Source: Pseudanabaena sp. UWO311
Lineage (GTDB): Bacteria > Cyanobacteriota > Cyanobacteriia > Pseudanabaenales > Pseudanabaenaceae
Reading direction: 5' to 3'
NCBI RefSeq assembly: GCF_006937785.1
Contig: NZ_SJEE01000017.1
Coordinates: forward strand, 1 to 64,000
DNA: 64,000 bases
Shown: positions 1 to 64,000 of the stretch, one piece after another
Position numbering within the stretch: position 1 is the first letter of the stretch
Layout of the letters: each line of letters opens with the position of its first letter
The notes under the pieces: model-generated
What the model was told of the DNA's origin: nothing
Seen by the model: only the letters and a program-made list of their open reading frames with translations
The model's database searches: none
Position numbers and translations under genes: made by a program

Positions 1-364
1 AACTTGAGTTCTTGGTTTATTTGTTTCTACAAATTTCTCTCCAGCTACCTTAACTATTTCTTGCACTTGTGTTAACGGAATATTTTGCGATCGCGCCAAC
101 TTTGCACAGTCCTCATATTCTGGCTGATTAATTCATCAAGCCCAGCACTCAAGTGCTGGCTAAGAGCTAAAGTCGGTTGAAACCGACTAAAGAATATTTC
201 CACAGTCCACTTCAGTGGACTTGAGCTTTGAGCCAAGAACTTGAGTTCTTGGTTTATTTGTTTCTACAAATTTCTCTCCAGCTACCTTAACTATTTCTTG
301 CACTTGTGTTAACGGAATATTTTGCGATCGCGCCAACTTTGCACAGTCCTCATATTCTGGCTGA
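1..364. repeat. 127-bp direct repeat of the larC 3' end
   Basis: Positions 1-127 are identical to 238-364 (offset 237 bp). The repeated part is the 3' coding end of larC2. The 110 bp between the copies is a multi-hairpin element (128-237). Copy 1 may extend past the left window edge. The intact reading frame uses copy 2, so copy 1 is a leftover coding fragment downstream of the gene. This reads as a local tandem duplication involving the element. Confidence 0.9.
128..255. mobile_element. multi-hairpin MITE/REP-like element
   Basis: It contains a series of short palindromes: CAGCACTCAAGTGCTG, AGTCGGTTGAAACCGACT, AGTCCACTTCAGTGGACT and CCAAGAACTTGAGTTCTTGG. The same order of hairpins and near-identical blocks (GACTTGAGCTTTGAGCCAAG) recur in the element at 15390-15537, so the two belong to one family. 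No transposase is present; it is presumably mobilised in trans. The larC2 reading frame runs into this element and stops there. Confidence 0.7.
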
Positions 365-735
365 ATTGTACAAAATCCATTGCGCCATGCAATCTTAACT
401 CTTGCTTTGCCAAATTCTGTTTCTACTTCGTGGATTTCCCGATAGAGAACTTTACGCTCTTGTAAGCGATATCTAATGCCAAGAGTGCTAGTTTCCTGAA
501 AGAGAATTTGTTCACAAATAGATTGGCGATCGCAGGGGCAAATAACTGTAATTAAAATCCCATTGCGTGATTTTTTCATGCCGATAGCTTGGGTATAGAC
601 ATCTAACGCGCCATTCTGCAATAACAGCTCCATCGTATAGGCGATCGCCTGAGCAGTCATATCATCAACTTGCGTTTCTAAAACTGCGATCGTTTCTATA
701 CTTTGAAAACCTTGAAATAAAGAAACATCGGGCAA
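187..735 (-). CDS. larC: LarC C-terminal part (nickel insertion protein, LarC2 frame)
   Basis: This is the C-terminal domain of LarC, the nickel-insertase that makes the nickel-pincer nucleotide cofactor of lactate racemase-type enzymes. The conserved blocks LETQVDDMTAQ, IGMKKSRNGILITVICP and PEYEDC are present. The annotated frame opens with TTG, but it lies in the -1 frame of larC1 and reads open back through the A9 run at 762-770, so it is probably made as a frameshift fusion rather than from its own start. The last ~20 residues (from TNKPRTQVL) are encoded by the hairpin element and its border, and are probably not ancestral. No larA, larB or larE is in view. Confidence 0.88.
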   Translation of the reverse strand: MPDVSLFQGFQSIETIAVLETQVDDMTAQAIAYTMELLLQNGALDVYTQAIGMKKSRNGILITVICPCDRQSICEQILFQETSTLGIRYRLQERKVLYREIHEVETEFGKARVKIAWRNGFCTIQPEYEDCAKLARSQNIPLTQVQEIVKVAGEKFVETNKPRTQVLGSKLKSTEVDCGNIL

Positions 736-770
736 TGCCCGATGTTTCTTTATTTCAAGAGTTTTTTTTT
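711..770 (-). promoter_or_regulatory. candidate -1 frameshift signal in larC
   Basis: On the minus strand larC1 ends with nine A (770-762), then CT, then a perfect hairpin with 23-bp arms (759-737 and 733-711) and a 3-nt loop. The larC1 stop TAA lies in the first stem arm. Slipping one base back on the A run gives an open frame with no stop into larC2. Expression of LarC1/LarC2 by programmed frameshift is known in Lactobacillus plantarum. Transcriptional slippage on A9 is an equal alternative. The 2-nt spacer is shorter than usual for ribosomal frameshifting. Confidence 0.6.
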
Positions 771-1640
771 GCTCTTACCAATCCACAAACGCAAAGCGTT
801 GGGAATTTCTAAGTCCTGCGTACCTGCACCCAGACCAACTTTTTTGATTTTCATTAAAGGAACTTCGCCAAACTTTTCACAGAGCGTAACTGCGATCGCA
901 GCTCCTGTAGGTGTAACTAATTCTTTTCTAATTCCATTATCAAACGTAGTCACCTCATGCATTTCCCATAATTTCAATGTGGCAGGAGCTGGCACTGGCA
1001 TTTTGCCATGATCACAATCAACATAGCCACCACCCGCAGGCAAAGCAGAGCAATAGATCTTATCAACTTCCAGCCAAGCGAAGCCTGCACAGGTACAGAC
1101 AATATCCACGATCGCATCGATCGCACCTACTTCATGAAAATGTACTGCCTCTGGTGCAATGCCATGGACTGAACCCTCTGCGATCGCGAGTTCTTTAAAT
1201 GTTGCTAAACTCCAAATTTCAACCTGTTTTGGCAATTTAGCATTACGAATGATCTTCTCAATATCAGGTAAGTGGTGATGAATTTGATGGGAATGATCCT
1301 TATGGGAATGTTTATGAGTATGTTCTTCATGGTTATGTTCCTCATGGCTATGTTCCTCATGGCTATGAGAATGAACATGATTGGCGTGGGAATGATTCTG
1401 TTCAATCGCAACGGTAGGTGGCTCTTCGCCGTTATAGTTTAATAATTCAACATGCATTTTTGTAGCTTCGATACCGCCACGATGAACGGATTCTGTCCAT
1501 AACTTAACTTCGCGATCGAGTCCTAATTTATGAACAATATCTTGTAAATACTCTAAAGGTACACCTGCACTCACCAGCGCACCTAGACACATATCACCCG
1601 CGATTCCTGTCGGACAATCCAAATATGCAATGCTTCCCAT
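750..1640 (-). CDS. larC: LarC N-terminal part (LarC1)
   Basis: N-terminal half of the LarC nickel-insertion protein, about 296 aa. It begins with the family signature YLDCPTGIAGDMCLGAL and contains FHEVGAIDAIVDIV and PVPAPATLKLW. Residues ~82-123 are a very His-rich insert (HSH, HEEH, HKHSHKDHSH runs), a likely nickel-binding or storage segment. I chose the ATG at 1640 because the signature starts right after it and AAGGAT precedes it. An upstream in-frame start at 1685 would add a non-conserved leader. It ends GKSKKKLLK at the A9 slippery run, after which larC2 follows in the -1 frame. Confidence 0.92.
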   Translation of the reverse strand: MGSIAYLDCPTGIAGDMCLGALVSAGVPLEYLQDIVHKLGLDREVKLWTESVHRGGIEATKMHVELLNYNGEEPPTVAIEQNHSHANHVHSHSHEEHSHEEHNHEEHTHKHSHKDHSHQIHHHLPDIEKIIRNAKLPKQVEIWSLATFKELAIAEGSVHGIAPEAVHFHEVGAIDAIVDIVCTCAGFAWLEVDKIYCSALPAGGGYVDCDHGKMPVPAPATLKLWEMHEVTTFDNGIRKELVTPTGAAIAVTLCEKFGEVPLMKIKKVGLGAGTQDLEIPNALRLWIGKSKKKLLK

Positions 1641-1686
1641 GCTAATCCTTATAAAGTTACCAAAATCTCCCCTGAATCCTATCATT

Positions 1687-1725
1687 TATAAATAGAGTCG
1701 GTGCTTCGCGCCGATTCTATTTATA
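1687..1725. terminator. intergenic hairpin, apex GC-TTC-GC
   Basis: Two 18-bp arms with two G-T type mismatches around a TTC loop. It lies between larC1 and the pentapeptide gene and overlaps the latter's stop codon. It is a probable terminator of the pentapeptide gene and one of the modular hairpin family. Confidence 0.6.
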
Positions 1726-2815
1726 GAGAAAGCCCGATCGCACCTTGGATATTTGCATCTGTCAAAATAGAGCTTTCTAATACTGCATCAGTTAAATTGG
1801 CATTAGTCAGATTTGCATTCTCTAAATTAGCGCCCATTAAGATCGCACCACTCAAATCTGCACCACCAAAGTAAGCCTTTTGCAGATTTGCGATCGCAAA
1901 ATTAGCTTGTTTAAGAATTGCTCTACTCAAATCAACTTCCTGCATCTCGGCATGACGAAATTTAGTTTCGATGCAGGTTGACTGTGACAAAATTGCCTTA
2001 TACATATAGGCTTGACTGAGATCGGCTTCACTGAGATTCGCTTTAGTCAAGTTAGCAAGACTCATTGAAGCATCGTTCAAAAATGTATTACATAGAGATG
2101 CCCCGACCAATTGTGCTCCACTTAAGATCGCGCCGCCTAAGTTTGCATTATTCAAAATTGCATTATTTAAAATAGCCTCGCTAAAATTTGCCATCAGACA
2201 TCCAGCCGTACTGATATCGGCAAAATCGAGGGAAGCCCCACATAAATTAGCACGGGTTAATAAAGTACCCCGTAATTTGGCTCGATTGAGCGTGGCTCTA
2301 CTTAAGTTCGCATTGCTTAAATTCGCACCACTAAAATCAGTATTTTGCAGATTCGCGCCACTGAGATTTGCACCACTAAAGTTTGTACCTTTAAAACTTT
2401 CACCACTTAAATTTACGCCGCGTAAGTCCGCGCCACTGAGGTTAGCAATTCCAAGATTTATACCTCTGAGATCTAGCGATCTCAGATCCGTACCAGTCAG
2501 ATTGACATCCTGAAGATTTGCTTGACCAAAGTTGACCTGATATAAAATTGCACCACTGAAATTGGCTCCCTTTAAATTGGAATTTACAAAGGCAACTTCA
2601 CTTAAATTCGCTCCCGATAGATCCGCATGAGTTAAATCAGTCTTACTAAAGTTGGCTTTAGTTAAGTTGACTTGGGACAGATTTGCACCGACTAACTTTA
2701 GCCCAGACAAGTCGGCTTTTTGCAAGTCGATCACCTCAGGCTGAGTTTTTTCGCGCCAAGCATTCCAACGCTCAGCACCGTCTTTAATATGTCGAACAAT
2801 CTTTAGATCAGCCAA
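1721..2815 (-). CDS. pentapeptide-repeat protein
   Basis: A 364-aa protein made almost entirely of A(D/N)LXX pentapeptide repeats from about residue 30 to the end (ADLSGANL, ANLSGADLRGVNL and similar). Such repeats fold as a right-handed quadrilateral beta-helix. They are abundant in cyanobacteria and usually have no assigned function. There is no signal peptide or membrane segment. The first ~30 residues (KIVRHIKDGAERWNAWRE) are a short non-repeat cap found in many cyanobacterial members. The start at 2815 is TTG with no clear ribosome site, so the 5' end is uncertain. Confidence 0.9.
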   Translation of the reverse strand: MADLKIVRHIKDGAERWNAWREKTQPEVIDLQKADLSGLKLVGANLSQVNLTKANFSKTDLTHADLSGANLSEVAFVNSNLKGANFSGAILYQVNFGQANLQDVNLTGTDLRSLDLRGINLGIANLSGADLRGVNLSGESFKGTNFSGANLSGANLQNTDFSGANLSNANLSRATLNRAKLRGTLLTRANLCGASLDFADISTAGCLMANFSEAILNNAILNNANLGGAILSGAQLVGASLCNTFLNDASMSLANLTKANLSEADLSQAYMYKAILSQSTCIETKFRHAEMQEVDLSRAILKQANFAIANLQKAYFGGADLSGAILMGANLENANLTNANLTDAVLESSILTDANIQGAIGLSL

Positions 2816-2914
2816 GATGGGTTAACTACTCAAATTGATGTTTGGGAATTATTCTAATTTAAGCTGTTTTCTAGAATAAATCTACACAAGCTAAATGGCT
2901 TAGCAAACCTACCT

Positions 2915-2949
2915 TAATTTACAGTGATGCAAAGCATCACTGTAAATTA
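2915..2949. terminator. hairpin at queG 3' end, apex GC-AAA-GC
   Basis: Perfect 16-bp arms around AAA. The queG stop codon lies inside the right part of the palindrome, so the hairpin forms the transcript's 3' end. Confidence 0.65.
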
Positions 2950-3878
2950 TCACTTACTGTTTTCGCATTGCGTTGCCAGCGATCGCGTTTAATCCGTCTG
3001 AGCGCTGAGCCTGTAAAATTTTGATCCCATTCCTGTTCAGTCATATTTGCTAGAGTGTCCAACTGAGGATCTACATTATGGGGAAAAGGTTGAAAATCAG
3101 ATTCCGTAGTTTCTTGCGCAAAACGTTGATTCCAAGGGCAAACATCTTGGCAAATATCACAACCTGCTACCCAGTTTTGTAAATTAGCTGCGATCGCATC
3201 AGGGATCTGCTCGGCTTTATTTTCAATCGTGTGAAAAGCAATGCAGCGATTAGCATCGACGACGAATGGCTGCGCGATCGCTCCCGTCGGACAAGCATCA
3301 AGGCAACGTGTACAAGTGCCGCAATGATCTGTGTGTGGAGTGTCAGGCTCTAATTCTAAATTAGTCAGCACCTCTCCCAAAAACAACCAGGAACCGTAGT
3401 CCCGCGTAATTACATTGCTATGTTTGCCAATCCAGCCAATCCCTGCTCTTTGGGCAAAAGCTTTTTCCGCGATCGGGCCAGTATCCACATAATATCGAGT
3501 TTGAATATTTTCCCCTTGAGTGTTTAACCAAGTTGCCAAAGCTTTGAGCTTCTTGGTCAAGACCTTGTGATAGTCACGTCCCCAACCATAGCGGGAAATC
3601 TTGCCCACATTGCGATCGGCTGAATGTTGATGAGGGGTGTAGTAATTTAAAGCCACACAAATTACCGACTTGCCCCCTTCCATTACCTGCGTAATATCTT
3701 GCCGCTTGGGATTTGTCATCCAATCCATATCTGCTTGATATCCCAGTGCTAGCCATTCCTGCAAGCGTTCTGTCTCAAGTCCAGACTCAGCTCTAGCTAT
3801 ACCAACTTTACTAAAGCCGAGAGCGATCGCTTTTTGTTGAATGGCTAATTTAATTTCAGCTTGCGATAAATTTTCCAT
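2937..3878 (-). CDS. queG: epoxyqueuosine reductase QueG
   Basis: Catalyses the last step of queuosine synthesis in tRNA, reducing epoxyqueuosine to queuosine with cobalamin and two [4Fe-4S] clusters. The 313-aa protein has the clostridial-type ferredoxin motifs CGTCTRCLDACPTGAI and CDICQDVCPWNQRF near residues 185-250. Its N-terminal half (GFSKVGIA, ALNYYTP, YGWGRDYHKVL, KAFAQRAGIGWIGKH) is typical of QueG. Length is slightly short for the family, which often carries a C-terminal HEAT extension absent here. ATG start at 3878. Confidence 0.95.
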   Translation of the reverse strand: MENLSQAEIKLAIQQKAIALGFSKVGIARAESGLETERLQEWLALGYQADMDWMTNPKRQDITQVMEGGKSVICVALNYYTPHQHSADRNVGKISRYGWGRDYHKVLTKKLKALATWLNTQGENIQTRYYVDTGPIAEKAFAQRAGIGWIGKHSNVITRDYGSWLFLGEVLTNLELEPDTPHTDHCGTCTRCLDACPTGAIAQPFVVDANRCIAFHTIENKAEQIPDAIAANLQNWVAGCDICQDVCPWNQRFAQETTESDFQPFPHNVDPQLDTLANMTEQEWDQNFTGSALRRIKRDRWQRNAKTVSDNLQ

Positions 3879-3921
3879 AATTATAGTCGCCGTCAGTATT
3901 ACAGCGCTTTGCGCTCAAACA

Positions 3922-3982
3922 CGAACCAAGAAAAATTTTAAAAGTGTTGCTTTGCAACACTTTTAAAATTTTTCTTGGTTCG
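3922..3982. terminator. long hairpin, 29-bp perfect arms
   Basis: Perfect inverted repeat with loop TTT and apex GC-TTT-GC. The inner module AAAGTGTTGC recurs in hairpins at 37108 and 53051 with different outer arms. It lies in the queG upstream region and 3' of the J-domain gene. Confidence 0.7.
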
Positions 3983-4059
3983 TTTGATCGAAAATTGTGT
4001 AACCCCAAAAGTTGAGAGGCGGCGCATTGCGTTGCCTTTCAACTTTTGAGGCTAGCTAA

Positions 4060-5196
4060 TTAACCACCACCTAACCAACCAAAAAATCCGCCCTTTTTGT
4101 CATTCTTGGCTTTAGGATCTGTTTTTGACGCATTAGTGCCAGAATTTGTCCCACTCACTTGGTCAATATACTGCTTGGCTATAGGTTCGTCAGGGTTTAG
4201 TTTCAGTGCTTGCAAAAAACTCACCTTTGCCATGCCAGATAATTTCTGATTCATATAAACAAAGCCCAGCAAAGCATGGCATTTACTATTGTTGCAATCA
4301 AGTTGGATAGCACTTCGCAGTTCCTTTAGGGCTGAAGCCCATAATTTTTGATTGATATAGTTTTCAGCTTGTCGAATATATTGATTAAGTGAACCATTAC
4401 TAGCTTGGTTTGTATTACTAGTTTGGTTTATATTACTAGCTTGGCTAGTATTTTTTGCTGAAGTATTAGCTGCATTACTGTTATTACGCAATGGTGCTTG
4501 AGACTCGCTTCGCATTTGGTAGCTGCTGCCTGCGCTGGAATAAGATGATCCTGCTCTATTAACCCCTGTGTTATTAACACCCGTATTAGTAGATGCACTA
4601 GCTCTATTAACTCCTGTGTTACCAGTCTGAAATCTGGTTTCGTCATCAGCAGGTTTTACAGAAGATGTATAGGACGAAGAACTTGCACTTGGTGAACTTG
4701 GTAAAGGTTTGTAACCCTCTTGCAGCAGAATATGTATTAAATTCAGTTCACTTAATAAAGCAATCTTTTCTAAGGCTTGACCAAGATCTTGATACTGGAC
4801 TTTGGCAATTTCATGAACAGTTTGTTCATAATTAAAATCTTTAGAGGAAATTAAATATTGTTGGGCTATGTCTGCTTGAGGCACAAATTTTTGATTGCGC
4901 TTCATTAAGCGTTTTCCAAGCAGTTTTAGGATTGCTGAATACTCTGTTCGCTCTCTTTCTTGGGAAAGCACGTTGTAGGCAGGATTAACTAACTTGGATA
5001 GATATTGAGTAGCAACTTCCTTTTGAGAATTTGATCGCCCATGAATATCAGGATGAAGGCATTTGGCAATTAGAAGATATCGCCTACGCACAAGAGAAGA
5101 TTCTGCTGTCAATGGTAAGCCCAATACAGCGTAGTAATCATTAAAGTCATATTGACCGATGCCGCGATCTATACGAAATGTTCTTGGGTTTTCCAC
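4060..5196 (-). CDS. J-domain and TPR protein
   Basis: The N-terminal ~75 residues form a DnaJ domain (DYYAVLGLPLTAESSLVRRRYL, then the HPD motif in KCLHPDIHG), which would stimulate an Hsp70. The middle (~170-270) is low-complexity Ser/Asn/Thr with repeats of the type NTGVNRA and QASN. Residues ~275-350 contain TPR-like helices (SALKELRSAIQLDCNNSKCHALLGFVYMNQ). The tail is Gly/Lys-rich and ends FFGWLGGG. This is not a canonical DnaJ, since zinc fingers and the CTD are missing. Starts at GTG 5196 with GAGG upstream. Cytoplasmic. Confidence 0.85.
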   Translation of the reverse strand: MENPRTFRIDRGIGQYDFNDYYAVLGLPLTAESSLVRRRYLLIAKCLHPDIHGRSNSQKEVATQYLSKLVNPAYNVLSQERERTEYSAILKLLGKRLMKRNQKFVPQADIAQQYLISSKDFNYEQTVHEIAKVQYQDLGQALEKIALLSELNLIHILLQEGYKPLPSSPSASSSSYTSSVKPADDETRFQTGNTGVNRASASTNTGVNNTGVNRAGSSYSSAGSSYQMRSESQAPLRNNSNAANTSAKNTSQASNINQTSNTNQASNGSLNQYIRQAENYINQKLWASALKELRSAIQLDCNNSKCHALLGFVYMNQKLSGMAKVSFLQALKLNPDEPIAKQYIDQVSGTNSGTNASKTDPKAKNDKKGGFFGWLGGG

Positions 5197-5533
5197 GATC
5201 TATCCTCTGTGCTGCTCTACCCAAACATGATCTTTCAGATTCTAAAAGATTCTAAACTAGATAAGTAATGATAGCTTACCCACCACTATTACAGGTGCGA
5301 TCGCAATAATCACATATTTTATATATTTTTATATAGGATAATACCAATTCTCGATAGTAGATTCACATTTTCGAGAATTTATAGCTATGCTCACTAATCT
5401 TAAGAAATTTAAAATCTAATAAGCAAAGAGCAGCACAGCGCCAGAAATCCTCATTATTTGAGGTTTTCAGCTCTCTTGGTGATGGGAACCTCAAATAAAT
5501 GCAACGCGACTTTTATGATTGGGATAGGGCAAT
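5197..5533. other. intergenic region with one hairpin
   Basis: 337 bp between the J-domain gene start and the 3' end of the TPR gene. It holds a stem at about 5452-5501 with TTATTTGAGGTT facing AACCTCAAATAA across a long loop, plausibly the terminator of the TPR gene. The promoter for the J-domain gene must lie near 5200-5350, which is AT-rich. No coding sequence seen. Confidence 0.4.
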
Positions 5534-6286
5534 CTATGAGCTTGCTAAAACTTGTTTAGCTATTTGAATTTGATCATTGCTAAAGCCTGCTTCATTGAGA
5601 AAATTTAAAAATTCAGGATTACGATATCGAGCATCAACACCGATCGCCTCACGAAAAGTTTTTTTGGCTCTAGCCTGATCACCCGATGTCCATTGCGCGA
5701 TCGCATTAGCAACAAAGGGATGTGGATTATTCGGTTCGAGTTCAATCGCTTTCTGAGCATAGGCGATCGCCAGATCATATTGTTGTAAGCGTTGATAAGC
5801 CAGACTGAGATTGTAATGGGCAATTTCATTATCTGCCTTAAGCAGGGCAGCCCAACTATGTAGAACTACGGATTGAGGTAAATCGCCCCGCACTAAGTAA
5901 ACAATGCCGATCGCATTAAAGGCTTGCAGTGATGTTGGGGACAAATAAATTGCTTCCCACAGAGACATAGCCGCATCATCATATTTTTTAGAGAGATGCT
6001 GTGTCCAACCGAGAATAATCCGCCCATCAAGATTATTGGGGTCGAGCGCAACTGATTTTTGTAAAGCCTCGATTGCCTGATCAAAGCGTTCTTGTCGGCG
6101 ATAGGCAAGTCCCATTTGGCGATATTCTTCAGCGGCTCGTTTATCGGCTTTGTTTGCTTTGAGAGGTTGCACTAAATTTGTATTGGGATTAACCGCGATC
6201 GCTGGAAATGCAGGTAATCCTGACATGATGCTTGTGAGTATTCCGCACAAATTTAAACAACCTAATATTTTTAGGGATCGTTTCAA
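5534..6286 (-). CDS. secreted TPR protein
   Basis: About 250 aa. An N-terminal signal peptide (KRSLKILGCLNLCGILTS then PAFPAIA) precedes four to five TPR units (AEEYRQMGLAYRRQERFDQAIEALQK, IAHYNLSLAYQRLQQYDLAIAYAQKAIELEPNNP). It is presumably periplasmic or thylakoid-lumenal and mediates protein-protein contacts; the partner is unknown. I chose TTG 6286 because AGGAAG sits just upstream and the reading then opens directly on a signal peptide. A TTG at 6322 is also possible. Confidence 0.82.
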   Translation of the reverse strand: MKRSLKILGCLNLCGILTSIMSGLPAFPAIAVNPNTNLVQPLKANKADKRAAEEYRQMGLAYRRQERFDQAIEALQKSVALDPNNLDGRIILGWTQHLSKKYDDAAMSLWEAIYLSPTSLQAFNAIGIVYLVRGDLPQSVVLHSWAALLKADNEIAHYNLSLAYQRLQQYDLAIAYAQKAIELEPNNPHPFVANAIAQWTSGDQARAKKTFREAIGVDARYRNPEFLNFLNEAGFSNDQIQIAKQVLASS

Positions 6287-6600
6287 GATTAACTTCCTGC
6301 TGGTTATACAAAAAAGTGGCAATTCTAATTATGAAACTGATTTTTGTTTTTTATACCAAAACACAAAATGGCGTAGCCATTTTGTGTTTTTAAAACCCTT
6401 ACGGGATTTGTTTTTTTATTCGCAAAAGTGTCGCCACATTTTTGTGAATAGGTATTACAAACAATGCTCAAAACCCAAAAGAGGATGGCGACGCTTTGTG
6501 CTGCCATCCTCTTTTGGGTTTACAAGGGAGAGACGGCGCAAAGCGTCATCTCTGCAAATAAATTAAGTAAAAGGCTTTTAAAGTGAGCCTTTTACTTAAT
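6287..6600. other. intergenic region packed with three hairpins
   Basis: No gene. Three palindromes: 6358-6390 (apex GC-GTA-GC), 6471-6521 (outer module AAACCC, 19-bp arms) and 6556-6606 (21-bp arms, overlapping the stop of the next minus-strand gene). A degenerate palindrome lies at 6420-6447. This is one of the densest hairpin stretches in the window. Confidence 0.7.
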
Positions 6601-7644
6601 TTATTTACTTGCTGTCAGTTGTCGATATGCCCTTGAGACTAATTGATCGTTGACAAAAGTAGCATTCATACTTAAGTCAGCACCTGTCCAACTAATTACT
6701 ACTGCCCCTTTTCCAAACTTGCTATCAATACCTAATGGCTTTCCTTCAGTTCCTAAAATACTTGCCACTTGGTCGTAACGCATTCCCCGATTTAGGCAGA
6801 CATAGTTTTTGAGATTTACAGCAGGATTCCCACAACGGTACTGGGCACTAGTCATGTTGCTGTCATGATGTTGCTTAGGCAACAGCGCCAGGTTGAATGA
6901 TGGGCCAGATAAAGACTCGATCAGCCACAGAGCAGCAATGACCATTACCCCAACAATTAGAACATCTTCAATTACCGATCGCACCAAATTGCGTTGATGG
7001 CGACGTTTGATTTGTTGTGCTTTTTCCTTTGTCCAAGTTTCCCAAGGAAAAGTATCAACCCATTGGATCGTGTCATTAAACTTAGCGATCGCATTAATGC
7101 GCACTGCATCTAAAGCGCCTCTAGGATCACGAATCGTGATACGGCTAACGGTACGGGCTGCTTGAATAGTTTTGGGATCAACCAACCAGCCACGAAAACG
7201 ACGGACTAGATTGCTAACCTTCGATTTCCCTTTAGAAAGAGAACTCGCGTTAGCATTACGAACAGGTGTGCGTCTAGCCTCGTTACGGGCAAGGGCATTT
7301 TGTGGCAAAGGGGCTGGTGCATCGATTAGTCGAATGTCTCGACCCTGTGCTAAGAATGGCGTTGCTTCACCAATTACATAAAATTCCCATTCAATGCGCC
7401 GCACCCCAATTAACTGTAGGCGATTGAAATATCGATCAATACTTTGTGTGAATTCATTGAGGCGATCGCGATCGGCATCAGAAGTAATCAGGGTAAAAGC
7501 AATGGATAGAACTTGCTGCTCAAACTTAAATTCAGTTTGCTCAGCAGCCACTAGATCCATATAATCGGAAGCAAGACTAGTCAGAACATGCTGCAATTTC
7601 TGCCAAGCTTGTCTATCTTCAAGATTTAATCGCACTGCTTTCAT
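6601..7644 (-). CDS. membrane protein with C-terminal BamE/SmpA-like domain
   Basis: 347 aa. Residues 1-110 form an unrecognised soluble domain. A basic linker follows, then one membrane segment (VIEDVLIVGVMVIAALWLIESL) around residue 225-248. The last ~75 residues (CLNRGMRYDQVASILGTEGKPL then VVISWTG, MNATFVNDQLVSRAY) resemble the small BamE/SmpA or DUF3862 fold, which in outer-membrane lipoproteins helps beta-barrel assembly. The topology suggests an N-in anchor with the BamE-like domain outside. ATG 7644 preceded by GAGGATAAATC. Function unknown. Confidence 0.75.
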   Translation of the reverse strand: MKAVRLNLEDRQAWQKLQHVLTSLASDYMDLVAAEQTEFKFEQQVLSIAFTLITSDADRDRLNEFTQSIDRYFNRLQLIGVRRIEWEFYVIGEATPFLAQGRDIRLIDAPAPLPQNALARNEARRTPVRNANASSLSKGKSKVSNLVRRFRGWLVDPKTIQAARTVSRITIRDPRGALDAVRINAIAKFNDTIQWVDTFPWETWTKEKAQQIKRRHQRNLVRSVIEDVLIVGVMVIAALWLIESLSGPSFNLALLPKQHHDSNMTSAQYRCGNPAVNLKNYVCLNRGMRYDQVASILGTEGKPLGIDSKFGKGAVVISWTGADLSMNATFVNDQLVSRAYRQLTASK

Positions 7645-7932
7645 GATTTATCCTCATCTTGACCCTAACTAGGTCTCTTCGTCTTTGGCAACTTTTTGAG
7701 TATGTGGTTGCTTTGGTTGTTACTAGCAGGATGTTACCCAAACCCACTGATTTTTTTAACATGCTTAAAAAATATGGCGACATATTTAAATTAAAACTTA
7801 TACATGTAAGGATGCTTTACATAAAACAAAGTTTTATAGCGCTTTTCATATAAATGTTTAGAGAGAAGATATGCACTCAAGTCGTTTTTTCAATATGTGC
7901 TTCGCTTCTACTGACTTTATCTCAGGCAACTC

Positions 7933-9396
7933 ATGAAAGAAGAACTATTAGTGCAACTAGCAAAATCTATTTTGTATGAAAACGCATTAGTAAAAATTGA
8001 TGGAGAATTTGTTGGTGCTGTTGCTTCAATTCCCAGAAATAGCCATAGTCAGGACTTGAACTATAACGAGATTTTTATTCGGGACAATGTTCCTGTAATG
8101 ATTTATCTATTACTCGAAGGAAAATTCGAGATTGTCAGACATTTTTTAAATACTTGTTTACGACTACAAAGCGATCAATTTCATACTAGAGGAATATTTC
8201 CGACCAGCTTTGTGGAGACTGATGGAAAGCTAGTTGCTGATTATGGACAGAGAGCAATTGGCAGAGTTTGTTCGGTAGATGCGAGCTTGTGGTGGGTGAT
8301 TTTAGCTTATATCTATGTAAAGAGATCTGGCGATCGCGCATGGGCAGTAACTTCAGAAGTCCAGATTGGTATCCAGAAGCTTCTGAATTTAGTTTTGCAT
8401 CCCTCTTTTCGGGATGCACCGACATTATTTGTGCCTGATGGTGCATTTATGATCGATCGCGCTCTTGACGTATGGGGAAATCCTTTGGAAATACAGGCAC
8501 TTTTGTATGGTGCTCTATTAAGTGCAGTGGGCTTAATTCAAATTGATTTGCAGGAGAAGGGATGTGATGACGAACAAGCAACGGCAGATTTACGTAATCC
8601 TGAAAATGCATTAATGGGTCAGCAAATCTATCGTAAATCCTATGCGATCGCTTGGTTAAAAAAGCTAAGAAGCTATATGCTCAAGCATTATTGGGTAAAT
8701 TCTAAAATTGTCCAAACCATTCGCCGCCGCCCTACCGAACAATATGGCGATCGCGTGGCGAATGAGTACAATATCCAAACAGAAACAATTCCCCATTGGT
8801 TACAGGAATGGCTAGGCGACAGAGGTGGCTATTTAATTGGCAATGTAAGAACTGGTAGACCCGACTTTCGTTTTTTTACATTGGGAAACTGTTTGAGTGC
8901 AACTTTTGATTTGATTAGCCCTACACAACAGCGATCGCTATTTCATTTAATGTATCAAAACCGAGCAGATTTATTCGCTCAAATGCCTCTCAGAATTTGC
9001 CATCCACCTTTAGAAAGTGAAGACTGGCGTAAAAAGACTGGCTACGATCGCAAAAATCTACCATGGTGTTATCACAACGCAGGACATTGGCCCTGTCTTT
9101 TCTGGTTTTTTGTAATGGCAACCCTCCGCGATAAACAGCGACAGCCATTAGTGGATAATGTAGCGATCGATTTACTACTGCAAGATAACTATGAGATTCT
9201 CTTAAAAAGATTACCTCAAGAAAATTGGGCAGAATATTTTGATGGGCCAAGTGGAGTTTGGGTTGGTCAACAGGCAAGGTTGTATCAAACTTGGACGATT
9301 GTTAGTTTTCTCCTAACGCATCACCTTCTCAAAGTAAATCCTGCTGATGCGAATATTATGGATTTACCAAGTCTCAAAGAGCTTGAAAATGCATAA
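7933..9396 (+). CDS. neutral/alkaline invertase (GH100)
   Basis: Hydrolyses sucrose to glucose and fructose in the cytoplasm. The 487-aa length and motifs fit family GH100: LNYNEIFIRDNVP, GRVCSVDASLWWVILA, YGDRVANEYNIQTETIPHWL, GNCLSATFDLI and the C-terminal CYHNAGHWPCLFWFF. It overlaps the next gene (sucrose-phosphate phosphatase) by 8 bp at 9389-9396, so the two are translationally coupled. A degradative enzyme next to a biosynthetic one suggests sucrose cycling. ATG 7933 has only a weak ribosome site. Confidence 0.9.
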   Translation: MKEELLVQLAKSILYENALVKIDGEFVGAVASIPRNSHSQDLNYNEIFIRDNVPVMIYLLLEGKFEIVRHFLNTCLRLQSDQFHTRGIFPTSFVETDGKLVADYGQRAIGRVCSVDASLWWVILAYIYVKRSGDRAWAVTSEVQIGIQKLLNLVLHPSFRDAPTLFVPDGAFMIDRALDVWGNPLEIQALLYGALLSAVGLIQIDLQEKGCDDEQATADLRNPENALMGQQIYRKSYAIAWLKKLRSYMLKHYWVNSKIVQTIRRRPTEQYGDRVANEYNIQTETIPHWLQEWLGDRGGYLIGNVRTGRPDFRFFTLGNCLSATFDLISPTQQRSLFHLMYQNRADLFAQMPLRICHPPLESEDWRKKTGYDRKNLPWCYHNAGHWPCLFWFFVMATLRDKQRQPLVDNVAIDLLLQDNYEILLKRLPQENWAEYFDGPSGVWVGQQARLYQTWTIVSFLLTHHLLKVNPADANIMDLPSLKELENA

Positions 9397-10159
9397 ACCT
9401 AACACAAACAAACTTTTGATAACCGATCGCTTATTAATATCAGATATTGATAATACTTTGTTAAGCGGCAGTATACATTCTGCAAGGAATCGCATCGCTT
9501 TAACGAAACTTATGAATTATCTGCAATCATCAGAAATTGCTTTTGGTATTGCTACTGGGCGTTCTATTGAAAGTGCTAAACAAATTCTTGAAGAATGGAA
9601 AGTTTCACTCCCCGATCTATGGATTACTTCAGTCGGCAGCGAAATTCACTATGGTGAAGAGATGCAAGCAGATCTTGATTGGTGCGAACACATTAATTAC
9701 CAATGGCAACCTGAACTCGTACGACAAGCGATCGCAAAGTTGTCAGGTATTAAGTTGCAAAGTACTGAAGGACAACGTCTTCATAAAATTAGTTATCTAG
9801 TCGATCCCACAAAATCGCCTTCAATCAGGGAAATTCAAGCACATCTACGAAAACATCAACTTCAGGTTCAGGCAATTTATTCGCATCAGGAGTTTTTAGA
9901 TATATTGCCTCTGAGAGCCTCTAAGGGTGATGCTGTAAAATATTGCGCGAATAAATGGAACTTCTCGATGGCAAACATTCTAGTAGCAGGTGATTCGGGG
10001 AATGATGAGCAAATGCTGACTAGTGGAGCAAATGCCGTAGTAGTAGGAAATTACAGTTCTGAATTAGAAAAATTGCGTGGACAAGATCATATATACTTCA
10101 CTGAAGGAAGTTATGCCCAAGGAATTTTAGAAGCGATCGTTCATCATCAATGGTTATAA
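9389..10159 (+). CDS. sucrose-phosphate phosphatase (HAD)
   Basis: Dephosphorylates sucrose-6-phosphate, the final step of sucrose synthesis. HAD motif I is DIDNTLL (nucleophile Asp). Motif II region is ATGRSIESA. ITSVGSEIHYG and the late motif AGDSGNDEQML match cyanobacterial SPP. About 256 aa from the ATG at 9389, which overlaps the invertase stop (ATGCATAA). A longer in-frame start at 9347 lies deep inside the invertase gene and is less likely. The substrate is inferred from the family plus the neighbouring SPS and invertase genes. Confidence 0.88.
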   Translation: MHKPNTNKLLITDRLLISDIDNTLLSGSIHSARNRIALTKLMNYLQSSEIAFGIATGRSIESAKQILEEWKVSLPDLWITSVGSEIHYGEEMQADLDWCEHINYQWQPELVRQAIAKLSGIKLQSTEGQRLHKISYLVDPTKSPSIREIQAHLRKHQLQVQAIYSHQEFLDILPLRASKGDAVKYCANKWNFSMANILVAGDSGNDEQMLTSGANAVVVGNYSSELEKLRGQDHIYFTEGSYAQGILEAIVHHQWL

Positions 10160-10356
10160 TATTCAGTGCTTTGCGTTGGATATTATAGCTTCTATCAAGT
10201 TTCAATACATTACTATACAACTCAAACATTCCAGCGATTTTAGATATACATTATCTCAAACATCACTCAGTTATAGTCTCCTTAAGTAAGACAACAACCT
10301 TTAGACACAGCCGTGATAATCACCTATGTCTAAAGGGTATAGATAGGAGAAGCATA
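10160..10356. other. intergenic with hairpin and leader of GT gene
   Basis: An imperfect palindrome at about 10158-10189 (TATAATATTCAG facing the complementary TGGATATTATA) follows the phosphatase gene. The leader ends with AGGAG just before the glycosyltransferase ATG. No gene. Confidence 0.45.
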
Positions 10357-11433
10357 ATGAGAATTGCCCAAGTTTCCCCACTATGGGAACAAGTTCCTCC
10401 CCCCGCCTATGGTGGCACTGAGCTAGTAGTAAGTTTACTCACCGAAGAGTTAGTCAAGCGTGGTCATGATGTCACTCTATTTGCATCAGGAGATTCCAAT
10501 ACCTCAGCCAAATTAGAATCCGTACATCCGAGAGCCCTACGTTTAGATACCAGCGTTAAAGACCCAAATATATATGACATGTTAAATATGAGTCGCGTTT
10601 ATGAGAACGCTGATAAGTTTGACATTATCCATTCCCATGTTGGTTGTGTAGCATTACCTTATACGAATCTGGTGAAAACACCTACAGTTCATACGCTACA
10701 TGGCATTTTCACGCCCGATAATAAGAAGCTATTTAGCCATGTGCGGAATCAACCTTTTATCAGTATTTCTAATTCCCAGAGGGATACTAATTTAGGTTTA
10801 AACTATGTATCTACTGTTTATAACGGTATTGCTCCTAATACTTATAGCTTTTATCCCCAGCCAGAAAAACCATCGTATCTAGCTTTTTTAGGGAGAATGT
10901 CGCCTGAAAAGGGAGCGCATTTAGCGATTGAAATTGCTAAACGTTCAGGATGGCACCTTAAAATGGCTGGAAAAGTTGACGCTGTAGATTTGGAATATTT
11001 TGAGACTAAAATTCTTCCCCATATTGACAATAGTCAAATTGAGTTCCTAGGTGAGGCTAATCACCACCAAAAAAGTGTGCTCATGGGTGGAGCCGTTGCT
11101 ACGCTGTTTCCGATTACATGGCAAGAACCCTTTGGACTTGTAATGATTGAATCAATGGTCACAGGAACCCCTGTAATTGCCATGAGTTTAGGATCGGCTC
11201 CTGAGGTGATTGCTCATGGAGTAAGTGGATTTCTCTGCCAGACTGTGACCGAATGTGTAGATGCGATCGCACTTGCTGCCCAGTTAAGTCGGCGTGCTTG
11301 TCGAGATCATGTCCTCATGAATTTTACTGCGAAACTAATGACAGATGGCTATGAAGCGATATATCAAAAAATTTTGGGAGAGAAATATTCTCGAAATGGT
11401 CAAAAGCGCGATTTGGTAATGCAAAGCATTTAG
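10357..11433 (+). CDS. GT4-family glycosyltransferase
   Basis: 358 aa with a GT-B fold. The N-terminus is MRIAQVSPLWEQVPP with the acceptor-side glycine loop YGGTELVV. The C-terminal domain has FLGRMSPEKG and the donor-site pattern TWQEPFGLVMIESMVTGTPVIA. The acceptor is not evident from sequence. It stands between the sucrose-phosphate phosphatase and SPS genes, so a role in soluble or storage sugar metabolism is an inference. The start is well supported by AGGAG at the usual distance. Confidence 0.82.
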   Translation: MRIAQVSPLWEQVPPPAYGGTELVVSLLTEELVKRGHDVTLFASGDSNTSAKLESVHPRALRLDTSVKDPNIYDMLNMSRVYENADKFDIIHSHVGCVALPYTNLVKTPTVHTLHGIFTPDNKKLFSHVRNQPFISISNSQRDTNLGLNYVSTVYNGIAPNTYSFYPQPEKPSYLAFLGRMSPEKGAHLAIEIAKRSGWHLKMAGKVDAVDLEYFETKILPHIDNSQIEFLGEANHHQKSVLMGGAVATLFPITWQEPFGLVMIESMVTGTPVIAMSLGSAPEVIAHGVSGFLCQTVTECVDAIALAAQLSRRACRDHVLMNFTAKLMTDGYEAIYQKILGEKYSRNGQKRDLVMQSI

Positions 11434-11535
11434 AGAATTGATGGCGCTTCGCGCCACCAACTCTCTAAATGGTTCGTATGGAAAGAACAAAACCAGCAGA
11501 GTAAGGGTTTGCATTTTGCCGTAGGCAAAATACAA
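11434..11535. terminator. two small hairpins after GT4 gene
   Basis: An imperfect palindrome follows the stop (11432-11470, apex GGCGC-TTC-GCGCC). A second short one lies at 11510-11535 (TTTGCATTTTGCC-GTA-GGCAAAATACAAA), just before the SPS ribosome site. Confidence 0.5.
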
Positions 11536-11562
11536 ACCACTATACAAAAGGAGAAAAATATT

Positions 11563-12858
11563 ATGTTGAGTTTGAATAGACAGGCGATCGCGCTGATTTC
11601 CGATCATGCTGATCCTGCCGCAGAGATTGGCTTAGAGGAGGCAGGTGGACAGAATGTATATGTACGTCATGTGGGCGAAACTCTTGCCGCATTGGGTTGG
11701 CATGTAGATATGTTTACTCGCAAAGTCAAGGCAAGTGATGATGACATTGTGCAGCATTCAGCCCATTGTCGAACGATCCGACTCAGAGCAGGTACGGAAA
11801 CCTATATCCCTAGAGATCGCTTGTTTGAACATATGCCAGAGTTTGTGGATTCATTTCAAGCATTCCAAAGAACTCAGGGATTAAATTATCCTTTAATCCA
11901 CACTAATTACTGGCTATCGGCTTGGGCTGGATTAGAGTTGCAAAAAACTAGTGGCATCCAATTGGTGCATACTTATCATTCATTGGGAGCTGTAAAATAT
12001 CAGTCTCTAGTAGAGATTCCTCAAGTTGCGAACACTCGATTGAGGATTGAACGAGAGATCTTAGAACGCGCTAATTGCGTTGTGGCAACTAGTCCACAAG
12101 AGCAAGAGACTTTGCGATCGCTTGTCTCAACTCGCGGGCAAATCGAAGTTATTCCTTGCGGAACTGATACGACTAACTTTCGCCTAACATCGAAGATTCA
12201 TGCTCGCACTAAATTGAAACTAGATAGCCGCGAGAAAATCATACTCTATGTCGGTAGATTTGATGAAAGGAAAGGAATTGAGACTTTAGTAAGAGCCTTT
12301 GCTCTGCTCAAAAGCCATAATCTCCAAAATCTCAAACTAATCATTGTTGGTGGCAGTTCCGAAAATATGCCTGATGGTGATGAAAGGAAAAGGATTGAAC
12401 ATATTGTCAATGAATTAGGACTGCAAGAGTCTACTGTTTTTGCAGGTAGGATTGGGCATGATGTTTTACCGCTTTATTATACTGCGGCTGATGTTTGCGT
12501 GATTCCTAGCCACTATGAACCTTTTGGATTAGTAGCAATTGAGGCGATGGCATGTGGTGTACCCGTAGTTGCATCTAATGTTGGTGGATTGAAGTTTACA
12601 ATTATTCCTGAAGAAACAGGACTCTTAGTTGAGCCGAAGGATGTAGAAGCTTTTTCTGAGGGTATTCAACGAATTCTCTTTGATGATCTATGGGTGAGGA
12701 AAATGAGGAAGCAAGCATCAGCTAATGTTAATCAACGATTTAGTTGGACAGGAGTGGCTATTCAGTTGAGTGAACTCTATCGTCATGTGTTAGCGAGATC
12801 AATTATGCATGAGCAAGCTTGGAATTACAAAATGCCAAGCATTACTAGGTCAGCTTAA
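11563..12858 (+). CDS. sps: sucrose-phosphate synthase, unidomain GT4 type
   Basis: 431 aa. The opening ALISDHADPAAEIGLEEAG then GGQNVYVR resembles the short single-domain cyanobacterial SPS proteins of Nostoc type, which have the glycosyltransferase domain but lack the phosphatase-like domain. It would transfer glucose from a nucleotide sugar to fructose-6-phosphate. The donor-binding region GRFDERKGIETLVRAF and HYEPFGLVAIEAMACGVPVVA are intact. ATG 11563 follows AAAGGAG, so upstream in-frame ATG codons are disfavoured. An MshA-like glycosyltransferase is the main alternative. Confidence 0.72.
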   Translation: MLSLNRQAIALISDHADPAAEIGLEEAGGQNVYVRHVGETLAALGWHVDMFTRKVKASDDDIVQHSAHCRTIRLRAGTETYIPRDRLFEHMPEFVDSFQAFQRTQGLNYPLIHTNYWLSAWAGLELQKTSGIQLVHTYHSLGAVKYQSLVEIPQVANTRLRIEREILERANCVVATSPQEQETLRSLVSTRGQIEVIPCGTDTTNFRLTSKIHARTKLKLDSREKIILYVGRFDERKGIETLVRAFALLKSHNLQNLKLIIVGGSSENMPDGDERKRIEHIVNELGLQESTVFAGRIGHDVLPLYYTAADVCVIPSHYEPFGLVAIEAMACGVPVVASNVGGLKFTIIPEETGLLVEPKDVEAFSEGIQRILFDDLWVRKMRKQASANVNQRFSWTGVAIQLSELYRHVLARSIMHEQAWNYKMPSITRSA

Positions 12859-12897
12859 TTTTTTATTTGATTTTTGCTATACTGCCAACTGAGTAAT

Positions 12898-15171
12898 ATG
12901 CCCGATACAGAACAACTAGCAACAATTGAACCTGTTACCATTGAAGTCGGAGGAAGGACATATATTCCTATTGATCGCAATGCGATCGCCCCATGGAATT
13001 GTGTAATTGGGGAACATCCTATTTCCACACTGACTTTGAAAGATGATGATTTATTCTTGATTACCGATACCTTGGGGAATATCTCTGACCTTAGCTGCCG
13101 CCTTGGTGGGATCGAAGATAGTATGGGCTTGTTTTGTCGTGACACAAGGTTTCTGAGTCGCTTAGAGCTACAAATTAATGGGCGATCGCCTATTTCGTTT
13201 AGTAGCACTGCACGAAAAGGCTTTGCGATGACCGTTTTATGTTCAAATCCCGAAATCAACAATGAAAAGGGTGATCAAATTAAAGCAGAAACTATTGATA
13301 TCCATCGTGAAATTGCGATTAAAGGGGGGTTTTTTGAGCAAACACAAGTAACTAACTACAATACACATCCCGTTAGTTTTATGCTTAGTTTGAGCTTGGA
13401 TGCTGATTTTCAGGATTTATTTGAAGTGAGAGGAACTAAGCGTGAAAAAAGGGGTAATTTTCTTCGCTATCTACCGAATCATGATCAGAAATCTGCGGAA
13501 ATCTTACCTAAGGAAATTGTGCTTGCCTATGAGGGACTAGATGGTGCTTTGATGGAATCGCGAATTCAATTTGATTCTTTTCAACCCCAAGAAATTCAAG
13601 GCTATACAGCCATCTGGCACTTAGATTTGGCAGCTCACGAGTCGAGGACTTTAGGATATCGTATTCATTTATTCACGAATAATTGTCCAACCTCAATCGT
13701 TAGCGTCCCCGAAAATTTTGCACAGGCGAAAACGGAAGAGTTGTTGGAAGAAAAACTTTGGACAGAGCAAATTACGAGAATTCAAACTGATAATAAATCG
13801 CTAAATCAGGTAATTGATCGCGCCGCTCAGGATATTTATTTGCTTAGACAGACATCTGAAAAGCATAATTTTCTCTCGGCGGGAGTTCCTTGGTTTTCGA
13901 CTTTATTTGGGAGGGATTCCATAATTTCTGCTTCACAAACTTTAGTTTTAGATCCGATGATTGCCCGAGACACTCTCTCTATCCTTGCTTATTTTCAAGG
14001 AAAAGTTGATAACGAATGGCAAGATGAACAAAAGGGGAAAATTCTCCATGAAATTAGGTTGGGAGAAATGGCGCGTTGTCACGAAGTTCCACACACTCCT
14101 TACTATGGCACTATCGATGCTACGCCTCTTTGGTTAATGCTCTATGCCGAATATTATGCTTGGACTGCCGATCAGGCAACCTTAGATCAGCTATGGCCAA
14201 ACGCAATCTCAGCGATGGCATGGATCGATCGCAACTGCCAAGAAACAGGCTATCTCAGTTATTATCGTTCCTCAAAAAAAGGTTTGCTCAATCAGGGCTG
14301 GAAAGATTCGGAAAACTGTATCATCAATAGTAAAGGAGAATTAGCAGAAGGGGCGATCGCTTTATGTGAAGTGCAGGGCTATGTGTATGCGGCAAAGATC
14401 CGCATGAGTGAATTAGCCGAAAAAAGGCAGTTATTTGATCTAGCAGAACTTTGGCGATCGCAGGCTCAAGATTTAAAATTGCGGTTCAATCAAGATTTTT
14501 GGCTACCCGAACAAGATTACTGCGCTCTTGCCTTAGATGGAGAAGGCAAGCCTGTTGATAGCATTACTTCTAATCCTGGTCATTGCCTAAATTTGGGCAT
14601 TTTCCATCATGAAAAGGCAATCAGTGTCGCAGCCCGTTTAAATGCTCCTGATATGTTCAATGGCTGGGGTATTCGGACTCTGAGTAGTCTTTCTCCCGCA
14701 TATAATCCTATGGGATATCACATCGGTTCTGTCTGGCCCCATGATAATAGTTTGATTGCCGTCGGTATGCGATCGCATAGTTTAGTGAAGCAATCGTTAA
14801 GAATTGCCCAAGGTTTAATCGATATGACCATTGCACAACCATATCACCGCCCACCTGAGCTGTTTTGTGGATATGAGCAAGATGGCTTTACTCTTCCAGT
14901 CCAATATCCAGTCGCCTGTTCACCGCAAGCTTGGGCAACGGGAAGCATTTTCCAATTAATCGCGGTCATGGTCAATTTTGTCCCCGATGCACCAAATAAT
15001 CAGCTTCGGATTCTTGATCCCTGTCTACTTAACTCCATTAATCGCCTATCAATTCAGAATTTGCGGATCGGACAAACATTACTGGATTTAGAGTTTGAGC
15101 GTTCTGGAGATACTACTGCTTGTCGTGTTAATAAAAAACGCGGCAATGTCCGTGTCATTATTGAGGCTTAG
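12898..15171 (+). CDS. glycogen debranching-like / amylo-alpha-1,6-glucosidase family protein
   Basis: 757 aa. The N-terminal ~240 residues match the bis-type debranching-enzyme N-domain (GGIEDSMGLFCRDTRFLSRLEL). The rest is an (alpha/alpha)6 barrel with AGVPWFSTLFGRDSIISA, RCHEVPHTPYYGTIDATPLWLML and GYHIGSVWPHDNSLIA. Homologues are annotated as amylo-alpha-1,6-glucosidase, though the true substrate is mostly untested. It follows the SPS gene by about 40 bp. The ATG at 12898 is preferred to an in-frame TTG at 12874; neither has a clear ribosome site. Confidence 0.82.
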   Translation: MPDTEQLATIEPVTIEVGGRTYIPIDRNAIAPWNCVIGEHPISTLTLKDDDLFLITDTLGNISDLSCRLGGIEDSMGLFCRDTRFLSRLELQINGRSPISFSSTARKGFAMTVLCSNPEINNEKGDQIKAETIDIHREIAIKGGFFEQTQVTNYNTHPVSFMLSLSLDADFQDLFEVRGTKREKRGNFLRYLPNHDQKSAEILPKEIVLAYEGLDGALMESRIQFDSFQPQEIQGYTAIWHLDLAAHESRTLGYRIHLFTNNCPTSIVSVPENFAQAKTEELLEEKLWTEQITRIQTDNKSLNQVIDRAAQDIYLLRQTSEKHNFLSAGVPWFSTLFGRDSIISASQTLVLDPMIARDTLSILAYFQGKVDNEWQDEQKGKILHEIRLGEMARCHEVPHTPYYGTIDATPLWLMLYAEYYAWTADQATLDQLWPNAISAMAWIDRNCQETGYLSYYRSSKKGLLNQGWKDSENCIINSKGELAEGAIALCEVQGYVYAAKIRMSELAEKRQLFDLAELWRSQAQDLKLRFNQDFWLPEQDYCALALDGEGKPVDSITSNPGHCLNLGIFHHEKAISVAARLNAPDMFNGWGIRTLSSLSPAYNPMGYHIGSVWPHDNSLIAVGMRSHSLVKQSLRIAQGLIDMTIAQPYHRPPELFCGYEQDGFTLPVQYPVACSPQAWATGSIFQLIAVMVNFVPDAPNNQLRILDPCLLNSINRLSIQNLRIGQTLLDLEFERSGDTTACRVNKKRGNVRVIIEA

Positions 15172-15191
15172 CGCCTCAATTGATGGGTATG

Positions 15192-15234
15192 ATACCAAAA
15201 CACAAAGTGGCGCAGCCATTTTGTGTTTTGGTAT
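15192..15234. terminator. hairpin after debranching gene, apex GC-GCA-GC
   Basis: 20-bp arms with one G-T type mismatch and outer module ATACCAA, shared with the hairpin at 47231-47274. A smaller palindrome at 15160-15181 overlaps the gene's stop. Confidence 0.6.
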
Positions 15235-15295
15235 TAAGTACTATATTCGCTGCTTTTTCAAAATGTTGCGTAAATTTGCCTGTGCCAGATAGATC

Positions 15296-16229
15296 GGTGA
15301 TCAGGAAATGACTGTTCTTTTCGCTGATATTCGCTCGTTTACCAGTCAGTAGGAAGGGCTGTCGCCACAGGAGAACTTTAACTTTATTAGGACTTACGCA
15401 TCTGCCCTGCAATAAATTGCGGGCTAAAAGCTTAAACCTGTTGAAACAGGTTGGTTTGAGGCTTTCTTTAATCAGTTTTAACTGACTTGAGCTTTGAGCC
15501 AAGAACTTTAGTTCTTGGTTGATTTGCGTAAGTCCTATTTATTAACGAATATCTCAGTATCGTCACACCTGAGATTCATTCCCACAATGGCTTTATTGAT
15601 AAGTATATCGGTGATGCAGTGATGGCTCTTTTCCCAGAGTCGCCTAATGATGCTGTACTTAGTGCGATCGCGATGCAAAAGAAGGTGGCTCTTTACAATG
15701 AATCCCGCCAACAGAGAGGAGAAGTACCGATTAAAATTGGAATAGGCTTGCATACAGGCAGTTTGATGCTAGGAACAATCGGCGGCACTCAGCGGATGAA
15801 AGGTACGGTAATTGCTGATGCCGTGAATTTAGCTTCACGTTTGGAAGGATTGACAAAACAATATGGAACAGCGATCGCAATTAGTGAAAAGGTACTATTC
15901 CAATTAGAAAATATGGAACAGTACGGCTATAGATTTCTAGATCGCGTGAAGGTTAAGGGGAAGAAAGAGGCTGTTGCTGTTTTTGAAATTTACGATAGCG
16001 ACAGTGTGTCGCAACAACAACTAAAAAACTCACCAGAAGCGATTTTGAGGAAGCAATTGTATTGTATTATCAGCAAAAATTTGACCTTGCCCAGCAATCT
16101 TTTCAGGCTATTTTGCAGATCAATCCGCAAGATGTGGCGGCGCAGTTGTACTTCGATCGGTGCGAAAAATATCAAAAAAATGGCTTGCCCGAAGGTTGGG
16201 AAGTCGCAGAAGTCTACAGCGAAAAATAA
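15296..16229 (+). pseudogene. adenylate/guanylate cyclase fragment, interrupted by a MITE
   Basis: Remnant of a class III nucleotide cyclase. The recognisable sequence begins GDQEMTVLFADIRSFTSQ, hits an in-frame TAG at 15350-15352, continues EGLSPQENFNFI, is split by a MITE at 15390-15537, and resumes INEYLS...HNGFIDKYIGDAVMALFP to FEIYDSD. A -1 frame change near 16023-16029 then leads to a C-terminal tail ending at TAA 16227-16229. The N-terminal sensor part is missing. Removing the MITE and one 7-bp repeat restores the frame across the insertion exactly. Confidence 0.88.
15390..15537. mobile_element. 148-bp MITE in cyclase pseudogene
   Basis: Terminal inverted repeats GGACTTACGCA (15390-15400) and TGCGTAAGTCC (15525-15535). 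It is flanked by the 7-bp direct repeat TTTATTA at 15383-15389 and 15538-15544, a target-site duplication. The interior carries hairpins CCTGTTGAAACAGG and CCAAGAACTTTAGTTCTTGG and is related to the element at 128-255. Non-coding. Confidence 0.85.
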
Positions 16230-16284
16230 GAACTTAAAGTCTTTGCGCCCGATGCGTGGGTGCAAAGACTTTAAGTTCTTATTT
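16223..16284. terminator. hairpin at end of cyclase pseudogene
   Basis: Arms of about 22 bp (AATAAGAACTTAAAGTCTTT facing its complement) with a ~16-nt loop, overlapping the pseudogene's stop. It was probably the original terminator. Confidence 0.6.
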
Positions 16285-16330
16285 TGTTTCGAGGGACTTA
16301 TAACTCTGAAGATTAGCAGTAGTAGCCAGT

Positions 16331-16406
16331 AGTAGGGTGCGTTAGCGCAGCGTAACGCACGGTTAAAGTTAAAGCGTGCGTTACGCTATGGCTAACACAC
16401 CCTACT
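16331..16406. mobile_element. 76-bp palindromic MITE
   Basis: AGTAGGGTGCGTTAGCGCAG (16331-16350) faces its near-complement at the right end (16387-16406). GTAACGCAC (16352-16360) faces GTGCGTTAC (16376-16384). This resembles the short GTGCGTTA palindromic elements common in cyanobacteria. It lies between the cyclase remnant and nrdJ. Confidence 0.7.
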
Positions 16407-16516
16407 GCAAAAAAGAAAACCTACTAATAGTGTGATCAATAATTTTTATTTAACTTTTGACGCTAAATGTGAGTTAAGGTATTATCTGACTCATCGTTAA
16501 AACAAAAGCATTTTTT

Positions 16517-18820
16517 ATGGTGCAAGAACTCACCCTCCTCTCCAAAGAGGTTAGATTCCCCGAAAGCGCTCCTGCCGCTTATCCTGTATTTTTCAGGACA
16601 TATAGCCGTAAGTATAATAACAAACGCGAAAGCTGGGCTGAAGTATGCGATCGCACACTTTCAGGTTTAAAGACGCTCGGTAAGCTGACCAAAGAACAAG
16701 CTGACCTGATCGACAAAATGCAGAAACAGCTAAAGTCACTCACCTCTGGACGTTGGCTGTGGGTTGGCGGTACGGAATGGGTCGATCGCCCCGAAAATTT
16801 CTCAGGCTCTTATAACTGCACCAGCACCAATGTGATCGACTGGCGCTCCTTTGGCTTGATGATGGATCTCGCCATGCAAGGATCTGGTACGGGTGGCGTA
16901 TTAGAGCCTCAGTACATTAGCCAATTGCCTGTAATCCGTAACCAGTTGCAAGTAAATGTGATCGGTGCGATCGGGGCAACACCTGTTAGCGATCGCCGCC
17001 ACAATACCGAGGTCGAATTTGACTATGCCAACAATGCTGTCAAGTTCTTCGTTGGTGATAGTCGTCAAGGTTGGGTCAAGTCCTATCAATCTCTATTAGA
17101 GCTATGCAGCGATGAAAAGTTTGACGCAGCTAAGCCTGTCCAAGTCACTGTTGATATCAGCGATGTGCGCCCCAGTGGTGAAGCCCTCAAAGGTTTCGGC
17201 GGTATGGCAAATCCTGTTAAGTTGCCTACGCTTTACGATCGCTGCGCCAACATTTTAAATAAAGCGATCGGTCGTCAACTCACCTCAGTCGAGTGCTGCA
17301 TCCTCATCGATGAAGCCGCAGTTTGTATCGTGGCAGGAAATATTAGGCGATCGGCCGGAATGCGTCAATTTTCCTCTGAAGATGTTTTAGGCTCTGTCGC
17401 AAAGGATAATCTCTGGCAGCAGGATGAAGCAGGTAACTGGCGCATCGATCCTGAGCGTGACGCTTTGAGAATGGCGAATCATACCCGTGTCTTCCATCGC
17501 AAACCGACTGAGCAGGAATGTGTGGATGCAGTTCGCAAGCAATACTATTCTGGGGAAGGTGCAATTCAATGGGCAGGTGAGGCGATCGCACGTTCTAATG
17601 CTGACTTGATTACAACTCCCGAACTCAAGCGTGATTTCTTAGCTGCTTATGTGAAAGGAGAAGGCAAAGAATGGTTGCGATCGCATCAACCTGAAGTCTC
17701 TGAACGCGAGTTAGAGCATCGGTTACAGCGTTATGCTCTGAATCCCTGCGGCGAAATTTTGGGAGCTGATTTCCATTGCAACCTTTCGGAAGTGCATCTT
17801 AATCTAATTAATCCTAAGGATGAAAAAGAACAAGAAGCAGCCTTTAAAGCAGGGGCTTTATCAGTAGCGTCACTGCTTAATCATCAATTCATCGAGAAGC
17901 GCTATCAATTTAGCCGTGATGTCGATCCGATTGTCGGTGTATCCTTTACGGGACTATTTGATTTCTTCGTTCATGCCTTTGGTGTGGAATGGTTGCGCTG
18001 GTTTGAAGCAGGTCGTCCTGACACTGTGCAGGGTCTAGACTTCAAAGAGAAGGAAGCCAATTATCTAAATCGCTGGCGTGAGATTGTACATCAGACGGTT
18101 TGGGAATATTGCGACGCGCATGGCTTACGCCGCCCGAATCGTTGCACGACAACACAACCTGCGGGAACAAAATCCTTACTGACAGGGGCTTCCCCAGGTT
18201 GGCATCCACCGAAGGCGCAACGCTTTATCCGTCGGATTACTTTCCGTAAGGAAGATCCTGTGGCGCGGGCTTGCATGGACTATGGCTATAGCATTATTCC
18301 TTCGCAATCAGATAAGGATGAGAATGGACAATTGCTAAACGATCCTTTCGATCCGAGATGTACAGAATGGCTGGTAGAGATTCCTGTGAGCGTGTCTTGG
18401 GCTGACCTTGACGGTGCGGACAAGGTAGACATCAGTAAGTTTGATGTGATGGCGCAGTTTGATTTCTATATGCAGGTGCAGAAGCATTACACCCGTCATA
18501 ATACTTCCGCAACCTTGGAGTTGCGCGAACATGAAATTGAGCCTTTAGGGAAGAAGATTTACGAAGCGATTCGTGATGATGAGGGTTATATCTCGGCGGC
18601 GCTATTGGCGCGTTTCGATGACCTGCAAACTTTCCCCCGTTTGCCTTTTGAGCCAATTGATAAGGCTACCTATGAGAAGCTCAGTGCTGAGGTGCTAGAA
18701 CGTCGCAAGTCTGATGATTTTTACGCAAGTTTGTTGCGTTATGATTCGGGTGAGTTGATGGAGGCGGGGCCTGCGGGTTGCGATTCTGATAAGTGTATGT
18801 TCCCTGAACAGAAGCCATAG
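16517..18820 (+). CDS. nrdJ: class II (B12-dependent) ribonucleoside-triphosphate reductase
   Basis: Reduces NTPs to dNTPs with adenosylcobalamin as radical source. The 767-aa monomeric type (Lactobacillus leichmannii-like) has active-site Cys101 in SYNCTSTNV, and N409-C411-E413 in NPCGEILGADFHC with C421 as partner. The C-terminal redox pair is C755/C760 (GCDSDKCMF). No intein interrupts it, although intein insertions are common in this family in cyanobacteria. I saw no cobalamin riboswitch in the 110 bp upstream. ATG 16517 lacks an evident ribosome site. Confidence 0.95.
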   Translation: MVQELTLLSKEVRFPESAPAAYPVFFRTYSRKYNNKRESWAEVCDRTLSGLKTLGKLTKEQADLIDKMQKQLKSLTSGRWLWVGGTEWVDRPENFSGSYNCTSTNVIDWRSFGLMMDLAMQGSGTGGVLEPQYISQLPVIRNQLQVNVIGAIGATPVSDRRHNTEVEFDYANNAVKFFVGDSRQGWVKSYQSLLELCSDEKFDAAKPVQVTVDISDVRPSGEALKGFGGMANPVKLPTLYDRCANILNKAIGRQLTSVECCILIDEAAVCIVAGNIRRSAGMRQFSSEDVLGSVAKDNLWQQDEAGNWRIDPERDALRMANHTRVFHRKPTEQECVDAVRKQYYSGEGAIQWAGEAIARSNADLITTPELKRDFLAAYVKGEGKEWLRSHQPEVSERELEHRLQRYALNPCGEILGADFHCNLSEVHLNLINPKDEKEQEAAFKAGALSVASLLNHQFIEKRYQFSRDVDPIVGVSFTGLFDFFVHAFGVEWLRWFEAGRPDTVQGLDFKEKEANYLNRWREIVHQTVWEYCDAHGLRRPNRCTTTQPAGTKSLLTGASPGWHPPKAQRFIRRITFRKEDPVARACMDYGYSIIPSQSDKDENGQLLNDPFDPRCTEWLVEIPVSVSWADLDGADKVDISKFDVMAQFDFYMQVQKHYTRHNTSATLELREHEIEPLGKKIYEAIRDDEGYISAALLARFDDLQTFPRLPFEPIDKATYEKLSAEVLERRKSDDFYASLLRYDSGELMEAGPAGCDSDKCMFPEQKP

Positions 18821-18825
18821 ATTGT

Positions 18826-18870
18826 AGGCGATCGCCTATGCCTATCATCACGATTTGGCAAGGCGATCGC
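18826..18870. repeat. paired-HIP1 intergenic repeat (type B)
   Basis: Two GCGATCGC octamers 35 bp apart with CCTATCATCACGATT between them. It is similar to 19601-19644 and flanks the PIN/DUF2281 pair on the other side. Confidence 0.6.
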
Positions 18871-18874
18871 TCAA

Positions 18875-19300
18875 TTATCTATCCAATTCAGGCATAATTA
18901 CGGGAATTTCTTGATTGCGATTCTTTCTGTAAATTCTAAAATCACTATCTATTGTCAGAACTGAAGTCTGGTTATAAATTTCCGACATCCTGACTAGGCA
19001 AGCATCTGCTAGAGACATTGGTACTGATTGATAACGCTGCATTAGGGTTTCGATTTGTTCAATTTCATCACTCAGACAAAAAGGGATTTGAATATATCCT
19101 TGCTTGACTAATTGCAAGACTTTTTCTCGCCCTGATGGGATTCTTTGTAATAAAAAACAGGCTTCAGTTACAACTGCCTCACAGGTTAAGACAGGATATT
19201 TAGCCGCTTGCAATGACGACACAGCCCAATGATGGTATTTATCGCTAGGCATGAGGAATGCTACCAAAACCCCTGTATCGAGAATGACGTTTTTTTGCAT
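18875..19300 (-). CDS. PIN-domain toxin (VapC-like)
   Basis: 141 aa. The first acidic motif is in VILDTGVLVAFLMP (Asp8), with others in CEAVVTEACFLLQR, LADACLVRMSE and TIDSDF, the usual PIN quartet of a metal-dependent RNase. It is preceded by its antitoxin with a 1-bp stop/start overlap (TAATG at 19300). The PIN/DUF2281 arrangement is common in cyanobacteria. Expected target is RNA, often tRNA for VapC; specificity here is unknown. Confidence 0.88.
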   Translation of the reverse strand: MQKNVILDTGVLVAFLMPSDKYHHWAVSSLQAAKYPVLTCEAVVTEACFLLQRIPSGREKVLQLVKQGYIQIPFCLSDEIEQIETLMQRYQSVPMSLADACLVRMSEIYNQTSVLTIDSDFRIYRKNRNQEIPVIMPELDR

Positions 19301-19548
19301 TATTTGCCAAATCCTTCCATGTATTTGGGGTTATAAGATAGATCTTCCAGATTGCTATCTAAACAACCGATAAAGTCTTTGGCGGCTTCAGCAAAAGAGA
19401 TCTCTTTCTCTTCAGTTTTTATCTTTTCTTGACTATCAATAGGTTTGTTTACTTTGAATTCTAAGAACTCAATAAATCTAATCACTTCGTTGCGCTGTTC
19501 GGCAGGTAAGCTTTTTATTTTGGCGATCGCTATTTCTAAGGTAGTCAT
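19300..19548 (-). CDS. DUF2281-type antitoxin
   Basis: 82 aa. The N-terminus (TLEIAIAKIKSLPAEQRNEVIRFIEFLEFK) is typical of DUF2281 antitoxins, and an acidic C-terminus should wrap the PIN toxin. First gene of a two-gene operon with the toxin immediately downstream. ATG 19548. Confidence 0.8.
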   Translation of the reverse strand: MTTLEIAIAKIKSLPAEQRNEVIRFIEFLEFKVNKPIDSQEKIKTEEKEISFAEAAKDFIGCLDSNLEDLSYNPKYMEGFGK

Positions 19549-19600
19549 TTTATCTTTATCTCGCTCAAGTTATTTCTAGTTTAGCAAAACTCAGTAGCCA

Positions 19601-19644
19601 AGGCGATCGCATAAGCCCATCATTACGATTAGAGAGGCGATCGC
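19601..19644. repeat. paired-HIP1 intergenic repeat (type B)
   Basis: Two GCGATCGC octamers 34 bp apart with AAGCCCATCATTACGATTAG between them. The inner sequence closely resembles the repeat at 18826-18870, so the PIN toxin-antitoxin pair is bracketed by two copies in the same orientation. Confidence 0.6.
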
Positions 19645-19702
19645 AAAAAATAGCATATAGGTCTTGCTACAATAGCTATCAAAACTTGTAGTCAACACTT
19701 AT

Positions 19703-19906
19703 ATGCTCTCTCAAAAAATTGCAGATTCTCAATCTTTGGAAGCACGAGTAGCAACTTTAGAGGCTGAAATAGTGCAAATGAAGCAAATACTATCTGCATT
19801 TACACAGAAAAAGTCTCCTTGGTGGCTAAAGGTTGCTGGAAGTTTTGAAAATGATACGACTTTTGATGAGGTAACTCGTCTTGGGCAAGAATGGCGTAAA
19901 TCTTAA
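19703..19906 (+). CDS. orphan coiled-coil antitoxin-like small protein
   Basis: 67 aa. The N-terminal half is a heptad coiled coil (SLEARVATLEAEIVQMKQIL). The C-terminal half (KKSPWWLKVAGSFENDTTFDEVTRLGQEWRKS) matches the antitoxin-type tail that normally precedes a PIN toxin in cyanobacteria. No toxin follows; the next ORF is another small antitoxin-like protein. Probably a solitary or decayed antitoxin. Confidence 0.65.
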   Translation: MLSQKIADSQSLEARVATLEAEIVQMKQILSAFTQKKSPWWLKVAGSFENDTTFDEVTRLGQEWRKS

Positions 19907-19959
19907 TCATTACCTCCTGTTCATATTGAATCAAGCAGAGCTAAGCAAGTTTAGAAATT

Positions 19960-20145
19960 ATGCTAATTAGAGAAAGGTCAAGTGAACTGAAGATTATTAC
20001 TAAATCCATAGACGCTCTCAATATAACTGAGCAGTTATGGCTTTTGGAGCATATAGCGCATCAAATTCGGATTAAGAATGAATTAGCGTCAATGGCACAA
20101 GATCCGCAAATTCAAGCTGAGCTTTCTCAAATTAATATGAGTTGA
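19960..20145 (+). CDS. small antitoxin-like protein
   Basis: 61 aa: a helical protein (ITKSIDALNITEQLWLLEHIAHQI) resembling the N-terminal part of cyanobacterial type II antitoxins, ending QDPQIQAELSQINMS. No ribonuclease gene directly follows; a nuclease-like gene starts 40 bp later at 20186. That adjacency could be an operon, but I cannot show they work together. Confidence 0.5.
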   Translation: MLIRERSSELKIITKSIDALNITEQLWLLEHIAHQIRIKNELASMAQDPQIQAELSQINMS

Positions 20146-20185
20146 TGAAATTAATTATCTTAATCGTAACTAAACCTGAAAAACT

Positions 20186-21052
20186 ATGCCTAGTCCTTCT
20201 ACGACAAATCTTCCGCGCCCTAAATCTTGGGATGAATTTGAGGATATATGTACTGATGTTTTGAAGAAAGTGTGGGGAGTCCCCTATTTATCCCGTCATG
20301 GTCGTTCAGGGCAAAGACAAGATGGAGTAGATATTTATGGATGTCCTAAACATCTAGGAGGATATGATTATGCTGGTGTACAATGCAAGGAGACAGATAG
20401 CCTATGCATTACAACTATTGAGAAGGAGATAATAAAAGCCGAAAACTTTGATCCTCTTCTCAAAGAGTATTTGATAATGACTACAGCACTAAGAGATGCA
20501 AAGTTACAAGCAGAAATCCGTAAACTGAATAGAAAATTCAGAGTTCACATATTATTTTGGGAAGATATAAGTCAAGAGTTATCAGGACATACTGATTTAC
20601 TGCAAAAACACTTTTCTGGATGGGTGAAATTAACGACTACTAAAGATCAAGTTCTTGATCAGATAATGCGTTCTCAGCCAGAAGATTTCGACTACAATGA
20701 CGAAACAGGAGCATTTTTTCATTCTAGGGATATTAAACTTCAAATAGTTCTAGACTACGATATTGAAGAAAGATTTATCGAGCCTTGGATGAATTGCTTT
20801 GCTAAAGAGGATGGAATGAGATTGCCAGTTTATATTTACTATGAAGGAACAAGAGTTTTCGATGTCTTATGTATTTGTGTAGATAATAGACATAGAATCC
20901 CAATTCCAAAAAGTATTAACAATTTAACTATTAGCGATTTTGCTTATCATCTAGGTCTTATTATTAATCATCCACTTAAAAAAACTAACCCATCATGGGA
21001 TACTTTTGATAATGCATTGATGAGAGCAGGAATTTCTATTCGAGATGAATGA
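20186..21052 (+). CDS. PD-(D/E)XK nuclease-domain protein
   Basis: 288 aa. Residues ~14-70 look like a restriction-endonuclease core: WDEFEDICTDVL (E17/E19), then GQRQDGVDIYG (D49) and AGVQCKE (Q66-x-K68), the D-Xn-QXK pattern of Mrr-like nucleases. Residues ~150-288 are an unrecognised C-terminal domain (DIKLQIVLDYDIEERFIEPWM, VYIYYEGTRVFDVLCICVD). Stand-alone, with no methyltransferase or helicase beside it, inside a toxin-antitoxin island. A defence role is plausible but inferred. ATG 20186. Confidence 0.6.
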   Translation: MPSPSTTNLPRPKSWDEFEDICTDVLKKVWGVPYLSRHGRSGQRQDGVDIYGCPKHLGGYDYAGVQCKETDSLCITTIEKEIIKAENFDPLLKEYLIMTTALRDAKLQAEIRKLNRKFRVHILFWEDISQELSGHTDLLQKHFSGWVKLTTTKDQVLDQIMRSQPEDFDYNDETGAFFHSRDIKLQIVLDYDIEERFIEPWMNCFAKEDGMRLPVYIYYEGTRVFDVLCICVDNRHRIPIPKSINNLTISDFAYHLGLIINHPLKKTNPSWDTFDNALMRAGISIRDE

Positions 21053-21312
21053 TTCTCAGATGTTTTTTGTTAGAAATTATTGATTAGGATATTGGTGATT
21101 TATTAGGCAATTGCATTGCAAATCCTAGGCTAGACTTATATATAATTTGGTCTAACTACTTAACTACTATATTTTCTAAGATGATTGCTCAAGAGTTTTT
21201 GACTTTCAACTAAAATTGAAAAGATACAGAATAAAAGCAAAAAGAAAGTCAAGCCAAGTTAACTAAATAGAGTCGAGAAAATTTATTTTTATCTGAAAAT
21301 TGCTATAAATTT
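21053..21312. other. intergenic with a partial island repeat
   Basis: 260 bp. GATTTATTAGGCAATTGCAT at 21097-21116 and GCAAATC just after it match the type A paired-HIP1 repeat, but the octamer is mutated to GGCAATTGC. Otherwise AT-rich; no gene seen. Confidence 0.5.
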
Positions 21313-21825
21313 ATGATGTTGATTAACGAAGAAGAACTCGTATCATCAAAACGTGGTAAATGGTCTACTGCTGGTATTCCACATAAAGGTTGGGTATGCG
21401 AAGATATTGAAGACTTAGGTGAGCCTTCAATCGAATGTGAAATGTGTGAGTCTCAAAAGATTCGATTTGTTCATTACATGAAACATCCTGAATATCAAAA
21501 TGGAGATGGATTGCTTCAAGTTGGATGTATTTGTGCGGGGCATATGGAAGGAGATCTAAGTGCATCTCGCGCACGTGAAGCATCCATGAAAAGCCGCGCA
21601 AGCAAACGTAAGCGTTGGACATCTAGGGCTTGGAAAACATCTAGCAATGGCAATCCTCTTATTAAAGCTGATGGTTATAGAATTACCATTTATCGACGTG
21701 CTGATGGTTGGGCATGGACAGTTGGGGCTGGTGATTCGACGGCTTATCACGCTCGGGGTAATTTCAAGACAATAGATGCGGCAAAGCTTGCAGCCTTCGA
21801 CCACATCACTAAACTTTTGTCATAA
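21313..21825 (+). CDS. hypothetical protein with putative zinc-binding site
   Basis: 170 aa, not recognised. Residues 42-77 contain CEMC, then CICAGH about 27 residues later (C42, C45, C72, C74, H77), a plausible zinc knuckle. A basic Ser/Arg stretch follows (SRAREASMKSRASKRKRW). The C-terminal ~55 residues (YRITIYRRADGWAWTVGAGD, then FKTIDAAKLAAFDHI) look like a small beta-rich domain. A nucleic-acid-binding role would fit but is a guess. First ATG taken; a second start is possible one codon later. Confidence 0.6.
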   Translation: MMLINEEELVSSKRGKWSTAGIPHKGWVCEDIEDLGEPSIECEMCESQKIRFVHYMKHPEYQNGDGLLQVGCICAGHMEGDLSASRAREASMKSRASKRKRWTSRAWKTSSNGNPLIKADGYRITIYRRADGWAWTVGAGDSTAYHARGNFKTIDAAKLAAFDHITKLLS

Positions 21826-21897
21826 GTTGAGATTAAATACAATCCTTCAAACCAAGTAACCGTAAATTTATCTCTCCCTTTTGAATCGCTTATCGAC

Positions 21898-22110
21898 ATG
21901 ATGCGATCTCTAGAACTGCTAGAGAAAATAAAGCTGAGAGACTTGTTAAATCAAGAAATCACTGCAAGTCAAGAACAAAAACTAGATCCTGCGGTGGAAT
22001 GCTTTCAGCAAGGCTGGGACGATGCTATGAACGGTAGAACTCACCCAATCTCTGAACTTTGGGATGGAATTGAAGTTGCAGAAGTTCGACGCATTATTGA
22101 AAAAACTTAG
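21898..22110 (+). CDS. small hypothetical protein (antitoxin-like)
   Basis: 70 aa. The C-terminal part AVECFQQGWDDAMNGRTHPI and SELWDGI is a pattern I associate with small cyanobacterial proteins encoded next to toxin genes. No adjacent toxin on this strand. Start may be 21898 or the next ATG at 21901. Confidence 0.5.
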   Translation: MMRSLELLEKIKLRDLLNQEITASQEQKLDPAVECFQQGWDDAMNGRTHPISELWDGIEVAEVRRIIEKT

Positions 22111-22130
22111 CGATCGCTAATCACATTGGC

Positions 22131-22176
22131 AATTTATTAGGCGATCGCATTGCAACTCATCGACTAGGCGATCGCA
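22131..22176. repeat. paired-HIP1 intergenic repeat (type A)
   Basis: AATTTATTAG then two GCGATCGC octamers 27 bp apart with ATTGCAACTCATCGACTAG between. It belongs to the same family as 23171-23215 and 23861-23909. Confidence 0.7.
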
Positions 22177-22187
22177 CCTAATACAAC

Positions 22188-22394
22188 TTACAAATCATTC
22201 TCACTTAATCCTGCATCCTTCATAATGCTCTTGAGAGTCCCAGTTGGCAGATCGCGGTTCCCATGAACTGGAATAGAAAGAATTACTTCAGAACCTTGCT
22301 TTGTGTATATGTGATGACTACCTGTAACCCGTTTTAATTCCCATCCTTTGCGCTCAACAACTTTGCAAAGCGCCTTACCTGAAATTGATTTCAT
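22188..22394 (-). CDS. hicA: HicA-type mRNA interferase toxin
   Basis: 68 aa, a double-stranded RNA-binding-like HicA fold. The catalytic His lies in RVTGSHHIYTK (His27/28), and the core GWELKRV...VILSIPVHGNRDLPTGTLKSIMK is canonical. It overlaps the hicB stop by 4 bp (ATGA). It cleaves mRNA during translation stress and is neutralised by HicB. Confidence 0.92.
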   Translation of the reverse strand: MKSISGKALCKVVERKGWELKRVTGSHHIYTKQGSEVILSIPVHGNRDLPTGTLKSIMKDAGLSENDL

Positions 22395-22591
22395 AGGGAT
22401 AGCTCAACAAGTTGTTTATCAGTTTCTAGATCTTGATTTTCACTAGCAACCTCTAACCATGCCTGCACAGCATCTTGCAACATTTCCAATAGATGTTCGT
22501 AGCTGTCTCCCCAAGTATGGCAACCTTTCAGCGCAGGAACAGAACCACACCAAACGCCATCCTCTTGCCAAATAACAGCTTTAATTTGCAT
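22391..22591 (-). CDS. hicB: HicB-type antitoxin
   Basis: 66 aa with the partial RNase-H-like HicB fold (AVIWQEDGVWCGSVPALKGC, HTWGDSYEHLLEMLQDAVQAWL). It lacks a separate C-terminal DNA-binding domain, as in the short HicB class. The gene order here is antitoxin first, toxin second. Confidence 0.9.
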   Translation of the reverse strand: MQIKAVIWQEDGVWCGSVPALKGCHTWGDSYEHLLEMLQDAVQAWLEVASENQDLETDKQLVELSL

Positions 22592-22675
22592 AGATTTACT
22601 ATTTCTGAGGTTAATTACTACATTCTATAATCTAAATTGAATATACTAAGATAAAGTTTTAGAGGAAGCTAAACC

Positions 22676-22864
22676 ATGACAGTACTAAACGTCAAACAGC
22701 AAGCCCAAAGCCTCATCGAAAAATTACCTGACAACTGCACTTGGGATGACATCATGCAGCAAGTGTATGTAATTCTAGCCGTTGAAGCTGGTCTAGTAGA
22801 TAGGCAAGAAGGTCGAGTGAAATCCGTTGAAGAAGTGCGATCGCAGTTTGGACTTCAACCATGA
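22676..22864 (+). CDS. RelB/ParD-like antitoxin (partner decayed)
   Basis: 62 aa (SLIEKLPDNCTWDDIMQQVYVILAVEAG, then VEEVRSQFGLQP), the standard small cyanobacterial antitoxin preceding RelE/ParE toxins. Its stop overlaps the start of a broken toxin gene by ATGA. With the toxin dead it may persist as a solitary antitoxin or regulator. Confidence 0.8.
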   Translation: MTVLNVKQQAQSLIEKLPDNCTWDDIMQQVYVILAVEAGLVDRQEGRVKSVEEVRSQFGLQP

Positions 22865-23143
22865 ACGTATTTTGGACAAACAAAGCGATCGAGCAGTTGA
22901 CAGCAATTCATAGCTATCATGCTTAGGTTTCGCCTCAGTATGCGACTCGACTAGTGGACTTGATTACAGCGATCGCAACAAATTGGCACATTTCCCAATT
23001 CAGGGAGGATGTTGCCTGAAATTAACTTAGAGCAAATACGCGAAGTCATTGAAGCAAACTATCGCATTATTTATTATGTTGGCTCCGACAGAATAGATAT
23101 TCTGGCTGTAGTTCACGGCGCAAAGAACCTTGCCTCTAATTAA
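22861..23143 (+). pseudogene. ParE/RelE-family toxin pseudogene
   Basis: Begins MNVFWTNKAIEQLTAIHSYHA and meets TAG at 22924-22926 where homologues have a sense codon. It continues VSPQYATRLVDLIT, then shifts frame to QQIGTFPNSGRMLPEINLEQ and on to YRIIYYV...ILAVVHGAKNL before the stop at 23141-23143. One nonsense codon and one frameshift inactivate it. Confidence 0.88.
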
Positions 23144-23170
23144 AATCTCTTTGATGGACTGAGATAATTT

Positions 23171-23215
23171 GATTTATTGGGCGATCGCATTGCAAATCAG
23201 AGAATAGGCGATCGC
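23171..23215. repeat. paired-HIP1 intergenic repeat (type A)
   Basis: GATTTATTGG then two GCGATCGC octamers 27 bp apart with ATTGCAAATCAGAGAATAG between. Located between the dead ParE gene and the Phd/Doc pair. Confidence 0.7.
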
Positions 23216-23257
23216 AAGGCTATAATCTTAGTCAGTTAGAACATTAAGAGGTTTTTG

Positions 23258-23455
23258 ATGGCTTCTATTACTATTAATCTTCCAGATGAGCAACTTCAAA
23301 AAATACATAAATTAGCTCAAGAGAGTCAGGTATCCCCAGAAGCTCTACTACAAGCAAGCATAGAAACCTGGTTGTCTAGCCCCAAAAAGGAGTTTAGCGA
23401 AGCAGTAAGTTATGTACTGCAAAAGAATGCTGAACTCTACCGTCGTTTAGCATGA
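23258..23455 (+). CDS. antitoxin of Doc toxin
   Basis: 65 aa. A ribbon-helix-helix-like N-terminus (ITINLPDEQLQKIHKLAQES) and a C-terminal tail ending VLQKNAELYRRLA. It overlaps the doc start by 4 bp (ATGA). Not a classical Phd sequence, but its position and size mark it as the antitoxin. ATG 23258 preferred over TTG 23255. Confidence 0.78.
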   Translation: MASITINLPDEQLQKIHKLAQESQVSPEALLQASIETWLSSPKKEFSEAVSYVLQKNAELYRRLA

Positions 23456-23838
23456 TTCGTTATCTCACATTAGTAGAAATTCTTGATATCCATCATCAAG
23501 TTACCCAGCGCTCAGGTGGAGCCGAGGGTATCCGTGATTTGGGCGCATTGGAATCGGCGATCGCACAGCCGCGCATGACATTTGGTGGAGAAGATCTCTA
23601 CCCCACAATTGTTGACAAAGCTGCGGCTCTAGGATTCTCAATCGTGATGAATCATCCCTTTGTGGATGGTAACAAGCGTACAGGTCATGCAGCAATGGAA
23701 ATATTCTTAGTGCTAAATGGGCTTGAGATTAATGCCTCTACTGATGAACAAGAAGTGATTATTTTGGCTTTAGCATCTGGGGAATTAGAGCGTAATATTT
23801 TTACAAATTGGCTACTGCAAAGCATTAAAGAAATCTGA
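23452..23838 (+). CDS. doc: Doc-type toxin (Fic fold)
   Basis: 128 aa. The Fic/Doc motif is HPFVDGNKRT (H68 to R76), intact. The N-terminus (YLTLVEILDIHHQVTQRSGG) and GALESAIAQP are typical of death-on-curing proteins, which phosphorylate EF-Tu. Translationally coupled to the upstream antitoxin. Likely functional. Confidence 0.93.
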   Translation: MIRYLTLVEILDIHHQVTQRSGGAEGIRDLGALESAIAQPRMTFGGEDLYPTIVDKAAALGFSIVMNHPFVDGNKRTGHAAMEIFLVLNGLEINASTDEQEVIILALASGELERNIFTNWLLQSIKEI

Positions 23839-23860
23839 ATTTATTGACTGGTTAGTATAT

Positions 23861-23909
23861 CAACAATTTACTGAGCGATCGCATGGCAAATCAGAGAATA
23901 GGCGATCGC
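23861..23909. repeat. paired-HIP1 intergenic repeat (type A)
   Basis: Two GCGATCGC octamers 27 bp apart with ATGGCAAATCAGAGAATAG between. The preceding 23838-23860 (TATTGACTGGTTA) also recurs at 24317, so the repeat unit is at least 60 bp. Confidence 0.7.
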
Positions 23910-23940
23910 TAGAACTGTAAAAAATTCCATAGAGTTAATA

Positions 23941-24306
23941 ATGTTTAAATATGTTTCCGAAGTTATGTATTTTGTTGCTGATCGTCGTGCTGCTGCCGAT
24001 TGGTATTCTAAATTATTTGACATTGAGATCACATGGCTAGAAAACCCTGAACATTTCTTTATTCGTGTCGGAGCGCAAGACCTGTGGTTTCATCAAGCAG
24101 ATGATAAAGTTCCATCAGGAGCCGCAGGACATGTCGCCTATTGGCAAGTTACAGATTTTGATGCAGCACTAGCACGGGCTACGCAATTAGGAGCGACACT
24201 CTATCGAGGGCCATTAGATCGAGAGGATGGAACTTATATGTGCCAATTTAAAGATCTTGATGGAAACTTGATTGGTCTGATTGGTTCAAGGAAAGAGAAG
24301 CTATAA
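23941..24306 (+). CDS. glyoxalase/VOC superfamily protein
   Basis: 121 aa, a single VOC domain with two beta-alpha-beta-beta-beta modules (VMYFVADRRAAADWYSKLF, then HVAYWQVTDFDAALARATQLG and FKDLDGNLIGLIG). The family includes glyoxalases, dioxygenases and drug-binding proteins; the substrate cannot be told. Its last Glu (DLDGN) region is conserved. Monocistronic. Confidence 0.82.
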   Translation: MFKYVSEVMYFVADRRAAADWYSKLFDIEITWLENPEHFFIRVGAQDLWFHQADDKVPSGAAGHVAYWQVTDFDAALARATQLGATLYRGPLDREDGTYMCQFKDLDGNLIGLIGSRKEKL

Positions 24307-24609
24307 GACAGAGGCTATTGACTGGTTATGATACTAGTAATTGATTGGGCGATCTCATGGCAACTTATAGACTAGAAGATCGATGCGATCGCCCATTTAT
24401 GATGACCGCAACCAAAGCCAAACTTTAAACGGGGGTAATAGGTGATATTTTGATTTATTAGGCGATAAAGTGTCGTCACACTTAAGGGAATTGGTATTAA
24501 TCTAGAAAACAAAAAAGAAGTAGAGCGTTTAACGCTCTACTTCTTTTTTGTTATGAAATCTATGGATTTAATTTAAAAGCAATGCTCTTAAGTTAAAGCT
24601 TCTAAAGAT
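24307..24609. other. intergenic with degenerate island repeats and a terminator
   Basis: 24317-24393 is a diverged copy of the 23841-23909 repeat (TATTGACTGGTTA then GGGCGATCTCATGGCAACT). GATTTATTAGGCGAT at about 24452 is a further fragment. A perfect palindrome at 24509-24552 (22-bp arms, GAAGTAGAGCG and complement) is a terminator, probably for psaFJ. No gene. Confidence 0.6.
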
Positions 24610-24726
24610 TTAGAAAGGAAATGTCAAGGTGTCTGGGAATAAGCGGTTAGCTTCGATCAATACACCAGCGGTGATTGTAAGCCATACAGCAGCCAAGACA
24701 GGAGCAGAAGATAAAAAGCCGTTCAA
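24610..24726 (-). CDS. psaJ: photosystem I subunit IX (PsaJ)
   Basis: 38 aa: [18 protein letters not shown], then [14 protein letters not shown] and TLTFPF. One membrane helix, matching PsaJ, which binds next to PsaF at the photosystem I periphery. It starts at TTG 24726 with AAAGGAG upstream; there is no ATG, so gene callers may miss it. It lies 101 bp downstream of psaF in the same direction, the usual psaFJ operon. Confidence 0.9.
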
Positions 24727-24827
24727 TGGAGTTCTCCTTTTAGATAGTTTTGATTTTTCCCCAGAGCACTAAAACATTTGTCGCAACACTCTGGAAAAGT
24801 TAGCAAAGCGATCGCTAGATTTAGAAA

Positions 24828-25403
24828 CTAGCGAGGCGAAACGGTAACTTCATTTTCAGGAGCCAACAGTTCACCAGTGCCAAACTCTTTGAGCGCGGCA
24901 AGGGGCCATGCAAAGCCAGTCAGCATACATTTAACAGCAAGAGGAAGATCGATGATGATTTCCTTTTGAGTTGCGGTTGCTGGATCTTTACGAATTGCAA
25001 TCAGATAAGCACGACCAACCCAGCCGATCCAACCTGTGATGAATAGAAACATCAAGGCGGGAATGGTGAATTCGCCAGCGTGACTCCAACGACCATCGCT
25101 GATCAAGTGAGGTAAGCCATCTTCACCGCAAAGCAAGCCAGAGCTAGCATATTTTGCAAAGCGAGCTTCGGTTTGAGCAATTTTACCTTTGAGGTATTCA
25201 GCAGGGCCGCTACCAGCTTTGAAGTTAGCTAGACGGGCTGTGTAACCATCAACTTCAGTTTGCAAGCGATCTTGAAAAGCAGAAGAGGTGGCACAAGGAG
25301 TCAAAGCATTGAATGAGAATTCTGCGTATGCAGCAGGGGTTGCAGCAAGGCTAATGCCAAACCACAGGCTAATAACTAGAATGAGAGCAAAAAGTCTTTT
25401 CAT
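24828..25403 (-). CDS. psaF: photosystem I subunit III (PsaF)
   Basis: 191 aa. The N-terminal signal peptide ([25 protein letters not shown]) directs it to the thylakoid lumen. The mature part has [34 protein letters not shown] and [20 protein letters not shown], all diagnostic for PsaF, which docks plastocyanin or cytochrome c6. Operon with psaJ. Divergent from tsaD, an arrangement often seen in cyanobacteria. Confidence 0.97.
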
Positions 25404-25536
25404 GGACTGACCTTAATTTACCTTTGATAAGATAGGCAAAAATAACGAGATTTTCGTTTGAGAACTTAGCCTCAGATCCTATATCAGCGATCGCGCCTTG
25501 GTAAAGCAATCTTCACATCCTGTAAAGTAAATTATC

Positions 25537-25585
25537 AATTAAGATGATCTAACTGCCGCGACGCGGCAGTTAGATCATCTTAATT
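25537..25585. terminator. hairpin between psaF and tsaD, apex GC-GAC-GC
   Basis: Perfect 23-bp arms. It lies between divergent genes, directly upstream of the tsaD start (25597), so it cannot end either gene. It would sit in the tsaD leader. Confidence 0.65.
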
Positions 25586-25596
25586 TTTGTTTAGAA

Positions 25597-26622
25597 ATGC
25601 CTACTATTCTTGCGATCGAATCTAGCTGTGATGAAACTGCGGCGGCAGTTGTATGCGATCGCCAAATTCTCAGCAGTGTGGTTTCATCGCAAATTTTAAC
25701 CCATGCGCTGTATGGCGGCGTTGTGCCTGAGATTGCGGCGCGGCAACATGTGGAGACGATTAATCCTGCGATCGCCCTTGCCTATCACGAATCAGGAAAA
25801 ACATGGGCTGAGATTGACGGGATTGCGGTGACGACTGCACCAGGGCTGATTGGCTCGCTGATGATCGGTGTGACGGCGGCAAAAACTCTAGCGATGTTAC
25901 ATAAAAAGCCTTTGATAGCGGTGCATCACCTTGAGGGGCATATCTGTTCGGCTTTATTGGCTGATCCAACTTTAGAGCCGCCATTTTTATGTCTATTAGT
26001 TTCAGGGGGACATAGCAGCATTATTTTAGTCAAGGACTATACCGACTATCAGGTAATGGGCAAAACTCGCGATGATGCGGCGGGTGAGGCGTTTGATAAA
26101 GTTGCGCGATTGCTAGGTTTAGGCTATCCAGGGGGGCCAGCAATTGACAAGATTGCGATCGCGGGAGATCCCAAGGCATACAAATTACCGCAAGGGCGCA
26201 TTCCTGATTTCCCCTATGACTCTAGCTTTAGCGGTTTAAAAACAGCAGTATTGCGCTTGACCCAAAAGCTTAGTCCCAATGGTGAAGAGTTACCGATCGC
26301 GGATATTGCTGCCAGTTTTCAAGAAACAGTCGCTACTGCTCTAGTAACTCGCACGGTTAAATGTGCAGTTGAACACAACTTATCAACAATCGTGGCGGTT
26401 GGTGGTGTAGCGGCAAATAGTGCTTTGCGATCGCGCCTTGTGACCAGTGCCGCAGAGCATAACATTCGGGCTGTTTTTCCGCCTTTGAGCTTATGTACGG
26501 ACAATGCAGCGATGATTGGCTGTGCAGGAGCTATTCATCTCGCTCGTGGCGAAACTTCATCCATGAATATTGCGACGCGATCGCGCCTCAATCTCGAAGA
26601 TTGCCAAAGCTTGTATACATGA
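25597..26622 (+). CDS. tsaD: tRNA N6-threonylcarbamoyladenosine synthase subunit TsaD
   Basis: 341 aa, an ASKHA-fold protein that transfers the threonylcarbamoyl group to A37 of ANN-decoding tRNAs, together with TsaB and TsaE. Motifs: [28 protein letters not shown] (metal-binding histidines), [29 protein letters not shown] and [12 protein letters not shown] 25597. Full length. Confidence 0.97.
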
Positions 26623-26627
26623 AACAT

Positions 26628-26682
26628 AAAACCCAATAATCGATTGGCGGCGCTCCGCGCCGCCAATCGATTATTGGGTTTT
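26628..26682. terminator. long hairpin, 26-bp perfect arms
   Basis: Outer module AAAACCC, inner GGCGGCGC, loop TCC. It sits between the convergent tsaD and acyltransferase genes and can serve both strands. Confidence 0.75.
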
Positions 26683-26709
26683 GATTTGTCCGAAAACAAG
26701 TGACTGTAG

Positions 26710-28095
26710 CTATATAGCCGATGGCACGACCAAATCTTTCATCGCACGATGAATATCTTCAGTGAGTTTGCGGGTGCATTCCTTGGAGGCGGCTCGGCTA
26801 GATTGATATTCGGCTAGATGCTCCGACACTGATAAAGGTTCGGCAACTGAGATTGTTAATTTGCGATCGCCAAAATTAGGAGTTTCTTTAAAAGCAGAAT
26901 CTTGATTTCGCTCGGTGACGCGCTGTAACACGCTCCACATTAATTTCAAAACTTCAATATAGCGACTAGGGCTAGGATGCTGGCGAACATAGTCACTGGT
27001 GACACCGATGATACTTTCAGCGATTCGCATATGCCAGTTACTATAGCTAGCTTCGAGCGCTAATTGATCAGCAAAGCCTCGCTCTACCCCAGATAACTTT
27101 TCAATATCCTGAATGTCATTACGAAAAATCCGATCCCATCCTGCCTGTTCGAGACGACGGCAGCGATCAATTGGTGAACCCTTTGCTTTGATCCCAAAAC
27201 TCATTTCCGCGACACTCAAAATGCGATCAGCTAGTTCCTCCAAATTCGCTGCTAAATTATCGGGATTGGTATTCTCGCTGTTAATTTTGGCATAGTTGCC
27301 GTAGAAAGCTTTGTAATAATCGCTAACCCATTTCACTAGATAACTACCCAAATCGTAAAGTCTTTGATAGCGGTTATCAGGCGTAATCGCGGGTTTAATA
27401 ATTCCACACTCTTTTTCAATCGTGATGATTGTTTGATCGATTTTTCCCCAAGCCTTAGTCGAATATTCGTATTGAATCCCCACAGGAATGATTAACATTT
27501 CCTCTGTACGCCCTTCTTTGAGCAAATCCTCGGCAGCCCAAAAACCAATCTGAGCAATTCCTGGTTCTAGTTCAGCAACCGTTTCACTTTTGCCATTTGT
27601 ACCACCTTCAGGAGCCATCGAGAGAGGCACATCACCATGCGTAATTTGTTTGCGCATCCAACTTAGTGCGAGGCGATCGAGCTTACCGCGAAAAATGGAA
27701 ATCCCTCCTAATGCTGGAAATAACCAATTGACGTAATCTCCAGCCCATAGAGAAATGCCGCGATCGTACACAAACCCACTATGGGGCAATGCAGTTAACT
27801 TGATGCCCATATCTCTTGCCTCTTCTGGCACAGCGTAGGCAAGCAAATACAACATTGCAAAGGGATCATCCGTGGTGGGATGACGAAAAGCAAGCATATA
27901 ACGAGCTTTGCCATCCTGAAACTTTTTTGTAGCTTCAACAAGGCGATCGATATAGCGGGTTTCAATCTGCTTGATGCCACATTGCCACCGCAACCAAAAT
28001 GGCGTTAATATTCGTATGATTTTTAATATGAATTTATTGGCTTTGGGCGGATAAACCTTGAGAGGTGGTTGAACGCGAGTCAGATCTACTGCCAT
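26710..28095 (-). CDS. PlsC-like acyltransferase family protein
   Basis: 461 aa. The N-terminal half carries acyltransferase motifs: FRHPTTDDPFAML (HX4D-like), FRGKLDRLALSW and MAPEGGTNGKSE. These fit the glycerol-phosphate acyltransferase superfamily. The C-terminal ~200 residues are helical and unassigned. The substrate is unknown. I chose ATG 28095 (MAVDLTRVQPP), which has AAGGAAATC before it, over an upstream in-frame start at 28137. Confidence 0.8.
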   Translation of the reverse strand: MAVDLTRVQPPLKVYPPKANKFILKIIRILTPFWLRWQCGIKQIETRYIDRLVEATKKFQDGKARYMLAFRHPTTDDPFAMLYLLAYAVPEEARDMGIKLTALPHSGFVYDRGISLWAGDYVNWLFPALGGISIFRGKLDRLALSWMRKQITHGDVPLSMAPEGGTNGKSETVAELEPGIAQIGFWAAEDLLKEGRTEEMLIIPVGIQYEYSTKAWGKIDQTIITIEKECGIIKPAITPDNRYQRLYDLGSYLVKWVSDYYKAFYGNYAKINSENTNPDNLAANLEELADRILSVAEMSFGIKAKGSPIDRCRRLEQAGWDRIFRNDIQDIEKLSGVERGFADQLALEASYSNWHMRIAESIIGVTSDYVRQHPSPSRYIEVLKLMWSVLQRVTERNQDSAFKETPNFGDRKLTISVAEPLSVSEHLAEYQSSRAASKECTRKLTEDIHRAMKDLVVPSAI

Positions 28096-28865
28096 GATTT
28101 CCTTTGTGTGTACAGCAATACGAATTAAAACACGCAAAGCGTATCTCCGCGATTTTAGCTTTTTTTACAAACTAAATAATCATTTCAGCCAAAGAGCTAT
28201 TGATTTTTGAAGGACAATAGATGAATATTTCTAAATATTTTTATAATTATTTTGGTTAAGCTGATCAATAAACTCTATGCTGACAAATATACCTGTGGTA
28301 ATGGGCGATTTTGGTGCGTATTTGCAATCTAGTGGCAGACATTTGCAATGGATTGCACCAAAGAGGAACACCAAGTTTCGGACGATCGCATGGTCAAGTG
28401 GCACGATGTTACTTTTGCGAGTATTACTGCCTAATCGCAAATATGCAGTGGCAAGAATATACTGCGCCACTCATGAAATTTTAAAGAAAACTTATCAATA
28501 CCTGATCAATGGCGATCGCATATCAGTAAAGCTTGGTTTTCAGTTGACGCGATCGATGTGGTGCACAATTCCTCAGGTATAAAAAATTAAAAGCTTTGCA
28601 AAGCAAAGCTTTTGCCTTTTAGCTGGAGCGCAAACCGCTATACACTAAAAGTAATAGCTGATGTTACGTGAAACACAGATGATAGATCTGTTGCTGCTAG
28701 TGTGACAGAGCAAGCACGGGGGCATTGCCCCTACCTAAATAATTTAGATTTTGTAGGGGCTGCGCCCCCGTGCCAGCCCTAGATCTAAGCTATGACAGGA
28801 ATTCTTGCGACGTAACATCAGTTAATTACGTGACAAATTGCGGCATCCAAGGTCAACACTGGTAT
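28096..28865. other. 770-bp region without a confident gene
   Basis: It contains the divergent promoter area. A weak 101-codon ORF on the plus strand (28277-28582) and an overlapping minus ORF show no recognisable motif. A short hairpin lies at about 28588-28618 (AAAAGCTTTGC-AAA and complement). A MITE occupies 28658-28821, up to the carbonic anhydrase leader. I do not call a gene here. Confidence 0.5.
28658..28821. mobile_element. 164-bp MITE upstream of carbonic anhydrase
   Basis: 12-bp terminal inverted repeats CTGATGTTACGT (28658-28669) and ACGTAACATCAG (28810-28821). Inside, GCACGGGGGCATTGCCCCTA (from 28714) and TAGGGGCTGCGCCCCCGTGC (28754-28773) form a nested inverted repeat. It ends 44 bp before the icfA ATG. 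Non-coding. Confidence 0.75.
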
Positions 28866-29660
28866 ATGAGAAAGCTACTAAAGGGTTTACACAAGTTTCA
28901 ATCGTCCTATTTCCCTGCCAATCAAGAGATTTTTGAACAACTCGCCGATGGACAAAAGCCGCGTGTGTTGTTTATTACCTGCTCAGATTCGCGGATAGTG
29001 CCCCATCTCATTACCCAGTCAGGTGTTGGCGAACTGTTTGTCATCCGTAATGCAGGTAACTTAGTGCCGCCATTTGGAGCTGCTAATGGTGGTGAAGGCG
29101 CTGCGATCGAATATGCGATCCATGCGCTGGGGATCGAGCAGGTCATTATCTGTGGGCATTCTAACTGTGGGGCGATGAAAGGGTTGCTCAAGTTAGAAAA
29201 ACTAAGAACCGAGATGCCTTTGGTCTATGAATGGCTGCAACATGCTGAGTCAACTCGCCGCTTGATTCAAGAAAATTATGCTGACGTTAAAGGTGAAGAA
29301 CTGATGGCGATCACGATGGCAGAGAATGTCGTCACTCAGATCGAAAACCTAAAAACCTATCCAGTAATTCGCTCTAAATTGCATCAAAACAAGATGTCAA
29401 TCTACGGATGGATTTATGACATTGAGTCAGGTGAAGTCCTTGCCTACAATCCTGAGACCGATGATTTTGAGGTTCCACAAACTTTGTTAGCCAATCCCAA
29501 CGGCTCGTCAAGTGAAAACTTTACTCATACTGATGCTCCTCCCATTCCATCGGCGTATCAGAATGGTTCACAGCAAGTAGAGACTAAAAATGCTGGAGAT
29601 TTACCTTCATGGATGTCTCCTGAGCAAGCTAATCGCATCTATCGCGGTTCAGCAAGATAA
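28866..29660 (+). CDS. icfA: carboxysomal beta-carbonic anhydrase
   Basis: 264 aa. Interconverts CO2 and bicarbonate; in beta-carboxysomes this supplies Rubisco with CO2. Zinc ligands are C39 (FITCSDSR, with D41/R43), H98 and C101 (CGHSNCGAMKG). The C-terminal tail WMSPEQANRIYRGSAR closely matches the tail of Synechococcus IcfA/CcaA, where it mediates carboxysome association. ATG 28866 (MRKLLKGLHKF) matches homologue starts; the upstream ORF extension lies in the MITE and is not real. Synonym ccaA. Confidence 0.93.
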   Translation: MRKLLKGLHKFQSSYFPANQEIFEQLADGQKPRVLFITCSDSRIVPHLITQSGVGELFVIRNAGNLVPPFGAANGGEGAAIEYAIHALGIEQVIICGHSNCGAMKGLLKLEKLRTEMPLVYEWLQHAESTRRLIQENYADVKGEELMAITMAENVVTQIENLKTYPVIRSKLHQNKMSIYGWIYDIESGEVLAYNPETDDFEVPQTLLANPNGSSSENFTHTDAPPIPSAYQNGSQQVETKNAGDLPSWMSPEQANRIYRGSAR

Positions 29661-29698
29661 TTAAAGACGGTGCAAAGCACCGTCTTTAATTATCTTGC
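29652..29698. terminator. hairpin overlapping icfA stop, apex GC-AAA-GC
   Basis: Perfect 22-bp arms. The left arm contains the last codons and stop of icfA, so the coding end itself is part of the palindrome. Confidence 0.7.
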
Positions 29699-29783
29699 CA
29701 CGCAAATTTATCCGATAATCAAACAAAATATAAATTAAGGTTTTGATTGATTTATGCTCCCAGCAATTTATTTCTGAAAGACC

Positions 29784-29965
29784 GTAGGGGCATAGCATTT
29801 GCGCCACAATTTTACAAATCATCACAGAAATCTTGATCCGCAAATGCTATGCCCTCTTTGCTTTTGCAGATAATTTGTCCCTACGTTGCAAGGTTTTGGG
29901 CAGAGCCTTCCCAAAAAAAACTGCCTAGAAATTCATAAATTTCTGTGGGAATGCTCTGCCCCTAC
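29784..29965. mobile_element. 182-bp GTAGGGGCA-ended MITE
   Basis: GTAGGGGCATAGC at the left end faces GCTCTGCCCCTAC at the right. GCATAGCATTTGCG faces CGCAAATGCTATGC (29839-29852), and GGGCAGAGCCTTCCCA faces TGGGAATGCTCTGCCC. The ends resemble the inner repeat of the MITE at 28658-28821. It fills most of the 368-bp gap between icfA and arsR. Confidence 0.65.
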
Positions 29966-30028
29966 AGTTCTATATCTATGGGCGCGAATCATTAATGACA
30001 TTAACAAAACCTGCACTTCGTAAAGGTT

Positions 30029-30331
30029 CTACTTGATAGCATCCAAAATAGAATTTAGTAAATTGGGAAACCTTGCATTTAAATCCTCTCGACGCAGAGA
30101 ATTATAATGTTGAGTCCCTTCTAATCGCGTATACATAATGCCTGTATCTCGCAAAACCTTATAGTGGTGGGATTGTGTAGATTTGCTCATTTCCAAACAA
30201 AATTCGCCACAGGTAATCTCTTTTTTGGTTGCCAACATTTTGACAATTTGTAATCGCGTTGGATCGCTGAGTCCATAGAGAACGTCGGTTAAAGAAATAT
30301 TGTCGCGATCGGGGTGGTGATATTGGCGCAT
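30029..30331 (-). CDS. ArsR-family transcriptional regulator
   Basis: 100 aa, winged helix-turn-helix (LSDPTRLQIVKMLA, then EITCGEFCLEMSKSTQSHHYKVLRDTGIM). A likely repressor of the divergent ene-reductase and of itself through the palindrome at 30401-30458. Only one or two Cys residues (ITCGEFCL), so sensing may be thiol- or electrophile-based rather than by a metal site; this is inference. ATG 30331. Confidence 0.9.
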   Translation of the reverse strand: MRQYHHPDRDNISLTDVLYGLSDPTRLQIVKMLATKKEITCGEFCLEMSKSTQSHHYKVLRDTGIMYTRLEGTQHYNSLRREDLNARFPNLLNSILDAIK

Positions 30332-30342
30332 TACAAAAAGCC

Positions 30343-30397
30343 GAGAAAATTAAGACAATAAAAATGGCAAAGCCATTTTTATTGTCTTAATTTTCTC
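30343..30397. repeat. 26-bp-arm hairpin in arsR leader
   Basis: Perfect arms (GAGAAAATTAAGACAATA start) with a 3-nt AAA loop and apex GC-AAA-GC. Unusually for this hairpin family it lies just upstream of a start codon, between the putative arsR promoter and arsR. Confidence 0.75.
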
Positions 30398-30400
30398 ATA

Positions 30401-30458
30401 ATGTTGCATAAATTTCTATTGTTCGCATATAATCGAACAATAGAAATTTATGCAACAT
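30401..30458. promoter_or_regulatory. 25-bp perfect palindrome: divergent promoter and ArsR operator
   Basis: Arms 30401-30425 and 30434-30458 around CATATAAT. Rightward it contains TTGCAT (30404-30409), 18 bp, then TATAAT (30428-30433). Leftward the symmetric TTGCAT is followed by TATATG. RNA polymerase sites for both genes therefore lie inside the palindrome, as expected for an operator that silences both directions. Binding by the ArsR protein is inferred. Confidence 0.7.
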
Positions 30459-30470
30459 CACATTATCCCT

Positions 30471-31553
30471 ATGAGCGCTCCTCTTCTATCTTCGGTTAAG
30501 CTCGGTCGTTATACATTGCCAAATCGGATTGTGATGGCTCCTTTAACTCGCAATCGCGCTGCTGCTGGCAACGTCCCCACAGCTTTAAATGCCTTGCATT
30601 ATCAGCAACGGGCTTCGGCAGGATTGCTAATCACCGAAGCGTCGCAGGTTTGTCCACAGGGTCAAGGATATCCAAATACTCCAGGGATTTATTCTGATGA
30701 ACAAGTCTCAGGCTGGCGCTTGGTAACGGAGGCAGTTCATGCAAAAGGTGGCAAAATCTTTTTGCAACTTTGGCATGTGGGTAGAATTTCGCATCCAGAT
30801 TTTCAGCCCAATGGCGAGTTGCCCGTGGCTCCATCAGCGATCGCACCCGAAGGAGAAATCTTTACCTATACAGGCATGAAACCTTATGTCACGCCTCGCG
30901 CTTTGGAATTAGAAGAGATTCCTCAAATCATCGAACAATATCGCCTCGGTGCAAAGAATGCTCTAGAAGCTGGCTTTGATGGAGTAGAAATTCATAGTGC
31001 TAATGGATATCTATTAGATCAATTCTTGCAAGACAATACCAATCAGCGCACCGATATTTATGGTGGTTCAGTTGAGAATCGCGCCCGTCTATTATTGGAA
31101 GTAACAGAAGCGGTTGTAAGTGTATGGGGTAGCGATCGCGTAGGTGTGAGACTTTCTCCTAGTGGCACATTTGGTAGCGTGTATGATTCCAATCGCGCGG
31201 TGACTTTTGGGTATGCAGTTAAGGAACTAAACCGCTTTAATCTTGCCTATTTGCATTTAGTTGCGCCCAGAGTCGAAGGATTTGGCTCTGCTGAAGATCA
31301 ACCCGATCTTGGTGCTGACTTCTTCCGTCCTATTTTTAATAGCACGATTATTACTGCGGGTGGTTATAACCTTGAGACTGGAAACGCTGCGATCGCATCT
31401 GGTGCTGCTGATCTGGTTGCCTTTGGTCGTCTCTACATCGCTAACCCTGACCTAGTGGAACGTTTTGCTGCTAATGCACCTTTGAATACACCTGATCGCA
31501 ATACCTTCTACGGTGGTGATGAGAAAGGTTATACAGATTATCCAAGTCTATAA
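30471..31553 (+). CDS. old yellow enzyme family ene-reductase
   Basis: 360 aa, FMN-dependent alkene reductase of the NemA/OPR type. LGRYTLPNRIVMAPLTRNRA opens the TIM barrel. LWHVGRISHPDFQPNG, FDGVEIHSANGYLLDQFLQD, TNQRTDIYGGSVENRARLLLEV and ADLVAFGRLYIANPDLVERF complete the family pattern, with the catalytic pair in HSAN. It reduces electrophilic enones, maleimides and similar compounds. Divergent from arsR. I prefer ATG 30471; ATG 30450 lies inside the operator palindrome. Confidence 0.93.
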   Translation: MSAPLLSSVKLGRYTLPNRIVMAPLTRNRAAAGNVPTALNALHYQQRASAGLLITEASQVCPQGQGYPNTPGIYSDEQVSGWRLVTEAVHAKGGKIFLQLWHVGRISHPDFQPNGELPVAPSAIAPEGEIFTYTGMKPYVTPRALELEEIPQIIEQYRLGAKNALEAGFDGVEIHSANGYLLDQFLQDNTNQRTDIYGGSVENRARLLLEVTEAVVSVWGSDRVGVRLSPSGTFGSVYDSNRAVTFGYAVKELNRFNLAYLHLVAPRVEGFGSAEDQPDLGADFFRPIFNSTIITAGGYNLETGNAAIASGAADLVAFGRLYIANPDLVERFAANAPLNTPDRNTFYGGDEKGYTDYPSL

Positions 31554-31655
31554 ACAAGTAGAGATTGAGCTTTGCTCAATCTCTACTTGTTCTCGAAAAA
31601 GAACCAATAGTTTTGTGGCTCAGCTTTGCCTCTCCACAAAACTATTGGTTCTTTT
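31554..31655. terminator. two successive hairpins after ene-reductase
   Basis: 31554-31590: 17-bp perfect arms, apex GC-TTT-GC. 31596-31655: AAAAAGAACCAATAGTTTTG and its complement around a GGCTCAGCTTTGCCTCTCC-type interior, followed by a T run. Confidence 0.7.
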
Positions 31656-31845
31656 TTTGCATAATAGAAACAAATTTATGAGATCACATCTCAGTAATGA
31701 TCTAGATCGTTCATTACGGTAATTGCAATCGTGATTTTGAGTGTTTAAGATCCTTCATTTTCTATTGATTGAATCACAAATCAATTTAGCGATCGCATCG
31801 ACAATAGTGATATTCAAAATGTTATTCAGAACGAGGGGGACTACT

Positions 31846-32064
31846 ATGACACCTACACAAATAGCCAGAACCCAAGAATTACTGAGTGATCAACAGTTTC
31901 AGCTTTTCTTTAAACTCAGCAAAATTCGTGGATGGATGGGAGAACTCTATCTAGAACTTGTATTGTCCACTGAAGAAGTTGAATATATCCATCGTTCAGA
32001 AACTAATATCTGCAATTACCAAGATGAGGAAAGTAAACCGCTAACACCTTATCTAATGCGTTGA
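31846..32064 (+). CDS. small hypothetical protein
   Basis: 72 aa (TPTQIARTQELLSDQQFQLF, then KIRGWMGELYLELVLSTEEV). Not recognised. It is acidic and helical, with no membrane segment. ATG 31846 with GAGG upstream is better than the upstream in-frame ATG at 31741. Confidence 0.5.
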   Translation: MTPTQIARTQELLSDQQFQLFFKLSKIRGWMGELYLELVLSTEEVEYIHRSETNICNYQDEESKPLTPYLMR

Positions 32065-32437
32065 TTTTCCTGATAAAACCAAAAAGAGAATGGCGGCGCG
32101 AAACGTCGCCATTCTCTTTTTACATCCGATAAGCAGTCAATGATCAACTGAAAAACATTTCTCAGATTGAGCATTCAAGACATCGCAGTTTTTTCAATTT
32201 CCTCGTTAACCTTTTGGCTGGTTTGGTTGCCTATACCTATCGCGAGAACCTGCTTTGGATCTTCTCTTCAAAGGCTTGCCTGCTCTTCCTCCTGCTTGCT
32301 TTTAGTTCGTCGAACTCTCGTTAAATTAACCTAGCATATTTGAAGGGAAAATATTACCTGTCGGGTCAGGTATTAGCTCGGAGTGGTGAGTAAAGTATGG
32401 TAATGACACTACGTTAATAGAAAGATAGCTTCAGGAT
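32065..32437. other. intergenic: hairpin plus possible transposase scar
   Basis: A hairpin at about 32082-32120 (AAAAAGAGAATGGCG and complement) follows the small ORF. 32188-32305 may be a transposase remnant (separate entry). 32306-32437 shows nothing recognisable. Confidence 0.4.
32188..32305 (+). pseudogene. possible transposase C-terminal remnant
   Basis: Reads [17 protein letters not shown] in one frame, then, after a shift, [20 protein letters not shown] before TAG. The pattern [13 protein letters not shown]...KGLPALPP is reminiscent of the C-terminal end of some DDE transposases. No upstream part or terminal repeats seen. Weak call. Confidence 0.3.
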
Positions 32438-33529
32438 CTAGGCTTTTGGCAAATCAGGAAATGCTTCGGCAACCGCCGCATAAACAATATTTCCATTCTG
32501 GATATTTACGCCTTTTGCCAAAGCGCGATCGCGCTTAATTGCATCCAAACCAAAATCCGCCAATGCACAAGTATAGGGAAGCGTCGCATTAACCAAAGCT
32601 TGAGTCGCTGTCCAAGGAACAGCCCCTGGCATATTTGGCACACCATAGTGTAAGACTCCTTCTTCTTCATAGACAGGATCAGTGTGGGATGTGGTGTGCA
32701 CCGTCTCGATGCAGCCACCTTGATCCACGGCAACATCGACAATTACAGAATGCGATCGCATTTTTTGGACAAGTTCACGCTTTACTAATGTCGGGGCACG
32801 TTTGCCTGTAATTAACACCGCTCCAATGACCAGATCCGCAGACATCACTGCCTCGGAAATATTGCTGGCTGTGCTATACAGTAACTGAACCCTCGAACCA
32901 AACAGAGATTCCAATTCTCCGAGACGATTAAGATTGACATCTAAAATTGTCACCCTTGCGCCCAACCCGATCGCCATTCTCGCAGCTTCAGTACCGACTA
33001 CGCCGCCGCCTAGCACCACCACATGTCCTGATCTCACCCCAGGAATGCCACCTAGTAATACACCACTACCACCCTGTTGCTTGGTCAAATAATGCGCTCC
33101 AAATTGTACTGATAAACGACCAGCGATAATGCTCATCGGCACTAGTAAAGGCAATTGACCATTATCTAATTGCACAGTTTCATAGGCGATACAGGTTGCG
33201 CCTGATTTGATTAATGCGCTCGTTAGTTGGCGATCGGCGGCGAGATGGAGATAGGTAAAGAGAATTAATTCTGGGTGTAGCAAGTCATATTCGCTGGGCA
33301 GAGGCTCCTTAACCTTAACCACCATGTCTTGGGCGTAAACTTCCTGTGGTGTTGCGACAATTTTTGCGCCAGCTTGGATATATTCCTGATCGCTAAAGCC
33401 AGAGCCAACTCCTGCATTTGTCTCTACAAAGACTTGATGCGATCGCGCCGTTAAGGCCGTTACCCCAGCAGGAGTCATTCCCACCCGAAATTCACGATCT
33501 TTAATTTCGCTCGGTACGCCGATCTTCAC
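32438..33529 (-). CDS. ald: alanine dehydrogenase
   Basis: 363 aa. Interconverts L-alanine and pyruvate plus ammonia with NAD(H). [21 protein letters not shown] at the N-terminus, [11 protein letters not shown] and [15 protein letters not shown] (substrate region), the Rossmann fingerprint [19 protein letters not shown] and [13 protein letters not shown] are all present. Start GTG 33529 chosen for AGGAGC upstream and alignment with homologues; the ATG at 33574 would add 15 unrelated residues. Confidence 0.95.
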
Positions 33530-33557
33530 GGTTATTGCTCCTGAAAATTTAGAACTA

Positions 33558-33590
33558 TGTTGAAAGTGGTGCAAAGCAGCACTTTCAACA
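33558..33590. terminator. hairpin between LON-domain gene and ald
   Basis: 15-bp arms with one mismatch, apex GC-AAA-GC. Its inner AAAGTGGTGC resembles the modules at 3922 and 53051. It is upstream of ald, 3' of nothing on the plus strand, and 5' of the LON-domain gene's end. Confidence 0.55.
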
Positions 33591-33606
33591 AAAAATTTAT
33601 TTGATT

Positions 33607-34242
33607 TTATTTAAAAGTATCTTTCAAAACTGTACGGGCTGCTAATTGACTTCTAGTTGAAGATAAAATTTCCGCCTCACGTCGCAAACGTCCAGCCGTA
33701 TCGAGGGTTTCCAGTAATGATTGCTGTTCTAAACTTGCCCCCTGAAAGTTACTGGCGACCCAATAGGATAATTCGATTGGGCTACGGGGAATCTTCGGTA
33801 ACTCAATTTCTTGATCGGTGAGCTTTTGCGATAAACGGATCACGTCATTAAGCAACTCACGGACTTCTGTGGCTAATAAAAATGGTGCGTCGCTACCAGG
33901 CTCGTCTTCGATCCACTCGACTAAACCTACTCGATAGGGAGTTTCGCGCACATATTCCAACACTCTAAAGCGCTGCTGTCCCATCGTCAAAAGCTTGAAG
34001 CGATCATCTGGCAAGCGATGATACTGAACAATTTGAGCAACACAGCCGATATTTGCAGGTTTACCCGTCTCCGAGTCCCACATTACCACCCCAAACATGC
34101 GATCGCTTTCCAGCACGGTATTGATCATCATGCGATAGCGATACTCAAAAATATGAAGCGGTAGAGACTGTCCCGGAAATAGTACCAACTCAGGTAAAGG
34201 GAACAGCGGCAATTCACGAACTGAAATCGATGATGAAGTCAT
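33607..34242 (-). CDS. LON substrate-binding-domain protein
   Basis: 211 aa, a stand-alone LON N-terminal domain without ATPase or protease parts. RELPLFPLPELVLFPGQSLPL and HIFEYRYRMMINTVLE are diagnostic, with VAQIVQYHRLPDDRFKLLTMGQQRF following. Common in cyanobacteria; the role is unknown, perhaps substrate recognition or chaperone-like. ATG 34242 aligns better than the GTG at 34260. Confidence 0.88.
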   Translation of the reverse strand: MTSSSISVRELPLFPLPELVLFPGQSLPLHIFEYRYRMMINTVLESDRMFGVVMWDSETGKPANIGCVAQIVQYHRLPDDRFKLLTMGQQRFRVLEYVRETPYRVGLVEWIEDEPGSDAPFLLATEVRELLNDVIRLSQKLTDQEIELPKIPRSPIELSYWVASNFQGASLEQQSLLETLDTAGRLRREAEILSSTRSQLAARTVLKDTFK

Positions 34243-34317
34243 TGTTGCTAAACTTGGCACTAGTTAAGACGTTCTACCTAGTTTAGCTTGAGTTTTATAG
34301 CGATCGCCAAATAAATT

Positions 34318-34370
34318 AAAACCCTAATAGCAAAGGCGGCGCTAAGCGCCGCCTTTGCTATTAGGGTTTT
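34318..34370. terminator. long hairpin, 25-bp perfect arms, apex GC-TAA-GC
   Basis: Outer module AAAACCC, inner GGCGGCGC. It overlaps the stop region of the PH-domain gene, which it probably terminates. Confidence 0.75.
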
Positions 34371-34806
34371 AAGGATACTCTCTAGGATTTTCTTCGTCAC
34401 GCACATGAAAGCGAAATCTTGCCTGTTGAATACAAGGACGCATCTGCTCGTATAGCTCTCTTACGTCAGTTGGTAGACGATTTAATAGCAACTTGGGGGC
34501 AGAAATATCACGGGTTAACAAAAGCATATTTCCAGTGCCCATAATGCGCTGATTGAATGGCATTTCTAACTGGATATCGTCAACTTGATAAATTTCTAGA
34601 GTTTCAATATCTTTTGAGAAAACACCTCTCTCTATAACAATTCGTTGTGACGTAATCAGATATTTCGTATTGATCGACTGCAACCAATACCAGATTGCAC
34701 CAATACCTAGGGTGAAAATCGAAATCAGCAACCTTGTCACACTACCAATAACCGCAGGATGACCTTTAAAAAGAATGCGCTCATCGGGTAGAGGTACTTT
34801 AGTCAT
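34369..34806 (-). CDS. bacterial PH-domain membrane protein
   Basis: 145 aa. Two hydrophobic stretches (residues ~18-45, VTRLLISIFTLGIGAIWYWL) are followed by a bPH_2-type domain: TKYLITSQRIVIERGVFSKDI, then YQVDDIQLEMPFNQRIMGTGN. Small single-PH proteins of this kind are common in cyanobacteria; function unknown. Confidence 0.82.
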   Translation of the reverse strand: MTKVPLPDERILFKGHPAVIGSVTRLLISIFTLGIGAIWYWLQSINTKYLITSQRIVIERGVFSKDIETLEIYQVDDIQLEMPFNQRIMGTGNMLLLTRDISAPKLLLNRLPTDVRELYEQMRPCIQQARFRFHVRDEENPREYP

Positions 34807-34920
34807 AGAAAAAATTTGCCAGTTAATTGCTAATTAATTGATAGTTTTATGACATCTTACAGCGCCTTGAGCTTTCTCAAAACTAAAAGCAAAGGCGACG
34901 CTAAGCGCCGCCTTGAGAAA

Positions 34921-34963
34921 AAGCCAAAAGCTAAAAGCCAAAAGCTAAAAGCCAAAAGCTATC
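34921..34963. repeat. short tandem repeat next to argG stop
   Basis: Three near-perfect copies of a 14-bp unit (GCCAAAAGCTAAAA), running up to the argG stop codon. A GC-rich palindrome fragment (GGCGACGCTAAGCGCCGCC) lies just before at 34894-34912. Confidence 0.8.
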
Positions 34964-36158
34964 TATTTTTCTGGGCCCATACACGAATAGGCATACCCCA
35001 AACATAGATAAATCCTTCAGCAGCCTTATGATCGAACTGGTCAGCACTAGTATAAGTAGCCAAGTCTTCGTCATAAAGTGAATTCACAGACTGACGACCA
35101 ACGATAATCGCGTTACCTTTATGGAACTTGATACGGACAGTTCCTGATACACGCTCTTGGCTGCTATCGATAAAAGCATCGAGGGCAGTTTTGAGGGGAC
35201 TGTACCAAAGCCCGTTATAAATCATCTTGCCATAGGTATCTTCAAGACCACGCTTGTATTGCGCCAAGTCAGAAGGCAAAGCAAGGCTTTCAAGATCGCG
35301 GTGAGCATGGATTAATACCAACATCGCGGGAGCTTCGTAAATTTCACGAGACTTGATCCCCACTAAGCGGTTTTCCACCATGTCGATGCGTCCAACACCG
35401 TTGTTGCCAGCGATCGCATTCAATGCAGTAATCAATTCAACAGGCTCAAGAGCTTTGCCATCGATCGCAACAGGAATACCTTTCTCGAATCCAATTTCAG
35501 CGTAAGTTGGCTCGTCGGGGGTATCAGCGATCGCCTTGGTCATCGCATAAATTTCTTCTGGTGGCTCATTCCAAGCATTTTCGAGGGGGCCAGCTTCGAT
35601 ACTGCGTCCAAGCAAGTTGCGATCGATACTGAATGGCGAAGATTTCTTCACTGGTGAAGCAATGCCAAATTTTTCACCATAGGCGATCGTCTCTTCGCGG
35701 CTCATTCCCCATTCACGGGCTGGAGCTAATACTTTAATGTCTGGGTTGAGTGCAGCGATCGACACATCAAACCTAACTTGGTCATTACCTTTGCCTGTGC
35801 ATCCATGGGCAACGGCATCAGCACCATATTCTTCCGCCGCTTCTACCAAAATCTTGGCAATGAGAGGACGGGCTAGAGCCGTTGTTAATGGATAGCGATT
35901 TTCATAAAGCGCATTAGCTTTAATCGCTGGGAACGCATAGTCTGTGACAAATTCTTTAGTTACATCTCTAACCAGAGAGACCGATGCTCCCGAATCTAGA
36001 GCTTTCTGTTTGATGGGATCTAACTCATCGCCTTGTCCTAGGTCTGCTGCAAGGGTAATGACTTCTTCAACACCCCATTCTTGCTTGAGATAAGGAATGC
36101 AAACAGATGTATCAACGCCGCCTGAATATGCAAGTACGACTTTTTTCGCCCGACCCAT
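34959..36158 (-). CDS. argG: argininosuccinate synthase
   Basis: 399 aa. Condenses citrulline and aspartate in arginine synthesis, using ATP. The P-loop-like N-terminus is [57 protein letters not shown] and [17 protein letters not shown] are conserved. It ends VWAQKNR. ATG 36158 has GGAGAG a few bases upstream. The SRP RNA gene lies immediately upstream on the same strand. Confidence 0.97.
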
Positions 36159-36193
36159 GAATCTCTCCTGAACCCATTGCTAAACCTAAAAAA

Positions 36194-36290
36194 GTAGCCC
36201 GGGTACTACGCCTATCTCAAGCATCCCTTAGTGCTGCTGTCTTCCGACCCTGACACGATTCGGGCGTTGCGATCGCGTAGATCCGAGCCA
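36194..36290 (-). ncRNA. ffs: signal recognition particle RNA (small, 4.5S type)
   Basis: The minus strand contains GTCAGGGTCGGAAGACAGCA followed by GCAC, the conserved SRP domain IV with the GGAA tetraloop and the AGCAGC asymmetric loop. The 5' end (GGCTCGGATCTACGC) pairs with the 3' end (GCGTAGTACCCGGGCT), closing a ~97-nt hairpin. A T-rich stretch follows. The exact ends are estimates. Confidence 0.88.
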
Positions 36291-36383
36291 TTCATAAGAT
36301 TACCACTAAGCGGGAAAGTTACATCAATAGTTAAATAAATTGTTGGCAAATCCACACATAATCAGCTAAGCACAATTAGATAT

Positions 36384-36446
36384 AAAACCCAGAGTCAAAA
36401 ACTGTATCGCCTGCGGCGCAGGCGATACAGTTTTGTCTCTGGGCTT
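36384..36446. terminator. hairpin upstream of SRP RNA, inner apex GC-GGC-GC
   Basis: Outer AAAACCCAGAG faces its complement. Inner perfect arms ACTGTATCGCCTGC and complement (36401-36431). Confidence 0.65.
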
Positions 36447-36483
36447 TAACATTATCTTAGATGTACTTATCCCGCCCTAAAAA

Positions 36484-36515
36484 GAAAAAGCGGTGCAAAG
36501 CACCGCTTTTTCTTT
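36484..36515. terminator. hairpin after small protein, apex GC-AAA-GC
   Basis: AAAAAGCGGTGC and its complement around AAA, placed directly 3' of the minus-strand gene at 36515. Confidence 0.65.
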
Positions 36516-36736
36516 CATGTAAAGAGATTACGTTGAGATATCTCAAGCTGCTGCCATAGCTCTGCGATTTGCAAATACGCTTCTTTCGGTGAAATTTTGC
36601 CGCCAGCCTCTAGACTGCAAATAATGCTGACACGGTGGGAAAACTCTTGTAAATTGGCATTAAACATCAAGTTCTCTGGCGTAAATGTGCCGTAATAACG
36701 AGACTGGGGAAACAGACATTTGGTGGTTGCGGACAT
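36515..36736 (-). CDS. conserved cyanobacterial small protein
   Basis: 73 aa (FPQSRYYGTFTPENLMFNANLQEF, then ICSLEAGGKISPKEAYLQIAELW). I recognise the pattern from conserved cyanobacterial proteins of unknown function. Soluble and helical. ATG 36736 with AGGGAAG upstream. Confidence 0.72.
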   Translation of the reverse strand: MSATTKCLFPQSRYYGTFTPENLMFNANLQEFSHRVSIICSLEAGGKISPKEAYLQIAELWQQLEISQRNLFT

Positions 36737-37443
36737 AATCTTCCCTCTGTAGATTACAACTGAGAGTGACTCTAGATAGTCTTAAGATCCTGAAAGGCTC
36801 TATGTTGCCAATATGCAGAACATATTACCTTCGTTAGAAACATATTTCGATGACTATGGGTATGAGTAATTAGACGTAATTTGTTTTATTAACCTAATCT
36901 TAACCTAGATTTAATTTATTATGACTGCCTACTTTGTGATAAGTTCCCAAATTATTTGTGATCTAGATCTCAGTCGAGCCAGTTTTATAGCTACAGTCAC
37001 TTGTTTCAGCCCAAGATATTGATGTCGGCGCTCCGCGCCGACATCAATATCTTGGGTTTTATGTCCTAGTATATTTTGCGACAGCTACACAACGTTTTGC
37101 ACTCACAAGCGAGCCAATAAATTTTTGAAAGTGCTGCGAAGCAACACTTTCAAAAATTTATTGGCTCGCTTGATAGAAAACTGCTGGTGGTAATAAGAAA
37201 TCGCACATCCCTCATCCGAGGGGCTGTACAAATCCAGACTGGTAACGGCTATAGAATGAGAAAATGAGTAGTGAGGACATACAATCCATCAAGAGAATGC
37301 CCCAATAGGTTTAACGATTCATGACTGTGCTTAACGTCCAAGTTTAAAAATGCTTACCGAACTTGGCGATCTCTATAATATGACAAAGAATCTTAGTCGA
37401 TTAGCAAGGCAAAGTGATGCCCATCTTGACTCTCAGGCAAAAT
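36737..37443. other. 707-bp intergenic region with two long hairpins
   Basis: 37010-37056: perfect 22-bp arms, apex GC-TCC-GC. 37108-37170: 30-bp arms with one G-T mismatch, apex GC-GAA-GC. The rest is AT-rich and shows no gene. The promoter of the phosphatase gene should lie near 37250-37400. Confidence 0.6.
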
Positions 37444-39831
37444 ATGTTTCTATTCAAACCAGCGATCGCTATCATGAATCGGCTGAAATACCCCCAAAAG
37501 TTTTTTCTGATCAGTTTGCTTTTTGTGTTGCCACTAGCATTGGTGATGAATCTGCTGTTGTCAGAACTTGATAGCCGCATAGAGTTTACCCAAAAGGAAA
37601 TTTACGGGAATGCCTATCTACGCCCAATCAGTCAACTATGGCAATACATTCCACAAAGACAATTAATTTTGCAGAACCAATTTTACAAGAGCCTGCAAAG
37701 CATTAACCTCACTGCTCAATCGGAAGCACTCCAATTGCAGACAAGGGAATTAGATGATCTACAAAGTCTAATTGATAATGAATTCGTAAGCTTATCAAAT
37801 GTTGATAGGCGATTAGGTGTGACTATTCAAACAGGAGAGAAACTAAAAAATCTTCAGCTTTCTTGGCAAGACTTACGAGACATGTCAGGGTTTATAGGCT
37901 TTCGCAACCATGATTTATTACTCGAAAAACTAGCCCAATTCCGAGTTCATGTAGTTGATTCCTCGAATTTAATTCTCGATCCAGATTTAGATACTTACTA
38001 TCTAATGGATGCGAGTGCCGTTAAGCTCCCTGAGATGCAAAAGATTTTAAATAAGATGATGCAAACCTCTACGGAAATTTTATTTGACAAAGAAATCACT
38101 AATTTAAAAAAAGAATCGTTTATTTCTTTGCTTAGTTTGTTGGAAGAATATAACAACGATTTAACGTCAAATTTGGAACGCGCCTTTAGAAATAATCCTC
38201 GCGGTAATTTACGTGATTCGCTAAGCAGCTCTCTTCGCATTTTTGCTGCTAATTTAAGTGAGGTAATCGCCAATACAAATCAAATAGTCGGCAAAGATAA
38301 TAAGTTCTCTTTAGCTGATGGCTTTTATCGACAAGCAATAGCAAGCTCATTTAAATATAGTTTTACACTCTCTCAGCAAATTGTCGATCGCCTCGACGAG
38401 CTATTGATCTATCGAATCCAAGGATTTACGCAGCGAAAGCAGTTCATCTTGATTTTTGTGGCTGTGATCTTCAGTGCAATTCTCTATCTATTCATTGGCT
38501 TTTATTTGTCAGTCATGAGAACTGTACATCAGTTAGACGTAGCTGCTAAACAGATGACATTGGGTGGAGCAATATCAATTAATCTTGATAGTAAAGATGA
38601 GCTATCGATGGTTGTCCGATCATTTAACAGTGTGGCGATCGCACTGCGAGAGTCCGAAGCAAAATATCGGAGCATCTTTGAGAATTCTGTAGATGGGATC
38701 TTTCAAACAACCGTCGAAGGTAAATATCTAAGTGTAAACCCTGCCTTAGCTCGAATTTATGGCTATGAGTCAGTTGAGCAAATGCTTGAAGAAATTGTTG
38801 ATATCCAAAGTGATCTCTATGTTGATCGTGATCGCCGTCAGCAATTTCAGTCTCTAATGGAGGCTAATGATACGATTACCAATTTTGAGTCACAGGTATA
38901 TAAACGCGATCGCACGACAATCTGGATTAGCGAGAATGTGCGAGCATTACGTGATGACAATGGCAAAATAGTTTATTACGAAGGAACTGTCGAAGATATT
39001 AGTCAGCGAAAGATGGCAGAAATTGCGTTGGAGAAAGCGAATAAGCAAATTCTGGCTTTAAACGATCTTCTCAAATTAGAAAATCTACGGATGAGCAGCG
39101 AACTAGATGTAACGCGCAAACTTCAGCAAATGATTTTACCTAAAGATAAAGAATTAGCCTTGATTGCAGGATTAGATATTGCAGGATTTATGGAGCCTGC
39201 TGATGAGGTTGGTGGTGATTATTATGATGTGCTGCAACAAAATGGACGAATTAAAATTGGTATTGGCGATGTAACAGGACATGGACTAGAAAGTGGCATG
39301 TTAATGATCATGGTGCAGACTGCGGTACGAACCTTACTCCAAAGTGAAGAGAACGATCCTGTCCGCTTTTTAGATATCCTCAATCGCACAATTTACGGCA
39401 ATGTTCAGAGAATGTCATCCGATAAAAATTTAACTCTATCGTTGATTGACTATGAGCATGGAAAATTGATCTTGAGTGGTCAGCATGAAGAAATGATTGT
39501 CGTGCGCAAGAATGGAAAGCTAGAAAGATTTGATACGATTGACTTGGGATTTCCGATTGGTCTAGAGGAAGAGATTTTTGATTTTCTCTCTCAAAAGCAT
39601 ATTTACCTTAAGGAAGGTGATGTCGTGGTGCTATATACCGACGGTATTACTGAAGCAGAGAATGAAGAAAGACAGCTTTATGGATTGGATCGTCTATGCG
39701 AAGTCATCTGTCAACATGTCGATGACCCAGCGATCGCTATTCGTCAAGCTGTTATTGCCGATCTGCGATCGCATATTGGCACTCAGAAAATTTATGACGA
39801 CATTACATTATTAGTCCTTAAACAGAAGTAG
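37444..39831 (+). CDS. membrane sensor with PAS and SpoIIE-type PP2C phosphatase
   Basis: 795 aa. TM1 at residues ~18-38 (FFLISLLFVLPLALVMNLLL), a ~280-residue extracytoplasmic sensory region, TM2 near 340-360, HAMP, then PAS with PAC (SIFENSVDGIFQTTVEGKYL...YYEGTVEDISQRK), a coiled coil, and a C-terminal SpoIIE domain (DIAGFMEPADEVGGDYYDV, IGDVTGHGLESGM, VVLYTDGITEAEN). Likely dephosphorylates an anti-sigma-factor antagonist. ATG 37444 chosen because FKPAIAIMNRLKYPQKF is conserved in cyanobacterial sensors. Confidence 0.9.
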   Translation: MFLFKPAIAIMNRLKYPQKFFLISLLFVLPLALVMNLLLSELDSRIEFTQKEIYGNAYLRPISQLWQYIPQRQLILQNQFYKSLQSINLTAQSEALQLQTRELDDLQSLIDNEFVSLSNVDRRLGVTIQTGEKLKNLQLSWQDLRDMSGFIGFRNHDLLLEKLAQFRVHVVDSSNLILDPDLDTYYLMDASAVKLPEMQKILNKMMQTSTEILFDKEITNLKKESFISLLSLLEEYNNDLTSNLERAFRNNPRGNLRDSLSSSLRIFAANLSEVIANTNQIVGKDNKFSLADGFYRQAIASSFKYSFTLSQQIVDRLDELLIYRIQGFTQRKQFILIFVAVIFSAILYLFIGFYLSVMRTVHQLDVAAKQMTLGGAISINLDSKDELSMVVRSFNSVAIALRESEAKYRSIFENSVDGIFQTTVEGKYLSVNPALARIYGYESVEQMLEEIVDIQSDLYVDRDRRQQFQSLMEANDTITNFESQVYKRDRTTIWISENVRALRDDNGKIVYYEGTVEDISQRKMAEIALEKANKQILALNDLLKLENLRMSSELDVTRKLQQMILPKDKELALIAGLDIAGFMEPADEVGGDYYDVLQQNGRIKIGIGDVTGHGLESGMLMIMVQTAVRTLLQSEENDPVRFLDILNRTIYGNVQRMSSDKNLTLSLIDYEHGKLILSGQHEEMIVVRKNGKLERFDTIDLGFPIGLEEEIFDFLSQKHIYLKEGDVVVLYTDGITEAENEERQLYGLDRLCEVICQHVDDPAIAIRQAVIADLRSHIGTQKIYDDITLLVLKQK

Positions 39832-39833
39832 GC

Positions 39834-39864
39834 ATTATAGTGGGTGCAATGCACCCGCTATAAT
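39834..39864. terminator. hairpin between convergent genes, apex GC-AAT-GC
   Basis: 14-bp arms with one G-T pair (ATTATAGTGGGTGC). It overlaps the 3' end of the following minus-strand gene. Confidence 0.6.
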
Positions 39865-40286
39865 ATTTTTTCTTCACAGACCCAGCGCCATAATGGATGA
39901 CTTTTTCCTTTACCCTGTATCCTTTTTACTTGATTAATTAGCGATCGCTTCTCTCGTTGATTAACTCCCCACAAAATAATCGAACTCTGCCAAACTAAAG
40001 TCGCTAGAGTCATTGCTACACATATTCCCAACCCTAACATTGGCATACGATTATAAGCTAGGGTTATGCGTACTCCTGCCCATGTAAAAGCCGCAATCCA
40101 TAGCTCAATATCCGAGCGCAAAGCCCAAATACTCGCAGTTCCGATAGTTAGCCATAGAAAAACATCAAATATCCATCGCAAATAGGTTTGCACTTCGATC
40201 AACCGTTGGACTTGGCGCTCTAGAAGTTGGTCGGATATTTGCTCAGCAGACGAATCAGGAACAACATTGATATTTTGATCATTCAT
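39858..40286 (-). CDS. small membrane protein, unknown
   Basis: 142 aa with about four hydrophobic segments (WIFDVFLWLTIGTASIWAL, ELWIAAFTWAGVRITLAY, MLGLGICVAMTLATLVWQSS) and charged ends. No family recognised. Lies downstream of secF on the same strand, 70 bp away with a terminator hairpin (40320-40358) between, so probably a separate unit. Confidence 0.65.
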   Translation of the reverse strand: MNDQNINVVPDSSAEQISDQLLERQVQRLIEVQTYLRWIFDVFLWLTIGTASIWALRSDIELWIAAFTWAGVRITLAYNRMPMLGLGICVAMTLATLVWQSSIILWGVNQREKRSLINQVKRIQGKGKSHPLWRWVCEEKIL

Positions 40287-40319
40287 AACTCAGCACGATT
40301 CTTGGTGTGAAATGTTTTT

Positions 40320-40358
40320 AATTAAAGAAAAGCTCCCGTTGGGAGCTTTTCTTTAATT
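40320..40358. terminator. hairpin terminator of secDF
   Basis: Perfect 18-bp arms (AATTAAAGAAAAGCTCCC) with a GTT loop, right at the secF stop. Confidence 0.75.
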
Positions 40359-41319
40359 AATTTGCCTCTAGGGTCGGTTGACTACTGTTAGGATTCTGAC
40401 GACTGCGCCACCATGCCAGCAAAATACTGGCATTGAAGATACTGGAATAAGCCCCAGAAAGGAATCCAATAATCAGAGCAAGAGAGAAGAATCGCAAGGT
40501 TGCACCGCCAAACAAGAAAATAGCCACAAGAGGAAGAGTTGCGGTTAGTGAGGTATTAATCGATCGCCCCAGAGTCTGATTGACCGAAGCATTAACTAAC
40601 TGATTAAAGTTAGAAGCACCAGCATCGAGCTTTACATTTTCACGAATGCGATCGTAGATTACTACCGTGTCATTAACTGAGAAGCCACAAATCGTGAGCA
40701 TCGACACAATAAACAAGCTATCGATCTCCACACCCATCGTTAGTCCGAGTAAAGAAAATGCCCCAACAGTTACGAGCATGTCGTGAAATAGCGCAATAAT
40801 CGCAAAGGCAGCGTAATCTAGTTGAAAACGGAATGCTAAATAAATGCCAATGCCTGAAAAAGACAAAGCAAGAGCAAGTAACCCATTTCTGAGCCCTTGC
40901 TGTCCGATCGCGGGGCCAACCTCATCTATTTGCGACTTTTTAGGATCAACTTCGCCATATTGCTTCAAAGCCTCGGTGAGAGAATTTTTTAGCTTTTCGC
41001 GTTCATCAGTTGAGAGATGAGCCGTCCGTACCGATACACCCTTGAGATCTTTTCCCTCAACTAATTGAATGACGCTATTGGTAAAACCTTTGCTCTCAAT
41101 CGCTTGCCTGACGACACTTACATCAATCGGCTTGCCGCAATTGCCAGCATTGCAAGCCAAGCCCAATGTGATGCTGGAGCCACCTGTAAAGTCGATGCCC
41201 AGTCGTAAAGGCGAGCCTAGCTGCTGAAAAGATAACACCATGGCAACGATCCCAGCCAAAATTACTGCTGTCGAAATCGTGATGTAAAGACGAGCATTTT
41301 TGATTACATCTAATCTCAT
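40357..41319 (-). CDS. secF: protein translocase subunit SecF
   Basis: 320 aa, six membrane helices. It works with SecD in proton-motive-force-driven late protein export. GIDFTGGSSITLGL marks the first periplasmic domain; DEVGPAIGQQGLRNGLLAL, ALFHDMLVTVGAF and GFSVNDTVVIYDRIREN (conserved helix 4 motif) follow. Its ATG overlaps the secD stop by 4 bp. Confidence 0.95.
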   Translation of the reverse strand: MRLDVIKNARLYITISTAVILAGIVAMVLSFQQLGSPLRLGIDFTGGSSITLGLACNAGNCGKPIDVSVVRQAIESKGFTNSVIQLVEGKDLKGVSVRTAHLSTDEREKLKNSLTEALKQYGEVDPKKSQIDEVGPAIGQQGLRNGLLALALSFSGIGIYLAFRFQLDYAAFAIIALFHDMLVTVGAFSLLGLTMGVEIDSLFIVSMLTICGFSVNDTVVIYDRIRENVKLDAGASNFNQLVNASVNQTLGRSINTSLTATLPLVAIFLFGGATLRFFSLALIIGFLSGAYSSIFNASILLAWWRSRQNPNSSQPTLEAN

Positions 41320-42812
41320 AACACTGCACCACTTGTATTGTCTTTTTTATTGTCGTTTTTACGATCGCTAGATTCATCTTCAGTTTTTGCATCTACATCG
41401 ATCGTTGTCGTTGAGGTTTTGCCAAAAGCCTTCATCCCATAGTATTCAGGCTTGCGGAAGATCGGATTGCTAATCATAGCTAACATTAGCGATCGGCTGA
41501 GGGTGATTGCCGTAAACATACTGGTCAGCACCCCAACCCCAAGCGTAACCGCAAAGCCTTTTACAAATCCCGAACCGAGCCAAAATAATGCACCACAAGC
41601 AATCAAAGTGGTCACATTACTATCGAGAATGCTAGACCATGCTCGATAAAAACCTGCTTCAACTGATTTATAGAGTGTGCGTCCCGCCTTTAATTCTTCT
41701 TTTGTGCGTTCAAAAATTAATACGTTCGCATCGACCGCCATACCGATACTAAGAATAAATCCTGCAATTCCAGGCAAAGTAAGCACTACGCCCAGTACGC
41801 CAAACAGAGAAAAAGTAATAATCGCATAGGTGATCAGTGCAATATCCGCAACAACTCCCAAAATACGGTAATACAGCACCATGAAAATTAGTACTAGTAG
41901 TAAGCCCGCAACTCCAGCATAAATACTACTAAGGATACTATCTGCCCCGAGAGTTGCTCCAACAGTACGGTTCTCAACAATTTCCACTGGTACTGGCAAT
42001 GCACCCGCACGTAGTTGCAAAGCTAATTCGGTGGCTGTATCTAAGTTGAAGTTTCCTGTAATGACTGCTCGACCACCTGTAATGCCCTTACCTTGAAATT
42101 CAGGACCTACTGATGGAGAGCTAATTAATTTATCGTCTAGAAAAATTCCTAAAGCGCGACCAGTACCACCGATTTCGCTAGTGGTTTTAGCAAATAGATC
42201 ACCTCCCTTATCATCAAAAGTCAGTGCAACTTGCCAAGAATCAGGTCCATTTCCCGTTGGTGAAGCAACGGCATCTTTGAGCATATTGCCCGTTAAGCCT
42301 GTGCGTTCAAAGATTCCTTTTAAATCTTCAATACTTTTCTTATAAGCTGCTTCGTTCTCCGCGATCGCCTTTTGATCAGTAGAGTTTTTCAGGACTTCAC
42401 GCTGAATTGTCGCCGCCTGCTGGATTTGCAATCTTGCCCTTAGCTCACTTTCCGTACCTTTCTTTTGCTTCCGAAAATCAAGCTGGGCAGTTGTACCAAT
42501 TACGCGCTCAGCTTGAGCAGGATCATTTACCCCTGGTAACTGAACAATGAGTTGATCATTTCCAGCCAGCAAAATAGTTGCTTCAGAGACTCCTAAGCCA
42601 TTAATGCGCTGCTCCACCACAAACTTTGCAGTTTCCATGATGCGCGGCGTAATTTCATTAATACCTTGTTCAGGATTGATTTTTGCTTGGAGTGTAAGCT
42701 GTGCGCCACCTCGAAGATCCAACCCTAATTTAGGAGGATGACTTACGATTAGATACACAGCCCCGATTAAAATTGCCAGTACAAAGGCAAGCAGGCGGCT
42801 TTGTTTACCCAT
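41316..42812 (-). CDS. secD: protein translocase subunit SecD
   Basis: 498 aa. N-terminal TM, then LGLDLRGGAQLTLQ, the large periplasmic P1 domain (VVEQRINGLGVSEATILLAG, QFQGKGITGGRAVITG-type region), then five C-terminal helices with GMAVDANVLIFERTKEEL. The C-terminal tail is charged (TEDESSDRKNDNKKDN). Operon with secF. A truncated paralogue lies 355 bp upstream. Confidence 0.95.
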   Translation of the reverse strand: MGKQSRLLAFVLAILIGAVYLIVSHPPKLGLDLRGGAQLTLQAKINPEQGINEITPRIMETAKFVVEQRINGLGVSEATILLAGNDQLIVQLPGVNDPAQAERVIGTTAQLDFRKQKKGTESELRARLQIQQAATIQREVLKNSTDQKAIAENEAAYKKSIEDLKGIFERTGLTGNMLKDAVASPTGNGPDSWQVALTFDDKGGDLFAKTTSEIGGTGRALGIFLDDKLISSPSVGPEFQGKGITGGRAVITGNFNLDTATELALQLRAGALPVPVEIVENRTVGATLGADSILSSIYAGVAGLLLVLIFMVLYYRILGVVADIALITYAIITFSLFGVLGVVLTLPGIAGFILSIGMAVDANVLIFERTKEELKAGRTLYKSVEAGFYRAWSSILDSNVTTLIACGALFWLGSGFVKGFAVTLGVGVLTSMFTAITLSRSLMLAMISNPIFRKPEYYGMKAFGKTSTTTIDVDAKTEDESSDRKNDNKKDNTSGAVL

Positions 42813-42941
42813 ATTTTTTTGGAGCTTTTTGTATAGCTTTTCTGTATAGCCGTTTGAGCTTTACTTAGAGCCAGATTAAACAGAGGATATTTTGAGACAT
42901 CTGTCATCATACCCCACGAATAGCAGCCCTGAATTGGTTAT

Positions 42942-42996
42942 AAAGCTATCAAAATGATTTGCGGCGCTTCGCGCCGCAAATCATTTTGATAGCTTT
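42942..42996. terminator. long hairpin, 26-bp perfect arms, apex GC-TTC-GC
   Basis: AAAGCTATCAAAATGATTTG start, inner GCGGCGC. Placed between secD and its upstream paralogue, it may limit read-through from the paralogue. Confidence 0.7.
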
Positions 42997-43116
42997 AAAC
43001 TTTCTGGCTATAGTTATAAAAGCCAAGCTCTGTGAGGCTTTTATAAGAAATTTGACGTTCCTGATCGAGAAAAAATAGCTTTAATAATATAGATGAGCAT
43101 AGTTAATTGCAAACTC

Positions 43117-43161
43117 AGCCCCGTAGGGTTGCGCTCCGCAGGGGCGCAACCCTACGGGGCT
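43117..43161. terminator. GC-rich hairpin 3' of SecD paralogue
   Basis: 18-bp arms (AGCCCCGTAGGGTTGCGC and complement) around a 9-nt loop, just beyond the paralogue's stop. The GTAGGG sequence resembles the MITE ends seen elsewhere. Confidence 0.65.
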
Positions 43162-43167
43162 TGGGAC

Positions 43168-44022
43168 TTAAAAGGAATGAGTTTTGACAACTTCAAAAGC
43201 GATCGGCAATGCCCCTGATCGCAACTGTAAAGCAATTTCAGTCGCTAAATCCTTAGTAAATTGTCCCGCAATAACAGCACGCCCACCAGTAATACCCTTG
43301 CCTTGAAACTCACCCGCAACAATTGGCGCACTAATCAATTTATCATCCAGAAAAATGCCTATAGCCAGATTTGTTCCCGCAATTTCGCTAGTAGTCTTGG
43401 CGAATAAAACAGCTCCTTGATCATCAAATGTCAGCGCGATTTTCCAAGTACTAGAACCTTTGAATAGAGGTTCAGCATAAGCATCTTTGATCATATCGCC
43501 ACTTAAGACTGGGTTCTCAAAGATGTCCCTAAGAGCTTGAACACTCTTTTTATAAGCGGCTTCATTTGCCGCGATCGCCTTTTGATCGCCAGAATATTTG
43601 AGAACTTCACGCTGAGCCATCACTTCCTGCCGCTTCAGGACTCTTGCCCTTAGCTCATTTTCTGTGCCTTTCTTCTGTTTGCGAAAATCAAGCAGCCCAG
43701 TTGTCCCAATTACTCGCTTAGCTTGGCTAGGATCTTTTATGCTTGGTAATTTAACCACCAACTGATTGTTACCAGAGATCGCAACAGATGCTCCAGAAAT
43801 TCCTAACCCACTAACGCGCTTCTCGAAAACGAGTTTAGCTCTTTCCATCATTTGCGGAGTAATTTTTGTTATGCCTTTTTCGGGAATTTTTGCTTGTAAT
43901 GTAATCTTTACACCACTTTGCTGGCTTAAGCTTGGTTTTGGCGGCTGACTGACTGATGGCGAAATACAAGTTCCTAAGCTAGCTGTCAAAACAAAAGCAA
44001 ATAAATGTTTTCGACTGTTCAT
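43168..44022 (-). CDS. SecD periplasmic-domain paralogue, no membrane helices
   Basis: 284 aa. A signal peptide (KHLFAFVLTASLGTCISPSVS) is followed by a segment closely similar to SecD residues ~30-290 of the neighbouring gene: ITKITPQMMERAKLVFEKRV, GLLDFRKQKKGTENELRARV, ALTFDDQGAVLFAKTTSEIAG, FLDDKLISAPIVAGEFQGKG. It stops at LRSGALPIAFEVVKTHSF, before the SecD membrane domain. The AGTCISPS region could be a lipobox-like Cys. So it encodes a free or lipid-anchored SecD P1 domain. Tandem duplication of secD is the simplest origin. Confidence 0.85.
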   Translation of the reverse strand: MNSRKHLFAFVLTASLGTCISPSVSQPPKPSLSQQSGVKITLQAKIPEKGITKITPQMMERAKLVFEKRVSGLGISGASVAISGNNQLVVKLPSIKDPSQAKRVIGTTGLLDFRKQKKGTENELRARVLKRQEVMAQREVLKYSGDQKAIAANEAAYKKSVQALRDIFENPVLSGDMIKDAYAEPLFKGSSTWKIALTFDDQGAVLFAKTTSEIAGTNLAIGIFLDDKLISAPIVAGEFQGKGITGGRAVIAGQFTKDLATEIALQLRSGALPIAFEVVKTHSF

Positions 44023-44500
44023 ATTTTTTTAACTAAATTCAACGTAATTGATAAAGATGATGATTTATGGCTGCTATTAGGGTATTACATCTCAAAACTA
44101 AAAAAATAAGGAGTGAGGCTCAGTCATTAAAATTTCTTGTTTTTTTGTTATGAGACTTAAGGGTTTAGCCTCAATTCCGAGGGCTTTCTAATTGATTTAG
44201 CCTATGTCTTTAGATAGAAATTTTGAGGTGAATCTCAAAGTGATGTGATTCGAGAGAACGTAAATCGTCAAAAACGACGCTTTTAGTAAGGAATTTATAT
44301 AGCTTTATAAAGGTTAGTAAGCTCTTTACCATTAGTTGCGCAAAGCTTTGTAATACAGCCTACGCAAATTGTTGCGGGTAAAAGGTAAACTATATCAAAG
44401 CTGAAATTTAGGTTGGATTTGTGAGATCTCGGATCGAGCGAGTCTTTTCCGAAGACTGGCTAAATTATTATATCGATCTCTTTTTTGGAGCGAACTGACT
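44023..44500. other. 478-bp leader region upstream of RRM gene
   Basis: No gene seen. It is AT-rich at first (44040-44200), then a stretch of mixed composition leads to TTTTTTGGAGCG and the GTG start of the RRM protein. Cyanobacterial rbp genes often have long 5' leaders involved in cold regulation; a leader here is inferred, not shown. Confidence 0.35.
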
Positions 44501-44785
44501 GTGACTATTTACGTTGGAAATTTGTCTTATCAAGCTGCTAAAGACGACTTAACAAGCGTCTTTTCAGACTACGGCACCGTAAAGCGTGTGCAATTGCCCA
44601 CCGACCAAGAAACAGGTCGGGTTCGGGGGTTCGCCTTCGTGGATATGGAGGACGATGCTCAAGAAGAAGCGGCGATCGCGGCGCTAAACGAAGCCGAATG
44701 GATGGGACGAACCCTTCGCGTTAATAAGGCTAAGCCTCGTGCTGAACGTAGCAACGATCGCCCTAGGGGTCGTGGTTACGCCTAA
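44501..44785 (+). CDS. RRM RNA-binding protein (Rbp type)
   Basis: 94 aa. One RRM: RNP2 is IYVGNLSY and RNP1 is RGFAFVDM, followed by a short basic tail (KAKPRAERSNDRPRGRGYA). The short Gly-poor tail suggests the thylakoid/housekeeping class or a lightly cold-regulated form. It starts at GTG 44501 with GGAG upstream; no ATG is available at the N-terminus of the domain. Confidence 0.92.
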   Translation: MTIYVGNLSYQAAKDDLTSVFSDYGTVKRVQLPTDQETGRVRGFAFVDMEDDAQEEAAIAALNEAEWMGRTLRVNKAKPRAERSNDRPRGRGYA

Positions 44786-44807
44786 GCCTAAATTAATTGC
44801 AAAAATC

Positions 44808-44848
44808 ACAAATTGCGAAGGATTGCGAAGCTTTTCTTCGCAATTTGT
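44808..44848. terminator. hairpin after RRM gene
   Basis: 13-bp arms ACAAATTGCGAAG and complement around a 15-nt interior that itself repeats GCGAAG. Confidence 0.6.
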
Positions 44849-44863
44849 AGTGGGCAAATCAAT

Positions 44864-45646
44864 ATGAGTAGATATATACAATCCTTAAAGCTTTTCTGGT
44901 CAACCGCGATCGCGGCTGAACTCGAATATAGGATTAACTTTGCGATCGCTGCGCTAGGCAGCATTGGTAATTTGGCAGGAAGTTTGTTCGGACTATTTTT
45001 GTTCTATCGCACTGGTTACACTTTCGCGGGTTGGCAATGGGAAGAAGCGATTGTTGTACTTGGTATATTTACGATCCTTGAAGGTTTCTCTAGCACTTTT
45101 CTTGCGCCGAACTTAAGTAAAATCGTGGATCATGTCCAGAAAGGGACATTAGATTTTGTGCTTTTAAAGCCAATCAGTAGCCAGTTTTGGTTGTCGGCAA
45201 GAGCAATCTCACCTTGGGGATTTCCTAATTTAATTTTTGGTATCGGCATTTTGATCTATGCAGGCACCAAACTAGGATTAAGTGTGAACAATTATCTTTT
45301 AGGCTTAATCCCACTGATTTTTGGCTGCATTAGTCTTTACAGCATTTGGTTCATCCTTGGCGCAATGAGCATCTGGTTTGTAAAAATTTATAACGTTACG
45401 GAAGTTTTACGCGGCTTAATGGAGGCTGGCAGATATCCGATGGCAGCCTATCCCGCATCCTATCGATTCTTTTTTACTTTTGTTGTGCCGATCGCCTTTT
45501 TGACAACGGTTCCTGCCGAAACCCTCTTAGGAAGAGGAGAACCAATGTGGATTATGGGTTCTATGTTTTTAGCGATCGGGTTACTTTATGCCTCAAATCA
45601 ATTTTGGCGATTTGCCTTGAAGTTTTATACAAGTGCATCTAGCTAA
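44864..45646 (+). CDS. ABC-2 type transporter permease
   Basis: 260 aa with six hydrophobic segments. LEYRINFAIAALGSIGNLAGSL and IVDHVQKGTLDFVLLKPISSQF, then RYPMAAYP and TVPAETLLG, are typical of the ABC2_membrane_6 family, where pairs of such permeases work with one ATPase. No ATPase is adjacent. The ATG at 44864 (MSRYIQSLKLFW) is preferred; the upstream in-frame start lies in the hairpin. Confidence 0.85.
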   Translation: MSRYIQSLKLFWSTAIAAELEYRINFAIAALGSIGNLAGSLFGLFLFYRTGYTFAGWQWEEAIVVLGIFTILEGFSSTFLAPNLSKIVDHVQKGTLDFVLLKPISSQFWLSARAISPWGFPNLIFGIGILIYAGTKLGLSVNNYLLGLIPLIFGCISLYSIWFILGAMSIWFVKIYNVTEVLRGLMEAGRYPMAAYPASYRFFFTFVVPIAFLTTVPAETLLGRGEPMWIMGSMFLAIGLLYASNQFWRFALKFYTSASS

Positions 45647-45680
45647 GTTTAAGACACCCGCGAAGCAGGTGTCTTAACTT
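45645..45680. terminator. hairpin after ABC permease, apex GC-GAA-GC
   Basis: AAGACACC faces GGTGTCTT with flanking TTAA extensions. Confidence 0.6.
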
Positions 45681-45737
45681 TATTGGTTTTAATTTTGATA
45701 TGCTAATTAACAACTGACTGCAAATTTATAAAGAACT

Positions 45738-46250
45738 ATGCCTAGATCGCAACGTAATGACAACTTCGTCGATCAAACTTTTACCGTTATTGCCGACACG
45801 ATTTTAAAACTCTTTCCTGCCAGTCAGAGAGAAAAAGAAGCTTTTGCTTACTATCGAGATGGCATGTCCGCTCAAGGTGATGGAGAATATGCCGAAGCAT
45901 TAGCTAACTATGAAGAAGCTCTTAAACTTGAGGAAAATTCTTACGATCGCAGCTATGTGTATTACAACATGGGCTTAATTCATGCCAGCAACGGTGATCA
46001 TGATAAAGCATTAGAGTTTTATGAGCAGGCGATCGATCTTAATCCTCGGATGCCACAAGCCCTTAACAATGTGGCGGTGATTTATCACCATAAAGGTGAA
46101 AATGCTCAAGACGAAGAACAGTCTGAAGAATATTTCAATGTTGCTGCCGAGCATTGGGTAAGAGCAATTCGTCTTGCACCAAACAACTACATCGAAGCTC
46201 AAAACTGGCTTAAAACTACTGGTCGAGCCGACATTAATTTATTCTTTTAG
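45738..46250 (+). CDS. ycf3: photosystem I assembly protein Ycf3
   Basis: 170 aa, a TPR chaperone needed for stable assembly of PsaA/PsaB. It matches along the whole length: [76 protein letters not shown] and [14 protein letters not shown]. Three TPR units. Cytoplasmic face of the thylakoid. Confidence 0.97.
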
Positions 46251-46365
46251 ACTACCTTCTAAAATTCACATAAGAGTTGCATAGTTCTTTTGTCCAATCT
46301 TTAAACAATGGACATAAGCCTCCATTATTTAAAGATTATTATTTGCTTAAACTTATATAAAAATC

Positions 46366-46656
46366 ATGATTGACAGAGAGCAAGTTCGTCACGTTGCCCA
46401 TTTAGGACGTTTACAATTAACTGAAGCTGAAGAAATTTCTTTTACTAAGCAATTAGATAGTATTTTGGATTACTTCCAGCAGCTAAATGAACTCGATCCT
46501 TTGCTAGAAGGGGTTGAACCGACAACTAGAGCCGTTAATACTGTCAATATTACTCGCCCCGATATATTGCAACCCTTTGCAGATCGCGAGACCCTGCTTG
46601 ATTGTGCGCCTGATCGTGAAGAAGACTTTTTCCGCGTACCACAAATTATGGGTTAG
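46366..46656 (+). CDS. gatC: Asp/Glu-tRNA amidotransferase subunit C
   Basis: 96 aa. REQVRHVAHLGRLQLTEAEE, then QLDSILDYFQQLNELD and VPQIMG at the C-terminus, are diagnostic of GatC. With GatA and GatB it converts misacylated Glu-tRNA(Gln) to Gln-tRNA(Gln). A response regulator follows after 6 bp, suggesting co-transcription. Confidence 0.95.
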   Translation: MIDREQVRHVAHLGRLQLTEAEEISFTKQLDSILDYFQQLNELDPLLEGVEPTTRAVNTVNITRPDILQPFADRETLLDCAPDREEDFFRVPQIMG

Positions 46657-46662
46657 ATACCT

Positions 46663-47091
46663 ATGGATACATCAGGCCAACTCGATTCATCAATATCTAG
46701 TTTCGTAATACTCTTAGCCGAAGATAACCCTGTCAATCAAAAGGTCGCTAAACGAGTATTGAATCACTTAGGATATCAAGCCGATATAGTTAATAACGGT
46801 CTAAAAGCAGTTAAAGCGATCTCCGAAAAATCCTATGATTTGATCTTGATGGATATTCAGATGCCTGAAATGGATGGTTTAGAGGCAACCAAATATATTC
46901 GTAAGCAAGAAGCAGAATCACAACTCCCTCCAATTGTGATCATTGCTATGACCGCAAATGCAACTGATGACGATCAAAATCTCTGTCGTGATGCAGGAAT
47001 GAATGATTACATCAGCAAACCAATTCAGATTGATAAGCTCAAAAATCTTTTGCAACATTACGCATCACTTAAAACAACAAATTTGGTATAA
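46663..47091 (+). CDS. single-domain response regulator
   Basis: 142 aa. Receiver domain only: acidic pair in LLAEDNPVNQK, phospho-acceptor D64 in LILMDIQMPEMDGLEA, T/S in AMTANA and Lys in YISKPI. The NPVNQK and MPEMDG style is that of REC domains from hybrid histidine kinases or phosphorelay intermediates. No kinase is adjacent. Coupled to gatC by 6 bp. Confidence 0.92.
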   Translation: MDTSGQLDSSISSFVILLAEDNPVNQKVAKRVLNHLGYQADIVNNGLKAVKAISEKSYDLILMDIQMPEMDGLEATKYIRKQEAESQLPPIVIIAMTANATDDDQNLCRDAGMNDYISKPIQIDKLKNLLQHYASLKTTNLV

Positions 47092-47353
47092 GAGGCTGTG
47101 CTTTGCACAGCCTCTTATACAGCAACGTAAGAGATAGATAGGACAATTCAAAACCCAAAAGATGAAAGGCAGAGCTTCGCTCTGCCTTTCATCTTTTGGG
47201 TTTTATGTCCTAAGCAAAGCTTACATTGCTATACCAATTCACGAAAGTGTTGTCACACTTTTGTGAATTGGTATAACTCTAATGAAAAAACGATCCATAA
47301 TCAAACAAAAAAAGAGCGACGGGCTTAGCCCGTCGCTCTTTTTTTGTTTGATT
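47086..47353. terminator. cluster of four hairpins between convergent genes
   Basis: 47086-47120 (16-bp perfect arms, apex GC-TTT-GC, overlapping the regulator's stop). 47150-47204 (26-bp perfect, outer AAAACCC). 47231-47274 (20-bp arms with one mismatch, outer ATACCAA). 47299-47353 (26-bp perfect, apex GC-TTA-GC, next to rpmA). Four separate hairpins in 270 bp is far more than termination needs. Confidence 0.75.
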
Positions 47354-47368
47354 ATTTTGCGTAAGATC

Positions 47369-47656
47369 CTAAGCAACTTCTGCTTCTGCAACTTCTACAG
47401 CTACAGGTGCATAAACGCTGATTTTCTTGCGAGTTTTGCCAAAGCGCTCAAAAGTCACAACGCCATCAACAGTTGCGTACAATGTGTCATCACTACCACG
47501 ACCGACATTATTGCCTGGGTGAAACTTAGTGCCACGTTGACGAACTAGGATGCTACCAGCCTTAACGACTTGACCACCGTAACGCTTTACGCCAAGGCGC
47601 TTAGCATTAGAGTCACGTCCGTTTCTTGTACTACCCGTACCCTTCTTATGTGCCAT
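47369..47656 (-). CDS. rpmA: 50S ribosomal protein L27
   Basis: 95 aa. [20 protein letters not shown] is the conserved start; [20 protein letters not shown] and [14 protein letters not shown] follow. The short acidic/Ala tail EVAEAEVA is lineage specific. L27 reaches the peptidyl-transferase centre. Downstream of rplU in the standard operon. Confidence 0.97.
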
Positions 47657-47735
47657 TTTTTTGTATCCTCATTAAATAGTTAAAGACTCTTACATACAAA
47701 AGGTATAAAGCGCCTTTTGTATGTGATAACTGGTT

Positions 47736-48065
47736 TTAAGCAGCTTGACCACTGAGATTGATTGCTTCAACCATGATCCGAGTCAATGGCTGACGGTGAC
47801 CATTCTTTCTGCGAGTTTTCTTCTTAGGACGCATTTTGTATACGATTACTTTTTTCGCCTTGTGATGGCGCATTACGGTAACTTCTACGCTAGCGCTATC
47901 AACAATGGGCTGACCAATAGAAATGTCGCCATCCATATTGACAAACAAAACTTTATCAATTGTCAATTTACTATCTTCTTCGGCTTCAAGTAGCTCAACG
48001 TCATAAAATCTGCCGACTTCGACGCGATATTGCTTACCGCCTGTTTCAATGATTGCGTAACTCAT
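47736..48065 (-). CDS. rplU: 50S ribosomal protein L21
   Basis: 109 aa. YAIIETGGKQYRVEVGRFYD, then VLFVNMDGDISIGQP and KKVIVYKMRPKKKTRRKNGH are diagnostic. The C-terminal residues QPLTRIMVEAI fit. First gene of the rplU-rpmA operon. Confidence 0.97.
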   Translation of the reverse strand: MSYAIIETGGKQYRVEVGRFYDVELLEAEEDSKLTIDKVLFVNMDGDISIGQPIVDSASVEVTVMRHHKAKKVIVYKMRPKKKTRRKNGHRQPLTRIMVEAINLSGQAA

Positions 48066-48315
48066 GGTGTTTAAATATTCAGTAGATGCCGTACAGGTAT
48101 TGGGAAATTAGTATTATCTAGTTTCACCAATTTTCTAAATAACCCGATCCGAGCATGAAAGATCGTGCGATCTACAACTATACATGAAATAAACAAATAA
48201 ATCTTCGCTGCGCGAAGATTTATTTGTTTATTTCATTATAAAAATTGGCTTTCATAATTGAGAATTATTGAAGATTTATTTAAAAATAAGGCAGTGCAAA
48301 GCACTCCCTTATTTT
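48066..48315. other. rplU promoter region with hairpin
   Basis: A perfect palindrome at 48185-48235 (24-bp arms, apex GC-TGC-GC) and a smaller one near 48293-48312 at the uppP end. The rplU promoter should lie in 48070-48180, with a 5' leader of up to ~100 nt. Confidence 0.6.
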
Positions 48316-49158
48316 TTATTTGAGCCAGCCTAAGCTCACACCTGTAAGTAATAAAGCTCCAAAAATTAAGCGGTAGCCGACAAATACCCATGTTGTATGG
48401 GTTTGAAAGAATTTCAAAAGCCATGCGATCGCTAAATACGAAAAAATTACCGAAGAGAATAGCCCGATCGCAAGCTGTCCTGCACCAACGTCACCAAACC
48501 CTTTTTTGATCAAGCTGATTAACTCAACCAGCCCACCAATAGTGATCGCAGGAATACCTAGCAAAAAGGAAAATCTAGTAGCAGCAACGCGATCTAATCC
48601 TAGGAACAAACCTGCGGTTAAAGTTGAGCCTGAACGCGAAACTCCTGGCACAAGTGCCATTGTTTGTGCTATCCCCATCAAAATGCCATCAATTACTCGG
48701 ACTCTATGAAATTGACGCTTTTCAGTTTTACCTCGCTGACCCAATATCTCCGCTAGGGCAAGCAAACTTGACATTACTATTGAAGCGATCGCGATCGCGG
48801 TCAGACTCCGCAGAGGTGATTTGTCATAGTCTGGGACAAAAACTTTAATTAGTAAGCCGCCAAATAAAATTGGGATTGTTCCGAGGGCGATCGCCACTGC
48901 TAACTTAAATTCTTGGGACTTATAGTTTTGCGATCGGACAGCTTTGATACTGCCTAGTGTAATATTGCTAAGATCTTTCCAGAAATAGCCGACAACTGCG
49001 GCAATACTACCAAGTTGAATCACAGCATCAAAAGATAGACCAGCATCTTTCCACCCAAAAATTGCAGGAACCACCTTCAAATGAGCTGTACTACTAATCG
49101 GCAAAAATTCAGTTAGTCCTTGCACGATCCCTAAAACAAAAGCTTGCCAGTATTCCAT
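48316..49158 (-). CDS. uppP: undecaprenyl-diphosphatase
   Basis: 280 aa, polytopic (about eight helices). The catalytic region has GIVQGLTEFLPISSTAHL (Glu and the PISSTAH motif) and MALVPGVSRSGSTLTAGL. Regenerates undecaprenyl phosphate for cell-wall synthesis and confers bacitracin tolerance (BacA family). ATG 49158. Confidence 0.96.
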   Translation of the reverse strand: MEYWQAFVLGIVQGLTEFLPISSTAHLKVVPAIFGWKDAGLSFDAVIQLGSIAAVVGYFWKDLSNITLGSIKAVRSQNYKSQEFKLAVAIALGTIPILFGGLLIKVFVPDYDKSPLRSLTAIAIASIVMSSLLALAEILGQRGKTEKRQFHRVRVIDGILMGIAQTMALVPGVSRSGSTLTAGLFLGLDRVAATRFSFLLGIPAITIGGLVELISLIKKGFGDVGAGQLAIGLFSSVIFSYLAIAWLLKFFQTHTTWVFVGYRLIFGALLLTGVSLGWLK

Positions 49159-49202
49159 AAAAATTAAAATTTAGACAAATGACATATATCACGAATTGGC
49201 AA

Positions 49203-49255
49203 AACCCTAAAAAGTCAATGTGCAAGCTTTGCTCTCACATCGACTTTTTAGGGTT
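49203..49255. terminator. hairpin upstream of uppP, outer AACCC module
   Basis: 20-bp arms with one mismatch (AACCCTAAAAAGTCAATGTG) around a GCAAGCTTTGC-type centre. Confidence 0.65.
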
Positions 49256-49319
49256 CAACTTTCAGATTTGCTGTCATAATGAGTACTAAAATCAATTTCT
49301 AGTTAATCGGTATAAACAT

Positions 49320-49454
49320 ATGGATTTAAGAGTATTAATAGTATTAGGCCCGATTGTTTTGGTAGCTGCATGGGCAGCTTTTAACCTTGGAAAAGCTGTA
49401 ATCAAGGGTGAAGCTTCCCTATTTGGTAAGCAAGGTAACAATCCTTTCCAATAA
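49320..49454 (+). CDS. psbY: photosystem II protein Y-like (PsbY)
   Basis: 44 aa, one transmembrane helix: MDLRVLIVLGPIVLVAAW then AAFNLGKAVIKGEASLF. The MD(W/L)R start, LGPIVLVAAWA core and N at the helix end match PsbY of cyanobacterial photosystem II. The C-terminal tail (GKQGNNPFQ) is longer than usual. Too short for routine ORF calling. ATG at 49320. Confidence 0.75.
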   Translation: MDLRVLIVLGPIVLVAAWAAFNLGKAVIKGEASLFGKQGNNPFQ

Positions 49455-49464
49455 TTTCAGCGTA

Positions 49465-49517
49465 AAACCCAAATATCAAGAGAGGACGCTAAGCGTCCTC
49501 TCTTGATATTTGGGTTT
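49465..49517. terminator. long hairpin, 25-bp perfect arms, apex GC-TAA-GC
   Basis: Outer AAACCC, inner GAGAGGACGC. Follows psbY by 10 bp and probably terminates it. Confidence 0.75.
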
Positions 49518-49605
49518 ATTGTTAGGTATGTACAGTCATAAGCATACATAACGATAAAATAAGCTAAGAAATAAATAAAACTAATCATGTAAGGTAGCTT
49601 AAGAT

Positions 49606-50742
49606 ATGGCGATCGGAGAATATAAGCCTGGCTTAGAGGGGGTTCCTGCAACCCAGTCAAATATAAGTTATGTTGATGGTCAAGCGGGTTTGCTGGAATA
49701 TCGAGGTATCCGCATTGAGGATCTTTGCAAGCATAGCCATTTCCTTGAAACCAGCTACTTACTAATCTTCGGTGAATTGCCTAAAGCTACGGAACTAGAA
49801 GAGTTTGAGCATGATCTCACCCATAGAAGAAGAATTAAGTATCGCATTCGCGACATGATTAAGTCATTTCCTGATAATGCTCATCCCATGGATGCACTCC
49901 AAACAAGTGTCGCAGCATTAGGAATGTTCTATCCTCTGGGGAATTTCCATGATGCAGACTACATTTATCAGGCGACAGTAAGACTGCTAGCAAAAGTACC
50001 GACGATGGTGGCAGCTTTTCATATGATGCGTCAAGGCAATGATCCCGTGATGCCTCGCGATGATTTGGACTATGCCTCTAATTTCCTATACATGTTAAAC
50101 GAGAAGGTTCCTGATCCTCTCGCAGCCTATATTTTTGATGTATGTTTAACTCTTCATGCAGAACATACTGTTAATGCTTCGACCTTTGCGGCTTTAGTAA
50201 CTGCTTCAACTTTGACTGATCCCTATGCGGTGATGACTTCAGCAATCGGTACTCTTGCTGGCCCTTTACATGGCGGCGCTAATGAGCAAGTAATGATGAT
50301 GCTCGAAGAGATTGGCTCAGTTGAGAATGTGACTGCTTACCTTGAGCGAAAGATTGAGCGCAAAGAAAAGCTCATGGGCTTTGGACATCGTATTTATAAA
50401 GTCAAAGATCCACGAGCGATCGTTTTACAGGACTTAGTTCATAAAATGTTTGATGAGTTTGGTCATGATCCTTACTATGACATTGCTCTAGAACTAGAAA
50501 AGCAAGCCTATGAGAAGTTAGCTAGCAAGGGGATTCATCCTAACGTGGATTTCTATTCGGGATTGGTTTACAAAAAACTAGGAATTCCTAGTAATTTGTT
50601 TACAACTATTTTTGCGATCGCCCGTGTGCCTGGTTGGCTAGCTCACTGGAAAGAACAGCTTTCCGATAACCGCCTGTTCCGTCCAACTCAAGTTTATACA
50701 GGATTACATGATGTAACCTATATGCCTATTGGTGATCGCTAA
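49606..50742 (+). CDS. gltA: citrate synthase
   Basis: 378 aa. Condenses acetyl-CoA and oxaloacetate, the entry to the cyanobacterial TCA pathway. LEYRGIRIEDLCKHSHFLE, CLTLHAEHTVNASTFA (catalytic His), GPLHGGANEQVMMMLEEIG and GFGHRIYKVKDPRA, then PNVDFYSGLVYKKLGIP (catalytic Asp) are present. ATG 49606 without an obvious ribosome site. Confidence 0.96.
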   Translation: MAIGEYKPGLEGVPATQSNISYVDGQAGLLEYRGIRIEDLCKHSHFLETSYLLIFGELPKATELEEFEHDLTHRRRIKYRIRDMIKSFPDNAHPMDALQTSVAALGMFYPLGNFHDADYIYQATVRLLAKVPTMVAAFHMMRQGNDPVMPRDDLDYASNFLYMLNEKVPDPLAAYIFDVCLTLHAEHTVNASTFAALVTASTLTDPYAVMTSAIGTLAGPLHGGANEQVMMMLEEIGSVENVTAYLERKIERKEKLMGFGHRIYKVKDPRAIVLQDLVHKMFDEFGHDPYYDIALELEKQAYEKLASKGIHPNVDFYSGLVYKKLGIPSNLFTTIFAIARVPGWLAHWKEQLSDNRLFRPTQVYTGLHDVTYMPIGDR

Positions 50743-50775
50743 TAACTATTCTCTTCCCATTAATAGATAAAACCA

Positions 50776-50816
50776 AGAAATAGCGGTGCGGGGCTTTACC
50801 CCGCACCGCTATTTCT
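50776..50816. terminator. GC-rich hairpin after gltA
   Basis: Perfect 18-bp arms (AGAAATAGCGGTGCGGGG). Confidence 0.7.
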
Positions 50817-50927
50817 CGAATGGGAAAGGAGTAGTTACTCAATATTAAATTTCTTATTATTTAAACGTTATAAACTACGGCAAAATAGCGGGATTAAATC
50901 TATACAAACTATAGCTTTCAATCAATC

Positions 50928-51830
50928 ATGAGAAATTACCAACCGAGCAATATTGCGCCATCACAGGGTGTTGCTATATTAGCTGTCTCTTCTTTGGTCT
51001 CAGGTGTAGCGATCGGCGGAGCAACTGCATTTATCGGTAAATTTATTTACTTCATTGTTCTATTCCCAATGGGTATGGGATTTGCCACAGGAAGTGTATT
51101 GGGATTTGCCGTTAAAAAAGGAAAAATTCGGAGTCCGCTTGTCGCTCTTGGAATGGGGCTTTTGGGTGGTATTGTTACCTATGGGGCTCTGATGTATGGG
51201 CAGTACATGAATTTTCAACAAGAAACTGCATCAATCATGGAGCGAGAGTACAACGTTACAGATAAGAATCTAGCAAACGAACAAATTAATGTGTTTTTGC
51301 AACAAGAGACGGGTTCTTCAGGATTTGTTGGCTTCTTGAAAATGTCTGCAAAAGAAGGGACAAGCATTAGTAGAGGCAGTAGCAAACTTAAACTCAATGA
51401 TACTTTTACTTATTTACTCTGGTTGATCGAGTTAGGGATTGTTGGTTTCTTGGCTGCTTCTATTCCTTTTGCTGCTGCAAAGGAACCATTCAACGAAGAA
51501 GGTAATGAATGGTATGGAGAAACAAAATTGATTGGCAGTGCAACTGAAGAATCTAGGGATGAAATCATTCGGCTCTTAAATATGGATGATATGGCAGTAG
51601 CCTCTGCTTTGTTGTCAAGTCAGACTGATATGCCGACTCCTCGTATTGATGTTTATTCTCAATCTTCTGCTGACATACCTTTTAGCGATTCTGTAATTAG
51701 AGTTAACTACGTCTCCACTAATGCAAAGAAGCAGCTAGAAGTAAAAGAAATCTTGATAGGATTAGTTTCAGAATCTCAGCGATCGCAACTTGTTCCTCAG
51801 ATACCTGCATCAACTCCTCCTGAAGCTTGA
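50928..51830 (+). CDS. membrane protein, unknown
   Basis: 300 aa. Four hydrophobic segments: two or three in residues 17-95 (VAILAVSSLVSGVAIGGATA, FIVLFPMGMGFATGSVLGFA, ALGMGLLGGIVTYGALMYG) and one at ~155-180 (FTYLLWLIELGIVGFLAASI). The C-terminal ~115 residues are soluble and carry TEESRDEIIRLLNMDDM. Not recognised. Monocistronic. Confidence 0.7.
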   Translation: MRNYQPSNIAPSQGVAILAVSSLVSGVAIGGATAFIGKFIYFIVLFPMGMGFATGSVLGFAVKKGKIRSPLVALGMGLLGGIVTYGALMYGQYMNFQQETASIMEREYNVTDKNLANEQINVFLQQETGSSGFVGFLKMSAKEGTSISRGSSKLKLNDTFTYLLWLIELGIVGFLAASIPFAAAKEPFNEEGNEWYGETKLIGSATEESRDEIIRLLNMDDMAVASALLSSQTDMPTPRIDVYSQSSADIPFSDSVIRVNYVSTNAKKQLEVKEILIGLVSESQRSQLVPQIPASTPPEA

Positions 51831-51841
51831 ATTTTACGATC

Positions 51842-51876
51842 AAAAGCAATAGAGTGCTACGCACTCTATTGCTTTT
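51842..51876. terminator. hairpin between convergent genes, apex GC-TAC-GC
   Basis: Perfect 16-bp arms (AAAAGCAATAGAGTGC), able to end both the membrane-protein gene and pdxH. Confidence 0.7.
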
Positions 51877-51879
51877 ATA

Positions 51880-52518
51880 TCAAGGCGCTAGCCTTTGAAT
51901 TTGCCATGCTTGCTCTTCTTGGTGAGTATATAAAAAGCGATCGTGCAAGCGATTAGTACAGCCCTGCCAAAACTCAAAACTATCAGGAACGACCCGATAG
52001 CCACCCCAAAAATCTGGTAGAGGTATCTCTCCATCCAAAAACTTGTTCTTCATATGTTCAAATTGCATCAGCAGAAGTTGTTTTGAAGAAATCACGGAGC
52101 TTTGTTGAGAAGTCCAAGCTCCTAACTGGCTACCTCTAGGGCGAGAGGTGAAATATTCTAATGATTCGGCAGTAGTTACTTTCTCAGCAGTTCCTGTAAT
52201 ATGGACTTGCCTTTGAAGTGGCAACCAAGTAAACAGAATAGAAACCTTTGGATTTGCATTCATCTGAGTTGCTTTACGACTCTCATAATTTGTAAAGAAA
52301 ACCAATCCATTGGCATCAAAGTATTTCAGCAATACCGTGCGCATAAATGGCTGACCTTGTGCAGAAACTGTCGATAGGGTCATGGCATTTGGTTCTAGTA
52401 ACTCGGCGTTACAGGCTTGCTGAAACCATTTTTCAAATTGCTTGAAGGGATCATCGTGAAGATCTTTGCGTCTAAGCTCTCCTTGCTTGTAATCTTCTCT
52501 TAGGGCGTGAATATCCAT
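51880..52518 (-). CDS. pdxH: pyridoxamine 5'-phosphate oxidase
   Basis: 212 aa. FMN enzyme making PLP. RKDLHDDPFKQFEKWFQQAC, MTLSTVSAQGQPFMRTVLLK, FFTNYESRKATQM, SRPRGSQLGAWTSQQSSVIS and the C-terminal FEFWQGCTNRLHDRFLY fit PdxH throughout. The cupin gene ends 9 bp upstream, so the two form an operon. Confidence 0.96.
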   Translation of the reverse strand: MDIHALREDYKQGELRRKDLHDDPFKQFEKWFQQACNAELLEPNAMTLSTVSAQGQPFMRTVLLKYFDANGLVFFTNYESRKATQMNANPKVSILFTWLPLQRQVHITGTAEKVTTAESLEYFTSRPRGSQLGAWTSQQSSVISSKQLLLMQFEHMKNKFLDGEIPLPDFWGGYRVVPDSFEFWQGCTNRLHDRFLYTHQEEQAWQIQRLAP

Positions 52519-52526
52519 TTTTTTGA

Positions 52527-52952
52527 CTACTCAATATCGGGATTATAAAGAACTACATTTTCTTGTTCGTTGGGATCGTTACGTGAAACGATCGCATGGG
52601 CTGCCTCAGTATCGCTGAGATTATGCGGTTGATGGGGCACACCAGCAGGAATAAACAGAAAATCACCTGCTTCATTAATTACTGAATGTTGTAAACCTTT
52701 GCCATAGCGAGTTTCCACCCTTCCTTTGACCAAATAAATTGCGGTTTCATAGTCACGGTGGAAATGTGGCTCAGCGGAGCCTCCTGCGGGAATAATCACC
52801 AAATTCATCGAAATCCCCTTTGATCCCGCAGTAGCCCCAGAGATGCCAACAAAATAGGGAAGTTTTTGCAAGGTGGAGGTTTCACAATCAGGACTTACTG
52901 TGATGATTTGGCTTGAGGTATCAAGAAATTGCTCGGAATCAGCATTAGTCAT
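52527..52952 (-). CDS. cupin-domain protein
   Basis: 141 aa, a single cupin barrel. Metal-binding motif 1 is GGSAEPHFHRDYETAIYLVKG (two His and a Glu) and motif 2 is GDFLFIPAGVPHQPHN. It could be an enzyme or a binding protein. It precedes pdxH by 9 bp; a link to B6 metabolism is only suggested by position. Confidence 0.85.
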   Translation of the reverse strand: MTNADSEQFLDTSSQIITVSPDCETSTLQKLPYFVGISGATAGSKGISMNLVIIPAGGSAEPHFHRDYETAIYLVKGRVETRYGKGLQHSVINEAGDFLFIPAGVPHQPHNLSDTEAAHAIVSRNDPNEQENVVLYNPDIE

Positions 52953-53314
52953 GGCAACTAAAATAAAGAATAAAGTTTGTTGATAACAGCATCGATAGAG
53001 TCGCGATCGCTATACCCGTCGATGCTAATTACAGCAATTTCCGATCAACCGAACCGAAATAAATTTATTGAAAGTGTTGCGATGCAACACTTTCAATAAA
53101 TTTATTTCGGTTCTGGTTTGAGCGCAAAGCGCTATATGAAACTGCCTTTGTTTTTTTAGAGCCTATGGCTAAAAATCTCAAAATCAGCTTTTAGCATGAG
53201 AATAGCTTTTGCTTCACATCATTAATCATATACTCAGCGAAAAAAGTTAAGATGGTAGACTCTAAGTATAGTATTCGATAATTCTTGTAATAAATAAGGT
53301 CACGACATCAAGTT
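52953..53314. other. divergent promoter region with 30-bp hairpin
   Basis: A perfect inverted repeat at 53051-53113 (30-bp arms, apex GC-GAT-GC, inner module AAAGTGTTGC). The remainder is AT-rich, with no gene. The hairpin lies between divergently transcribed genes, so it is in a 5' region for both. Confidence 0.7.
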
Positions 53315-55150
53315 ATGGATGCAGTTGCAGTAAAGCCCAGCGAAAGCAAACCTAGTGATATTAAACCTAGTGATATCCTGCGGCAAGCCGATACCGAAAA
53401 ACTAGCGCGGATTCGCCACACCTGCTCTCATGTGATGGCAATGGCAGTTCAAAAGTTATATCCCGATGCTAAGGTGACTATCGGCCCTGCAACTGAAAAT
53501 GGCTTTTATTACGATTTCGATCGCTCTGAGCATTTTACACCCAGTGATCTAAAGGCGATCGCTAAGGAAATGAAGCGGATCATCAAGTGGAATCAACCCC
53601 TTGTGCGTCAGGAATTACCACGTCCTGAGATGCTTACCGAAATCGAGAAACTAAATGAGCCTTACAAAATTGAATTGCTAGCTGCCATTCCTGAAGGGCA
53701 AAATATTAGCCGTTATTTCATTGGCGATCCTGAAAAATTTGAAAAACAGCCTTGGTGGGACTTGTGTGCTGGCCCCCACCTAGATGCTACTGGCGATATT
53801 AATCCCGATGCTTTTGCCCTAGAAAGCATTGCAGGAGCATACTGGCGCGGCGACGAAAAGAATCCAATGCTACAACGGATTTATGGCACGGCTTGGGAAA
53901 CTCCTGAACAACTTCAGGCGTATCACCAAATGCTCGAAGAAGCCAAACGTCGCGATCACCGCACCATCGGCAAAGATCTGCAACTATTCAGCATTCAAGA
54001 AGAAGCTGGTGGCGGTTTGGTTTTCTGGCATCCTCGCGGCGCGATTATCCGCAACACCATCGAAGCATTCTGGAAAGATACTCATGCCCAGAATGGCTAT
54101 GAGGCAGTAACCACTCCCCACATGGCAAACCTTGACCTGTGGAAAATTTCAGGGCATAACGACTTCTATCGCGAAAGTATGTTTCAGCCGATGGAAGTGG
54201 AGCATCAAGTTTATCAGCTTAAGCCGATGAACTGTCCGTTCCATGTGTTGATTTACAAAGACACTTTACATTCCTACAAAGAGTTTCCGATTCGCTATGC
54301 TGAGCTTGGCACAGTCTATCGTTATGAGCGCTCTGGAACCATGCATGGGCTGATGCGTGTGCGCGGCTTTACGCAAGATGATGCGCATATCTTCTGTACT
54401 GAGGCACAAATCGAACAGGAAATTATTGGCGTACTCAATCTTGCGGAATTAATTCTCTCGACCTTTGGCTTTGAGAATTATGAGATCAATCTCTCGACCC
54501 GTCCCGAAAAATATGTTGGCTCTGACGAGATTTGGGAAAAGTCTACTGAGGCGCTAAAACAGGCTCTCAATCATAAGGGCTGGGACTATGTGGTCGATGA
54601 AGGTGGTGGCGCTTTCTATGGTCCAAAGATTGATATCAAGATCGAAGATGCGATCGGTCGCCGTTGGCAATGTTCGACAATTCAGCTAGATTTCAATTTG
54701 CCCGATCGCTTCAAGATGGAATATGTTGGTGAAGATGGTGTACGTCATCAACCAATCATGATTCACCGTGCACTTTTTGGTTCCGTCGAGCGTTTCATCG
54801 GCGTACTGATTGAAAACTATGCTGGTGATTTTCCTCTTTGGTTAGCTCCTGTGCAAGCTAAGCTAATTGCGGTTTCTGACAGTCAAATGGAATATGCTGA
54901 GCAAGTTGCCGCCAAGATGAAAGCCGCAGGTTTGCGAGTCCAGCTAGACCATAGCGGCGATCGCATGGCGAAGCAAATCCGCAAAGCTGAGATGGAGAAA
55001 GTACCTGTAATGGCAGTAATTGGTGCGAAAGAAGTTGATGCTGGCACTCTCAGCATTCGCAGCCGCAAGCATGGTGAGCTCGGTGTAATCTCTGTGGATG
55101 AGGCGATTAGCAAAATGCAAGCAGCCATAAGCGATCGCACTTGGTTCTAA
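53315..55150 (+). CDS. thrS: threonyl-tRNA synthetase
   Basis: 611 aa. The N-terminal TGS domain is absent; a short Lys/Pro/Ser leader with a KPSDI repeat leads straight into the editing domain (RHTCSHVMAMAVQKLYPDAK, GPATENGFYYDFD). The class II core follows (KPMNCPFHVLIYKDTLHSY, MRVRGFTQDDAHIFC), then FGSVERFIGVLIE and the anticodon-binding domain. Loss of TGS occurs in several cyanobacterial ThrS. Confidence 0.96.
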   Translation: MDAVAVKPSESKPSDIKPSDILRQADTEKLARIRHTCSHVMAMAVQKLYPDAKVTIGPATENGFYYDFDRSEHFTPSDLKAIAKEMKRIIKWNQPLVRQELPRPEMLTEIEKLNEPYKIELLAAIPEGQNISRYFIGDPEKFEKQPWWDLCAGPHLDATGDINPDAFALESIAGAYWRGDEKNPMLQRIYGTAWETPEQLQAYHQMLEEAKRRDHRTIGKDLQLFSIQEEAGGGLVFWHPRGAIIRNTIEAFWKDTHAQNGYEAVTTPHMANLDLWKISGHNDFYRESMFQPMEVEHQVYQLKPMNCPFHVLIYKDTLHSYKEFPIRYAELGTVYRYERSGTMHGLMRVRGFTQDDAHIFCTEAQIEQEIIGVLNLAELILSTFGFENYEINLSTRPEKYVGSDEIWEKSTEALKQALNHKGWDYVVDEGGGAFYGPKIDIKIEDAIGRRWQCSTIQLDFNLPDRFKMEYVGEDGVRHQPIMIHRALFGSVERFIGVLIENYAGDFPLWLAPVQAKLIAVSDSQMEYAEQVAAKMKAAGLRVQLDHSGDRMAKQIRKAEMEKVPVMAVIGAKEVDAGTLSIRSRKHGELGVISVDEAISKMQAAISDRTWF

Positions 55151-55199
55151 CAACATAAAAAGTTAAGCAGCGCTCCGCGCTGCTTAACTTTTTATGTTG
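55151..55199. terminator. hairpin between thrS and purL, apex GC-TCC-GC
   Basis: Perfect 23-bp arms (CAACATAAAAAGTTAAGCAG start), serving the convergent pair. Confidence 0.75.
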
Positions 55200-55204
55200 C
55201 TTCT

Positions 55205-57529
55205 TTACAAAATATGTCCCATACGTTTGGGAATTGCCTCATTAAAGTTTTTTGTGATTTGAGATAAAGATACAGAAATCGCCTTCTCTCCTCCAACAAT
55301 AATCTCCAAATCTCTTGCTGCATCGCTGACAATGCCAATATATTGCCAGTTATTGCTTAGCTGGCTAGTGAGATAGGTTTCCCAAGCATTGCGATCGCAT
55401 TCTTTCACGGATACCACTATTCTACTCGCGCCTTCACCAAAGAGGAGTTGAGTAAGGTGATTGCCTTCAAGATTGGCTAGTTTGATTTGTGCCGTGAGTT
55501 TGCCAGAGATGCATGATTCTGCGATCGCGACAGCAAGCCCACCATCAGAACAGTCATGGGCTGACTGGACTAAACCTTGAGTAATACCTTGACGACAAGC
55601 AAATTGAACTTTTCGTTCTAGCTCGAAATCTACAGGTTGTGGACGACCTGTCACCTCACCAATAACTGAAGCGAGATATTCAGAACCTGCCAAACTAGCG
55701 CGATCGCTACCGAGTAGATAAATCGCATCACCGACCGCTTTCCAACCCTGTCTAACAACCTTAGTTACATCTTCAACTAAGCCCACCATACCGATTACAG
55801 GTGTAGGATAGATTGGTTGAGAATTGCCATCTGAGTCGATAGTTTCGTTGTAGAGTGAGACGTTACCACCCGTCACAGGCGTTGATAGCTCACGACAAGC
55901 ATCAGCAATTCCACGACATGCTTCGTGAAGTTGCCAATAGCCGATCGCATTTTCTGGGCTGCCAAAGTTTAAATTATCGGTTACGGATAGAGGCTCGGAA
56001 CCGACACAGGACAAGTTTCGCGCTGCCTCCGCAACCGCAAGTTTTGCACCTTCGTAAGGATCGAGGTAAACATAACGGGCATTGCAATCGACTGTAGCCG
56101 AGACACCAACAAGAGAATCAATTTGAGAAGCTGTCGATTCTAAGTCACCGACACCAAAGCCTTGACTGCGTAAACGAATTACGGCAGCATCGGCTCCCCC
56201 TGGGAAGATGACTGTATTATTTTGCACTTGATGATCGTATTGGCGATAGACCCATGCTTTCGATGCGATCGCAGGCGTATCTAGCAATTGTAAAAGTGCA
56301 TCATTGGGAGTAATGGATGGGAAAGCGGCGATCGCCGCTTTCTCATCCCAAGCCCAAGCTTTTTTAGCATAATCAGGCGTATCAGCTAACTGACGATGAT
56401 AAATCGGTGTATTATCTGCCAACGCGGTCGCAGGAATCTCCGCAGCAACTTCACCATGCCAAAGAATTCGCACAATTGGCTCGGCAAGAACTTCACCAGC
56501 AACAACGGCATGAAGTCCCCAACGCTCGAAAATTTCAATGAGTTCTGCTTCTCTTCCTTTATGTGCAACAAAGAGCATTCTTTCCTGCGATTCCGACAGC
56601 AAATATTCATAGGGAGTCATTCCCGTTTCTCTAGCAGGAATCTTGTCCAAATCGAGAACAACACCAACGCCACCTTTCGCCGCCATTTCAGAAGTTGAAC
56701 AGGTTAAACCTGCCGCACCCATGTCTTGCGCCGCCACAACTGCGCCTGTTTTGAAAGCTTCTAAACAAGCTTCCACTAAAGACTTCTCTAAGAATGGATC
56801 GCCTACTTGTACCGCCGAACGACTTTGTTCGGATTTATCTGAGATCTCTGTACTAGCAAAACTCGCTCCCTTCATACCATCGCGCCCCGTAGTGGAGCCA
56901 ACATAGATCACAGGATTCCCAGTGCCAGAAGCTCCCGATTTGACAATTTCTTTGGTTTCCATAATCCCGATCGCCATTGCATTGACGAGAGGATTACGGT
57001 TATAGGCTTTATCAAAATAAACTTCACCGCCAACGGTAGGGACACCAATGCAATTGCCATAGCCAGCAATACCATTGACAATGCCATTAACTCGACTCCG
57101 CACCCAAGGATCGGAAAGTTCACCAAAACGTAATGAGTTGAGAATCGCGACGGGACGCGCTCCCATCGTGAAAATATCTCGTAAAATACCGCCTACGCCT
57201 GTCGCTGCACCTTGATATGGCTCGACTGCTGACGGGCGATTATGGCTTTCGATCTTGAAACTGATGGCAATATCATCGGTAATCTTGACTACACCTGCAT
57301 TTTCCCCAGGGCCTACCAGAATGCGATCGCCTGTGGTCGGGAATTGCTTAAGTAATGGACGTGAATTTTTGTAGCAGCAATGCTCTGACCACATTACGCC
57401 AAACATCCCCAATTCGGCTTTGTTGGGTTCGCGATTTAGGCGATCACAAATCATCTGATACTCATCTAAGGTCAAGCCTTCAGACTTGATTTCGGCTGGG
57501 GAAAATTTAGTGGTGATATTTGCGGTCAT
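55205..57529 (-). CDS. purL: phosphoribosylformylglycinamidine synthase subunit PurL
   Basis: 774 aa, the small-type PurL used with PurS and PurQ. Converts FGAR to [78 protein letters not shown] and [19 protein letters not shown] are conserved. ATG 57529 ([11 protein letters not shown]) fits family starts; an upstream TTG at 57559 is less likely. Confidence 0.96.
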
Positions 57530-57591
57530 AGTAACGTGCGACAAATCTTTAGCGGTCAATATCGATCTTACTAGTCAAACTTAATTTTTGA

Positions 57592-57764
57592 CAAAAAAAT
57601 AGGAGTAGTGCATCGCACTACTCCTATTTTTTTGGTTGTAAGTACCTCGGCATAATTAAAAAAACAGAGCCAAAATCCTTAGTAAGCCGACACTTCTTTA
57701 AATTAAAAATCAAAACATGTAAAAGTTTTAAAAGCACAAAATGGCTACGCCATTTTGTGCTTTT
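57592..57764. terminator. two hairpins between CheW gene and purL
   Basis: 57592-57634 (apex GC-ATC-GC, AGGAGTAGTGC arms) and 57730-57764 (16-bp perfect, apex GC-TAC-GC, 3' of the chemosensory operon). Both match the modular family. No gene in between. Confidence 0.7.
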
Positions 57765-57767
57765 GTA

Positions 57768-58283
57768 TTATTTGTTCTTTTTTAAGACGGTCGAAATAAG
57801 GCGATCGCTATTGATCTCAAATAAAGAAGGGAGATCCTTAGAAGGAAGAGTCATGGAGCTGATAAAGTCAACTTTCCATCGCTCACTATAGGTTGGAGGA
57901 AGTGGGACAATTTGATCTTGTGCGACTCTTTGCAGGGCAGGTTGAGAATTGCTCAGTATGCCAATTAAATCCTCTTTTTGATTGCAAACAATTATCAAGG
58001 AGGGCTTTGAAGATACAGATGCTCCATTAACAACTAACTGAGGAATATCACTTACTTGGACTTTAGTTTGACCAAATAGTATTTTCCCTAGATCAATGAG
58101 TGGCACGTTTTGTCCTGCCAGAGTAATTTTGGGAATATGTTTCTCAAGGGGAATGACTCGATATATGGATTCAATTGGCAGAATAAACCAAGCAAGACGT
58201 AAGCGGAAAGCAACATATTGCTTTCCGATATCAGGACGAAGTTCTGAAAGTCGTTGCGATCGCAGAGAAGAAATGGCTGGCAT
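57768..58283 (-). CDS. CheW-like adaptor (downstream)
   Basis: 171 aa. Two CheW-fold halves are visible: YVAFRLRLAWFILPIESIYRVI and VPLIDLGKILFG, then SLIIVCNQKEDLIGILS. It should couple receptor and CheA kinase. Last gene of the operon; it starts 31 bp after cheA across a spacer of ATAATTCGTAATT repeats. Confidence 0.82.
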   Translation of the reverse strand: MPAISSLRSQRLSELRPDIGKQYVAFRLRLAWFILPIESIYRVIPLEKHIPKITLAGQNVPLIDLGKILFGQTKVQVSDIPQLVVNGASVSSKPSLIIVCNQKEDLIGILSNSQPALQRVAQDQIVPLPPTYSERWKVDFISSMTLPSKDLPSLFEINSDRLISTVLKKNK

Positions 58284-58313
58284 AATTCGTAATTGATAAT
58301 TCGTAATTCGTAA

Positions 58314-61226
58314 TTAATTAGCGACAAGCTGAGATAACGTTTGCAAGAGTTCATTATCTTTAAATGGCTTGGCAAAATATGCAGAAGCTCCCAGACGCAT
58401 TGCTAAGTCTCGATGTTTTGCACCACTTCGAGATGTGAGCATCATCACAGGAATATTTTTGCAACTATCATCGCCACGAGATTGTACTAAGAAGCCAAAT
58501 CCGTCTAACCGAGGCATTTCGATATCGCAGATCACGGCTTTGACTCTGGAGCTTTTCGGTGATGTTTGCAATTTCCGCAACTTCTCCATTGCTTCTAGTC
58601 CATCTTTAGCTTGTTCCACTCGATAGCCCGATTTCTCCAATGTCATCGCTAAGAATCTCCGCACATTAATTGAATCATCAACGATCAGTACGGTAACCCG
58701 TCGATCGCCTCGCTCAGAAGGCAAGGTGAGTGTTTTACTAGGAGGTGCATCAATATCGGCAATTGACCAAGTTAATAGGCTATCAATATCTACCAATGGC
58801 ACAAGCTTACCACCACCTAAAATTGCGCAACCCATAAACCCAGTGGGCATTGGGATCTGACTTTGCAAACCACGAATGGTTACTTCCTGCTCACCCCAAT
58901 AGCGCTCCACTTGCAATCCGAAAGGAACGTTATTGCGCGTAACAACTAACATTAAAGGCTCATCTACAATCGGGCGGTTTTCAGTTTCAATTTGAAATTG
59001 CGGACGCGAGAAGTGGAGGCGATCGCCTAATTTTAATAAAGGTACTGAATATCCTTGCCAATCCAACACTTCTTGATTGGCGACTGTGTAGATCGAAGTA
59101 TCTTTAATTAAGAGAATTTCTTCAACAGCACTGGTCAGAATTGCCATCTGCAAACCATTGCTTTCAAATAAAAGCACTCGCGCAATTGAGAGAGATACTG
59201 GCACTGTCAAGATAAAAGTTGTCCCTTGTCCAGATTCGGTTTCGACACGAACGCTGCCACCAATCACATTCAAATTAGAGCGCACCACATCCATACCAAC
59301 ACCACGACCTGAAAGCTCAGTCACGCGATCGGCAGTGCTAAATCCTGCTTCAAAAATCAACTCCAGTAGTTCAGCTTCACTGCAGCCATCAAGATCACTC
59401 TCGCTTAATCCCATCTGCAAAGCGCGATCGCGTAGCTTGGTAAAATTAATACCATTGCCATCATCACTGACAGTAATTACAGTTTGGTTGCCGCGATATC
59501 CAGCGGCAATTTCGATCTTTCCTTTCGGTGGCTTCCCCTGAGCTATTCGAGTTTCTGGTGTTTCGATACCATGATCGAAGGCATTGCGAATTAGATGTAA
59601 AAGCGGATCTTCTAAAACGTCTAATACTGATCGCTCAACTAAGGTTGAACTCCCGCGCAAGATAAGTTCAACCTGTTTGCCATGGGTCAATGATAAATCC
59701 CGTAGCAAACGCGGAAATCTCCCTAAGACTTCACTAAGCATTCGCATTCTCGCTTGCTCGATCGCAGTTTGCATTTGCCGTGAAACACGTCCTAGCTCAC
59801 GCTCAGTTCCTTCAGTATCAGTTAAAGCGGTTTCCAAATCGCTGGAAACTTCTTGTAACTGCACTACACTATCCATGATTTCCCGTGATAGTACATGCAA
59901 CTCACTATAGGAATCCATTTCTAGTAAATCAAATCGACTAGCATAGGGTAGAAATACTTCGTTGCTTTGACTTTGACTGGTAAAGCGATCGCCCTTAATA
60001 CTCGTCGGTGTTTCGGTTGCCATTACTGCATTGATAGGAATGAACGACTCGGAGGAGGTTGCTACGCGATCATAGGCATCTCTTAATTGAGCATTAGATT
60101 GCTCTAAGCCATGCATTCTTGTATTTAAGAGTTGTACTAGATCGCGCATCCGTTTTAGTTGTAGGCGCAATCCACTCCGTTCAGCATTTAACTCACCAAA
60201 GCGATCGCTAAGTGCTTCTAGCTGACGAAGAGGAACGCGAATCGTCGCATCTAGATTTTGATCAGGTTGAGCAGGAGCATCGGCTGCTGTATCACTATCA
60301 AAGCTTAAAACTTGGATTTCTTCTAGATCTACCGCTGATTTTTCTAGACTAATTGTTTGATCTTCTTGCCAAAAACTACTATCTAATAATGTGGGTTTAG
60401 AGTCTACTGGGCTAGGAGAATTGAGATCTCCTGAGCCTGAATCCAAGAAGGTGGCTATCTCAAAATGTTCAGGTAAAGCCTGAAACTGCCCAACCAAAAC
60501 AAGGGCTTGCGATCGTCTCCAAGCTTCCAGTGCAGCCGTTGTCACTTCGCGAAGATTATGTTCTTTTGATTCCAGAGCAGCACTAATTTCTGCACAAAGA
60601 TTGCTAAATGCAGGAAGCTCTAACATTTCTCCTAAGCAGCCAAATTCTTGACTGGTGAGCTCAAACTCTTCCCTCAGTACCTGAGAGTTTTGATCAGCTA
60701 GGACAGTAGTCAATCTCTCCAAACAAGCATCTACTTCAGTTGAAAACATGAGGACACGCATATCCTCACCTGCTTCTTCAGATAGTAGATTCGCTTCATC
60801 TTGTGCTGTTAGCTCACCTAAAATTGTGCGCAAATGAGTAAAGGGAGGATTAGCAAATTCTCGTAACCAATTATCCTCGGGAGTTCTTCGCTGCTTATGA
60901 ATATTAGCAGTTTCTCTCATGTTGTCGATCGCACTCAGGAATAGGCTTTCGATCTCAGGAGTCGTGTTTTTGTTGCCAGCTTGTAAAATCTTAAAAAAGT
61001 CTTCTAGTTGGTGAGCGAGTTCACTGAGAGCCATAAAGCCCATCATCCCCGCACCACCTTTCATCGAGTGTGCAGCCCGCAAAATCTTGTCGAGAGCCGA
61101 TTTCTGCAACCCGCGATCGCTTAAACCGATGATTTCCGTCTCAATATCCGCCAAAAAATCTTTAACTTCGTCGAGAAATAGCAATCGAACTTCCCATTCG
61201 CGATCGCTTAATGTATTAGTTGCCAT
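58314..61226 (-). CDS. hybrid CheA histidine kinase with C-terminal receiver
   Basis: 970 aa. Hpt domain with H53 in RAAHSMKGGAGMMGF; then a long linker; the dimerisation/kinase core with HLIRNAFDHGIETPETR (N box), DDGNGINFTKLRDRAL and GRGVGMDVVRSNL; a CheW-like P5 domain; and a receiver (VLIVDDSINVRRFLAMTLEK, VICDIEMPRLDGF, FAKPF). This is the Pix/Pil-type cyanobacterial CheA for phototaxis or pilus motility. No separate CheB or CheR nearby. Confidence 0.93.
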   Translation of the reverse strand: MATNTLSDREWEVRLLFLDEVKDFLADIETEIIGLSDRGLQKSALDKILRAAHSMKGGAGMMGFMALSELAHQLEDFFKILQAGNKNTTPEIESLFLSAIDNMRETANIHKQRRTPEDNWLREFANPPFTHLRTILGELTAQDEANLLSEEAGEDMRVLMFSTEVDACLERLTTVLADQNSQVLREEFELTSQEFGCLGEMLELPAFSNLCAEISAALESKEHNLREVTTAALEAWRRSQALVLVGQFQALPEHFEIATFLDSGSGDLNSPSPVDSKPTLLDSSFWQEDQTISLEKSAVDLEEIQVLSFDSDTAADAPAQPDQNLDATIRVPLRQLEALSDRFGELNAERSGLRLQLKRMRDLVQLLNTRMHGLEQSNAQLRDAYDRVATSSESFIPINAVMATETPTSIKGDRFTSQSQSNEVFLPYASRFDLLEMDSYSELHVLSREIMDSVVQLQEVSSDLETALTDTEGTERELGRVSRQMQTAIEQARMRMLSEVLGRFPRLLRDLSLTHGKQVELILRGSSTLVERSVLDVLEDPLLHLIRNAFDHGIETPETRIAQGKPPKGKIEIAAGYRGNQTVITVSDDGNGINFTKLRDRALQMGLSESDLDGCSEAELLELIFEAGFSTADRVTELSGRGVGMDVVRSNLNVIGGSVRVETESGQGTTFILTVPVSLSIARVLLFESNGLQMAILTSAVEEILLIKDTSIYTVANQEVLDWQGYSVPLLKLGDRLHFSRPQFQIETENRPIVDEPLMLVVTRNNVPFGLQVERYWGEQEVTIRGLQSQIPMPTGFMGCAILGGGKLVPLVDIDSLLTWSIADIDAPPSKTLTLPSERGDRRVTVLIVDDSINVRRFLAMTLEKSGYRVEQAKDGLEAMEKLRKLQTSPKSSRVKAVICDIEMPRLDGFGFLVQSRGDDSCKNIPVMMLTSRSGAKHRDLAMRLGASAYFAKPFKDNELLQTLSQLVAN

Positions 61227-61253
61227 ATCGACCTCTACTAATTTTAAAAATTA

Positions 61254-61288
61254 TTTTTGCCCCCTGTGCGAAGCACAGGGGGCAAAAA
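61254..61288. terminator. hairpin between MCP and cheA, apex GC-GAA-GC
   Basis: Perfect 16-bp arms (TTTTTGCCCCCTGTGC). Lying inside an operon, it may act as an attenuator or set mRNA ratios. Confidence 0.7.
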
Positions 61289-61290
61289 CT

Positions 61291-63609
61291 TTATGCAGCA
61301 TCAACCTTAAAGGTTTCCACAGAAGCTTGTAGCTTACTAGCAACGTCCGCAGTTTCTTGGAGAGCGATCGCAACTTCACGGGAAGTAGCTGAAGATTTTT
61401 GGGACTGGGTGGAGAGATTTTCCATAACCAGTTTTACTGATTGTGAGGTTTGCACCTGCGAAGTTGTTGCTGTTGAAATGCCTTGAAAAAGTTCATTTAC
61501 TTTCCTCGCCACATCCACAATCTGGCTCAAACTCTTTCGCGCATCTTCGACCTTATTCGTACCTTCAACCACCTGTAATGTACTAGATTCCATTGATTCT
61601 ACTACTTCACTAGTTTCTTGTTGGATACTTTCGACAATCCGAGCGATTTCTTTGGTTGCTGTCGCGGACTGAGCAGCCAATGCTCCAACTTCTTCCGCAA
61701 CTACCGCAAAGCCTCGACCTTCTTCACCCGCACGCGCTGCCTCAATACTGGCGTTTACCGCAAGCATGTTCGTTTTTAGCGCAATCTGATCAATCAGTAC
61801 GACAACCTTGGAAATCTGTTGCGATGCTTCACCGAGACGCTTTACCTTTTTGGTGGTTTCGGCAACGGTTTGACGTAGTTGCAGGATACTTGTTGCTGAC
61901 TGCTCGATCGCAATGCTACCAGTTTCGGCAGTTGTCGCTGCTAAGTTAGAAGCATCCGCCGCTTCTTTAGCATTACTTGCTACCTGCTGAATCGAGTCAG
62001 TCATCTGTTCTACAGATTGCAGAGCATCATCAAGTTGTTCTGCTTGTAAGGTTGCGTCGCTTGCTAAGGTGCGAATCGATGCATTGTTGGTATTTACTGA
62101 GTTGTTTACCTGTAAAGTGGCGATTTTTACTTGCGATACAACGTCCCGCAAACTTTCCACGATCGCGTTAAAAAAGTCGGCAACGATGCCAATTTCACCA
62201 GCCGAGATTTGAGCGCGAACGGTCAAGTCTCCACTCGCCGCACCTTCAACGTCAGATAGCAAAGTAATCAACTCACGTTGAATTGATTCACTACGTAGGC
62301 GTTCTTTTTCTGCTAATTCAGCAGATTGGCGGGTTTGCTCTTCTTGAAGCGCAATAAACTCTTGCAACTGACCCGCCATCAAGTTGATGTTGCCTCCCAG
62401 TTGCGCCATTTCATCTTGACCTTCTACGGTAAGGCGAGTATCGAGATTACCTTTGCCTAGTTCGACCACCGCCGCAGTTGCGTTGATAATTGGACGGGTG
62501 GCGCGTTGGGCGATCAAGAACGCCAAGGCTGCTGCTAATATGCCTACTGCACCAGTTGCCGCTACTAGGATTAACAGTAATTGTTGTAATGGCTTGAGTG
62601 CGATCGCTGTATCGACTGCCATTACAGCATCCCATTTTAGATCTGGTAATCCCTCTAGTTTGGGAAGCGGTGCATAACCTACAAATTGTTCTTTATTAGA
62701 AATTAGATCGATCGATGTTGCTGCTCCTATTTCCCTCTTCTCTACAACAGGAGCTAGTGTTGGAAAGTCAGTTTTTAGATCGCGTCCAACTTGATCTTTC
62801 TCTAGGGCTACGAAGAACTTACCATTCGACTCAACCAAGTGATATTGTTCGCCATTAACGCCGAAATCTTTGATCAGGTCTTCAAGAGCAGAAGCTTGCA
62901 TTCTTGTACGCACGATTGCAATAGTTTTTCCAGTTGTAACATCTTTAACTGGTGCGGCAATAAAAACACTTATTTTCTTGGTAACAACAGAAGCTTCGGG
63001 CTGACTGATAAATGGCTTGTCTGTACTTACAGTTGTCTGAAAGTATTCACGTTTGGCGATGTTTGCAGGTGGTGGTTCTGAGCTTGAGTCTATCAGTAAA
63101 CTACCATCCAAGCGATAGACCGCAATACTGTCATAGACAATATAACTCTTGAGATAGTTTTCTAAAATTGCTTTCTGTTCAGAAATGGGCAGCAAAGCTT
63201 GTACTTTTGGGTTAGTCAAGAATGATAGTTGCGCAAGCACTTGAATATCCCCATACCTTTCTCTCATGAAATACGCAACCCGATATGCTATCCCATTTGC
63301 ACTTGCGGCTTCAATCTTTTTGGTTGAAGTTGCAATATCTTGTCCAACGTAGATGACCGTAAATCCTCCTAAGACTAACAACGGAATGGTGATCCCTGCA
63401 ACCGATGCAATTGTCGTCTTAGTCCGTAGACCTAAAGCTTGCCACCAGTTCCCGATAGGGTTCTTTTTTAATGCTGGCGCAGTAGGTACAGATATGGAAG
63501 GACTAACTGTGGCTACAGTTGCAGCACTAGAGCCATTATTAGAAGATGTTGCACCATCGCTATTGATTGCCTCAGAGCTATCAACGCGAGAACGTGAATC
63601 AAGTACCAT
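61291..63609 (-). CDS. methyl-accepting chemotaxis protein (PilJ/PixJ type)
   Basis: 772 aa. A Ser/Thr/Asn-rich cytoplasmic N-terminus, TM1 at ~58-80 ([22 protein letters not shown]), a dCache-like periplasmic sensor ([40 protein letters not shown]), TM2 at ~345-368, HAMP, a coiled coil, and the signalling domain with the hairpin tip [20 protein letters not shown]. No GAF/phytochrome domain, so it is not a bilin PixJ. Ligand unknown. Confidence 0.93.
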
Positions 63610-63667
63610 GATTAAAAACTCCGTTTTTCAAGGAAAAAGTGAAAAGGGAAAAAAGGAAAAATGAAAT

Positions 63668-64000
63668 CTATACGCTGAAGTTATGATTGGCGATCGCTTC
63701 GGTATCTAACACGTACAGATTGTCGTTAACCGTTTCTGACTGAATGACCCAACCCCGCAGAAAAGGCACAAGCTCGATTGGGGTCTTAACATTAGGTGAT
63801 TCTCGTGGTGATACGATCTCAGGCTCAGTCAATCGCACCACCCTCCCCACCCGATAAACACCTAGACCAATAAATGCGCCCCCAATTTGCAAAACTGCGA
63901 TATGCGTCTCGATCGTAGTCGAATCAATTGGGGCAAAACCTAGTAGCTGAGGCAAGTCCAGTACCCAAAAAACGTTGCTGCGATGCTCAACTAACCCCAT
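63668..64000 (-). CDS. CheW-like adaptor (partial at right edge)
   Basis: The visible 110 residues are the C-terminal part: GLVEHRSNVFWVLDLPQLLG, VLQIGGAFIGLGVYRVGRVV and VIQSETVNDNLYVLDTEAI. The Met at the edge is internal, since the conserved N-terminal CheW half is missing, and the gene must continue beyond 64000. First visible gene of the chemosensory operon. Confidence 0.75.
   Translation of the reverse strand: MGLVEHRSNVFWVLDLPQLLGFAPIDSTTIETHIAVLQIGGAFIGLGVYRVGRVVRLTEPEIVSPRESPNVKTPIELVPFLRGWVIQSETVNDNLYVLDTEAIANHNFSV

Follow-up and report, generated by a model that had tools for sequence, protein, structure and literature searches.

In Lactobacillus plantarum, larC1 and larC2 lie in two reading frames and are reportedly fused to give the nickel insertase. 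The dnaX gene of Escherichia coli carries the slippery heptamer A_AAA_AAG, with a stop codon soon after it and a downstream hairpin, and that of Thermus carries a long A run that acts by transcriptional realignment; the short dnaX product is a working subunit. LarC is a member of the family PF01969, of which DUF111 is presumably the old name.

For a DUF111 cluster, the available part of Antonov et al. (2013, PMC3711429) gives a frame change of up to 39% in E. coli, and for the Mg-chelatase gene a frameshifting efficiency of 63, 40, and 10% with 11, 9, and 7 A's, respectively. The same text infers ribosomal shifting where a single direction of the frame change is conserved and realignment where two directions occur. 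The reporters used there cannot by themselves separate the ribosome from the polymerase, and their yield rises with run length beyond seven. The DUF111 cluster is similar to the locus described here in being annotated as two genes with fused homologues elsewhere, and it differs in that no hairpin is described for it in the text of PMC3711429, where the clusters tested were chosen from a set with A-rich heptamers. Pseudanabaena is not named in the main text of that paper, as far as it was available, and the DUF111 cluster could include cyanobacteria. Mg-chelatase is likewise a metal-insertion enzyme with a -1 shift at poly-A (PMC3711429, available part), and its chlD gene yields two products from one gene (PMC9227772, available part); it differs in belonging to another protein family and in that its short product is a chelatase subunit. 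The Synechocystis genes for LarB, LarE and LarC replace those of L. plantarum, showing that the cyanobacterial proteins work, and most cyanobacteria have no LarA, so far leaving their nickel-pincer cofactor with no known user (PMC11796402, available part). No report of a larC frameshift in a cyanobacterium was found in the literature searched, whose coverage excluded most subscription journals. Frameshifting in the LarC family is already known; the hairpin-bearing cyanobacterial form appears to be new.

The larC gene of Pseudanabaena sp. UWO311 (genome of 5.2 Mb in 61 contigs) is located on the minus strand near the beginning of the window, i.e., the whole 64,000-nucleotide stretch analyzed, which opens at the start of its contig. 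Read base for base, the gene occupies two reading frames. The LarC1 ORF covers positions 750–1685 (minus strand); the ORF list starts it at 1685, and the ATG at 1640, with AAGGATT ahead, is the likely start codon, so delimiting a larC1 frame at 750–1640 that matches NCBIfam TIGR00299 (1.3e-63) and positions 1–238 of PF01969 in profile searches. The 3' end of this frame reads AGC AAA AAA AAA CTC TTG AAA TAA, with a zero-frame product terminating in ...KSKKKLLK*. The slippery run of nine A's (A9) at 762–770 (minus strand) is read AAA AAA AAA in the zero frame, contains A_AAA_AAA, is conserved in the relatives, and is the sole A9/T9 of the 64 kb window, compared with a mean of 6.03 in shuffled sequences. 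The frame change is limited on the 5' side by the stop codon of the -1 frame, located just upstream of A9 at 775–777 (minus strand), and on the 3' side by the LarC1 zero-frame TAA at 750–752 (minus strand), and the overlap between the two frames is 25 nt only. Beyond the stop at 775–777 the -1 frame reads EQKKTLEIKKHRALPDVSLFQGFQSIETIAVLETQVDD and is open through A9 into LarC2. The LarC2 frame, counted from that stop and including the conserved LarC2 domain, occupies 301–774 (minus strand) and matches NCBIfam NF052512 (3.1e-43) and positions 241–374 of PF01969. The two domains are collinear and, given the coverage of positions 1–238 and 241–374, almost none of the family is lost between them. 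The relatives in the PDB are 6bwo (LarC2 part) and 12bi. A perfect hairpin with 23-nt arms and a 3-nt loop at 711–759 begins 2 nt past A9 on the larC strand, and the zero-frame TAA lies within its 5' arm. The A9 run, the -1 frame leading into LarC2 and the perfect 23-bp hairpin 2 nt past the run had been described in a first-pass annotation of this DNA, and the reading agrees with it base for base.

Some other characteristics of this contig end were observed. The C-terminal tail of the LarC2 ORF, at 187–300 (minus strand), reaches a palindromic repeat near the contig end. An exact 127-nt direct repeat (window positions 1–127 and 238–364) is present at the very start of the contig. It is probably an artefact of the assembly graph (k = 127), and the 3' end of larC2 is therefore unsafe in this assembly. 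A palindromic element made of short inverted repeats is located past larC2 at 128–237, and the same element follows larC2 in another genome (G012, locus L005). Within LarC1, a long His-rich stretch, HSHANHVHSHSHEEHSHEEHNHEEHTHKHSHKDHSHQIHHH, at about 1275–1400 on the minus strand, is possibly a nickel-holding loop.

The PF01969 family was searched in 26 genomes of the host genus and in 38 genomes of the order (eight genera, one family). A larC gene was present in 37 of the 38 order genomes and in 25 of the 26 genus genomes, and it was split at the same place in 34 of the 37 and in all 25, respectively. The first-pass annotation had proposed that a frameshift controls this gene, and had pointed to close relatives with an uninterrupted frame and no A run as the observation that would contradict it. 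The split is conserved in every larC-bearing member of the genus, and the proposal stands. The single exception in the order is genus g3 (three genomes), in which larC is intact, with a single frame of 386–407 codons. This intact gene was either kept or regained, the LarC tree having two changes and weak forks (L035, with a truncated LarC2, was excluded from it). A lone second LarC2-like frame was seen in one genome (G002:C17:476624-477040), about 7 kb from the split larC.

The sequence of the 34 junctions showed a high uniformity. The run was A9 in 27 of them, A10 in four, A8 in one and A6G in two, corresponding to at least nine A's in 31 of the 34. In the host genus all 25 junctions had A9 or A10 in the phase AAA AAA AAA, and the lysine codons of the run were AAA in 75 of 75 cases, as compared to 387 AAA and 206 AAG (65 and 35%) elsewhere in the same genes. 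In two other genera (G033 of g6 and G034 of g7) A9 was found in the two other codon phases; any A9 includes an in-phase A_AAA_AAA, whatever its own codon phase. Both genomes of genus g8 read CCA AAA AAG followed by the stop codon, which makes the in-phase heptamer A_AAA_AAG, the exact heptamer of dnaX, with just six A's. An in-phase heptamer of the X_XXY_YYZ type was thus present as A_AAA_AAA within A9 or A10 in 31 of the 34 junctions and as A_AAA_AAG in two, the A8 case requiring a +1 change. The direction of the frame change was -1 in 33 junctions and +1 in one, G035, an 83% complete assembly of 320 contigs. Genus g7 comprises both A9 with -1 (L073, from G034) and A8 with +1 (L042, from G035), a difference consistent with a miscounted run, with true variation in run length, or with polymerase slippage. 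The frame overlap was at most 16 nt in 12 of the 34 junctions and at most 25 nt in 23, and the shift is thus pinned to the run in those genomes. The zero-frame stop was found one to four codons past the run in the host genus and farther in some other genera, and the -1 frame was open from the A run onward, into the conserved domain, in all of the 33 -1 cases.

The non-synonymous to synonymous ratio (dN/dS) of LarC2 was 0.07–0.16 in nine pairs of split genes from the host genus and 0.11 in a pair of intact genes from g3, and that of the LarC1 stretch was 0.00–0.07 across the ten pairs. With such low values LarC2 is read as translated, and it is under purifying selection as far as these ratios tell. 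A pseudogene is ruled out by the dN/dS of LarC2, and a recent mutation or an assembly error by the 34 assemblies split at the same place, several of which have one to six contigs. Homopolymers are error-prone and the host locus lies at the end of a contig; even so, a broken or misread gene has next to no probability. A different proposition is that LarC1 and LarC2 are separate proteins, LarC2 being started independently through translational coupling. A TTG is present in the LarC2 frame of the host, within the hairpin, and in G241 (L047), a cyanobacterium outside the order, an ATG overlaps the stop codon of LarC1, ATGACTAG, which gives LarC2 the look of a distinct gene under coupling. However, 11 of the 34 split genes have no ATG, GTG or TTG in the open LarC2 frame ahead of the conserved LETQ motif, and the opening of the -1 frame from the A run onward in every -1 case also argues against independent initiation, which we consider highly improbable.

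We propose, with a probability of roughly 0.74, that larC is decoded by a programmed -1 frameshift joining LarC1 to LarC2. In this model, ribosomes would translate LarC1 as far as A9, where a fraction of them would slip back by one base on A_AAA_AAA and go on into LarC2. The product of the slip would be the full LarC1-LarC2 nickel insertase acting in nickel-pincer nucleotide synthesis, and we infer that this fusion is the active enzyme here. The non-slipping ribosomes would reach the zero-frame stop a few codons farther on and release LarC1. The A run would constitute the core signal, common to the rest of the order and to distant phyla, and in the host genus the strong downstream hairpin would probably lift the efficiency through ribosome pausing.

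The slip could also be made by the RNA polymerase: in a programmed transcriptional realignment, the enzyme would add one A on A9 in some transcripts, from which a full-length LarC would be translated in a single frame. A9 is long enough for polymerase slippage, and poly-A longer than seven is cited as used in realignment in the available part of PMC3711429. At least nine A's are kept in 31 of the 34 junctions, although seven suffice for the heptamer, and all three codon phases occur. The one +1 case points the same way. On the other hand, the A6G heptamer of g8 is short for realignment, and the direction is nearly always -1, in 33 of 34 junctions of the order and in 26 of 27 frame-changed loci among the matches listed in a wider scan (21 of them outside the order). 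Two directions among orthologues, the signature of realignment, were represented by a single +1 sequence in a fragmented assembly. In addition, the hairpin, being past the run, would still be untranscribed while the polymerase sits on the run, and longer A runs also gave more frameshift product (40% with A9 and 10% with A7) in the available part of PMC3711429. We favour, with reasonable confidence, the slip of the ribosome, as suggested by A6G in g8, the constant direction and the position of the hairpin; realignment we regard as unlikely. Besides the run length and G035, the points against the ribosome are the 19 junctions devoid of a significant hairpin and the short distance from the run to the hairpin.

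The 60 nt following the run in the host fold at -36.4 kcal/mol with a z-score of -10.4, and none of 200 shuffles was as stable. Among the 34 junctions of the order, 15 had a z-score below -3, all of them in the host genus (15 of 25 versus 0 of 9 in the other genera), and the control windows taken in the same loci showed 0 of 204 below -3 and 8 of 204 below -2. The remaining 19 junctions, including 10 of the 25 in the host genus, were without a significant hairpin. At 21 split loci of other lineages, no 60-nt downstream stretch was unusually stable (mean z-score 0.05, none under -2; G226, described below, is outside this set). As it is absent from nine junctions of other genera and 21 of other lineages, the hairpin is not required for the basic mechanism. 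In seven species whose hairpins could be aligned, 97% of the cells paired and 9 of the 24 pairs were changed on both sides. Neither value was reached in 500 shuffles, the number of further pair types was reached by 12 of 500, and slid alignments used as controls had zero to one pair changed on both sides. The remaining species had hairpin arms of different sequence, and the hairpin state changes at least five times on the LarC tree (several weak forks). In the 15 hairpins pairing began between +1 and +13 past the run, in L026 with a short helix of 2 bp that precedes the main stem, and in 10 of the 15 the main stem or its outer pairs started at +1 to +3. The classical spacer between slip site and structure is about 5–9 nt, and the +1 to +3 spacing is nearer than this.

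Perfect palindromes are frequent in this genus. The window contains 42 near-perfect hairpins; the loop has 3 nt in the majority, most have arms of their own, and 38 of the 41 located away from larC lie outside genes. With a slightly stricter cut-off, 68 hairpins were counted in 11 genus samples, each of 20 kb (220 kb in total, range 1 to 21), two in six samples from other genera of the order (120 kb), one in three outgroup samples, and none in the shuffle control (one shuffle per sample). The samples are arbitrary stretches with a G+C content of 0.40–0.47 in the genus and up to 0.63 outside, and genes are taken as rough ORFs in all these counts. Within such genes were found one of the 68 hairpins of the samples and two of 39 in the window, the larC hairpin being counted outside. 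Three hairpins of the window (3919–3985, 37106–37172, and 53049–53115), with arms of 31–32 nt and a core like GAAAGTGTTGC/GCAACACTTTC, form a repeated subfamily, and a similar form is found after larC2 in L008. The subject of palindromes in Pseudanabaena was absent from the titles of the best-ranked literature matches.

The first-pass annotation had also suggested that the larC hairpin belongs to a hairpin family and shares its apex with terminator hairpins. The shared apex does not hold, as a single occurrence of CGGGCAWTGCCCG, the apex, was found in the entire genome, which means that the exact apex is not common to other hairpins and that only the kind of hairpin is shared. A dispersed (REP-like) repeat was rejected, the arm pattern (with up to three mismatches) and the apex being found in the genome at the larC locus only, and so was an Rfam element, the ten matches obtained in window positions 1–3000 all being below the gathering scores. 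From the survey of the genus and the lack of repeat copies, the larC hairpin resembles the common kind but is not a repeat copy. It looks new, is found in the host genus only (15 of 25 genomes), and seems to be derived from the perfect palindrome kind common in the genus. The suggestion that it was recruited as a stimulator is only partly sustained: the covariation and the palindrome kind common to the genus are in its favour, and the nine other-genus and 21 other-lineage split junctions with no significant hairpin are against it. That the larC hairpin stimulates frameshifting is plausible, with odds that we would put close to even.

The hairpin may be unrelated to frameshifting, one of the palindromes of the genus that settled in a tolerant linker while A9 works alone, which is compatible with the programmed frameshift as the explanation of the split. 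Such hairpins abound in the window and between its genes, they number 68 in 220 kb of 11 genus members versus 2 in 120 kb from six genomes belonging to the order's other genera, the split loci of nine junctions in other genera and 21 in other lineages have no significant one, and a process keeping intergenic palindromes perfect would yield covariation too. Yet they are rare in genes (1 of 68 and 2 of 39), whereas 15 of 25 larC linkers have a strong one, and each of the 15 has its first pair at most 13 nt from the run, with the frame and its openness kept. We see an unrelated hairpin as a real possibility that falls somewhat short of even odds. The hairpin might also serve as an intrinsic terminator, acting on transcripts antisense to larC. 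On the plus strand the hairpin is followed by AGTTTTTTTTT (AG and nine T's), so that a GC hairpin followed by a T run, as in terminators, is found on that strand only. However, the 19 of 34 split genomes that show no significant hairpin have an A run all the same, and a terminator leaves unexplained the two frames and the -1 direction; termination as the reason for this arrangement is improbable.

The distribution of the split outside the order was evaluated by drawing 242 genomes evenly from the class, 213 of them outside the order; the PF01969 family was found in 239. The 16 outside-order genomes with partial matches were examined, the others being regarded as intact on the basis of a single match each, with an E-value typical of full length, and four further genomes of the draw had a second match beside the full-length one. 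One of the 16, G226 (L044), shows the A9 layout, GCT AAA AAA AAA GAC TGA, with LarC2 in the -1 frame. The other drawn genomes of its genus match in one piece, and its split is apparently of separate origin. The layout was not found in the other 15 partial-match genomes, five of which were cut by a contig end or had one piece only (G063, G111, G130, G183, and G213). In five genomes a long linker is in frame (G039, G042, G045, G088, and G095, the last on the strength of a single 636-codon open frame), in three the break is elsewhere (G126, G222, and G238), G067 has a -1 change without an A run, and the last is G241, mentioned above.

A pattern scan of the genomes of named species for A8 or longer followed by the LarC2 motif listed 80 loci of 115 stretches, of which 42 were not counted (six with a single half or with halves not in tandem, and 36 without a larC match). 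LarC1 and LarC2 were in tandem at 38 loci among the matches listed, with a -1 change at 26, a +1 change at one and a common frame at 11. The +1 locus, L132, from a metagenome-assembled genome (MAG), is the same sequence as G035. Among the matches listed, five of the 26 -1 loci came from this cyanobacterial order and 21 from elsewhere, namely Halanaerobium, Alkaliphilus, Tindallia, Lutispora, Cellulosilyticum, Loigolactobacillus, Halothermothrix, other clostridia and Bacillota, Poribacteria, Saprospiraceae and one Crocosphaera, and all of these 21 had A9 or A10. Loigolactobacillus bifermentans DSM 20003, a relative of L. plantarum, has a layout like that of the latter, its larC being split at A10 with a -1 change. 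In a different host lineage, this locus is unlike that of Pseudanabaena in having no significant downstream hairpin (z-score 0.11).

Runs of at least nine A's went with 26 split and three in-frame genes among the matches listed, versus one frame-changed and eight in-frame genes for A8 (Fisher p 2.8e-5, kinship ignored), an association that also suits realignment. In some of the in-frame A8 loci, A8 lies inside the LarC1 match. The existence of three in-frame larC genes with A9 indicates that the run alone implies no split, and the scan, which required an A run, is uninformative on the frequency of the split. In two Crocosphaera genomes, MO_192.B18 (L095) and MO_202.B2 (L117), the default frame is swapped, the A9 gene being in frame in one and needing -1 in the other; the same downstream TAG seems to be the end of the alternative product.

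We tentatively propose that, in this genus, frameshift stimulators came repeatedly from a genome-wide process making and keeping perfect, sequence-unique palindromes. An older A9 shift of larC, at first devoid of a hairpin, would have gained, lost and rewritten a strong one among species, the RNA shape being selected while the letters and the peptide turn over freely. We hold this to be possible and somewhat doubtful. The larC gene offers a naturally replicated recoding system, in which 34 related genomes share the shift and either have a strong hairpin or lack one, and a genus with an intact gene serves as a control. It allows the contribution of a stimulatory hairpin at a poly-A slip site to be measured, and the birth of such elements to be followed. 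It also provides a warning, as in most of a cyanobacterial order a plain ORF listing presents larC either as a pair of genes or as a broken gene. LarE was found in the host, and the LarA N-domain was found in one of the 38 genomes of the order and in none of the other 37; with this domain missing from 37 of 38, the LarC1:LarC ratio may bear on the user of the cofactor in cyanobacteria. If the proposal on the palindromes is true, a rapidly evolving element would tune this ratio, and would do so in organisms where the nickel cofactor is made but no LarA is recognisable.
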